A stretch of DNA of 39,812 nucleotides. It comes from Akkermansiaceae bacterium. Its GTDB lineage: Bacteria; Verrucomicrobiota; Verrucomicrobiia; Verrucomicrobiales; Akkermansiaceae. A model generated the notes under the pieces. The model worked only from the letters and a program-made list of their open reading frames with translations. It had not been told where the DNA came from and searched no databases. Shown here piece by piece: positions 1-39,812 of the stretch (positions within the stretch are counted from its first letter, which is position 1; each line of letters opens with the position of its first letter). Made by a program: the position numbers and the translations under genes. Location of the stretch: positions 1-39,812 of the forward strand of contig JAKMGP010000303.1 of assembly GCA_022424905.1 (NCBI GenBank), written 5' to 3'.

Positions 1-639
1 TACCAATACAACCTTGGCGAGGTCACAACCTCAAATGATTGGGAACACTTATCACCCATCAAACACCTCGGAAACTTCGGTCCTGAACTAAGCTTCGGAA
101 AAAAATTAATTCCATCCATGGAGGAGGGCGAAATCCTCGCGATCTACAAATTCACCGACAGCGGGTCGCAATCACTCGATTGGCTTCCCGAAGGATCCAA
201 GGAATCCTATCGTGATCGCTATCAAGATTGGCTAACCGGAATCAAAAAATGCCGTGACGATCTCACGAGGCAGGGCTACCAATGCGAAATTCCAGCCATC
301 TTCTGGCACTGTGGCGAAAACGACCGCGCTCTGAATTGGATGGCGGATAAATACACTGCCCGCTTCCAGACTTTTATGAACGCGACCCGCAAAGATCTCG
401 GACTTAGGGAGCTTAATTGGATTCTCACCGAGCAACCCATACTTACATCGAGCATTACCGGAGATGAAAAACTCTACGACCTCAACTCCGATCTTGAAGC
501 CTTGGACGCCAGAGACCCCAATTTTACTTTCGTCAAGACCTCAGACCTTCCGCACAACCCTGTGCTCTTTGGCTCCAAAGGAATCATCGCACTGGGCAAC
601 CGCATGGCCGAAGCTTGGATAAAGATGAAACTCCAATAG
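1..639 (+). CDS. Sialate O-acetylesterase (SASA family), C-terminal part
   Basis: The frame is open from base 1, so the start and the N-terminal half of the gene lie outside the window. About 212 residues remain. The text near the left edge, HLGNFGPELSFGKKL, is the conserved block of the SASA (formerly DUF303) carbohydrate esterases. A C-terminal SDLPHNPVLFGSKG followed by a GNRMAEAW helix matches the end of the family domain, where the catalytic Asp/His block sits. The nucleophile Ser block must lie upstream and cannot be checked. Family members remove acetyl groups from sialic acid or other acetylated glycans and are usually exported. The protein ends right after the esterase domain with no extra module. 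It converges on the next gene, 41 bases away. The family call is fairly sure; the substrate is unknown. Confidence 0.75.
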   Translation, partial: YQYNLGEVTTSNDWEHLSPIKHLGNFGPELSFGKKLIPSMEEGEILAIYKFTDSGSQSLDWLPEGSKESYRDRYQDWLTGIKKCRDDLTRQGYQCEIPAIFWHCGENDRALNWMADKYTARFQTFMNATRKDLGLRELNWILTEQPILTSSITGDEKLYDLNSDLEALDARDPNFTFVKTSDLPHNPVLFGSKGIIALGNRMAEAWIKMKLQ

Positions 640-680
640 ATCTCAAATTTGACTCCTTTCCTCCAAAACTATCCCCTCGA

Positions 681-2087
681 TTATTCAAAGCGTTTCAAAA
701 ATGCATCGATCGCACCCGGTTCGAGTGAATGCGCACTCCCCGTTTTTGACGCCAAGAAGATTCCCATTACGCGGCCCCGGTGGTCAACGATAGGCCCGCC
801 CCGGAACTCCTGGCTTGCATCAAGAGCCAACTTTGAAGTTGGTTGATTCTTCCAAGACTCGATTGGTGAGAGAACCGTGCAAGGAATCACTTCCGCGACA
901 TTCTTATCCTTAGCTGCCAATCCAAAGAGTTTAAGAGTGAGTCCTAATTTAAGGTCTTCACGATCTCCGATTGGCAATAATTCATGCACCCGGTAAGCAA
1001 TTTTCAAAGTAGCGATATCGTTTCCCTCCGAAACACCAAGAACCTTAGCATTAAAGCTCTGTCCGTCCTCCAGAGTTACCCTGACTGGCAACACCTTATC
1101 ATCTTGGCCTAAAAGAATCCGCTTGCAGGTTAAGACATGTCCTCCCTCCTTATAAAAGAACCCGGTCACGTGACCGTTCGCAGTTGAGATCCGAACACAG
1201 GCCGGAGCAACATATCTGGTGAGAGCTGCGCCCTCCAAAGACTTGTAATCTTTATGACTCAACTCAGGTTTTCGCTTTTGTAAGTCATTAGCGCGATTAA
1301 CCTCCCCAAGCCTTTTCCAAAAATTGATCGCTGATCCAAAATACCCTTCGCGTTCTAGTTGATTTGCCAGTTTTGCCCCGACTTGAAAACGCCCTGATTC
1401 ACTCCCAGCCTTACGGTAGAAATCGTAAGATAATTCAAGCCCGCCAGCATCGGCAGCATGAGCTGCTAGAGTCAACCAACGATCTATGTTAACAAGCCGA
1501 TCTCTAATGAATTGAATCCGAGCTTCATCATACTTCAAGAGAGGCCGGTCAACCCAAGAGGTTTTTTTCACAACCTTAACCAACACCGATGCCAGAGAAA
1601 TGAGAGCTTCCTCCTCCTTTGAAAATTGTAAGTCTCCGAGCATCCTTTCATAGTCCGCAACTTCCTCCGACCACCTCTTCGAAGACTTCTCTCGTGCCCA
1701 CTGGGATGCCCTCCGTAATTCTCTAGCATCACGAAAGGCTGCGGACGCAGCTAGCTTGTTAACCTCTCCATGAATATTTGGCTGGAGCCATTGTTTGGCA
1801 TTTCTATCAAACTGCTTAGCCTTGGCCTCCCGAGCTTCGGCCATCTTGCGATCTTCGTTAATCTTATATTCTTCAGTGAACAGTCGTTTCACACTGCGAT
1901 ACATTTTTTTTCCGAGAGTAACCGTGCGGGCATTTCCTTTAGCAATCAAGATATCCAACTCTTCCAACACGAGTTTGGCATTCTCAATCGTCGGTTCTTC
2001 GAGTCGCTTCACAGCCCCCCCTAGCTCCGAGCCCAATAGGCCGGGAACGATAAATAAGGGCAGAATGATTAACGCTAAACTCTTCAT
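681..2087 (-). CDS. Secreted protein with degenerate trypsin-like (HtrA-type) domain
   Basis: 468 aa. I chose the ATG at 2087 because it opens a clear signal peptide (MKSLALIILPLFIVPGLLGS); the frame is open a further 102 codons upstream, but that part overlaps argC and looks noncoding. Residues about 25-280 are charged and helical with no recognised domain. Residues about 290-468 resemble an HtrA/S1C trypsin fold: TGFFYKEGGHVLT, then NDIATLKI, then a GGPIVDHRGRVMGI strand pair. The catalytic His is missing (VLTCKRIL where a VLTNHHV-type motif is expected) and the Ser is missing (EFRGGP where GNSGGP is expected), while the Asp at about 357 is present. It is therefore probably an inactive, possibly peptide-binding, pseudoprotease acting outside the cytoplasm. 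No PDZ domain is visible. It is divergent from argC, with 106 bases between the starts. Confidence 0.7.
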   Translation of the reverse strand: MKSLALIILPLFIVPGLLGSELGGAVKRLEEPTIENAKLVLEELDILIAKGNARTVTLGKKMYRSVKRLFTEEYKINEDRKMAEAREAKAKQFDRNAKQWLQPNIHGEVNKLAASAAFRDARELRRASQWAREKSSKRWSEEVADYERMLGDLQFSKEEEALISLASVLVKVVKKTSWVDRPLLKYDEARIQFIRDRLVNIDRWLTLAAHAADAGGLELSYDFYRKAGSESGRFQVGAKLANQLEREGYFGSAINFWKRLGEVNRANDLQKRKPELSHKDYKSLEGAALTRYVAPACVRISTANGHVTGFFYKEGGHVLTCKRILLGQDDKVLPVRVTLEDGQSFNAKVLGVSEGNDIATLKIAYRVHELLPIGDREDLKLGLTLKLFGLAAKDKNVAEVIPCTVLSPIESWKNQPTSKLALDASQEFRGGPIVDHRGRVMGIFLASKTGSAHSLEPGAIDAFLKRFE

Positions 2088-2193
2088 TTTGACGACAAGC
2101 AAGGTGTGAACGTAAAACCTCAATTTTTCAAGGGTGAGAATTCCTGTCTTTTCGCGCTTGCCCCTCGCGAAGCTCCAGCGCAAAACCCTCTTG

Positions 2194-3234
2194 ATGTCTG
2201 AAGTTACCAAAATTGCGATCGTCGGAGCGAGCGGGTATACTGGCCTGGAACTTCTTCGTCTCGTTTTTTGCCATCCAAAAGCCGAGGTCGTGGCTATCAC
2301 TTCCCGCGCAAACGCCGGGACAAAAGTGACGGAAGTCTTCCCTCGCTTCGAGGGCCATCCCGCTACCGAAATTTGCTTCATAGAGCCCGACATGGAAACT
2401 GTCGCAGCGACCGGTGCTGAGCTTGCCTTTCTGGCCCTTCCCCATGGAACAGCCGCCCCTTTCGCGCGCGAACTCTTAGATCTCGGGATAAAAGTTATCG
2501 ATTTGAGTGCTGACTTCCGCCTCGACGACCCCGCCGTCTACCAAGACTTTTACGATCATCCACACCCCGCTCCCGAACTACTCGACGAAGCGATCTTTGG
2601 GCTTCCTGAGATCTACGAATCCGAGATTAAAGCAGCTCGGCTCATTGCATCACCCGGATGTTATCCCACCTCGATCATGCTCCCCCTCATCCCCCTCTTG
2701 AGAGAGGGACTCGTCGAACACTCATCTATCACCGTTTCATCGATGAGTGGTGTCAGCGGGGCTGGGCGCAAAGCAGACCTCTCGCTTATCTTCGCCGAAG
2801 TCAATGAGAGTGTTCGCTCCTATGGCCTTCCTCGCCACCGGCACCTTTCCGAGATCGAGCAAGAACTTGGAAAAGCTGCCGGGGAAAAAGTAACCATCTC
2901 TTTCGTCCCTCATCTCATTCCTGTAACAGCCGGAATCTCCACTACGATTTTTGCAAAATTGACTGGCGACTTTAATCGTATTGATGGGGCTCTTAGGAAT
3001 GCTTATCGGGATGCCCCATTTGTCCGCCTCCGTGGAGCCGGAATTTCGCCTGACACCAAAAATGTCACTGGATCAAACTACCTCGACATCGGTTGGCATC
3101 ATGATTCTCGCACTGGACGAGTTATTATCCAAAGTGCCGAGGATAACCTTGGCAAGGGCGCTGCCGGCCAGGCGATCCAAAGTTTTAATCTTATGGTTGG
3201 AAATAGTATAACTGACGGATTGCAAAACCTATAG
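2194..3234 (+). CDS. argC: N-acetyl-gamma-glutamyl-phosphate reductase
   Basis: 346 aa. ArgC reduces N-acetylglutamyl 5-phosphate to the semialdehyde with NADPH, the third step of arginine (ornithine) synthesis in the cytoplasm. The N-terminus has the nucleotide-binding pattern IAIVGASGYTGLELLRL (residues about 7-23). The catalytic cysteine lies in ASPGCYPTS, and a conserved His-rich block GLPRHRHLSEIEQEL follows. The length is normal for the family. I start at ATG 2194 because homology begins directly after it; the frame extends 20 codons upstream with no family resemblance. No strong Shine-Dalgarno sequence is seen. argJ follows after 23 bases, so the two are probably co-transcribed. Confidence 0.95.
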   Translation: MSEVTKIAIVGASGYTGLELLRLVFCHPKAEVVAITSRANAGTKVTEVFPRFEGHPATEICFIEPDMETVAATGAELAFLALPHGTAAPFARELLDLGIKVIDLSADFRLDDPAVYQDFYDHPHPAPELLDEAIFGLPEIYESEIKAARLIASPGCYPTSIMLPLIPLLREGLVEHSSITVSSMSGVSGAGRKADLSLIFAEVNESVRSYGLPRHRHLSEIEQELGKAAGEKVTISFVPHLIPVTAGISTTIFAKLTGDFNRIDGALRNAYRDAPFVRLRGAGISPDTKNVTGSNYLDIGWHHDSRTGRVIIQSAEDNLGKGAAGQAIQSFNLMVGNSITDGLQNL

Positions 3235-3257
3235 CCTCTGTTCAACTTCCTACCCCC

Positions 3258-4511
3258 ATGGATCTTCCCTACACACGAATCAAAGGCGGCGTTTGTGCGG
3301 CCCGCGAATTTCTTGGGAGCGCGATCTCCTGTGGTATTAAGAATCCAAAGTCAGACCGCCTTGATCTTTCCCTGATTTATTCAAAAATCGGATGCCTGAG
3401 TGCCGGGATGTTCACCCAAAACCGAGTTAAGGCTGCCCCAGTTCGGGTTTCCCAAAGTCACCTCCGTGCCGAGAGTTTAAGGGCCATTATTACAAACAGC
3501 GGGAATGCCAACGCCTGCACCGGACCCACTGGAATGCAGGACGCAAAAAACATGGCTAAGGAAACCTCTAAATTACTCGGGCTCAGACAACGGGAAGTAG
3601 GGGTTTGCTCCACTGGAGTAATCGGACTCCCAATGCCGATGATACGGATTGAGCCGAAATACGAGGTCCTGGTAGCAGGACTGGGACCCAAGAACGGTAA
3701 CGATGTAGCCCGCTCCATTATCACCAGCGACACTCACGAAAAGGAATTTGCGATTTCATTTGAGCTTCACGGTAAGCGCGTCCGTATTGGCGGCTGCGCC
3801 AAAGGTGCAGGCATGATTAATCCTAATATGGCGACCATGCTCTGCTTCATTACCACTGATGCCAACATCGGAAAGAGGGGCCTGAAAGAAGCGATCGAAA
3901 ACAGCGTTGAGAATACCTTTAACCGCATCACGATCGATGGCGATACTTCCACAAATGATTCAGTAATCGTTCTTGCCAATGGGGCCGCTGAAAATAAAAC
4001 GATTCGTCGCGGGACCAAAGAATGCCGTGACTTCAGTCACGCCCTAGAATTTGTAATGAACAAACTCGCGAAGTCCATTGTACGCGATGGAGAACGCGTC
4101 ACTAAATTTGTCACTCTCGAGGTTAAAAGTGCCCGAAATGCATCCGACGCTAAGAAGGTAGCTCAAGCAGTCGCCAATTCATCCTTAGTCAAATCATCAT
4201 GGAATGGCGAAGATCCAAATTGGGGCCGTATCATTCATGCTGTTGGCTATTCCGGTGCCAGTATTCGGGAGGAGTTCGTTGATATTTATTACGAATCCAA
4301 AGTCGCCTGTAAAGGAGGCTTACAGGCCAAGACAAACCCCGAGGTTCTGAGAAATATCGTTAGCAAACCAGCCTTCAAGATCACTATTGATCTTGGTATT
4401 GGGGACGCAAACCACCGGATCTACTCCTCCGACCTTTCACCCGAATACGTAGATTTTAATCGCTCAGAATATGCCTACTGGAAACAGGCAAAAAAGGATG
4501 GCTTAGTTTAA
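3258..4511 (+). CDS. argJ: Glutamate N-acetyltransferase / amino-acid acetyltransferase
   Basis: 417 aa, normal for ArgJ. The enzyme moves the acetyl group from N-acetylornithine to glutamate, so arginine synthesis runs as a cycle; some members also use acetyl-CoA. The precursor cleaves itself before a threonine that becomes the nucleophile; this site is visible in KGAGMINPNMATMLCF. A second conserved block, NGEDPNWGRIIHAVGYSG, lies in the beta chain. The gene follows argC by 23 bases. Its TAA stop (4509-4511) overlaps the stop of the convergent downstream gene (4508-4510 on the other strand). Whether the enzyme is mono- or bifunctional cannot be read from sequence alone. Confidence 0.95.
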   Translation: MDLPYTRIKGGVCAAREFLGSAISCGIKNPKSDRLDLSLIYSKIGCLSAGMFTQNRVKAAPVRVSQSHLRAESLRAIITNSGNANACTGPTGMQDAKNMAKETSKLLGLRQREVGVCSTGVIGLPMPMIRIEPKYEVLVAGLGPKNGNDVARSIITSDTHEKEFAISFELHGKRVRIGGCAKGAGMINPNMATMLCFITTDANIGKRGLKEAIENSVENTFNRITIDGDTSTNDSVIVLANGAAENKTIRRGTKECRDFSHALEFVMNKLAKSIVRDGERVTKFVTLEVKSARNASDAKKVAQAVANSSLVKSSWNGEDPNWGRIIHAVGYSGASIREEFVDIYYESKVACKGGLQAKTNPEVLRNIVSKPAFKITIDLGIGDANHRIYSSDLSPEYVDFNRSEYAYWKQAKKDGLV

Positions 4512-6046
4512 GCAAGGTCGAGAGCACGGGCGATAGCCCCGATGATAATATCTCCCTCCTCATTTCCCACCGATAATCTAAGTAGGTTTGGAGAAACTCC
4601 GCAGGCCTCGGCCCAATCGAGTTCAAAGTAGTGAGCCAACATCGTGTAAGGACTGGCCAATGTAAATTCAGTTCCTAAGTTAGGACCTTTGCAAAGCTTC
4701 AATGCATCGTAAACTTTTGGCATCTTGCGCGGCTGCTTTAAAGTGAACGAGACCAAGCCACCATAGCCCCCATTCTCCCTACGAATCAGACGGTATTCGT
4801 GGGGGGTATTAAATTTGGGATACCAAACCCGACCAACCGCTGGGTGTTCCTGGAGATAGTCCGCGACTAACTCGCCATTCTGGTTCGATTTTTCAACCCG
4901 CTGACGGTAGCTCTTGATATTCGAACTCAAAACCCGGCAATCCCCACTGTACAGTCGTGATCCGCCTTCGGTATCTTCGCTAAGAAATGAGCGGAATTCG
5001 CTCGCCCAGGGAGAGTCAGTATTCAGCGTAAGCATTCCACCCATCACATCGCCTATTCCTGAAATCCACTTCGTCAAACTCGTAGTCACCAGATCCGCAT
5101 ATTTTAAAACGTCTAAATTGATAGAGGTAGCAATCGTGTCATCCACAACTAAAGGAACCCCTCCCTGACGACAAGCTTCTGAAATCCTTGGAAGATTGAT
5201 CGTTCTTAACAGCGGGTTGCTTGGCACTTCACAAAAAACCGCTGCAAATTCACCCTCTTGGATTCTCCGGACGGCGGCATCAAGGTCCTCACCTTCGGCA
5301 TCATAAAGAAAAACAACACCATTTCCAAAACGCTGCTGTACTTTTAAAGCATCGACGTAAGGGAACTCCAATTGAAGAGTCTTCTTGCTTGGGAAAAGAT
5401 TCATCACTGCCCGATAAGCAGCAAAAACACCAGACATACCGCTCTCATACAAATAGTGATCATCCAGAGCCGCCCCGGAAAACTCCGAAAGCTGCTGCTT
5501 CAACATCACGACGGATCCGCCCTCTGAATCCCGTTCCTTGAGAAGATCCTCCGCCTGTCGACTGCTAATGATCTCACCCGTGAACCTCCAATACTCCATT
5601 GCTACACCAATTGCAGTTTCCGGCACGATCAATGCCTGCATTCCCTCGTCATAGCTTGCGATTCGAGTTGCCACTGCTAACTTCCGTTCGACGTAACGCT
5701 GGGCACCCTGAGCGGCTCTTTTGTGAGGAAAAACAATGGCTCTCTTCCCCGTCTCTGCAATCTCTTCGGTCGCTTTCGCAAAAACTCGTTTTACCAGCGG
5801 ATGCAGAAAAAATCGGGGATATCCCGCCTCAAGCTTCTTCATTACACGGTCCCGGCCTTCCTCGTAGCCGATCACAGAATCCCAGGTCGGAAGCGAAACC
5901 GAACAGGCATGGGTTGTATCTGGAATCGGCCGACCGGTCGACTGGCTATCCCAGAGTGGATTTTTGAGAAGATCCCGCACGGCGCGACTTCTGACGCCTT
6001 TGAGGAAGTTTCGCAAGCTCTCCTTTCTTGATAATTGCGTTGACAC
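4508..6046 (-). CDS. Cystathionine gamma-synthase-like PLP enzyme, long (STR2-like) form
   Basis: 512 aa, about 120 longer than standard bacterial MetB. Residues about 190-510 form the Cys/Met-metabolism PLP fold: YESGMSGVFAAYRAVM binds the cofactor phosphate, VVDDT carries the Asp (302/303), and SLTKWISGIGDVMGG holds the Schiff-base Lys, about 326. The extra N-terminal part has SVSLPTWDSVIGYEEG and GYPRFFLHPLVKR, which I recognise from fungal STR2-type cystathionine gamma-synthases. The likely role is O-acyl-homoserine plus cysteine to cystathionine, in methionine synthesis; a related gamma-elimination or sulfhydrylase role is possible. The GTG start at 6046 is preceded by AGGAGG with an 11-base spacer, which supports it. 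The start region overlaps the divergent rplM promoter. Confidence 0.85.
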   Translation of the reverse strand: MSTQLSRKESLRNFLKGVRSRAVRDLLKNPLWDSQSTGRPIPDTTHACSVSLPTWDSVIGYEEGRDRVMKKLEAGYPRFFLHPLVKRVFAKATEEIAETGKRAIVFPHKRAAQGAQRYVERKLAVATRIASYDEGMQALIVPETAIGVAMEYWRFTGEIISSRQAEDLLKERDSEGGSVVMLKQQLSEFSGAALDDHYLYESGMSGVFAAYRAVMNLFPSKKTLQLEFPYVDALKVQQRFGNGVVFLYDAEGEDLDAAVRRIQEGEFAAVFCEVPSNPLLRTINLPRISEACRQGGVPLVVDDTIATSINLDVLKYADLVTTSLTKWISGIGDVMGGMLTLNTDSPWASEFRSFLSEDTEGGSRLYSGDCRVLSSNIKSYRQRVEKSNQNGELVADYLQEHPAVGRVWYPKFNTPHEYRLIRRENGGYGGLVSFTLKQPRKMPKVYDALKLCKGPNLGTEFTLASPYTMLAHYFELDWAEACGVSPNLLRLSVGNEEGDIIIGAIARALDLA

Positions 6047-6068
6047 CCTAGTCCAGCCCTCCTAGCTT
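6040..6068 (+). promoter_or_regulatory. Sigma-70-type promoter for rplM-rpsI
   Basis: A perfect -35 TTGACA (6040-6045) is followed by a 17-base spacer and a weak -10 TAGCTT (6063-6068), which places the transcription start near 6075 and leaves a leader of about 50 bases before rplM. The -35 box lies over the GTG start of the divergent cystathionine gamma-synthase gene, and the -10 lies over its AGGAGG ribosome site. This is read from pattern only. Confidence 0.55.
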
Positions 6069-6126
6069 GCGCCCCCCTTAAAGCGAGCCGGATTCCCCAG
6101 CAAGCCCAACGGAACCCAGTAAAACA

Positions 6127-6555
6127 ATGAAAACGTTTTCAGCAAAACCAGCTGACGTCCAGCGTTCATGGCATATTATTGATGCCAAAGACCAAATCGT
6201 CGGAAAAGTCGCCGTGGAGGCAGCTCGTCTCCTTCGCGGAAAGCACAAGGCTATTTTTACGCCTCACATCGATACAGGTGACTTCGTTGTCATCATCAAC
6301 GCCGAGCACGCCAAATTCAGTGGCAGCAAGGAGCAGCACAAGATCTACGCTCGTCACTCCGGTTACGTCGGCGGTCAGACTATTGAAACTCCAAACAAGT
6401 TGCGCCAGCGGCGTCCCGAGCTCATTCTTGAGTGGGCTGTCAAAGGCATGGTCCCAAAAAATAAGCTTGGTTCCGCCCAGATGAAAAAACTCAAGGTCTA
6501 CGCAGGCGAAGATCACCCCCACGAAGCCCAAGAGCCACAGCCTGTTACTCTCTAA
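6127..6555 (+). CDS. rplM: 50S ribosomal protein L13
   Basis: 142 aa, the usual length. The protein binds 23S rRNA early in large-subunit assembly. Family hallmarks are WHIIDAKDQIVGKVAVEAAR at the N-terminus, HIDTGDFVVIINAEHAKFSG, the HSGYVGG block, and AVKGMVPKNKLG in the second half. The ATG at 6127 is preceded by an A-rich leader with no clear Shine-Dalgarno sequence. rpsI follows after 24 bases, the standard bacterial L13-S9 operon, with a promoter at 6040 and a terminator at 6995. Confidence 0.98.
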   Translation: MKTFSAKPADVQRSWHIIDAKDQIVGKVAVEAARLLRGKHKAIFTPHIDTGDFVVIINAEHAKFSGSKEQHKIYARHSGYVGGQTIETPNKLRQRRPELILEWAVKGMVPKNKLGSAQMKKLKVYAGEDHPHEAQEPQPVTL

Positions 6556-6579
6556 ACCTTTATTCATTCATTAAATACC

Positions 6580-6969
6580 ATGAGCGAAACTTTTACTGCA
6601 ACCGGCCGTCGGAAAACCGCCGTTGCCCGCGTCTGGCTGACTGCTGGAACCGGAAATATCACCATCAATAACGAGCCCTTCGAGAACGTTCTCACCACCC
6701 TCACCTTACAAGGGCAACTTCTCGAACCTCTTGAGGTCACAAACCTCAAGAACAAGTTCGACGTTAAGGCTGTTTCACGCAGCGGCGGACTTCACGGACA
6801 GGCCGATGCAATCAAATTAGCCATAGCCCGAGCGCTTATCATTCACGATCCTGAGCTTCGACCAGCTCTCAAAGCCGCTGGCCTTCTCCGCCGTGACCCA
6901 CGAGCCAAGGAGCGTAAAAAGCCAGGTCAGCCCGGCGCCCGCAAGCGCTTCCAGTTCTCTAAGCGCTAA
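6580..6969 (+). CDS. rpsI: 30S ribosomal protein S9
   Basis: 129 aa. S9 sits in the small-subunit head, and its C-terminal tail reaches the P-site tRNA. The N-terminal TATGRRKTAVARV and central SGGLHGQADAIKLAIARAL are diagnostic, and the basic C-terminus ends in KRFQFSKR, the tRNA-contacting tail with a terminal Lys-Arg. It is the second and last gene of the rplM-rpsI operon, and a terminator hairpin begins 25 bases after its stop. Confidence 0.98.
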   Translation: MSETFTATGRRKTAVARVWLTAGTGNITINNEPFENVLTTLTLQGQLLEPLEVTNLKNKFDVKAVSRSGGLHGQADAIKLAIARALIIHDPELRPALKAAGLLRRDPRAKERKKPGQPGARKRFQFSKR

Positions 6970-6994
6970 TCAGCTTCAGCGACCCCCATCTCTC

Positions 6995-7027
6995 AAAAAG
7001 CCGCTCCTCCCGGGACGCGGCTTTTTT
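6995..7027 (+). terminator. Rho-independent terminator of rplM-rpsI
   Basis: A 10-bp perfect stem, AAAAAGCCGC (6995-7004) with GCGGCTTTTT (7017-7026), encloses a 12-base loop and ends in a run of six T. It lies 25 bases after the rpsI stop codon. Confidence 0.88.
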
Positions 7028-7098
7028 ATGGCCCAACGCGCCTTAGAAGGTCAATAATGGATCCTAAAATCAGGTTGGAGACATACTCTCCATAAAAC

Positions 7099-7968
7099 TC
7101 ACAAGTCCCTGGCTGCTTTAATCGTATTCTTCATAAGCATCGCAATTGTCATCGGACCAACTCCACCCGGGACCGGAGTAATCGCTCCAACCTTTTCAAA
7201 GACATCCTTGTAATCGACATCTCCACAAAGACGATAGCCCCGTTTTGCAGCCAAATCTTCGACGCGATTGATACCGACATCGATAATCGTCGCTCCCTGC
7301 TTCACAAAATTCTTTTTGATAAACTCGGGGATGCCGACAGCAGCCACAATAATATCCGCACGCCGACAAACCTCAGCTAGATTCTTTGTCCTAGAATGGG
7401 CCACCGTTACTGTGGCGTCAGAACCCCTTGCCATCAATAAAAGCGCCATTGGTTTACCCACAATCATGCTTCGTCCCACGACCACCGCATCGGCACCGGA
7501 GGTTTCGACATCACTCGCTTCAAGAAGCCTCATACAACCCGCCGGAGTGCAGGGCACAAAGCCTGAAGGGTCTTCCAGCGCCAACTTAGCGACATTCTCA
7601 GGATGAAATCCATCGACATCTTTAGTCGGATCAATTGTGCGCACGATTTCCTCCTCATCGATCTGCGATGGCGGCGGCGACTGCACCAAAATCCCGTGAA
7701 TGGAAGTATCATCATTGAGACGCTTCACGGTGGCCAGAACTTCGTCCTGAGAAGCGTTCTTTGAAAGGACGACTTTTTCTGAATGAATTCCCAATTCGGC
7801 ACACTTCCGAACTTTTGAATTAACATAGACCTGGCTAGCCGGATCTTCGCCCACCAAAACAACGGCCAGACCCGGGGTAATTCCTTGAGACTTCAAATCC
7901 TCGATTTCACGAGAACACTCCGCGAGGACTTCCTCCGCTACCTTTTTTCCATCAATGATCGCTGCCAT
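7099..7968 (-). CDS. folD: Bifunctional methylenetetrahydrofolate dehydrogenase/cyclohydrolase
   Basis: 289 aa, normal for FolD. The enzyme interconverts 5,10-methylene-, methenyl- and 10-formyl-tetrahydrofolate with NADP, supplying one-carbon units for purines and formyl-Met. Conserved blocks: [18 protein letters not shown] with the catalytic Tyr and Lys (about 48 and 52), then [32 protein letters not shown], and the C-terminal [12 protein letters not shown] start at ATG 7968 because [14 protein letters not shown] is the family N-terminus; the frame upstream belongs to the overlapping preceding gene. Start and upstream stop overlap by 17 bases, which suggests translational coupling. Confidence 0.97.
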
Positions 7969-8590
7969 GATTCTCTTCGCGGTCCGTGATATCTTGAAGT
8001 AGGCATTTCTCAAGCCTAAGCCGCTCTTTCTCGAACTCCTCGTTATCAAGTTGGCGCAGCACTGTTATCGGCTCCCCCAGAGTGATCCTGACCTTGCTGA
8101 AAGGTTTGGGGATCCGAAAACGATCCCAGGTCTTCAGAGTCCAGCACGAGAGATAATCAATCCTCAAAGCTACCATTGGGAGCCCAGTTGTTTGGGCAAT
8201 TTTAATCACACCGGGCTGAAGTTGATATCGGGGACCCCGAGGACCATCAGGAGTGAACACAAGATCCTTCCCATTCATCGCCGCTCGTCTCAACGCCACA
8301 ATTGCAGCCGCGCCACGACGACTACTCGAGCCATGAACCGCACCAAACTTAAAAACTTTTACAGCCGAGGCTAATACAACCCCATCCTTACTCGCACTCG
8401 TAAGCACGACACACTCCCGCCTCGGATATATTTTCCTCCACAAGTAGGCAGCGGCAAAAATCCGATTATGCCACATAACGTGTATTATCGGTTGATCACG
8501 GGCATTCAAACCACAGACATCTCCAATCACTTCACGACGCAGAGTCATACCAAGAAGTCGAATCAACCAGCCTACGAGCTTCCCGCTCAC
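7952..8590 (-). CDS. DUF374 lysophospholipid acyltransferase-like protein
   Basis: About 212 aa. DUF374 proteins belong to the glycerolipid acyltransferase superfamily; several are thought to act on lipid A or related lipids at the inner membrane. The sequence shows [15 protein letters not shown], a [17 protein letters not shown] block, and the diagnostic [17 protein letters not shown]. The N-terminus is hydrophobic (WLIRLLG). I prefer the GTG start at 8590 because AAGGA lies 6-7 bases before it; a TTG at 8632 in the same frame would add 14 residues but has no ribosome site. The 3' end overlaps folD by 17 bases. The acyl substrate is not known. Confidence 0.82.
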
Positions 8591-8885
8591 ACGAGCTTTC
8601 CTTGATGTTCGGATTTGGTTATCGGATGTCAAATTAATCGAGCTTTCTACCCCTAGGTTACACGACCGCTGGGATAAGAAAAAATCGACCCCAATTCAAT
8701 CCTTAGAACACCAATCATTCGTTTACAGTAAAATCGATGATGGGAAGCTTGAAGAAGAGTCTAACAAGGTCAAAAAGGAATTCCACTGCCGCAAAATCAG
8801 ATACAACTCTGATCACCTAAAGCTTCTTTAAGAAAAGAACACTGGAAGAACTCAATTTTCGCTCATATCTTGTGCGTGAAGACCG
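8591..8885. other. Intergenic region between divergent DUF374 and HesB-type genes
   Basis: 295 bases with no gene I can support. One plus-strand frame stays open from inside the DUF374 gene to a TAA at 8829-8831, but it contains no ATG, GTG or TTG in its intergenic part. No clear terminator, tRNA or riboswitch was recognised. Promoters for both flanking genes must lie here, but I could not assign good boxes. Confidence 0.5.
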
Positions 8886-9266
8886 ATGATCACAGTGACT
8901 GAGAAAGCTGCTAGCGAACTCGCTAGCCTCCTTGAATCTAAGAAGGCCCCGGAAGGCTCTGGACTGCGTCTTGGCGTAGAACGCGGAGGTTGCGCCGGCC
9001 TCGCTTACACCATGCGAATTGGAGAACCCCAAGAAGGTGATGAGATCATCAATCTGAATGGAACTCGCTTTATTGTGGCTCACGATTCTTTCGATTTCCT
9101 TGAAGGATGCACCGTCGATTTTGCCGATGAACTCTCAGACCGGGGCTTTAAAATTTTCAACCCCAACGCTTCACGCTCTTGTGGATGTGGAACCTCCTTT
9201 GAACCTTCTGAAGAAGGTAAAAAACCCCAATACGATCCTGCCCTCGACGGGACCAATTGCAAATAG
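8886..9266 (+). CDS. HesB/IscA-family iron-sulfur cluster carrier
   Basis: 126 aa. A-type carriers hold a nascent Fe-S cluster and pass it to apo-enzymes in the cytoplasm. The three ligand cysteines are visible: Cys36 in ERGGCAGLAY and Cys99/Cys101 in SRSCGCGTSF, the signature spacing of the family. The stretch GFKIFNPNASRSCGCG is typical. About 20 residues after the CGCG motif extend the protein beyond the minimal 107-residue IscA and include another Cys near the end. No isc or suf genes are next to it. Whether it acts as IscA, SufA or ErpA cannot be decided from sequence. Confidence 0.92.
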   Translation: MITVTEKAASELASLLESKKAPEGSGLRLGVERGGCAGLAYTMRIGEPQEGDEIINLNGTRFIVAHDSFDFLEGCTVDFADELSDRGFKIFNPNASRSCGCGTSFEPSEEGKKPQYDPALDGTNCK

Positions 9267-9272
9267 CCCAGT

Positions 9273-10013
9273 ATGGCCCTGTCGGATTTTGATGAATCAC
9301 CAAAAAAGCGGGCTCCGCTTTTCTGGTGGTTTCTCGCTAATATTCTGGCTGTCTCTTTTGCGATTACTTCTTGGATCGTTTGTCTTAACCTTTTCCGGGA
9401 CCCTACCAATCCGACCAGCTATAAACTTATGATGAAGGTGGGGCGACTTGAATCACCTAAAGCCTTCTCTCCTCTCGAGACACCTGTCCCTATGAAGGAC
9501 AGCGATCCAAAGGAGCTCGAAGCTCAATTTCAGAGTTTTAGCCAAACCGATCGCGAGGCTCTCAACAAAGAGCTGCGACGTGCTTACCTCAGCAATTTTA
9601 AAAAGCCAAAGTTTCTCACGTACGTCACTGGAGAATACCGTATCATCGGAGTAGAAAACCTTACTGAAGAGGATTTTCTCAGCCCAGGTATTGTGGTGAA
9701 GGCCCAAGCCATGATTCGACCCGATGCGGTCGCCCCCCCCCTTCCCTACCCCGTCTTCCTCGAGTGCCTCTTTCCATCAGAAGACGCCACTCCTGAAAGC
9801 TTTCAGCTAGGAAATATACTGACACTTAAAAAACAGAGGGAATGCGCTGCTATTCTAAATATTGGGGAGACCGCTTTTGAGGATCGCCAAACCGTTTTCG
9901 TGACCGTAGTTCCCCTCGCAGCGGTGGAACACACCACTGCAAGCGGCTCAACTTTTACAATCACCCCTCCAGCACTGGCTAATCCCGAGGCCTCTCTCCC
10001 AGCTTACCCATAA
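9273..10013 (+). CDS. Uncharacterised one-pass membrane protein
   Basis: 246 aa; I do not recognise a family. A short basic N-terminus (SPKKR) precedes one long hydrophobic segment, about residues 15-41, so the rest is probably outside the cytoplasm. Residues about 80-110 are charged and helical, and the remainder looks like beta strands ending in a Pro/Ala-rich tail. It starts 6 bases after the HesB-type gene and is followed after 12 bases by the GT51 glycosyltransferase, so it may assist that enzyme; this is inference from position only. A run of nine C (9733-9741) encodes part of a VAPPLPYP stretch and is a possible slippage site. Confidence 0.7.
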   Translation: MALSDFDESPKKRAPLFWWFLANILAVSFAITSWIVCLNLFRDPTNPTSYKLMMKVGRLESPKAFSPLETPVPMKDSDPKELEAQFQSFSQTDREALNKELRRAYLSNFKKPKFLTYVTGEYRIIGVENLTEEDFLSPGIVVKAQAMIRPDAVAPPLPYPVFLECLFPSEDATPESFQLGNILTLKKQRECAAILNIGETAFEDRQTVFVTVVPLAAVEHTTASGSTFTITPPALANPEASLPAYP

Positions 10014-10025
10014 GCAACGTCGATA

Positions 10026-11645
10026 ATGAGCTCGAGTTACCAAAATCGTCAAATGCGCTGGAGCAAATGGGTGAAGATCCTAAAACGCCTATGGGAATTT
10101 GCCTGGAAAGGCGGCCTTACCCTACTCATCCCCCTCTTGTTAATGATTGGTTGGTACGCTTGGCACGCCAGCAAGTTCGACCTATCCGAAACCTCCCGTA
10201 TGCCCGAGCGCACCGTATTACTTGACCGTAATGGGATCGAAATCGGGACAATCCACGGAGCCAACCGTCGCCTTGTTGAGTTCGAAGAAATTCCCACTTT
10301 CCTGAAAATCTGCCTTTTTGCTCGGGAAGACGCCCGCTTCATGGACCACGAAGGTGTCGATTTCTTGGGCCTAGCCCGCGCGACCTTGAGGAATGCCAAA
10401 GACCTCGACTTCACCCAAGGGGCTTCCACCCTTTCGATGCAACTGGCACGAAATACTTTCGATTTACGTGAGAAGAAATCCCTAAACCGAAAGTTCCTAG
10501 AGATTGCGATCACCTACCGCATCGAATCAAAATTCTCAAAATCAGAAATCCTAACGGCATATCTCAATCGAATATATTTTGGATCCGGCTTCAATGGTAT
10601 CGAAGAAGCTTCCCTCAACTATTTTGGCCGCCCTACCTCCAGGCTAACCAAAGGCCAATCTGCTCTCCTCGTCGGGATAATCAGAGCACCACACGCCTGC
10701 AGTCCGTGGCGCAATCTCGAGGGAGCAGTCCGCCAGCGCAATGAAGTCCTCGACCGGCTCATCACCACTGAGGTGATCACCCCAGAACAAGCTGATGCCA
10801 TCAAGTCCCAATCTCTCGATCTTCGTAATCCCAACGCCGGAGATCTTGAGACCGATCACGGAACACGCGTGCTGCGGCGTCCTCTCGAAATCGTTCTCAA
10901 CGAAACACAGATTACGACTGGTGGCTTGGAAGTCATCACCTCAATTGATTTTCAGCTTCAACGTCAACTTGAAAAGCTCGTCCAAGAATCCTCGATTCCG
11001 GATGGATGCCAAATGGCTTCGATCGCTATCGATCCCCGAAACGGAGATATTCTTGGAGTGGTCGGATGCCGTGAAAAAAAACCCACCGGCTTCAACCGAG
11101 CCCTTGATTCCCATCGGGACCTTGGCCCGCTCATGATTGAGCCCCTGATCGGGACAATTGCCCTCGAACGCGGACACCTACCAATTGTCGGAAACCCAGT
11201 CGCTACAGGACGTCAACTTCAGGCTCAAGACGCAATCCAGCTACTCAAAAGATTTGGATTTGAGGGCACTTTTGGACTTGGCGAAGATCTTTACCGGGGA
11301 ACCCTTAGCGTCTCACCGCTTGAATTGGCGACTGCTTACGCCACCCTTCTCCAAAATGGCTCGCGGCCTACCCCCGTCTTCGTTCGCGAACTGATCCAGA
11401 AAGAAAGGACCCTCTTCTCGCGCCCCGCCGCCTCTTTCCCCGCCTTCGCAGATCATTCTCGATTGAAAAAAATTCCAGATTTCATCAGTGGTTTATCCCT
11501 TCCTGGAACTGATCATTGGGCTGCCACCCTTACCCCGGAGAAAGTGATTGTTGTTTGGATCGGCTACGATAATCCCAAGCCCTTCAATTTAAGCGCTCGG
11601 CAATCGCAGAGATTGAGAACAGACCTTCAGCGAATCGCTCGCTAA
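10026..11645 (+). CDS. GT51 peptidoglycan glycosyltransferase with degenerate transpeptidase domain
   Basis: 539 aa, short for a class A penicillin-binding protein (commonly 600-850). A membrane anchor lies at about 31-47. The GT51 domain (about 60-235) looks active: catalytic Glu101 in AREDARFMDHEGVD, QGASTLSMQLARN, and SKSEILTAYLNRIYFG. It should polymerise lipid II into glycan strands on the periplasmic face. The C-terminal half keeps scaffold blocks of a PBP transpeptidase (ASIAIDPRNGDILGVVG, then SPLELATAYATLLQNG, then VVWIGYDN). At the acylation site, where a GSxxKP-type motif is expected, it reads GPLMIEP (367-373), losing both Ser and Lys, and the KTGT equivalent reads SLPGTDH. The transpeptidase is therefore probably inactive. 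It follows the membrane protein gene by 12 bases. Confidence 0.88.
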   Translation: MSSSYQNRQMRWSKWVKILKRLWEFAWKGGLTLLIPLLLMIGWYAWHASKFDLSETSRMPERTVLLDRNGIEIGTIHGANRRLVEFEEIPTFLKICLFAREDARFMDHEGVDFLGLARATLRNAKDLDFTQGASTLSMQLARNTFDLREKKSLNRKFLEIAITYRIESKFSKSEILTAYLNRIYFGSGFNGIEEASLNYFGRPTSRLTKGQSALLVGIIRAPHACSPWRNLEGAVRQRNEVLDRLITTEVITPEQADAIKSQSLDLRNPNAGDLETDHGTRVLRRPLEIVLNETQITTGGLEVITSIDFQLQRQLEKLVQESSIPDGCQMASIAIDPRNGDILGVVGCREKKPTGFNRALDSHRDLGPLMIEPLIGTIALERGHLPIVGNPVATGRQLQAQDAIQLLKRFGFEGTFGLGEDLYRGTLSVSPLELATAYATLLQNGSRPTPVFVRELIQKERTLFSRPAASFPAFADHSRLKKIPDFISGLSLPGTDHWAATLTPEKVIVVWIGYDNPKPFNLSARQSQRLRTDLQRIAR

Positions 11646-11732
11646 ATTGGCCTAGCAAGCGCTTTAATACTTCTTAAAGTTTCTCCACCTGCCTCACGAC
11701 CTCTTGATGAGCCCCTACTCTCTGAGGGCACG

Positions 11733-11762
11733 AAAAAACCGGAAGAAATCTTCCGGTCTTTT
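11733..11762. terminator. Bidirectional terminator between convergent genes
   Basis: ACCGGAAGA (11738-11746) pairs perfectly with TCTTCCGGT (11749-11757). Six A precede the stem and TCTTTT follows it, so both strands show a U-rich tail after the hairpin; the tail is best on the minus strand, after the selenoprotein gene. It lies between that gene and the plus-strand glycosyltransferase gene. Confidence 0.82.
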
Positions 11763-11786
11763 GCATGATAAAACAATAAACTCTGA

Positions 11787-12182
11787 CTACTTTTGGGCGA
11801 GGAGCTTGGCCACCACGGCATCGACTTCTTTCTTGCCATAAGTGTGGCCTTCGATCGTATCGACGAGTTTACCGCTCTTATCCTTGGCGATAATACCGTG
11901 CCCCTTGAGCTTAGCCTTTTTGATTTCCTCTTTGCTCTTGCCGGTTCCGACGAGGACGTTTTTGAAGGTGATTTCTTTTCCCTTTGTCTTTTTGAGATCA
12001 TTCACGATGACCGAAATTTTTGCACAAAGCGGTCATCCGTCGAAGTAATAATAAGTGAGCGTGGGGATTTTAGCTTCAGCTGCGGCCTTCACCACAGGAG
12101 CCTTGGGCTCATCTGCTGAAGCAGTAGTGATTAGGAGGATGGGCGCCACAGCTGCGACCATCCAAGCAATTAGTTTTTTCAT
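11787..12182 (-). CDS. Candidate selenoprotein: exported thioredoxin-like protein with UxxC
   Basis: 131 aa if the in-frame TGA at 12033-12035 is read as selenocysteine. The frame starts at ATG 12182 with a signal peptide (MKKLIAWMVAAVAPILL, cleavage near ASA-DE), runs through a short Ala/Lys-rich linker to LTYYYFDG, then TGA-CCG-CTT-TGT (U-P-L-C, Sec at residue 50), and continues without a break to TAG at 11787. The rest alternates strand and helix as in thioredoxin folds and ends in a VDAVVAKLLAQK helix. A strand, a CxxC-type motif and a helix at this position make a redox active site. No obvious cis-Pro is seen; GHG lies at about the expected place. TGA is a normal stop elsewhere in the window (folD, aroB), so global recoding is unlikely. 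The alternative is a nonsense-mutated pseudogene, or use of a GTG at 12005, which would drop both signal peptide and active site. Confidence 0.8.
11991..12037 (-). promoter_or_regulatory. Candidate bacterial SECIS element
   Basis: On the minus strand two mutually exclusive hairpins follow the TGA. Hairpin A has an 8-bp perfect stem, GATGACCG (12037-12030) with CGGTCATC (12013-12006), whose 5' arm includes the TGA. Hairpin B has GGTCAT (12012-12007) with ATGATC (12001-11996), including one G-U pair, a CGTGA loop, and a possible TTT/AAA lower stem (12016-11991). In B the apical loop begins about 26 bases after the TGA and has G among its first two bases, which fits the known bacterial SECIS geometry. 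It lies inside the coding region, as in other bacterial selenoprotein genes. Pairings were made by eye. Confidence 0.55.
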
Positions 12183-12253
12183 CCCAAGAAGACTAGCTAG
12201 TAGAAACTTCATGGCAAGCTAATGCCACATGACTTCGATTCAGCCACTCCGCC

Positions 12254-13702
12254 CTAGGCCAGGAGATCTTTCACGACCTTGCCATGGACATCAGTAAGGC
12301 GGTAATCACGGCCTTGAAAGCGGTAGGTGAGTTTCTCGTGGTCGAACCCAAGAAGATGCATCCAAGTTGCTTGTAAATCGTGAACATGGACCTTGTCACG
12401 GGCCACCGAAAAACCAAGATCGTCAGAAGCACCGTGGGTGTATCCCCCTTTCACTCCTCCACCAGCCATAACCATAGTGTAACAATCAGGAAAGTGATCG
12501 CGACCAAGGACCTTTCCCTTGGCCGTTCGGCCTTCTCGGAATGGAGTCCGCCCAAATTCTCCGCCGAGAATAATAAGAGTGTCTTCAAAGAGGCCACGCT
12601 CCTTGAGGTCATTGATCAAGGCCACAATCGGCTTATCCATGGTGGCACATTTATTGGTAAGCCCATCGCGTATGTCTTCCTTTGGATTTGTCCCGTGGAA
12701 ATCCCAGCCCCAGTCAAAGAGCTGAACAAAACGAACTCCATCTTCGGCGAGACGCCGGGCGAGGAGGCAGTTATTAGCGAAGCTCGAGGCACCTGGTTGA
12801 GCACCATAGGACTCAAGAGTCTTCTTTGATTCCTTTGAAATATCCATAACCTCCGGGACTGACATTTGCATACGAAAGGCTAGTTCGTATTGTGCCATGC
12901 GAGTCAGCGTTTCAGGATGGGCAAAATCTTTTGAAGCGGCCTCATTGAGAGCACGGAGGGCATCAAGGCTGGAGCGACGCAGGCTACGATCCATGCCCGG
13001 AGGGTCAGTGACATAAAGAACCGGATCCCCTTTTGAACGACACTGCACGCCTTGATGGACAGATGGAATAAACCCCGAACCGAAAGAACTCTTCCCGCCA
13101 TTCGGCTGCACTCCACTCGAGATGAGGACCACGTATCCGGGAAGGTTTTGGTTTTCCGATCCCAGACCGTAGGTAGTCCAGGCTCCGAAGGTCGGTCGGC
13201 CCGGCTGCTGGAAGCCGGTGTGCACGAAGAGCTCAGCAGGAGCATGATTAAAATGATCAGTCGTCATCGAATTGATGATGCAGAGATCGTCAGCCACACC
13301 GTGCAAGTGCGGAATCGCGTCAGACATCCAAAGGCCGTTCTTGCCATACTGTTTAAAAGTACGGGGGCTCCCCATCAATTTGGGGGTTCCTGAGGTGAAG
13401 GCGAACTTCTTCCCCTTGATATATTCGTCCGGGCATTCCTGGCCGTCGCGCTTCACGAGCTCGGGCTTGTGGTCCCATAGATCAAGGTGGGGCGGTGATC
13501 CCGTGAGGTGAAGATAAATCACCCGCTTCGCCTTAGGCGCGAAGTGCGGAAGCTTAGGAAGGAGCGGATTGTCCGGAGCTTCTAAGCCCATAGCATCGGA
13601 CGCGAGCATCTCGCTAAGCGCAACCCCGCCAAGACCCATGGAGCATTGTTTGAAAAAGTGCCGCCGCGTTTTGTATTGCAGGCTTTCTAACTGTGGATTC
13701 AT
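12254..13702 (-). CDS. DUF1501 secreted protein (copy 1)
   Basis: 482 aa. DUF1501 proteins are sulfatase/alkaline-phosphatase-like proteins, abundant in Planctomycetota and Verrucomicrobiota, nearly always next to PSCyt1/DUF1549/DUF1553 partners; their reaction is not established. The N-terminus has a Tat-type motif (KTRRHFFKQ) and a hydrophobic stretch, so it is exported folded. Typical blocks are AKRVIYLHLTGSPPHLDLWDHKP, FVQLFDWGWDFHG, and LIILGGEFGRTPFREG, with possible metal ligands in the GGEFGR and GRDHFPD segments. It follows its partner gene after 23 bases on the same strand, so both are probably one transcript. A related copy lies at 21795. Confidence 0.9.
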   Translation of the reverse strand: MNPQLESLQYKTRRHFFKQCSMGLGGVALSEMLASDAMGLEAPDNPLLPKLPHFAPKAKRVIYLHLTGSPPHLDLWDHKPELVKRDGQECPDEYIKGKKFAFTSGTPKLMGSPRTFKQYGKNGLWMSDAIPHLHGVADDLCIINSMTTDHFNHAPAELFVHTGFQQPGRPTFGAWTTYGLGSENQNLPGYVVLISSGVQPNGGKSSFGSGFIPSVHQGVQCRSKGDPVLYVTDPPGMDRSLRRSSLDALRALNEAASKDFAHPETLTRMAQYELAFRMQMSVPEVMDISKESKKTLESYGAQPGASSFANNCLLARRLAEDGVRFVQLFDWGWDFHGTNPKEDIRDGLTNKCATMDKPIVALINDLKERGLFEDTLIILGGEFGRTPFREGRTAKGKVLGRDHFPDCYTMVMAGGGVKGGYTHGASDDLGFSVARDKVHVHDLQATWMHLLGFDHEKLTYRFQGRDYRLTDVHGKVVKDLLA

Positions 13703-13725
13703 ACGATGAAAATTGGTTGGAGATC

Positions 13726-16716
13726 TTAGCGTTTCATCAAGGTCTCATCAAGATTTAGAAGTATATTCGCAACAACGGTAAGGGAGGCAAGCTCTACAAC
13801 ATCGATGTCTTTAGGAACTGGACCGATAGGATTAGTGGCCATTTCCTGCGCGAGCTTTTGATCGGCGGCATACTTGCTGCGTGTAGAATCATATAAAGCG
13901 ATCAGGCGAGAAGTTTCGACCTCATTAGGAGAACGCGAAAGGCAGAGTTGGAAGCCATGTTTAATCATGGTAGCGACCGACCCTTTGTGCGCCACCATTC
14001 GTCGAGAGAGAGCCTGAGCAGCTTCTATGTAGACCGGATCATTCAAGGTCACGAGAGCTTGCAACGGCGTGTTGGTATTCCCACGCCGCACAGTGCAAAC
14101 CTCGCGATTGGGAGCTCCGAAGGTCGCCATGGAAGGATAAGGACTGGAACGACGCCAGCTGGTATAAAGGCCACGACGGAACTTATCCTCGCCAGAACTT
14201 GTGCTCCAATCGGTGCCGCCTCCGAAGGCAGCCTTGAGACCAAGGTTTGGCTGGGGCGGACGAACCGGAACACCATACATTTTTGAACTCAACAAACCCG
14301 AGACCGCGAGAGCCTGGTCGCGGATCATTTCCGCGGAAAGCCGGACCCGAGGACCACGGGCAACAAGACGATTGTCGGGATCCCGAGCAGCCATCTCATC
14401 GCTGACATGAGAATTTTGGCGATAGACCGATGAAGTGACGAGAAGGCGAAGAAAACTCTTAACATCCCATTCCCCATCCATAAATTCGACCGCAAGCCAA
14501 TCAAGGAGTTCGGGATGAGAAGGCCGTTCGCCCTGAGATCCAAATTCCTCGCTTGTAAGGACGATTCCTACGCCGAAGAGATTCTCCCAAAACCGATTGG
14601 CGACCACACGAGCGGTCAGAGGATTCTCTCGGTTCACCAACCATTTCGCCATCGCAAGTCGGTCGGGATTCGAGCCCTTGGGAAGCGAACCGAAAACTTG
14701 GGGCACCCCCGGCTCAACTTCCTCACCAAGACTCAAGTAGCTCCCACGAAGTTGAATATGGGTCTTACGATGCTTATCCTTGGGTAGGTCTCGCATAATG
14801 GGAACTGAGGTGAGGGGCTTGACGGCGGCCAGTTGCTTTTTGAGATCCGCGAGCTTCTTGGTGTCAGCAATTGCGCTGGGATTGGTCTTACGATAAACCG
14901 CAACCAATTGAGCCTTCTCAGCGGCACTACGTTTGGCAGGAGACGTTTTAAGGATTGCTATTATCTCGGAGGAAAGCGCCATGGAAGGACCTGCAGAATC
15001 AGTTGCCAAAATCCGGAAGCGGCCAAGCGCATGATTTGGATAGCGCTGCAGAAATCTAAGTTCGAGATCCCGCCCATCGAGAGGTTTCTCTAACTCGATC
15101 ACGATATGATGATCCTGACCCAGCGATCCGCCAACCGCCCAGCCGGAATCATTGCTAGCGTTACCATCGATCGCAGAGGCCGCTCCGAATTTCTCCTGAT
15201 CATAAGTCGAAGAGGCATTCGAAAAAGCGGCTTTGGTCTTACCACTGGTGAGTTCGATTTCGTTGAGGACAAAATTTCCATTCCGACCAGGCCCCCCGCT
15301 CCCGAGCTTATCATAAGCAAGAGCCTCAATCTTAATTGCGGTAATTTTTTTCAGCTTACTACTAGCGGAAATCGTATAATCATCAGTCACGGCAGTCTTT
15401 CCACTCACGAGAATAGAGCCGTCAGAACCCGCCTTGAAATTCGCACCAGAAAGCGCAGTCATTTTTTCTGGAGTGAGAACATGCCAACGACCTAACTTCG
15501 CCTTCAAAGCAGCCTCCCATTCCGCAAAGGCCTTAGGATCGAGCTTGTTGGCGGGCTCCATTTCCTTCTTCAGCTTTGCGATCTCAGCGGAAATCTGAGC
15601 CGCTTGTTTCTTATTTCGATCACCCATCACCTGGATAATTGGAGCTTCATTCCGTCGGTCGGCGTCTTCCGATTGATTGAAAATGGCAAACATCTGAAAA
15701 TACTCAGCATGACTGATGGGATCATATTTGTGGGTATGACACTGAGCACAAGCTGCGGTAGTTCCCATCCAGGTCGCCATAGTCGTATTGACACGATCAA
15801 CGACTGCTGCGTTACGGAATTCTTCATCACTCGTTCCGCCTTCGTTATTCGTTTTAGTATTGCGGTGGAAAGCAGTGGCAATGAGTTGATCTTCAGTTGG
15901 GGTGGGAACTAGGTCACCAGCAATTTGGTCAATCGTAAATTGGTCGAACGGCATGTTCTCATTGAAGGCACGAATAACCCAATCTCGATAGGCCCAAATC
16001 GTCCGGCCCGGGTCATCCGCATAACCAGCTGAGTCGGCATAACGAGCAAGATCCAGCCACATGCGAGCCCAGTGTTCGCCGAAAGAAGGCTTGGCAAGAA
16101 GACGATTGACCAGATTCTCGTATGCCTTGGCACTCTCATCAGCGAGAAATTCGTCGACCTCCGCTTTGGTAGGCGGAAGCCCGGTAAGATCAAGGGCTAC
16201 ACGTCGAATTAAGGTGTGAGGGTCAGCTTCTTTGCTAGGCGAAAGCTCTTCTTTACTGAGTCGGCTGAGAATAAAGGCGTCTATGGGATTACGAACCTTC
16301 ATCTTGGTCTCATCAACCTGAGGAACCTCAGCTCGAACAGGCTTTGCATAGGACCAATGGACCTCGTATTCCGCTCCTTCCTCGATCCACCGCTTAAAAA
16401 GTTCAATTTGTTCCTTCGTAAACCGCTCACCCTTTCCTGGAGGTGGCATCATCTCATCCTCATCATCCGTCACAATTCGATAGATCAACTCACTATCCTC
16501 GATTTTTCCGGGAGAAATAGCGGTGAACCCCTTGTGATCCTTTATGGCACCTTCACGAGTGTCGAGCCGAAGCTTGGCCTTCCGATCCTCTTCGTCCGGA
16601 CCGTGACAGCGGTAACAACTATTGGAGAGTAAAGGACGAATTTCGTCGTTGAAACTGACTTTCGCACCAAGGGAGGAAAAACCGAGAATGAGAACAGAGA
16701 GAAAACGAATGAACAT
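13726..16716 (-). CDS. PSCyt1/DUF1549/DUF1553 secreted cytochrome c-domain protein (copy 1)
   Basis: 996 aa. The ATG at 16716 opens a signal peptide (MFIRFLSVLILGFSSLGA); a TTG 15 codons upstream is less convincing. Right after it is a planctomycete-type cytochrome c domain with CYRCH (residues 34-38) as the heme site. DUF1549 follows (HWARMWLDLARYADSAGY, then ACAQCHTHKYDP with a second CxxCH). The middle holds an inserted beta-rich region, about 480-590, that looks like a carbohydrate-binding/discoidin-type fold. DUF1553 (WLVNRENPLTARVVANRFW, then RRSSPYPSMATFGAPNRE) fills the C-terminus. The function is unproven; these proteins are thought to act in periplasmic degradation of complex glycans. 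It is the first gene of the pair with DUF1501. Confidence 0.9.
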   Translation of the reverse strand: MFIRFLSVLILGFSSLGAKVSFNDEIRPLLSNSCYRCHGPDEEDRKAKLRLDTREGAIKDHKGFTAISPGKIEDSELIYRIVTDDEDEMMPPPGKGERFTKEQIELFKRWIEEGAEYEVHWSYAKPVRAEVPQVDETKMKVRNPIDAFILSRLSKEELSPSKEADPHTLIRRVALDLTGLPPTKAEVDEFLADESAKAYENLVNRLLAKPSFGEHWARMWLDLARYADSAGYADDPGRTIWAYRDWVIRAFNENMPFDQFTIDQIAGDLVPTPTEDQLIATAFHRNTKTNNEGGTSDEEFRNAAVVDRVNTTMATWMGTTAACAQCHTHKYDPISHAEYFQMFAIFNQSEDADRRNEAPIIQVMGDRNKKQAAQISAEIAKLKKEMEPANKLDPKAFAEWEAALKAKLGRWHVLTPEKMTALSGANFKAGSDGSILVSGKTAVTDDYTISASSKLKKITAIKIEALAYDKLGSGGPGRNGNFVLNEIELTSGKTKAAFSNASSTYDQEKFGAASAIDGNASNDSGWAVGGSLGQDHHIVIELEKPLDGRDLELRFLQRYPNHALGRFRILATDSAGPSMALSSEIIAILKTSPAKRSAAEKAQLVAVYRKTNPSAIADTKKLADLKKQLAAVKPLTSVPIMRDLPKDKHRKTHIQLRGSYLSLGEEVEPGVPQVFGSLPKGSNPDRLAMAKWLVNRENPLTARVVANRFWENLFGVGIVLTSEEFGSQGERPSHPELLDWLAVEFMDGEWDVKSFLRLLVTSSVYRQNSHVSDEMAARDPDNRLVARGPRVRLSAEMIRDQALAVSGLLSSKMYGVPVRPPQPNLGLKAAFGGGTDWSTSSGEDKFRRGLYTSWRRSSPYPSMATFGAPNREVCTVRRGNTNTPLQALVTLNDPVYIEAAQALSRRMVAHKGSVATMIKHGFQLCLSRSPNEVETSRLIALYDSTRSKYAADQKLAQEMATNPIGPVPKDIDVVELASLTVVANILLNLDETLMKR

Positions 16717-16845
16717 AAGAAAGTATCTCAGGGACCTTAGAAGAGATTTACGGTTATCCAACCCCCGATCTTGCTCTCATGACATCCAATTTCTGAGGAA
16801 TGAAACGACCTCCCACTCTTCGACGTAGTGAGAGGAGTGACTTTC

Positions 16846-18057
16846 TTGAAAAACACGATTATTCTCGTAAGCCTTTTGATGAACAGCTCCGCAGGCGAAT
16901 GGCCGGGATGGCGTGGTCCAACCGGGGATGGTGTAGCTCCCGACGAAAAAGCTCCGCTTGAGTGGTCGATCGAAAAGGATGTAAATTGGAAAGTTAAGAT
17001 CCCCGGCAAGGGGCATGCTTCACCGATTATTTGGGGCGACGAGCTCTTTTTGGTTTCGGCTGACGAAGATTCAGGAGAACGGCTCCTCATGTGCCTCAGC
17101 ATCAAGTCAGGAAAGACCCTTTGGAAAAAAACTGTTCTCGAATCGCCTATCGAAAAAGTACACCGCAAAAACAGCCGAGCTTCGAGCACTCCAGTGACCG
17201 ATGGTAAGTCAATTTACGTGAGCTTCCTTGATCAAGAGAATATGTTTATTGCAGCTTACAATTTGGAGGGGACGAAGCTCTGGGAAAACCGCCCTGGCAT
17301 TTTTTCAAGTGTCCACGGTTACTGCTCCAGCCCGATTCTCTGGAAGGATAAGGTTATCATTAATGGTGACCACGACGGGAACGCTTACATCGTGGCTTTA
17401 AATAAAGAGACCGGGAACGAAGTATGGAAGACGCCAAGACCAAATAAGACACGAAGTTATTGCACCCCCTTAATCCGCACCATCGGCGGACGAAACCAAC
17501 TCATTCTCTCGGGAAGTAAAAGCGTGGCTTCTTACGATCCCGATACTGGGCAGCAACACTGGATCATCGACGGTCCCACCGATCAGTTTGTCGCCTCTTT
17601 GGTTTACGATCAAAAATACCTCTACATGACGTGTGGATTTCCCAGTAAACATATGATGGCAATTGATCCCACCGGCAGCGGAAACGTCACCGACACCCAT
17701 GTGATCTGGCATACCCGCAAGAACCCATCCTACGTTCCCAGTCCGGTAGTAGTGAACGGTTACTATCTCGCAGTTTCAGATTCGGGGACGGCGACCTGTT
17801 GGAAGGCTCAAGAAGGTAAATTACTCTGGAAGCAGAAACTTGGGCGCGAGCACTCAGCCTCACTCGTGGTCTTTCGAGATCATGTTGTTTTTGGATCCGA
17901 AAAAGGATTGATCACCGTAGTCAAACCTGGTCCAGAATTTCAGGAGGTCGCTAAAATGGAGCTCAGTGAACCACTCTGGGCCTCACCGGTTATTACGGAC
18001 GGATATTGGTTCCTCCGCGGTGAAGAGCACCTTTTCTGTATTGGTAAACGAAATTAA
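16846..18057 (+). CDS. Secreted PQQ-type beta-propeller repeat protein
   Basis: About 403 aa. I prefer TTG 16846 as start because GAGGAG lies about 9 bases upstream and it opens a signal peptide (KNTIILVSLLMNSSAG); a GTG at 16828 in the same frame has no ribosome site. The mature protein begins WPGWRGPTGDGVAP, the standard N-terminus of outer-membrane-protein-assembly-BamB-like/PQQ-like propellers in this phylum. Repeats with W-x-x-x motifs follow: SGKTLWKKTVLE, TKLWENRPG, GNEVWKTPRP, GQQHWIIDG, EGKLLWKQKLG. No PQQ ligand set or enzyme domain is evident, so it may be a scaffold or binding protein. It is divergent from copy 1 of the DUF1553 gene, sharing a 129-base region that probably holds both promoters. 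Confidence 0.85.
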   Translation: MKNTIILVSLLMNSSAGEWPGWRGPTGDGVAPDEKAPLEWSIEKDVNWKVKIPGKGHASPIIWGDELFLVSADEDSGERLLMCLSIKSGKTLWKKTVLESPIEKVHRKNSRASSTPVTDGKSIYVSFLDQENMFIAAYNLEGTKLWENRPGIFSSVHGYCSSPILWKDKVIINGDHDGNAYIVALNKETGNEVWKTPRPNKTRSYCTPLIRTIGGRNQLILSGSKSVASYDPDTGQQHWIIDGPTDQFVASLVYDQKYLYMTCGFPSKHMMAIDPTGSGNVTDTHVIWHTRKNPSYVPSPVVVNGYYLAVSDSGTATCWKAQEGKLLWKQKLGREHSASLVVFRDHVVFGSEKGLITVVKPGPEFQEVAKMELSEPLWASPVITDGYWFLRGEEHLFCIGKRN

Positions 18058-18105
18058 TTCCACTCTCGATGACCTCAAATAATCCGAGCGGAATGGCCAC
18101 ATCCG

Positions 18106-20574
18106 TTATTCGGCGCCTGCTTCAGGAATGAGAACTTCTCGTGGCTTAGCTCCATCGGCTGGACCCACGATGCCACGAGCTTCCAAGATATCGATCATGC
18201 GGGCTGCACGGGTGTAACCCAGACGAAGGCGGCGCTGTAGGAGCGAGGTGCTGGCCTTTCCTTCGGCACGAAGCACTTCCATGCAGCGCTCGAGTGCCTC
18301 CTCATCAGCATCTGAGACTTCTTCGCCACCACCATCGCCACCAGACCCACCGCTTTCAATGACCTTCTGGATACTCTCTTCAAATCGCTGTTCGGTTTGG
18401 TTCGCGCAGAAGTTGACGATTTGCTCGACTTCTTCGTCCGAAACAAAAGCACCTTGGGCGCGTTCCAATTTGGCTGAGCCAGGGGGCAGGAAGAGCATGT
18501 CTCCTTTACCAACCAATTTTTCAGCGCCCTTATTATCGAGAATGACACGGCTATCGAGTGATGACGAAACCTGAAACGCAATGCGACTTGGAATATTCGC
18601 CTTAATAATACCCGTGACAACATCGGCACGTGGAGTTTGAGTCGCTACGATCAAGTGGATACCGGCAGCACGGGCCTTTTGAGCGATCCGGGCAATCGCT
18701 CCCTCGACATCAGCGGGAGCGGTCTGCATGAGATCAGCAAGCTCATCAATAATGACAACGATGTAAGGAAAACGGTCCGGCACCTCGAGATCGTCTTCAT
18801 GAACCTCATCATCCTCCGAAGCGATTGGGCCGAGATCGCCATCCTCAAAAGCCTTAGCCATAGATTCAACCGCCTCCTCGTCGACAATGGAATCAAGATC
18901 CTCTTGCTCTTCCGGCGTGAGGACTTCTTCCTCAGTGCGAACCCGGCTGTTGAAGCTATCAAAGTTTCTTACTCCAAGTTTTGCGAAAATCTTGTAGCGA
19001 CGTTCCATCTCATTGACACACCAATTTAAAGCCCCAACAACCCGCTTGGGATCAGTAACAACTGGCACGACAAGATGCGGCAACTTGGCGTAAACCTGCA
19101 TTTCCACGACCTTGGGGTCGATCATGATGAAGCGGAGTTCGTCGGGGCCAAACTTATAAAGAATACTTGTGATGATGGAATTGATACAAACTGACTTACC
19201 CGCGCCGGTCGCACCAGCTACGAGACAGTGGGGCATCGCAGCGAGATCACCCACCACGGTATTTCCATAAACATCCTTACCAAGGGCGAGAGGAATCTTT
19301 CGCTTGGAACTGCGAAACGATTCATCCTGAAGAAGTTCACGAAGCGCCACGGCCACCCGGTCATCATTCGCAATTTCGATCCCTACCGTATCTTTACCTG
19401 GGATTGGCGCGAGAATATTGATTCGCTCGGCCTTCGTGGCACGCGCGAGATCAGCTTCAAGTTGGGTAATACGGCTCACCCGCAAGCCAATAGCGGGGTA
19501 GATTTCATAACGCGTAATAGTAGGCCCACGAGTGATATCGCCAGCTGTCACCTCAACACCAAAAGCGCGACAGGTCTCAATGATCATTGTTTGGGTCGCT
19601 AGAAGTTCTTCGCTAAAGTCTTCTGGCTCGACATCATTCTCTTCGTCAAATTCAAGAAGGTCAAATCCGGGTAACTCGTAATCCTCAAACCCCTCAGTGC
19701 TAAGCCCTGTATGAGTCGGCTTCTTACGCTCAAAAGGCCGAGCTCCGGCAAGAGGAGCTACCTTTTTCTGGGATGAATCAATAATTTGCGGTGTTGGAAT
19801 CTGCCTCAGTTGAAGGACTCCCTGACCATCTTCCTCAGTACTGGATTCTGAACCAAGAGTTGGGTCATCGACAGATTGGCCCTTCTTACGCTTGGCGCGT
19901 TTTTTTGCGGGGGCAGGTGGCGCCGGCCTGGCAGCCCGCTTCGCGCGTGAGTTGGAAATGAATTTACGAACCGTTACCAAAGAGGTTTGGGCAAAGGCAA
20001 TTGGATGCCATCCGGTTAAAAGAATCACGCTGGCAAAATAAACCCCCAACAGGACGATGGCCGATCCCAACGTTCCCAGCAGGCTTTTGAAGACAAAATT
20101 ACCAAGACCCTCGCCAATCGCACCACCTGGCCAATTTCCAAAGTGGACGCTTCCAAAAATCTCAAGAACGCTAAAGAGAGCAGCACTCGCAAACATCAAC
20201 GAACCGAAACCAAGCAAAGTATGAAGACCCAGCCGGCTTTTAAACCATGCCACTACAAACCCAAGCCAGATCGTTCCAGCCGCAAGCAAATAGGCTGCTG
20301 CTCCAAAAAGAGCAATAAAGACGAATCCGATCAAAGCACCCACCGGGCCGATCAAATTTTGGGTATCGCGCGACTCGGCTCCTTCCGGAGCAAAGCTTCC
20401 GAAGAACTTCCAATCGACGAAGTCGACAGTAGTAAATCTAATTAGAGAGCAGAAAATCAATAGACCCATCAAGATTAACCCGATCCCAATCAACTCCTGG
20501 CCACCCTCTTTTTTCAACACCGCGTGCTGCCTCCTGGGCTTTTTTTGCTTGGCCATGATCTTAAACGGAGACAC
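18106..20574 (-). CDS. ftsK: FtsK/SpoIIIE-family DNA translocase
   Basis: 822 aa. FtsK anchors at the septum and pumps chromosomal DNA during segregation. N-terminal membrane segments lie at about 28-45, 75-110, 118-140 and 165-190, then a basic and acidic linker to about 320. The motor has Walker A GATGAGKS (454-461), Walker B IVVIIDELAD (605-614) and TQTPRADVVTG. A C-terminal winged-helix gamma domain (about 755-815; LLQRRLRLGYTRAARMIDIL) would read polar KOPS-type sites. Between RNFDSFNSR and the Walker B strand lies an acidic stretch, about 545-600, longer than usual. I keep the GTG start at 20574 because GGGGAG is 4 bases upstream; ATG 20556 is a good alternative. It is transcribed alone. 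Confidence 0.93.
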   Translation of the reverse strand: MSPFKIMAKQKKPRRQHAVLKKEGGQELIGIGLILMGLLIFCSLIRFTTVDFVDWKFFGSFAPEGAESRDTQNLIGPVGALIGFVFIALFGAAAYLLAAGTIWLGFVVAWFKSRLGLHTLLGFGSLMFASAALFSVLEIFGSVHFGNWPGGAIGEGLGNFVFKSLLGTLGSAIVLLGVYFASVILLTGWHPIAFAQTSLVTVRKFISNSRAKRAARPAPPAPAKKRAKRKKGQSVDDPTLGSESSTEEDGQGVLQLRQIPTPQIIDSSQKKVAPLAGARPFERKKPTHTGLSTEGFEDYELPGFDLLEFDEENDVEPEDFSEELLATQTMIIETCRAFGVEVTAGDITRGPTITRYEIYPAIGLRVSRITQLEADLARATKAERINILAPIPGKDTVGIEIANDDRVAVALRELLQDESFRSSKRKIPLALGKDVYGNTVVGDLAAMPHCLVAGATGAGKSVCINSIITSILYKFGPDELRFIMIDPKVVEMQVYAKLPHLVVPVVTDPKRVVGALNWCVNEMERRYKIFAKLGVRNFDSFNSRVRTEEEVLTPEEQEDLDSIVDEEAVESMAKAFEDGDLGPIASEDDEVHEDDLEVPDRFPYIVVIIDELADLMQTAPADVEGAIARIAQKARAAGIHLIVATQTPRADVVTGIIKANIPSRIAFQVSSSLDSRVILDNKGAEKLVGKGDMLFLPPGSAKLERAQGAFVSDEEVEQIVNFCANQTEQRFEESIQKVIESGGSGGDGGGEEVSDADEEALERCMEVLRAEGKASTSLLQRRLRLGYTRAARMIDILEARGIVGPADGAKPREVLIPEAGAE

Positions 20575-20696
20575 TCAACTCCCCTGTGAGAACTAATTTC
20601 GCATAAGAACGGTAGATCAGGCAAGAAGGAACTTAAAGGTATCTGCATAGTCTGGATTTCTTAAATAATCGCTCAAACCTCAGTTTTCTTGTCGAA

Positions 20697-21656
20697 ATGC
20701 CCCTCCCCCCCCATTTTGGAGGGGTGGAACCAATTTCATTTTCTCCGATTTACATGACTCGCGTGTGGGGTGGGCGCTCGCTGGAAACGATCTATCAGCG
20801 AAACCTCCCGGATGATCAGCCCTACGGGGAATCTTGGGAAATGAGCGATCGTCCTGATGAACAATCCATTGTTTCGTCTGGCCCTTACGCTGGGAAATCA
20901 CTCCACGATCTTTGGACCAATCACCGCGAGGCAATCTTTGGAAAGGGATTCACCGGAGACCGTTTCCCACTTCTCATAAAAATTCTAGATGCTCGTGATG
21001 ATCTTTCTATTCAGGTCCATCCACCTGAGAACCTTTCCCATGAATTAGGGGGCGAACCAAAAACCGAAATGTGGTATATCGCCGACTGCGACCCCGGAGC
21101 TAAACTTTACATTGGCCTGAAAAATAAGTGTACACGTGAGACATTCCAACAGTCCCTCTCTGATGGAACCGTGGAAGAGCAAGTCCACGCAGTTAGTCCA
21201 GAACCGGGCGAATCGATTTTCATCCCGTCAGGTCGACTGCACGCAATCGGCGCCGGGTTCCTCATTTATGAAATCCAGCAAAACTCAGACACCACTTACC
21301 GGGTTTTTGATTGGAATCGCGTCGGGCTCAGCGGCGCTCCACGGGACCTTCACATTGAAGAATCTATGGCCTCCATCGACTTCAATGATGTCGAACCTAG
21401 AATGGATCAACCAGATGGCGACTCTCTTGCATCCTGCGAATACTTCGTCGTCCAACGCCATAAGCTTTCGAAGCTCGAAGAGATCACGAACACAAACGAT
21501 TCTTTTTCAATCATCACAGTGATCTCCGGAAAAATAAGCTCCCGCAAAGGGTGCATATTTAAAACCGGCGACTCCCTAATCTTGCCGAGAAACGCCAGTC
21601 CGCTAACCGTCGAAGGAGACTGCCAAATCCTACGCACCACTTTGCCAGGCGCCTGA
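20697..21656 (+). CDS. manA: Mannose-6-phosphate isomerase, class I
   Basis: 319 aa, the short form of type I phosphomannose isomerase. It interconverts mannose 6-phosphate and fructose 6-phosphate. Cupin metal-site blocks are visible: LLIKILDARDDLSIQVHPP (Gln and His), KTEMWYI (Glu) and GRLHAIGAG (His). Residues 10-30 (VEPISFSPIYMTRVWGG) match the family start, so the first nine residues, MPLPPHFGG, are extra. They are encoded by a C-rich run with eight consecutive C (20705-20712), and the stretch 20700-20724 can fold into a hairpin just after the ATG. GTG 20724 is a possible alternative start. Neighbours give no pathway context. Confidence 0.9.
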   Translation: MPLPPHFGGVEPISFSPIYMTRVWGGRSLETIYQRNLPDDQPYGESWEMSDRPDEQSIVSSGPYAGKSLHDLWTNHREAIFGKGFTGDRFPLLIKILDARDDLSIQVHPPENLSHELGGEPKTEMWYIADCDPGAKLYIGLKNKCTRETFQQSLSDGTVEEQVHAVSPEPGESIFIPSGRLHAIGAGFLIYEIQQNSDTTYRVFDWNRVGLSGAPRDLHIEESMASIDFNDVEPRMDQPDGDSLASCEYFVVQRHKLSKLEEITNTNDSFSIITVISGKISSRKGCIFKTGDSLILPRNASPLTVEGDCQILRTTLPGA

Positions 21657-21794
21657 ATTTAGAGTGTATCACCTTTTTAGCCGCCTTGGCATTATGTAGG
21701 TGCACCGATCAATAATAAGTCCACGAAGACTAATGACGGTAAGGCAACCCGCTATTTATCGTGATGCAAGTTTCTCCACCCGTTCAAACCGGAT

Positions 21795-23192
21795 CTAAGA
21801 CACGATATTCTTGATAACCTTTACTCCGGGTTCAACTCCAGTAAGGCGCATATCCAGACCCTGAAACTTATAGCTAAACTTCTGATGATCGATTCCCAGC
21901 TGATGAAGCATTGTGGCATGTAGATCATGCACTGTAACCACATCTTCGACTGCATTGTAGCCGAAGTCATCAGTAGCTCCGTGGGTCACGCCACCTTTGA
22001 TTCCTCCCCCGGCCATCCAAAGAGAAAAACCTTTAATGTGGTGATCTCGACCAGGGTTGTTACCGCCTCCTTGTGACATCGGAGTGCGCCCAAACTCTCC
22101 ACCCCAAATCACCAAAGTATCATCGAGCATTCCTCGTTGCTTTAAATCCTGCACCAGAGCCCAGCTTGCGCGATCCACCAATTTCGCGGTCCCTGCCACC
22201 CCATTTTTCACTCCCCCATGATGATCCCATCCACGATGGTACAACTGAATGAAACGAACCCCCCGCTCCGCAAGACGCCGGGCCAACAAACAATTACTCG
22301 CGAACGAACCATCACCGGGTTTCGCACCATACATTTCAAGGGTGTCCTTCGATTCTCCTTTCAAGTCCACCAACTCGGGGACACTCGCCTGCATCCGGAA
22401 TGCCATTTCATACTGCGCAATTTTAGTCGCAATTTCAGGGTCGTCAGCGAGACCATTACGAATCGAATTCAAGCCTTTCACAGCATCAATCACTTGACGT
22501 TGATCTGAACGCTTAACCCCCTTAGGATTTCCGACATAGAGCACCGGGTCTCCTTTGGAGTGGAAATGAACCCCTTGATATTTACTAGGCAAGAACCCGC
22601 TGTGCCACTGGCGCGAGGCAATCGGCTGACTCTGACCTCCACCCACCGAGGTGAGGACCACAAATCCCGGAAGATCTTTAGTCTCGCTACCGAGGCCGTA
22701 TTGGATCCATGAACCCATACACGGACGACCTGAGATCTGGGTCCCCGAATTCATAAAAGTATGAGCCGGGTCGTGATTAATTTGCTTGGTTGTCATCGAT
22801 CGAACGATCGCGATATCATCAGCCATTTTCCCGATAAACGGAAGCTGCGAGGAAATCTCCTGCCCCGATTTTCCCTGTTTGATAAAATCCCATTGTGGCC
22901 CAAGACATTTCAAAGCCTTGCCTTGCAACTGCGCGATTGGCTGTCCTTTGGTAATCGATTCAGGCATGGGCTGTCCGTGCATCTTAGCAAGAGTCGGCTT
23001 GTAATCGAGCGTCTCGAGATGGGATGGCCCGCCCGCCATACAAAGAAATATAACCCGCTTGGCCTTGGGGTCCCCCGCCATCTTAATATCGTCCGGGATA
23101 CCCTCGGCAAAAAGCTGACGCTGAAACGCCAGCGCTCCAATTCCTACCGTAGCTTGATTCAAAAAGGTTCGTCTGTTTGTCGTATCAATCAT
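21795..23192 (-). CDS. DUF1501 secreted protein (copy 2)
   Basis: 465 aa, related to the protein at 12254. A Tat-type motif (NRRTFLNQATVGIGAL) stands at the N-terminus. The same landmarks follow: AKRVIFLCMAGGPSHLETLDYKP, FIQLYHRGWDHHGG, LVIWGGEFGRTPMSQG, PGRDHHIKGFS, and VTVHDLHATMLHQLGIDH near the end. The ATG at 23192 is followed directly by the Tat region. It lies 5 bases after its DUF1553 partner and is surely co-transcribed with it. The reaction of DUF1501 proteins is unknown; the fold is related to sulfatases and phosphatases. Confidence 0.92.
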   Translation of the reverse strand: MIDTTNRRTFLNQATVGIGALAFQRQLFAEGIPDDIKMAGDPKAKRVIFLCMAGGPSHLETLDYKPTLAKMHGQPMPESITKGQPIAQLQGKALKCLGPQWDFIKQGKSGQEISSQLPFIGKMADDIAIVRSMTTKQINHDPAHTFMNSGTQISGRPCMGSWIQYGLGSETKDLPGFVVLTSVGGGQSQPIASRQWHSGFLPSKYQGVHFHSKGDPVLYVGNPKGVKRSDQRQVIDAVKGLNSIRNGLADDPEIATKIAQYEMAFRMQASVPELVDLKGESKDTLEMYGAKPGDGSFASNCLLARRLAERGVRFIQLYHRGWDHHGGVKNGVAGTAKLVDRASWALVQDLKQRGMLDDTLVIWGGEFGRTPMSQGGGNNPGRDHHIKGFSLWMAGGGIKGGVTHGATDDFGYNAVEDVVTVHDLHATMLHQLGIDHQKFSYKFQGLDMRLTGVEPGVKVIKNIVS

Positions 23193-23197
23193 GGCGT

Positions 23198-26100
23198 CTA
23201 GAATCGTGAGGTTGTTTCGTAAGCGTTAAGAATGACTCGGCCCACCTGCCCCCAGGCTGCCGCTTCGTGCGCAGGAACATTGGCGGTTGATGGCCATTTT
23301 CCAGTAGAAAGGAAGGCGGTTGCCGCTTCGGGATCATCTTTAAATTTTTTCAGTTGCGATTGATAAACCTTCGCCAAAAGGTCCACCTCTTCCGTGGTTC
23401 CCTCCCGCGATAATGCTTCAGTCAAACCCCATGCTATTTTCTCTGAGGCCGTCCCTTTATGTTCAGCCATCCGAGCTCCAAAAACACGCGAGGCTTCTAC
23501 AAAAATCGGATCATTTAGCATTGCCAGAGCCTGTTGGGGAATATTCGAGCGTGAACGCTCAGCAGTGCATTCCTCGCGACTCGTAGCATCAAAGGCAACC
23601 ATTGAGGGATGGGGGAAAGTTCGGCATTGAAAAGTATACACCGAGCGTCGGTAGAGATCACCTCCTTCGCTCGCCTTCCAAACTTTCCTGGGAAAATTCA
23701 AATGCTGCCAAAACCCAGCCGGCTGGTAAGGCTTCACACTCTCACCACCTAACTTTTTATCATTGAGAAGATCAGAAATCTTAAGCGCACCATCGCGAAC
23801 GAATTCCGCATCCACCCGCCAGCGGCCTTGCCTTGCAAGCAGACTGTTCGAAGGGTCCTTTTCACGTAAGAACGAACTCACTCCAGACTGCTGAAGGTAG
23901 ATCTGGCTAGAGACTATTTTCTTCACCATTCTTTTCATATCCCAGCCTCCATCACGAAAATCAGCAGCCAACCAGTCAAGCAACTTGGGATGCGTCGGGA
24001 CCTCCCCCTGGCCACCCAAATCGATGACATTGGGAGATAACCCACGACCAAAAAACAAACGCCAAACCCGGTTCATCGTTGAGCGAGCAGTAAGCGGGTT
24101 ATCCTTGTGCAAAATCCACTCCGCCAAATCAAGCCGGCTTGCCCGACCATCCACGTTCCACATCTCTTTTTGCAGGAACTCAGGCACCGCAGGTTGAACG
24201 ATTTCGCCAGAATCATCCAGCCAGTTTCCTCGCGGTAGGATGCGTGTGACTCGGGGAGTCTCCAGCGCCTCAGAAACCAGCATCTTGCGCATCCCGCCTT
24301 CAATTTTTTTCAACTCCTCCTCGAGCGTCCGTAGTTTAGAATTTTGAGCAAGAACCTCGGGAGCGATCGAGAGATAATAATTTCTTAAAACTTCATTCTC
24401 TTTCGGAGTTTTTTTGGAACTTGCAAAAGCTTCCATGACTTCAGGAGCTGGCCCAAGTGAATCTTTCAGGTCGGCATGGCCCACTGCAGCCATCGAAAGA
24501 CCGAAGCGTGCGATATTGTGGGATTCAAAAGGCGATTGATAATGCAATGTCACGTCTAGCGCCTCGCCCCCTTTGAGTTCAACAGGCTTCTCGAGAGCAA
24601 AGGCCGCACGACGGATTCCCTTCCGCCCTTCCGGCATATTTGCACCAACAGCCCAACCTGTCTTCTGATCCCCATCAACCGCAGCTTTTGCAGGAAAGTT
24701 GGGCTGCTCCACATCAGCAGTAACCGAGGAAACCTTAAGCTTCTCCCTCCCTTTTTTAATCTCAATTTCGGTGAGGACAAAATTCCCATTCCCTCTCGAA
24801 AAACCATCTTTCACTGAAAAACTTTCGTGAGTCAGCGCCTCTAGTTTAATTGCCGAAACCTTCCCGGGAGAAGATATTTTGAAGGAATAAGTTGCAGTAG
24901 CTGCGATTTTTCCACCTTCTAAAACTGTTCCGTCATCTAGGATTTTTAATGTGGTGCCCTCTGGCGTCTTGAATTCACTAAACTTTACTGAACGCCATAC
25001 CGAGCCCCCTAATTTGGCCCCGGCAAGCCACTCCTTAAATCCCGCAGAAAACTTCGCTCTAAAATCAGAATCATTTTTGAGAAGTTTCTCCACCTTGCCA
25101 TTCTCGATCGCATTTTTGAGTTCGGCAATACGAGCCTTTTCTTCGGCCCCTGGCACTCGTAAGTTCGGCCGCCGTTTCCCGATTCCGTTCTCACGAATAT
25201 CATCGAAAAATGCAGCCATTGAATAAAAGTCGCGCGCTGTAAAGGGATCATATTTATGGTCATGACACTGAGCACACCCCAGGGTTGATCCCAGCCAGAC
25301 CTCCGAAACATTTCTCACCCGATCCGCCGCATAAATAGCGCGATATTCCTTATCTTGCGCTCCTCCTTCTTCGGTTGTTTGAAGAAGCCGATTGTAGCCC
25401 GAGGCGACCTTCTGTTCGAGGCTAGCATTCGGTAAAAGATCACCCGCAAGTTGCTCAATCGTAAAATCCGTAAAAGGCTTATTCCGATTGAAGGCATTGA
25501 TGACATAGTCACGATAGGGCGAAACCATCATCGGATTATCGCTGTGATATCCGATAGTGTCTGCATAACGGACCAAATCGAGCCACCACACTGCCATGCG
25601 CTCGCCGTATTTTGGATCCGCCAAAAAACGATCCACCAATGAGCCCCATGCACCAGGGGACTGATCTTCTAAAAATTCTGCCCGCTCCTGAGCCGAAGGT
25701 GGAATACCCCGCAGATCCCACGAAAGTCGACGTAGCAAAACCTCCTTCGAGGCAGGCTTACTTCCCTGTATCCCAGCAGCGCCCCATTTTTGGGACACGA
25801 AATGATCAATCTCCTCGCCTTTCGGAGCCTCAGTTTTCTTAATCTCCTCGTAGGCCCAATGCTCTTGATACCCAGCACCTTGTTCAATCCACGTTCTGAG
25901 CGTTTCAATTTCCTCAGGATTCAAGACCTTGTGAGACTCCGGAGGAGGCATAACCTCTTTCTTCTTTTTGCTAGTAATTCTTAAATACAGCTCTGATTCC
26001 TTTACCTTGCCCGGAACCACCGCAGAATACCCTCCCAAATCTTCATAAGCACCCTCGGGCGTGTCCAATCGCAGATCCGCTTCACGGGTCTCTGGGTCAA

Positions 26101-26221
26101 AACCATGGCAGAAGAAGCATTTATCTGAGAGGATCGGGCGAACATCTCGCTGGAAGTCAACCTTCTCCTCCGCCGCAACGGCCAACCCAATTGATAAAAT
26201 TGCAATCCAAGCGATTTTCAC
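23198..26221 (-). CDS. PSCyt1/DUF1549/DUF1553 secreted cytochrome c-domain protein (copy 2)
   Basis: 1007 aa. The GTG start at 26221 opens a signal peptide (KIAWIAILSIGLAVAA). The heme motif CFFCH lies at residues 35-39, in a PSCyt1 domain with VMPPPESHKVLNPEE. DUF1549 shows MAVWWLDLVRYADTIGYHSD and LGCAQCHDHKYDP with a second CxxCH. A central beta-rich insertion with GNGNFVLTEIEI and KTGWAVG matches the equivalent region of copy 1. DUF1553 has ILHKDNPLTARSTMNRVWR and FPHPSMVAFDATSREECT. Domain order is the same as copy 1 but the two differ clearly in sequence, so they are not a recent duplication. It is divergent from the exonuclease gene. Confidence 0.92.
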   Translation of the reverse strand: MKIAWIAILSIGLAVAAEEKVDFQRDVRPILSDKCFFCHGFDPETREADLRLDTPEGAYEDLGGYSAVVPGKVKESELYLRITSKKKKEVMPPPESHKVLNPEEIETLRTWIEQGAGYQEHWAYEEIKKTEAPKGEEIDHFVSQKWGAAGIQGSKPASKEVLLRRLSWDLRGIPPSAQERAEFLEDQSPGAWGSLVDRFLADPKYGERMAVWWLDLVRYADTIGYHSDNPMMVSPYRDYVINAFNRNKPFTDFTIEQLAGDLLPNASLEQKVASGYNRLLQTTEEGGAQDKEYRAIYAADRVRNVSEVWLGSTLGCAQCHDHKYDPFTARDFYSMAAFFDDIRENGIGKRRPNLRVPGAEEKARIAELKNAIENGKVEKLLKNDSDFRAKFSAGFKEWLAGAKLGGSVWRSVKFSEFKTPEGTTLKILDDGTVLEGGKIAATATYSFKISSPGKVSAIKLEALTHESFSVKDGFSRGNGNFVLTEIEIKKGREKLKVSSVTADVEQPNFPAKAAVDGDQKTGWAVGANMPEGRKGIRRAAFALEKPVELKGGEALDVTLHYQSPFESHNIARFGLSMAAVGHADLKDSLGPAPEVMEAFASSKKTPKENEVLRNYYLSIAPEVLAQNSKLRTLEEELKKIEGGMRKMLVSEALETPRVTRILPRGNWLDDSGEIVQPAVPEFLQKEMWNVDGRASRLDLAEWILHKDNPLTARSTMNRVWRLFFGRGLSPNVIDLGGQGEVPTHPKLLDWLAADFRDGGWDMKRMVKKIVSSQIYLQQSGVSSFLREKDPSNSLLARQGRWRVDAEFVRDGALKISDLLNDKKLGGESVKPYQPAGFWQHLNFPRKVWKASEGGDLYRRSVYTFQCRTFPHPSMVAFDATSREECTAERSRSNIPQQALAMLNDPIFVEASRVFGARMAEHKGTASEKIAWGLTEALSREGTTEEVDLLAKVYQSQLKKFKDDPEAATAFLSTGKWPSTANVPAHEAAAWGQVGRVILNAYETTSRF

Positions 26222-26312
26222 GTCTATTATACGGGTAAAATACGATAATTTCTCAAATTCACGTCACAATTTGACCGATTTTCACAGGGGCCATCGCCAG
26301 CCTTGGCAACCG

Positions 26313-26936
26313 ATGACTTTTTGGTTACCTCGACACATCAAGATTTGCGACGCCATCTTTACCGCCATCGATTTCGAATCAGCTGGCACCGCCAAAGGAA
26401 AGACTGATTCTCCTGTGCAACTCGGGCTCGCAAGCTGGTCGGCTAAGAGAGACCTTCACGAGCCCTTTGTTTCATTCCTTCATTGCGATCAAAAAATCAC
26501 TTGGGCCGCGCAAAAAGTTCATGGCATCACCACTGACGATCTCCTGAACGCCCCAACCCTCTTGTCGCTGTGGCCCGTCCTAAAAAAACAACTAAACAAT
26601 GGCCCAATTGTTGCCCATGGCCACGGAACAGAGAAACGATTTCTTCGCGCATTCCCAGGCCACTCCTTCGGGCCTTGGATCGACACCCTCCAGCTGGCCC
26701 GAGCCGCCTGGCCTCATGAAAAATCCCACTCTCTTGGAGATCTCTGCACCTCGCTGGGACTGGACAATTTCTGCCAACATGCCCCCGGGAAATCCTGGCA
26801 TGATGCTCTTTACGATTCGCTTGCCTCGCTCGCTCTTCTCAAGCACCTTATCACCCAACAAAAACTCGCAGAACTACCTATCGAGGTTCTACTCCAACCA
26901 GACACCTCAATCTGGCACCGCTCCCGTCACCCATGA
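26313..26936 (+). CDS. DnaQ-like DEDDh 3'-5' exonuclease domain protein
   Basis: 207 aa from ATG 26313; the frame is open further upstream, but that part overlaps the divergent gene and lacks family features. Motif I is AIDFES (Asp20, Glu22). Motif II reads PIVAHGHGTEKRFL, with Glu107 where the family usually has Asp. Motif III is SWHDALYDSLA, with His163 and Asp168, the DEDDh arrangement. KVHGITTDDL is also typical. Probably a single-stranded DNA or RNA trimming enzyme, or a stand-alone proofreading-like nuclease; the exact substrate is unknown. Its stop overlaps the aroB start (ATGA). Confidence 0.85.
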   Translation: MTFWLPRHIKICDAIFTAIDFESAGTAKGKTDSPVQLGLASWSAKRDLHEPFVSFLHCDQKITWAAQKVHGITTDDLLNAPTLLSLWPVLKKQLNNGPIVAHGHGTEKRFLRAFPGHSFGPWIDTLQLARAAWPHEKSHSLGDLCTSLGLDNFCQHAPGKSWHDALYDSLASLALLKHLITQQKLAELPIEVLLQPDTSIWHRSRHP

Positions 26937-28012
26937 ACACCGTTCACGTCAACCTAGGCTCCCGATCCTACGGAATTCTCGTCGCTCCAGGTCTGCTCGC
27001 CGAATCCGCCTCGCGCATTCAAGCCGCCGGACTCACTGGGATGGCTGCGATCATCACTGACGATAATGTTGCACCACATTTTCTCGAACAGCTTGAAGCC
27101 TCGCTCCTGAAGACGGGATACACTTCCTCCTCTCACATTTTCCCCGCGGGTGAGGCCTCCAAGTCAATGGCGGTAGTTGAAAATCTGAATCGCGAACTTA
27201 TTCAGGCAGGACACAACCGATCTTCCTTCGTGATTGCTCTCGGCGGCGGAGTAACCGGTGATCTCGCTGGATTTGTCGCCTCTATTTTTTATCGCGGAAT
27301 ACCATTTGTCCAAATCCCCACTACGATCGTCTCGCAAGTCGACTCCGCCGTGGGGGGGAAAACCGGTGTCAACGCACCCGAGGGAAAGAACCTCATTGGA
27401 GCTTTTCACCAACCCCGGCTCGTTCTCACCGACCCCAACACCCTGCTCACCCTGCCAGGACGCGAATTTAGGGAAGGCTTTGCCGAGGTCATCAAACATG
27501 CCGCTATTCGTGATGAAGAAATGTTTTCCGATCTAGAAGCTCTCGACCCGATGGATCAAAATGTTCCCTCTGAGTTGATCGCTCGTAACGTCGCCATCAA
27601 AGCCCGGATAGTCGAAGAAGACGAACAAGAGACTTCTGGAACGCGCGCCCTTCTCAACTTCGGCCATACCATCGGACATGGCATTGAAGCCTCTGTTCCC
27701 TATGGCACCCTTCTTCATGGAGAAGCGATCTCGCTCGGAATTCGAGCCGCCCTCAGACTCTCGGAAAATCACGCCGGCCTCGCCCCCGATGCAAGCCAGC
27801 GTATCCTTGCTCTTCTCACTCACTACCAACTTCCGCTCAAACTTAGCAATGAAATCTCTACTGACCTTGTCATAGAAAAACTCCTGCGGGATAAAAAATT
27901 CTCCGGCGGACAAAAAACATTCGTTCTTCTCGATCGTCCCGGAAATGGAATCACTTGTAGTCGTATTCCTTTTGAGGAAATAGCCCCCACCATCGACTTC
28001 CTCCGCTCATGA
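26933..28012 (+). CDS. aroB: 3-dehydroquinate synthase
   Basis: 359 aa, normal length. AroB cyclises DAHP to 3-dehydroquinate with NAD and a divalent metal, step two of the shikimate pathway. Conserved blocks: FVIALGGGVTGDLAGFVA (NAD binding), PTTIVSQVDSAVGGKTGVN, GFAEVIKHA with the metal Glu, LLNFGHTIGHGIEA and LLHGEAISLG with the metal His residues. The start overlaps the exonuclease stop (ATGA) and the stop overlaps the next start (ATGA), so the three genes are translationally coupled. Confidence 0.97.
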   Translation: MNTVHVNLGSRSYGILVAPGLLAESASRIQAAGLTGMAAIITDDNVAPHFLEQLEASLLKTGYTSSSHIFPAGEASKSMAVVENLNRELIQAGHNRSSFVIALGGGVTGDLAGFVASIFYRGIPFVQIPTTIVSQVDSAVGGKTGVNAPEGKNLIGAFHQPRLVLTDPNTLLTLPGREFREGFAEVIKHAAIRDEEMFSDLEALDPMDQNVPSELIARNVAIKARIVEEDEQETSGTRALLNFGHTIGHGIEASVPYGTLLHGEAISLGIRAALRLSENHAGLAPDASQRILALLTHYQLPLKLSNEISTDLVIEKLLRDKKFSGGQKTFVLLDRPGNGITCSRIPFEEIAPTIDFLRS

Positions 28013-28626
28013 AAATTCTAGTCCATACTGGCGGCGTCTTCCAAACCAATGGCTATATCCTTGCAGAGGATAATGGCACTTGTATCGTCATTGATGCACC
28101 AGCCGAAATTGCTGATTTCTTGGATCAAAGCTCCCTCCGAGCTACCCACCTTCTACTAACTCACCAACACCTCGATCATATTGAAGATGCCGCTAAACTG
28201 AGAACACAGGGGGCCAAAGTGGTCGCATTCCAGAACTACGCTCCAGAAATCATCATGGAGAAGCGGCTTCAGGAAATGGGTCTACCCGTCGAAGCATCAC
28301 CCTTTGAAGTCGATGAAGTGATTGGAGACAGTCCCACCCTTATAATCGGTGACTACCGCTTTGAGATTCATCATGTTCCCGGCCACTCGCCCGACTCAAT
28401 CTCCTTTCATCTCAGCTCGGAATCCTTGCTTTTTGCCGGAGATTCCTTGTTTAATGGGAGCATTGGACGGACCGATCTTCCTGGAGGGAATCACAAGCAA
28501 CTCCTCGACTCCATCCGCCAGAAACTCTATTCTCTCCCCGACGAAACGGCAGTTTTTCCCGGACATGGTCCACGGACCAGCATTGGCGAGGAAAAGCAAA
28601 CTAATCCATTTTGCCCTAACACCTAG
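28009..28626 (+). CDS. MBL-fold metallo-hydrolase (glyoxalase II-like)
   Basis: 205 aa. The metal motif THQHLDH (His52, His54, Asp56, His57) follows the first beta sheet, with HHVPGHSPDS, LLFAGDSLF and FPGHGP supplying further ligands. This is the short glyoxalase-II-like subgroup, cytoplasmic, acting on thioesters such as S-lactoylglutathione analogues; the exact substrate is not known. The ATG overlaps the aroB stop by 4 bases. The C-terminus ends in TNPFCPNT; the NPF motif is common in this subgroup. Confidence 0.9.
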   Translation: MKILVHTGGVFQTNGYILAEDNGTCIVIDAPAEIADFLDQSSLRATHLLLTHQHLDHIEDAAKLRTQGAKVVAFQNYAPEIIMEKRLQEMGLPVEASPFEVDEVIGDSPTLIIGDYRFEIHHVPGHSPDSISFHLSSESLLFAGDSLFNGSIGRTDLPGGNHKQLLDSIRQKLYSLPDETAVFPGHGPRTSIGEEKQTNPFCPNT

Positions 28627-28638
28627 ACGATCCTTAGC

Positions 28639-29211
28639 ATGACCCGCCGCCTCACCCTAACCCTGCTGGCCTGCGTATTCGCCGCTCCTAGCGCCGCTGC
28701 AATGGGGAAACGTCCCGAAAAAAACATTCTCAGCTTTCACCTACAGGGACACCAATCAGATGGGCCTAAGATGGTTTTCCCCCTACCGATGGGAAACAAA
28801 AAGCGTTTTTTCAGAAAGAGCCCAGTCACTTTCAATAAGGAAATCGTTTCACTTAAGCACTTCATCACCGAAGATGGAACTTACGGGGCAACTTTCTCTT
28901 TTAACAAGGCTGCGGCCGGGCGAATCGCCGCCATCACTACCAGTAACCAAGATAAATGGCTCGTCGCCATGCTAAACGGGCGCCCCGTGGACGCCGTCTA
29001 TATCGACAAACCTGTTGGTGACGGAAGGCTCGTCATCTGGCGCGGAATCAAGCAGGTCGAAATCATCCGATTTGAATACGCCATGCCCCTCACCGGAGAA
29101 ACAAGCAAGCAGTGGAAAGAGAGAATCAAAGGTCACGAAAGACAACGCAAAGCCGCTCAAAAAGAAGCACAAGAAGCACAAAACGAACGGAACCGCCGCC
29201 GAAACAACTAA
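28639..29211 (+). CDS. Secreted protein with SecD P1-head-like domain
   Basis: 190 aa. A signal peptide, MTRRLTLTLLACVFAAPSAA, is followed at residues about 28-150 by a region resembling the periplasmic P1 head subdomain of SecD: the pattern AITTSNQDKWLVAMLNGRPVDAVYIDKP, quoted here only as its order of residues, parallels the SecD strand-helix block ending in a GxxvsAPvI-type motif. Residues 155-190 form a strongly charged Lys/Glu/Arg coiled-coil-like tail. It lies 12 bases after the MBL gene and 2 bases before the M23 peptidase gene. The function is unknown, and the fold assignment is from pattern only. Confidence 0.65.
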   Translation: MTRRLTLTLLACVFAAPSAAAMGKRPEKNILSFHLQGHQSDGPKMVFPLPMGNKKRFFRKSPVTFNKEIVSLKHFITEDGTYGATFSFNKAAAGRIAAITTSNQDKWLVAMLNGRPVDAVYIDKPVGDGRLVIWRGIKQVEIIRFEYAMPLTGETSKQWKERIKGHERQRKAAQKEAQEAQNERNRRRNN

Positions 29212-29213
29212 CG

Positions 29214-30230
29214 ATGAAATTTCTCGGGATTCTTCTACTCCTCCCTCTGGCTCTCACAGCAGCCGAACCGCTCAAGCTCGTTCTTCCCACTGATAACCGG
29301 GCCATCTTCGATGGGAAGCCCGAGGATTTCTACATGTATGTCCTCAGATATTCAGGAACCAAAGCATCTCAACACTGGACTGCTGGCCAATACGGATTTG
29401 TTCGCACGATTATTGACACTGAAAAAGAGGGCCCGATCGCTACAAAGTTTCACGAAGGGCTCGATATCAAACCAACGAAACGGGATCGCAGCGGAAACCC
29501 CCTTGATGAGGTTCGGTCTATTGCAGATGGTGAGGTGGTTTACATCAATAACAGCGCAGGTGGAAGCACCTACGGTAGATATGTCGTCATTAAACACGAC
29601 TGGAACTGCGGCCCCTTTTATAGCCTTTATGCTCACCTCTCACGGGTTAGCGCAAAGGTCGGTGACAAAGTCATCGGCGGAACTCCCATCGCTATCATGG
29701 GCTATAGCGGAACCGGCATCAGCCGAACCCGAGCCCACCTCCACCTAGAACTCTGCATGCTCTCGACCAAAAACTTCACCGATTGGATCGGGACAAAGGC
29801 ACCCCACGGAATCTACGATGGGCGGAACCTCATAGGTGTTGATCTTGCCTCCCTTTTTCTGGCAGCAAAAGAGAGTGACAAGGTGACGTTGCCTAAGTTT
29901 CTTGAGAGTGCTTCGCCCTACTTTAAAGTCGCGATCCCTCGAAAAGACGAGTTGGAAATCACCAAACGCTATCCTTGGCTAAAAAAAGGAGATCATAGTT
30001 CTGATAGTCCGTCTTTAGAAATTTCGTTTACCGATTCGGGCATTCCACTTTCTGTTGTTCCGAGCCACCGTAAAGTCACAAAGGCCACGATCACTTTTGT
30101 CCGCACTACCCGCTCAAAGCACGAATTTTACACGAGGGGACGTCTGACCGGGATCGGCCGTAAGGCCACCCTCACACGTAACGGACGTAAATTTGTTGCG
30201 CTATTCACAAACGAATACACGAAGCCATAA
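29214..30230 (+). CDS. M23-family (LytM-like) metallopeptidase
   Basis: 338 aa. The ATG at 29214 opens a signal peptide (MKFLGILLLLPLALTAA); the frame extends upstream into the previous gene with no sense. The M23 domain spans about 75-185: FHEGLDI supplies the zinc ligands His80 and Asp84, SLYAHLS the His at about 141, and AHLHLEL the last pair (about 175-177). GEVVYI and YGRYVVIKH are typical strands. It should cleave peptide cross-links in peptidoglycan in the periplasm or regulate amidases. About 150 residues after the domain are unassigned. It begins 2 bases after the SecD-P1-like gene, so the two may work together. Confidence 0.9.
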   Translation: MKFLGILLLLPLALTAAEPLKLVLPTDNRAIFDGKPEDFYMYVLRYSGTKASQHWTAGQYGFVRTIIDTEKEGPIATKFHEGLDIKPTKRDRSGNPLDEVRSIADGEVVYINNSAGGSTYGRYVVIKHDWNCGPFYSLYAHLSRVSAKVGDKVIGGTPIAIMGYSGTGISRTRAHLHLELCMLSTKNFTDWIGTKAPHGIYDGRNLIGVDLASLFLAAKESDKVTLPKFLESASPYFKVAIPRKDELEITKRYPWLKKGDHSSDSPSLEISFTDSGIPLSVVPSHRKVTKATITFVRTTRSKHEFYTRGRLTGIGRKATLTRNGRKFVALFTNEYTKP

Positions 30231-30254
30231 TTCAGATCCACTACCGAAAAACTG

Positions 30255-30713
30255 ATGACTCCTGAAGAAAAGCTAGCCTCACTTGGCCTCAAACTCCCCG
30301 ATGTCGCTACGCCACTAGGCTCATACCTTAATGCCAGCCGGTCCGGAAACCTCCTGCATATCTCGGGAGGACTCCCGATCATGGGGGACGAAAAATATCT
30401 GGGGAAAGTACCAACCCAATGCAGTGTCGAAGAAGCTAATAAGGCAGCCCGCTTGGCCGTCATCACGCGCCTCGCCGTTATTAAATCAGAACTTGGTTCA
30501 ATCAATCAAGTCGCACGTATTGTGTCGGTCTCAGGCTTTGTGAACGCTGCTCCCGATTTCACTGACCACCCTCAGGTTGTCAATGGAGCGTCGGATCTCC
30601 TTGTCGAAATCTTCGGTGAAATCGGAAAGCATTCCCGCACTGCGGTTGGATGTTCCTCTTTACCCCTTGGCGTAGCCGTTGAAGTCAGTCTTATTGTTGA
30701 GGTGAAACCCTGA
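30255..30713 (+). CDS. RidA-family protein
   Basis: 152 aa. RidA/YjgF proteins hydrolyse reactive enamines and imines made by PLP enzymes; this longer subgroup of about 150 residues is less well studied. Family blocks include LLHISGGLPIMGDEKY, AARLAVITRLAVIKSELGSI near the centre, VNGASDLLVEIFGE, and the C-terminal RTAVGCSSLPLGVAVEVSLIVEV. A clear Arg is present in the SRTAVG-like segment expected to bind carboxylate substrates. mnmH follows after 5 bases. Confidence 0.9.
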   Translation: MTPEEKLASLGLKLPDVATPLGSYLNASRSGNLLHISGGLPIMGDEKYLGKVPTQCSVEEANKAARLAVITRLAVIKSELGSINQVARIVSVSGFVNAAPDFTDHPQVVNGASDLLVEIFGEIGKHSRTAVGCSSLPLGVAVEVSLIVEVKP

Positions 30714-30718
30714 ATTTC

Positions 30719-31777
30719 ATGGAACTTCCCGAGCGTGTGACCCTTCCATTTTCCCTCGAGGAGTTCCCTGAAATTATTGACGTTCGCTCGCCTGCTGAAT
30801 TCGAGATCGACCACATCCCTGGCGCCATTAATTTGCCAGTTTTGGACGATCAAGAGCGTCATGAAGTCGGACTCCTTCATGCTCAAAATCCCTATAAAGC
30901 ACGGAGACTTGGTGCGACCTTGATCACAAAGAACATCCACCGCCACCTCGACGGGACCCTAAAGGATAATCCTAACTCATTCGCTCCGCTCGTTTATTGC
31001 TGGCGTGGCAATCTGCGATCCAACTCAATGGCCCTCATTTTTAGAGCCATTGGTTGGAGATCCCGAGTTCTAACCGGAGGCTATCAGGCTTGGCGCAAAT
31101 TCCTGAGCGCGGACCTTGATCCACTGATCGGCGCAAGCAAGCCAAGATTGATCATTCTGGGCGGACTGACTGGCTGCGGAAAAACCCGCTTACTTCATGA
31201 ACTAAATCGCCAAGGAGCTCAGATTCTCGATCTTGAAGGACTTGCAAACCACAAAGGATCAATTTTAGGCAACGCTCCCGACAGTCCGCAACCGGGTCAG
31301 AAGTGCTTTGAATCCCGACTTTGGGAAGCATTTAAGAAGTTTGATCCAAACAAACCCGTATTTACTGAAGCCGAGTCCAATCGAATTGGTCGCCTACAGT
31401 GTCCGCCACCTTTATGGAAACGCCTCGGGGAAGGGAAAGTGGTATTGGTTGATCTCCCCCTACCAGAGCGAGGCAAATTACTCGCGCTCGAATACGAGCA
31501 TTTCATCTCAAATCCCCAGTCACTCAAGGACACCTTGGATGGCTTACGGAGGCTACGAGGTCACGAACAAGTCGACGAATGGCATCGTCAAATTGACGCC
31601 TGTGATTGGCCCACCTTCCTTGAGTCAATTCTTTTGAAGCACTACGACCTTTGTTACCGGCGACCTGGGTCCGAAGATTCTATTTATTCCGAACCCATTG
31701 CCACTCTCTCAGTCACTAGCGCTAGCGACAGCGATTATGAAAAGGCGGCGGCTGACCTGATTTCTAAGCACTCGTGA
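30719..31777 (+). CDS. mnmH: tRNA 2-selenouridine synthase
   Basis: 352 aa. MnmH (SelU/YbbB) replaces sulfur by selenium in the wobble 2-thiouridine of some tRNAs, using selenophosphate, through a geranylated intermediate. The N-terminal rhodanese domain shows EIIDVRSPAEFEIDHIPGA and the catalytic Cys94 in VYCWRGNLRS. A P-loop, GLTGCGKT (149-156), follows in the C-terminal domain. RRLGATLITKNIHRHL matches the conserved linker region. The presence of this gene implies a selenophosphate synthetase in the genome, which fits the candidate selenoprotein at 11787. The TatD gene starts inside its stop codon (GTGA). Confidence 0.93.
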   Translation: MELPERVTLPFSLEEFPEIIDVRSPAEFEIDHIPGAINLPVLDDQERHEVGLLHAQNPYKARRLGATLITKNIHRHLDGTLKDNPNSFAPLVYCWRGNLRSNSMALIFRAIGWRSRVLTGGYQAWRKFLSADLDPLIGASKPRLIILGGLTGCGKTRLLHELNRQGAQILDLEGLANHKGSILGNAPDSPQPGQKCFESRLWEAFKKFDPNKPVFTEAESNRIGRLQCPPPLWKRLGEGKVVLVDLPLPERGKLLALEYEHFISNPQSLKDTLDGLRRLRGHEQVDEWHRQIDACDWPTFLESILLKHYDLCYRRPGSEDSIYSEPIATLSVTSASDSDYEKAAADLISKHS

Positions 31778-32538
31778 TTGACGTCCACAATCACCTGCAA
31801 GATCAACGATTTCTCGGTAGGCAAAGCGAGATCATCAAGACCATGAAAGAGGTCGGTATCACTGGCTGTGTCGTGACGGGAACATCGGAAGCCGATTGGC
31901 CGGAAGTCGCCCGACTGGCTGATAAATTCCCGGATTTTATCCGCCCTGCCTTTGGGCTTCATCCTTGGAAGATCAACTCCCGCTCATCGGGTTGGCTAGC
32001 AACTCTAAAAAACTATCTCATTCGATTTCCCCATGCCACGCTCGGCGAGTGTGGCCTCGATCGCTGGATGAAATCTCCAAAACTTCCAGATCAGCACCAA
32101 ATCTTCCGGGACCAAATGAACCTTGCTCTCTCCCTAAATCGTCCGACCACCATCCACTGTCTTAAAGCCTGGGGTCCTCTGATGTCCGAACTTAGGGATT
32201 TCCCACGACTCCCCCGCTTTCTTCTCCACTCATTTGGCGGGTCACTAGAAATAGGGAAAGAAGCCGCTCGGATGGGCGCTTACTTTTCGTTTTCGGGATA
32301 CTTTCTTCAAACCAGAAAAGCTAAGACCCGCGAAATCTTTAGTCGCCTCCCAATTGAGCGGATCCTTGTTGAAACCGACGCTCCTGAGATGGCGCTACCC
32401 AATCCAAAGTTCCGCTTTAACGATCTCAATCATCCTGCAAATCTTGCGTTTATCTCTCACGAACTTGCGGAAATTTGCGATACCGAACCAGAAACGTTCA
32501 CCGCAAACACATATGCCTTTTGGGAGGGCGATAAATAG
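31774..32538 (+). CDS. TatD-family metal-dependent hydrolase
   Basis: 254 aa, GTG start overlapping the mnmH stop. TatD proteins are DNases with a TIM barrel and metals bound by His/Asp/Glu. Visible ligands: IDVHNHLQD (His5, His7), LGECGLDRW (Glu), TIHCLKAWGP (His), LLHSFGGS (His) and VETDAPEM (Asp). FAFGLHPWK-like text (GLHPWKI) is also typical. The last gene of the eight-gene plus-strand run; a hairpin follows at 32551. Its DNA substrate role is inferred from the family. Confidence 0.92.
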   Translation: MIDVHNHLQDQRFLGRQSEIIKTMKEVGITGCVVTGTSEADWPEVARLADKFPDFIRPAFGLHPWKINSRSSGWLATLKNYLIRFPHATLGECGLDRWMKSPKLPDQHQIFRDQMNLALSLNRPTTIHCLKAWGPLMSELRDFPRLPRFLLHSFGGSLEIGKEAARMGAYFSFSGYFLQTRKAKTREIFSRLPIERILVETDAPEMALPNPKFRFNDLNHPANLAFISHELAEICDTEPETFTANTYAFWEGDK

Positions 32539-32550
32539 ATTCACCAGCCT

Positions 32551-32578
32551 AAAAAAGGGCACGGTTTCCCGTGCCCTT
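32551..32578 (-). terminator. Terminator of the minus-strand aminotransferase gene
   Basis: AAGGGCACGG (32555-32564) pairs perfectly with CCGTGCCCTT (32569-32578) around a TTTC loop. On the minus strand the stem runs into TTTTTT, a U tract, so it ends transcripts of the aminotransferase gene best; it may also stop the converging TatD operon, though no T run follows on the plus strand. Confidence 0.82.
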
Positions 32579-32606
32579 CGAAATCTAAACCTTACGCCTA
32601 TCTTCC

Positions 32607-33779
32607 TTAGTGAGACCGGCAAAACTCCTCGAAACGACCAATTCCCTCATTAAGAACATCTAGGGTGGTGCAATAACTAATACGAACACCCATGTCGTGA
32701 CCAAAAGCCACGCCAGGAACCGCCGCCACTTTGTAGCGCGTCAGAAGCTTATCACAAAGGTTGACCGACTTGAGGCCGAGGCCAGCGCAATTCACAAAGA
32801 AGTAAAATGCTCCCTTCGGCTCAACGACACTGACATTCGGAATCGCTTTGAGGCGGGCCAACATAAATTGGCGACGCACGTCATACTCACCCCGTAGGTT
32901 ATCGATAAACGGAGCTGAGGCTTCGTCCGTGAGCGCTGCAAGTGCTCCATATTGAGCAAAGCTCGTCGCATTCGAACTGGTGTGCCCCTGGATCGTCGAG
33001 AGTGCTTTCGCAATAGCTTCGGGAGCAGCGGTATAACCGACACGCCAACCGGTCATTGAGTGTGACTTGGAAAATCCATTGACGGTAATAGTCAGGTTGT
33101 AGGCATCTTCGTTGACCGAAGCTACGCTAACGTGCTTCTCTTCCCCATAGACGAGGTGCTCGTAGATTTCGTCAGCAAGAATTATAATATCCTCGTATGA
33201 GGCGACTTCGACAATCCCCTCAATCTCCTCGCGGCTATACACCGAACCTGTAGGATTACCCGGAGTATTCAGCACGATCATCTTGGTACGAGGAGACATC
33301 GCTTCTTCGAACTCCTCCGCCGTAATTTTCCACTTGTTACTTTCCTTGGTCTCTACCATCACCGGAACGCCACCAGCTAGTTTCACCATCTCGGGGTAGC
33401 TCACCCAGTATGGGGAAGGAATAATCACCTCATCTCCTTCTTCAACAACGGCAAGGATCGCGTTGAAACAGGCCTGCTTTGCACCTGACGTGACACAAAT
33501 TTGGCTTGGGTCGTAGTCAACGTTATTTTGAGTCTTTAGCTTGGTTGAGAGAGCCTCACGCAGCTCAGGAATCCCTGCAGCGGGAGTGTATTTCGTCTTA
33601 CCTTCCGCTAGGGCAGTGTAAGCCGCCTGTTTGATAAAATCAGGGGTGTCACAGTCCGGCTCGCCGCCGGCAAGCCCATAAATTTCTTCACCTGCGGCTC
33701 GGAGTGCCTTGGCCTGATTGGTAACGGAGAGGGTCAGCGAGGGAGTCACTGAGGTTACGCGATTTGAGAGACTTTCCAT
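32607..33779 (-). CDS. Pyridoxal-phosphate aminotransferase (aspartate aminotransferase type)
   Basis: 390 aa. Class I aminotransferase fold: YGLAGGEPDCDTPDF binds substrate, VTSGAKQACFNAILA the cofactor, LNTPGNPTGSVYS contains the conserved Asn, ILADEIYEHLVY the Asp and Tyr, NGFSKSHSMTGWRVGY the Schiff-base Lys, and the C-terminal GVRISYC the Arg that binds the alpha-carboxylate. This best fits the gamma-subgroup of aspartate/prephenate aminotransferases; whether it also uses prephenate cannot be decided. I start at ATG 33779 because MESLSNRVTSVTPS is the normal family N-terminus. It is the last minus-strand gene before the terminator at 32551. Confidence 0.92.
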   Translation of the reverse strand: MESLSNRVTSVTPSLTLSVTNQAKALRAAGEEIYGLAGGEPDCDTPDFIKQAAYTALAEGKTKYTPAAGIPELREALSTKLKTQNNVDYDPSQICVTSGAKQACFNAILAVVEEGDEVIIPSPYWVSYPEMVKLAGGVPVMVETKESNKWKITAEEFEEAMSPRTKMIVLNTPGNPTGSVYSREEIEGIVEVASYEDIIILADEIYEHLVYGEEKHVSVASVNEDAYNLTITVNGFSKSHSMTGWRVGYTAAPEAIAKALSTIQGHTSSNATSFAQYGALAALTDEASAPFIDNLRGEYDVRRQFMLARLKAIPNVSVVEPKGAFYFFVNCAGLGLKSVNLCDKLLTRYKVAAVPGVAFGHDMGVRISYCTTLDVLNEGIGRFEEFCRSH

Positions 33780-33947
33780 GATGTTGTTTAGATAAGTAAT
33801 ACCCCAAAACCGGGAAAAAACATCTATGGTAGCGATCGCCGCGTTTCTCCCCGAGGAGCGGGTGATTTCTGCACCTGAGGAGTCGTCCTTGCAAGGCAAA
33901 TGAGTTTTGTCCGTGGATTTTTTTTGTGACTCTGTCGTTCAAGCCCA

Positions 33948-34766
33948 TCACGGAGCATCGAAACTCGCAGTCATCCACTTCCCGATCTTTTTATTCGAGA
34001 CCAGCTGGAATCCACATTCCTCGGCTTTGTCCAAAACCTCCTGCCATTGCTCGGCAAGGATTCCTGATAAAATCAGTCGCCCTTTACTTTCGATCCATTT
34101 TGACATCAAAGGAAGGGCCCCGACGAGGACTGTCGAAAATAAATTGGCTGCCACTACCTCGAATCTTTGGGAATTCTCCCACTCGAAAACATCAGATTCA
34201 AAGATCTCAATACCAGTGATTTGGTTTCGCTCTATGTTATGAGCCGCCACCTCAACAGCCTTGGCGTCGAAATCAAACGCCTTGACCTTCCCGGCTCCCA
34301 AAAGCTTACCAGCAATTGCCAAAACTCCACTCCCGGTTCCTAGATCCAAAAAGCTCCAGCCAGAAGGAACACTCTCCGAATGGTCAACCAACAATCTCAA
34401 GCAGGTCGCAGTAGTCGGATGATCGCCGGTGCCAAAAGCCATCTCCGGGGGAACCACAATGACTTTTTTGTCAGGATAGGTTCCCTCCACCACCTCAACC
34501 TGTGAAATGATGAGACGATCTCGAATCATCAAGGGCTCCGCCTTAGGAGCACTCATCGCCACCCAATTCCGTGATTTTAACTCACGGACCGTTCCTCCGA
34601 ATTGCTCCTGGATCTCAAGCGCTCCTTCCTCAGTCTCGCAATAGACCTCGACCCGAACCGACTTACCACCCTTGATGCCACTGATGACCGAGTTTGGATT
34701 CCCGTAAAACCTTTCCTCCCATGCGTCTACCCATTTCACGGCAGACAATTTCGACCAAACCCACAT
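33948..34766 (-). CDS. prmA: Ribosomal protein L11 methyltransferase-like protein
   Basis: 272 aa. PrmA trimethylates ribosomal protein L11 with S-adenosylmethionine. The signature PPEMAFGTGDHPTTATCLRLL is nearly the family consensus (PPGMAFGTGxHPTT), followed by the SAM motif FLDLGTGSGVLAIAGKLLGA, the acidic ribose-binding strand KAFDFDAKAV, and VAANLFSTVL where the family has an AN-I/L-x-x-x-x-L motif. The N-terminal 100 residues correspond to the L11-binding domain but are poorly conserved. A relaxed protein substrate is possible. Confidence 0.88.
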   Translation of the reverse strand: MWVWSKLSAVKWVDAWEERFYGNPNSVISGIKGGKSVRVEVYCETEEGALEIQEQFGGTVRELKSRNWVAMSAPKAEPLMIRDRLIISQVEVVEGTYPDKKVIVVPPEMAFGTGDHPTTATCLRLLVDHSESVPSGWSFLDLGTGSGVLAIAGKLLGAGKVKAFDFDAKAVEVAAHNIERNQITGIEIFESDVFEWENSQRFEVVAANLFSTVLVGALPLMSKWIESKGRLILSGILAEQWQEVLDKAEECGFQLVSNKKIGKWMTASFDAP

Positions 34767-34797
34767 TATATGAAGTTAATAAGACTGACCGAGGACA

Positions 34798-35307
34798 TCA
34801 AGACTTAAGAAGCTGATTCACAATATGTTCATGCGTGAAAGCAGGTGGCCTTACATCCCCTTGGTCAACGTATTCCAACCAATTGCGAAGTTTAAAATCA
34901 TCCCGTGGATTACCACGAAGCTCGATCCGGTGCTTTCGCTCAACATCATCACAACTCACAAAAATGACCCGAACCGACGTCTTAAAGCGCCCTTCGAGAC
35001 CGTCGCGCCAACCAGGATCCCGAATTTCCGAAGTAAAGGGCCCAACGAGAATCACATCGGTTTGGGGCAAATTTTCGGCCGCTGTTGCGAACAAGCACTC
35101 ATAAACTGGCTCTCGAAAGGCGGCCTTGTAGTCCGGGGAATCCCGATCATCGAGATCTAATCCAGCCAGAACCATTCCAGCTCGTATTACTGGTTCAGTG
35201 ACAGTGTCGCTATCCAGAAAACAGGCCCCCTTTTCAGCTGCCAGCTTTCTTCCGTAGGTGCTCTTTCCGGCTCCAGCGGGACCACAAATGACCCAAAGTT
35301 GGCCCAT
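34798..35307 (-). CDS. P-loop kinase-like protein (zeta-toxin/AAA-type)
   Basis: 169 aa. Walker A is ICGPAGAGKST at residues 7-17, the N-terminal strand of a nucleoside-kinase-like fold; CFLDSDTVTEP carries the Asp expected at the substrate site, and VRVIFVSCDDVERKHRIELRGNPRDDFK is the lid/arginine region, described here by its position (about 115-145). It resembles small AAA_33-type or zeta-toxin-like kinases. No antitoxin neighbour is apparent, so a toxin role is unlikely. Its ATG overlaps the stop of the upstream gene by one base (TGATG), so the two are coupled. Confidence 0.78.
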   Translation of the reverse strand: MGQLWVICGPAGAGKSTYGRKLAAEKGACFLDSDTVTEPVIRAGMVLAGLDLDDRDSPDYKAAFREPVYECLFATAAENLPQTDVILVGPFTSEIRDPGWRDGLEGRFKTSVRVIFVSCDDVERKHRIELRGNPRDDFKLRNWLEYVDQGDVRPPAFTHEHIVNQLLKS

Positions 35308-36446
35308 CAGTATTTGCCGACCTTTCCGGCATCTACGGGCTGGACGAACTTCGCGATAGTCTGCTTGGCATGTGCTTTTCCAGCTTGAGCATCGTAAGCT
35401 TCATCAGAACCCTCAAGCTTCATCGCGTAGCCAAAGTGAAGTTGATAGAGCTTTTTCCCATCGACCTCTGATTTCAGAGAGAAGGCTGGGTGCTTTTGGT
35501 AGACTTCGCCCCAAGCTTCCCGAACTTCTTTCCAATATTCTCCAGTTTTTTCCCAAGTCGTTTCAGCTGCCATGAGTGAAGGCTCACTAATCCGCTCGTA
35601 GCGGTTCACACCTAATTCTTGACCAACGATTGAAACTTGCCCCCCCTTTCCCAGAGAAAGCTTTTGATTCTGTTGGGTATGAACCCAACCATTGGTGGTG
35701 ATTGTCAATTCATGCACACCCTGCAGAACCTGGTAATCACTTCGAACCGAGAACTCCCTTCGAGGCAGAGGCCGCCAACATAAATCACTCCGCCAGATTG
35801 AAATCCCACCAGTGTGATCCCACTCACCAACGACCTCATAGCGCGGTGAGTCATCAACTTGGAAAACCGCCTGAGTCCATTTCCCTTTTACCTTGCGAGG
35901 CTTTACTTTCACGTCCGCCCAAGTGGAATTTCCCCGGAAGGTTTTAAGTTCAGGGTCTTCATAGGTCCAATCCTGACGCCAGTGTTTCATCACCATCGGA
36001 CCCATTTCCTCTCCATCTTCATCCTTGAAATACATCACAAGAGTGTGCTGAAGACTGATGAACTGATCCTCGGACGCAAGAACCTGAACATGCTCGGTGC
36101 CCCAAGAAAAGTAAGGCTGGGGCGGCTTGTAGCCCTTCGAGAAACCCATGGTCTCAATAAAATCAAAGCTGACTCGATAACTTCCTGCCAAGGCTAGGAT
36201 TGCCCGACGATCCTTCTCGATTTTGGATCCTGCCTTCTTTTGAAGATTTTCCCAGTGTTCCGAAGGCTTCTCATCGAGCACAACGTCTTGGCCTCGACTC
36301 GTTCCGCCGCGAGGTTGCATCTTCTCAATATCTGAGAAAGGCCAAGCAAAGACATGACCGCGAACAGTCTTCTCCTCCGTTTTTTCAACTTCTTGAGCGT
36401 GGGAAAACAGAACAAAAATAGCGCTAAACAAAATCAACCGACCCAT
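35307..36446 (-). CDS. Secreted DUF6607-like protein
   Basis: 379 aa from ATG 36446, which opens a signal peptide (MGRLILFSAIFVLFSHAQ); an in-frame start 14 codons upstream is less likely. Landmarks I associate with the DUF6607 family: DRRAILALAGSYRVSFDFIET, SWGTEHVQVL, FISLQHTLVM, MKHWRQDWTYED, WTQAVFQVDDSPRYE and RREFSVRSDYQVL. These proteins are rich in aromatic residues and probably beta-structured. Their role is unknown. The stop shares one base with the start of the P-loop kinase gene. Confidence 0.75.
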   Translation of the reverse strand: MGRLILFSAIFVLFSHAQEVEKTEEKTVRGHVFAWPFSDIEKMQPRGGTSRGQDVVLDEKPSEHWENLQKKAGSKIEKDRRAILALAGSYRVSFDFIETMGFSKGYKPPQPYFSWGTEHVQVLASEDQFISLQHTLVMYFKDEDGEEMGPMVMKHWRQDWTYEDPELKTFRGNSTWADVKVKPRKVKGKWTQAVFQVDDSPRYEVVGEWDHTGGISIWRSDLCWRPLPRREFSVRSDYQVLQGVHELTITTNGWVHTQQNQKLSLGKGGQVSIVGQELGVNRYERISEPSLMAAETTWEKTGEYWKEVREAWGEVYQKHPAFSLKSEVDGKKLYQLHFGYAMKLEGSDEAYDAQAGKAHAKQTIAKFVQPVDAGKVGKY

Positions 36447-36551
36447 AGGGGTAACATTTATGAATTTCCCCAAAATGCAACAGACCAAAATCTCAATGAT
36501 TTTAAAGTCTCCTCATTATTTAAGGATACTGGGAACGAATAACGAATCATC

Positions 36552-37526
36552 TCACTCAAAAACAAAACGAATTCCCCAAGAAATCCATAAAGGCATTGTC
36601 ACGAGGGCTACAATCGAAGTTACGATAACACCCTGCACGGCTACCCCCGGACTCCCACCATAGTGACGCGCCACAATAATCGGGCCCACCGCAGCCGGCA
36701 TTGACGCCTGCACTAAAAGCACCTGCCTTAGCTCTGGAATCACTGGCAACCATTTGGCCGCGGCTAGAAAAACGATAGGCATTATGACGATTCGCACTAA
36801 CAGCGAGCCTGTCGCCACCTTCTTAGAAATTTGCTTCTTTCCAATCAAATCATACATCATCGCTCCGATCAGAACGAGTCCCATCGGAAAAGCACAAACT
36901 CCAAGCCATGAGATCATCTGGCGGACGCCAGCGCCCACGATCCCTCCTCCTGACTCCTCAAGAAACTGCCAGCCCCCCGTAGAAGAGAGTAGCACTCCCA
37001 ATACAACCGAAACCGTCGGCCCATTTATCAGGAGCTTGGGATTACCAAAAACCGACCCCGTCATGATCATCACCCCGACCATCCACAACGCAATTTCAAC
37101 ACCGAGGCTGTGAATAAAGAGGACCCCATAAACCTGCTCGTTCCCATTCATTGCCACGAACAGTGCTCCCAGTAGCGGGATCGCAATATAGCCATAATTT
37201 TGGGTTCCCACCGCAACACAAAACGTCCTTCGCCCATTCCCAGGCTTCAATCCGAGCCCAAGCCCCATCAAATAAGCGACCGCCATACCTAGAATGACTA
37301 GTCCAAATCCCAACCCTACGCCCCATGCCAAAACATCAAACTGTCGAACCAAATCATTACCCAAAGTTTTATCCAAAATTAAACAAGGATAGAGACAATG
37401 AATTACCATCTTCAACATTCCCTTTTCCATTTCCGGAGTCACCACCTTGGCAGCCCTGAGAAACAACCCTACTCCGACTAGGAGGTAGACTGGAAGGATC
37501 GCCTGTAAGATAACCGAAAAACTCAC
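36552..37526 (-). CDS. AEC-family (auxin efflux carrier-like) transporter
   Basis: 324 aa, GTG start. About ten hydrophobic segments make an inner-membrane carrier. AEC-family features are the N-terminal LQAILPVYLLVGVGLFLRAAKVV, VIHCLYPCLIL with a Pro-broken helix, GTQNYGYIAIPLLGALF, and the C-terminal ASMPAAVGPIIVARHYGG. Bacterial members export or take up malonate, malate or similar organic acids; no neighbour points to the substrate here. Confidence 0.92.
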   Translation of the reverse strand: MSFSVILQAILPVYLLVGVGLFLRAAKVVTPEMEKGMLKMVIHCLYPCLILDKTLGNDLVRQFDVLAWGVGLGFGLVILGMAVAYLMGLGLGLKPGNGRRTFCVAVGTQNYGYIAIPLLGALFVAMNGNEQVYGVLFIHSLGVEIALWMVGVMIMTGSVFGNPKLLINGPTVSVVLGVLLSSTGGWQFLEESGGGIVGAGVRQMISWLGVCAFPMGLVLIGAMMYDLIGKKQISKKVATGSLLVRIVIMPIVFLAAAKWLPVIPELRQVLLVQASMPAAVGPIIVARHYGGSPGVAVQGVIVTSIVALVTMPLWISWGIRFVFE

Positions 37527-37617
37527 GCTCTTATTTGCATCTTTGCCGCTTAATCTGCAAGCAGTATGAGGAGAGCCTGGCTCGAGCAGTCACGTTAGGG
37601 CTCTTTCTTTCGTCTCT

Positions 37618-39372
37618 TCATTGCCGCGCCCTCTGCTTATTCGATTTGGCTTCTTTACGAGCTTTTTTACGCACTTCACGCTTTGCTTTTCTTTTCGCTT
37701 TGTCGTCCGGAGTTGGTTCATCGGTAACTCCCGGATCTTTCTTTAGCGCTTCCGGCACCGTCACCTTTTTCCCTTTGATTTCGAGTTGTTTCACGATGGC
37801 GATTTGTTTGTCGATTTGGCCGGGTTTAGCGGCGTTCCCTCCGGAAATGAACTCTCCAAAGGGACGGCCAATGGCTTCTAGGTCCTGCTGCATGAGCTTG
37901 CGCATCTCTTTCATGCGAGTGGCCTGGGCTTTATTGTAAGCCACGTTCTTCATTTCCTTCGGATCCCTCTTCAGATGGTAGAGTTGATCTTCCTCAAAGA
38001 AACCGGGGCGATCAGCCCCTCTCACTCCGATACCAAGACGCCCAATGTAAGACATGGCTTTGGGGAGGTTTTGCGGCGTCGCTTTCTTGATGGCTGCGAT
38101 CTGTTCTTTGGTGTGGCGAACAGCAATGTAAGACCAGTCTTTGGTGACCGTTGCCCGTGCGGCTCCCATTTCGAGATAAAGATGATCACGCCAATCATTG
38201 GCTTTTCCGTTTTCGAAAAGAGGAGCGAGGCTCTGCCCATCGATTTGGTAAGACTTCGGTTTCTCCGCTTTCCCCAGTTCGAAATATGTCGGGACGAGGT
38301 CGACGTTCTGCACAAGCTCTTCACAGATCTTCCCTGCGGGGATACCTTTTGGCCAGCGCATGATCATGGGCACCTGACAACTCCCGTGTGAAAAGACGGA
38401 GGCCTTGCCATCGCGACCATGATCGGGCGCGAAAATCACGAGCGTGTTGTCATCGATTCCGAGTTCCTCAAGCTTCCGGAAAATTGCCCCAAGCGAATCA
38501 TCGATCCACGCTTCACCCGCGACATTGCTGTCAGGATCGAAACCTTTTTCCGTAATCGTTTTAAGAAGCTCTTTACGAGGTGTCATGACCTCGGGAAGAC
38601 TTTGAACTTCCCCTTCTCCCGTAACGAGCGGATGGTCCATAGATTTTCTCCATGACCGATCCGGCCCGTGCAGCAGGGTGCTACAAAGATGAAGATAAAA
38701 GGGACCGTCCTTGTTCTCTTCAATAAACTCCAGAGCAGCCACCGTCGTCCACTCCGGGTTATGCTGGGAATAGGGCGAAGGGGTATTGCTCGGGTAGACA
38801 TTCTTAGCCCATGAAAATCCGAGTTCCTTGAGGTAGCGACGCATCCAGCGTTCGTTGTGTTTGAACTGAGCCGAGGTTTCTGGCCCGGGCTTCGCGTTTT
38901 TAGGAATGTTGATCCACTTGTCTTTCCCTTTGTAGAACTCCGGAAAATCCAAACTGGAAGTGAGGTGGTATTTCCCAACAAACCCGGTGGTATAGCCGGC
39001 CTCACGGAGAATATTTCCAACGTTCATCTTGTCGCGTTCCAGAGCGACATTGAAATTGGGAAGGCCCTGATTCTCTTTGCCGCCGACCGCGTCGGCGTAG
39101 AGTTTACTATGCGAATTACCAGCGAAGCGACCGGTCAGAAAACTGTATCGGGACGGGGTGCAAACCGAGCTACTAACGTAGGCACGGGTGAACTTCATCC
39201 CTTCCTCTGCCATGCGGTCCAGATTCGGCGTGTACGTATCGCCCCCGAATGCCGCGATGCTCGATGGGTTCTGATCATCAATCAGAAACATAATAATATT
39301 GGGGCGCTCTTCGTGAGCTGCGGTAGCAAGCATTGCCAACAAGAGGAGCAAAAATGTAAGATGAGTTTTCAT
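37618..39372 (-). CDS. Secreted sulfatase with basic C-terminal tail
   Basis: 584 aa from ATG 39372, which opens a signal peptide (MKTHLTFLLLLLAMLATAA). The active-site signature is VCTPSRYSFLTGR with Cys71, to be converted to formylglycine by an FGE-type maturase. Metal ligands are in NIIMFLIDDQNPS and VIFAPDHGRDG. The order of blocks is that of type I sulfatases acting on sulfated glycans or similar esters outside the cytoplasm. From about residue 545 to the end the sequence is almost all Lys, Arg, Ala and Asp/Glu, a very basic tail. Another sulfatase gene lies 41 bases upstream on the same strand. Confidence 0.92.
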   Translation of the reverse strand: MKTHLTFLLLLLAMLATAAHEERPNIIMFLIDDQNPSSIAAFGGDTYTPNLDRMAEEGMKFTRAYVSSSVCTPSRYSFLTGRFAGNSHSKLYADAVGGKENQGLPNFNVALERDKMNVGNILREAGYTTGFVGKYHLTSSLDFPEFYKGKDKWINIPKNAKPGPETSAQFKHNERWMRRYLKELGFSWAKNVYPSNTPSPYSQHNPEWTTVAALEFIEENKDGPFYLHLCSTLLHGPDRSWRKSMDHPLVTGEGEVQSLPEVMTPRKELLKTITEKGFDPDSNVAGEAWIDDSLGAIFRKLEELGIDDNTLVIFAPDHGRDGKASVFSHGSCQVPMIMRWPKGIPAGKICEELVQNVDLVPTYFELGKAEKPKSYQIDGQSLAPLFENGKANDWRDHLYLEMGAARATVTKDWSYIAVRHTKEQIAAIKKATPQNLPKAMSYIGRLGIGVRGADRPGFFEEDQLYHLKRDPKEMKNVAYNKAQATRMKEMRKLMQQDLEAIGRPFGEFISGGNAAKPGQIDKQIAIVKQLEIKGKKVTVPEALKKDPGVTDEPTPDDKAKRKAKREVRKKARKEAKSNKQRARQ

Positions 39373-39413
39373 GGTGAGATTGATCAAGTGACATGCGATC
39401 CACGCCGGACGGG

Positions 39414-39812
39414 TCATTTAGAGCATTCTGAAGATTGGCTGCTCTTCTTTGCTTTGCGCTCCTTCATGCGCTCAGCTTTCTTTTTTTCGCGGGCTGCCTT
39501 CTTCTCTTTGTTCGACATTTTTTGGGCGGGTGCACCACCCTCGGAATTCCAGCGTTTGGCCTGCTTGCTGACCGGATCGGCCATTTCATCGAGCCATGCG
39601 TTGTATTTGGCGGTGAGTTCGGAAACGACTTTCGGGTGTTTTGCCGCGAGGTCTGTTGTTTCGCTGAGGTCTTTTTTAAGATTGAAGAGCTCAATGCGCT
39701 TTTTCTCTGCAACAAGTTTCCAATTCCCGGAACGAATGGCCCACTTTCCTTTTTCACCCGCAGAGCTCCAATAAAATTCGTCGTGGAGTTTCTCGGTTTC
39801 ACCTTTGAGGGC
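39414..39812 (-). CDS. Sulfatase, C-terminal part (runs off the window)
   Basis: 132 residues are visible; the start and catalytic part lie beyond the right edge. KWAIRSGNWKLVAEK, then IELFNLKKDLSETTDLAAKHP, is the standard C-terminal subdomain of type I sulfatases. From about 30 residues before the end the sequence becomes Lys/Arg-rich (KKAAREKKKAERMKERKAKK), as in the next sulfatase, then ends in SSQSSECSK. The longest ATG-started frame in this interval is in another phase and is a shadow. The two sulfatase genes are 41 bases apart and probably form one operon. Confidence 0.88.
   Translation of the reverse strand, partial: ALKGETEKLHDEFYWSSAGEKGKWAIRSGNWKLVAEKKRIELFNLKKDLSETTDLAAKHPKVVSELTAKYNAWLDEMADPVSKQAKRWNSEGGAPAQKMSNKEKKAAREKKKAERMKERKAKKSSQSSECSK

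Follow-up and report, generated by a model that had tools for sequence, protein, structure and literature searches.

The stretch of Akkermansiaceae DNA analyzed here (39,812 nucleotides, hereafter the window) carries on its minus strand, at positions 11787 to 12182, a gene for a 131-residue protein that is interrupted by a single in-frame TGA. We infer, with a probability of about 0.97, that this TGA, codon 50 of the gene (12033-12035), is decoded as selenocysteine (Sec, U). The initial annotation had proposed this decoding, and it is supported by the conservation of the TGA among homologues, by the presence of the Sec machinery in the genome, by homologues with Cys in place of Sec, and by a conserved hairpin just downstream of the codon.

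Translation of 12182 to 11787 with TGA read as U gives one frame that contains U only at residue 50 and ends in a TAG stop codon, confirming the TGA-interrupted frame and the U-P-L-C motif described earlier. The resulting protein consists of a signal peptide that ends in ASA at residue 23, a low-complexity linker, the segment LTYYYFDG, the motif Sec50-Pro-Leu-Cys53, and a further 78 residues. Cys53 of the UxxC motif, encoded by TGT at 12024-12026, is invariant. The signal peptide that had been placed ahead of the motif (residues 1-23; 12114-12182) was judged by eye from the hydrophobic N-terminus and its ASA end; the N-termini of the other Sec forms likewise have a hydrophobic stretch followed by ASA- or ALA-type motifs. 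An alternative in-frame ATG at 12212 would add an N-terminal extension of 10 residues (12183-12212). An ATG is aligned with that at 12182 in 18 of 19 genus-level rows, versus 4 of 19 for an ATG at -10, and 12182 is therefore the likelier start. No sigma-70-like promoter was found between 11600 and 12400. A terminator-like inverted repeat lies at 11738-11757, between the gene and the convergent gene at 10026-11645; we list it without a strand, as the scan calls it on the plus strand and a run of T follows the repeat when it is read on the minus strand.

To evaluate the conservation of the TGA, the window protein was compared with 144 related genomes, yielding 30 match rows in 29 genomes. Exactly one in-frame TGA is present in 28 of the 30 rows (27 genomes), the other two being L047, which is a fragment, and L048, which is a Cys form, and in the alignment of 28 sequences (A1) all TGA codons fall in one column. 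A scan of GTDB genomes, using peptide patterns that left residue 50 untouched, returned 42 relatives, every one of which has TGA at the site of residue 50. A profile search of the order (386 genomes) gave 52 rows in 50 genomes, with a single TGA in 45; the seven TGA-free rows comprise four Cys forms with the motif C-F-L-C, two ordinary thioredoxins (WCGPC), and a fragment in genome G071. Among all 119 loci fetched (L020 upwards, some genomes being represented repeatedly), the motif is found in 109 and contains U in 109 of 109; the remaining 10 comprise Cys forms and ordinary thioredoxins, along with a single fragment and a single chance match. Judged from these sequences, the recurrence of the TGA is far beyond chance.

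Purifying selection acts on the coding sequence both upstream and downstream of the TGA. In a comparison of 57 equal-length pairs that are 80-97% identical, dN/dS is 0.021 across the 8 codons preceding the TGA and 0.073 beyond it (the first 14 codons being omitted), showing that the protein is constrained in both parts. These values bear on whether the locus is a pseudogene, a sequencing error, or two short genes. A gene caller does see only a 72-residue, GTG-started open reading frame 3′ of the TGA, as had been foreseen (it matches the listed frame 11787-12005), and genome G071 holds a mere piece of the family (L127; contig C67), i.e., the C-terminal third alone, near a contig end and with an in-frame TAA just upstream, the result of either decay or an assembly fault. 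However, the TGA is kept across independent assemblies and genera, and strong selection persists 3′ of it; the window gene is thus not a pseudogene, and we regard the probability of all such explanations as negligible. Retention of the TGA and of the sequence downstream among homologues, which had been proposed as the means of telling a selenoprotein from a pseudogene, was indeed observed.

Cysteine is found at the column of residue 50 in four distant homologues (L117, L118, L119 and L135; profile E-value 4.6e-16), so that a search for Cys or TGA at this codon, as suggested earlier, returns TGA in the close homologues and Cys in four distant ones. These CFLC lipoproteins, from the same order, have the motif residues of the window protein, with Cys for Sec, and are about 30% identical to it; all four keep Cys50, Cys53, His95, Gly96 and His113. 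Their hydrophobic stretch ends in a lipobox-like L-x-[GA]-C, whereas the Sec forms have a plain signal peptide. No close Cys forms were found in the genomes searched, namely the 144 related genomes, the 386 of the order, and those of the GTDB scan. In one genome, G540, a Sec copy and a Cys copy coexist.

To establish whether the source organism could insert Sec, its genome (4.05 Mb in 347 contigs, the window being contig C85; 92.8% complete and 5.3% contaminated) was searched for selA, selB, selC and selD. All four were found, ruling out the absence of the machinery: selA scores 487.8 bits, selB 312 bits, and selD 381.4 bits, and the tRNA-Sec scores 54.4 bits (gathering score 47), with the anticodon TCA according to ARAGORN. 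Each lies on another contig, and one of these genes could in principle stem from a contaminating genome. The selD gene (L018) has an in-frame TGA of its own (locus 1531), with CGG before the TGA in the protein and a possible hairpin downstream. Among the 144 related genomes, selA is found in 70 and selB (E-value up to 1e-70) in 67, with either in 74. The family occurs in 29 genomes, every one of them belonging to these 74, and in none of the 70 genomes with neither gene (Fisher p = 1.6e-10, a value that ignores kinship). The TGA form occurs with no selA found in G022, whose stated completeness is 72%, and with no selB found in G005, G008 and G016 (80, 88 and 65%, respectively).

This co-occurrence also helps to decide whether the UGA might be read as another residue, because of near-cognate suppression or an altered code. 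Bacteria are known to read through UGA, which lends this explanation some plausibility. In the window, however, TGA acts as a normal stop, as the initial annotation had stated, ending 10 of 25 main open reading frames (picked by hand); furthermore, the Cys homologues at this column, the complete set of Sec genes, and the association with selA or selB all favor Sec. A different residue is therefore very improbable. Based on the conservation, the dN/dS values and the use of TGA as a stop, we dropped the pseudogene, the two short genes and the changed code, leaving Sec as the preferred reading of codon 50.

A feature absent from the initial annotation is a SECIS-like hairpin at 11996-12012, on the minus strand, which provides independent support for Sec decoding. 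The UGA is followed, after 26 nt, by a loop of 5 nt on a stem of 6 bp (GGUCAU/AUGAUC; loop CGUGA). The hairpin was analyzed in an alignment (A2) of 51 distinct sequences, from which L032 and L046 were removed as they repeat L030 and L042 over this stretch. The stem is paired in 96.9% of cells across 48 distinct sequences, and two of its pairs show changes on both sides. The loop is CGUGA in 43 of 49 sequences, AGUUG in five and AGUUA in one; that is, its second position is G in all 49, with U next. According to the legend to Fig. 2 of PMC13188914, the bSECIS model specifies the loop, the stem, the spacing, and an energy limit of -7.5 kcal/mol. The hairpin conforms to it in loop, stem and spacing, but only 20 of 49 sequences reach -7.5 kcal/mol or lower with the hairpin kept, when the UGA plus 45 nt are folded, a stretch that may differ from that used by the program. 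The window hairpin itself has an energy of -5.7 kcal/mol; the free fold, at -7.4 kcal/mol, is a different helix, in which the UGA is paired. Over an 81-nt stretch around the TGA, folding is no better than that of shuffled sequences (z = -0.58).

The helix that pairs the UGA (UGACC/GGUCA) was considered as the SECIS element in its own right. It is paired in 89.2% of cells, and one of its pairs shows seven double changes; however, 21 of 48 sequences cannot form one of the pairs and 3 of 48 cannot form another, and the downstream hairpin is thus preferred. Shuffle controls for both helices are raised by kinship. The rejected helix may still represent an alternative fold, or there may be a switch between the two. 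The exact core of the hairpin, GTCATCGTGAATGA, occurs at three sites in the genome, namely in the window, in a second copy of the gene on contig C325, and on contig C321; the last has no TGA at the matching place, and the recurrence of the core gives no evidence of further selenoproteins.

Codon usage is consistent with a constraint on the RNA. In sets of 50 sequences, one with an N having been dropped, synonymous differences per site amount to 0.073 for codons 7-13 counted from the TGA, versus 0.41 past codon 14. Four codons are nearly fixed, i.e., Val58 (GTC, 46 of 47), Ile59 (ATC, 44 of 50), Val60 (GTG, 44 of 50) and Asn61 (AAT, 45 of 45), whereas conserved Val, Gly and Ala residues elsewhere in the gene use all four codons. 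Gly49, immediately 5′ of the UGA (12036-12038), is GGA in 45 of 49 sequences while the other invariant Gly residues use all four codons, a bias that could reflect pairing with an arm of the hairpin. Because further sites, Lys64 and Ser83 for instance, are also biased, the hairpin explains only part of the codon bias, and the invariance of the residues encoded by the hairpin is only partly separable from that of its bases. In one lineage (L124, L125 and L126), the pair U26-A38 is replaced by C-G, a swap that turns Val58 into Ala and Asp62 into Gly at once. Since two amino acids change together while the base pair is kept, the hairpin might steer the protein sequence; this compensatory change also opens the conflict of RNA and protein constraints to a direct test.

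AlphaFold predicts a thioredoxin fold for the window protein, with a domain spanning residues 40-130 (11793-12065). Alignments made with HMMER, MAFFT and hhalign place Gly96 on the cis-proline of thioredoxins and His95 one residue earlier (11895-11900), such that His-Gly takes the place of X-cis-Pro. Gly112 matches a conserved thioredoxin Gly near the active site, Gly92 of E. coli thioredoxin, and His113 follows it directly (11844-11849), at or next to the loop of that Gly. Cys53, His95, Gly96, Gly112 and His113 are all invariant in the 28 sequences of A1. The signal peptide, together with the UxxC motif and the fold prediction, makes an extracytoplasmic thiol-redox protein, as proposed in the initial annotation, likely.

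Based on these features, the following mechanism may be envisaged. SelB, acting on the hairpin just downstream, would direct the ribosome to read UGA 50 as Sec, and the signal peptide would export the product, a single thioredoxin domain with Sec50-Pro-Leu-Cys53 as its putative active site. In the periplasm, the protein would carry out thiol-disulfide exchange, with the Sec selenolate attacking a disulfide, a sulfenic acid or a similarly oxidized sulfur, and Cys53 resolving the Sec-bound intermediate. His95 and His113, near the active site by homology, would probably tune the selenol or bind a ligand or metal. Judging by the fold and the motif, we consider an exported (periplasmic) thiol-disulfide oxidoreductase to be probable; since His-Gly replaces X-cis-Pro, though, ordinary thioredoxin chemistry is not to be assumed.

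The same residues could be explained differently, with Sec retained and disulfide exchange abandoned: Sec, one Cys and two His would form a site for a metal or metalloid (e.g. copper or mercury) or for a peroxide. Loss of the cis-proline permits metal binding in thioredoxin folds, and here His-Gly stands where a proline would be expected ahead of the last strands; in addition, Cys53, His95 and His113, invariant in the 28 sequences, are kept together with Cys50 in the four Cys homologues. However, the fold and the UxxC motif are of the thioredoxin type, and the neighboring gene clusters examined include no metal-linked genes. We therefore consider such a site unlikely, and favor the oxidoreductase. 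A broader proposal, which we put forward only tentatively, is that Sec is the rule in this family and that the active site has been rebuilt, with the cis-proline lost and two invariant His placed around Sec50-x-x-Cys53, into a selenol-imidazole or metal-binding center whose chemistry would be unlike that of known thioredoxins, the hairpin steering the protein sequence.

Thioredoxin-like selenoproteins with a UxxC motif are a known kind, of which the window protein is a variant, owing to the missing cis-proline and the paired His; a Sec-containing thioredoxin (UxxC) is listed in Table 1 of PMC13188914, for example. The protein is like thioredoxin (PF00085) in predicted fold, in the place of the UxxC motif and in approximate domain size, but it is probably exported, has no Trp before the motif and has His-Gly for X-cis-Pro, and it scores 12.7 bits against a gathering cut-off of 23.5. 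No model of Pfam or of NCBIfam release 20 comes near its cut-off for this protein. Weak matches (E-value up to 0.1) to the thioredoxin TrxA model NF047697 are seen for 27 of 28 members (best E-value 3.2e-06), and to the thylakoid slr1796 family, NF038096, for all 28 (best 0.00035); the window protein itself scores 18.8 and 15.8 bits, respectively, against cut-offs of 140, and neither is a selenoprotein model. SaoT (NF040730), the DF family (NF049942) and TsoX (NF045809) are, like the window family, thioredoxin-like selenoproteins with Sec in redox motifs. Their models weakly match 6, 5 and 1 of 28 members (best E-values 0.0042, 0.016 and 0.0082), and none matches the window protein at E-values up to 10.

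Closest by description are the sea-water selenoproteins of the GOS survey (PMC2398784), which in the portions consulted include two thioredoxin-like UxxC families, GOS_C (NF045500) and Trx-like 3. The GOS_C model does not match the window protein. Trx-like 3, related to cd02950 with an E-value above 0.001 and commoner in marine samples, may be the same as the window family and could be the main route by which the latter was sighted earlier; it has 183 Cys homologues in GOS, however, as compared with few in the window family. A literature search on selenoproteins in Verrucomicrobia, Verrucomicrobiota or Akkermansiaceae turned up no account of such a family among the matches listed, and the term 'verrucomicrob' is absent from the text, as consulted, of PMC13188914, PMC9312934, PMC2398784, PMC12013277, PMC5029168, PMC9402790 and PMC5330540. 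Within these sources, and to the extent that they were accessible, the proteins likely constitute a new family of exported UxxC selenoproteins, as the initial annotation had suspected. If so, they would extend the prokaryotic selenoproteome by one family, from Verrucomicrobiota, and illustrate a blind spot acknowledged by the authors of deep-Sep in the text consulted, namely that their method may miss selenoproteins without Cys homologues, those of the window family being few and distant.

The family is narrow, given that a phylum-wide sample contains it in only 1 of 387 genomes, the source genome. The 42 GTDB loci are labeled mostly as uncultured Verrucomicrobiota, including Akkermansiaceae and Roseibacillus, and the labels of several mention sampling at sea. 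One locus (L086), on a contig labeled Lentisphaerales, carries a typical family member, which could mean that the family is older, that the gene was transferred, or that the contig was binned wrongly.

The gene at 11787-12182 is preceded in the window by a DUF1501 gene (12254-13702) and by one of the PSCyt1/DUF1549/DUF1553 type; the gene that it faces encodes a penicillin-binding-protein-like transglycosylase. The neighbors of 62 loci were clustered (the window, the 42 GTDB loci, 18 of 19 further stretches, with L135 included, and L049), and no partner gene was found to recur across the family; the gene thus appears to stand alone. DUF1501 genes, which are common in these bacteria, adjoin the family in varied orientation at the window, L071, L073, L077, L129 and the Cys form L135; given how common they are, we read no partnership into this adjacency. 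Lastly, the source assembly contains a second orthologue with the same gene order (L049; G000:C325:9150-9542). This C325 copy is 98.5% identical to the G017 locus over 3393 bases and about 88% identical to the window; in view of that identity and the 5.3% contamination, it most likely stems from a second species in the bin, and not from gene duplication.
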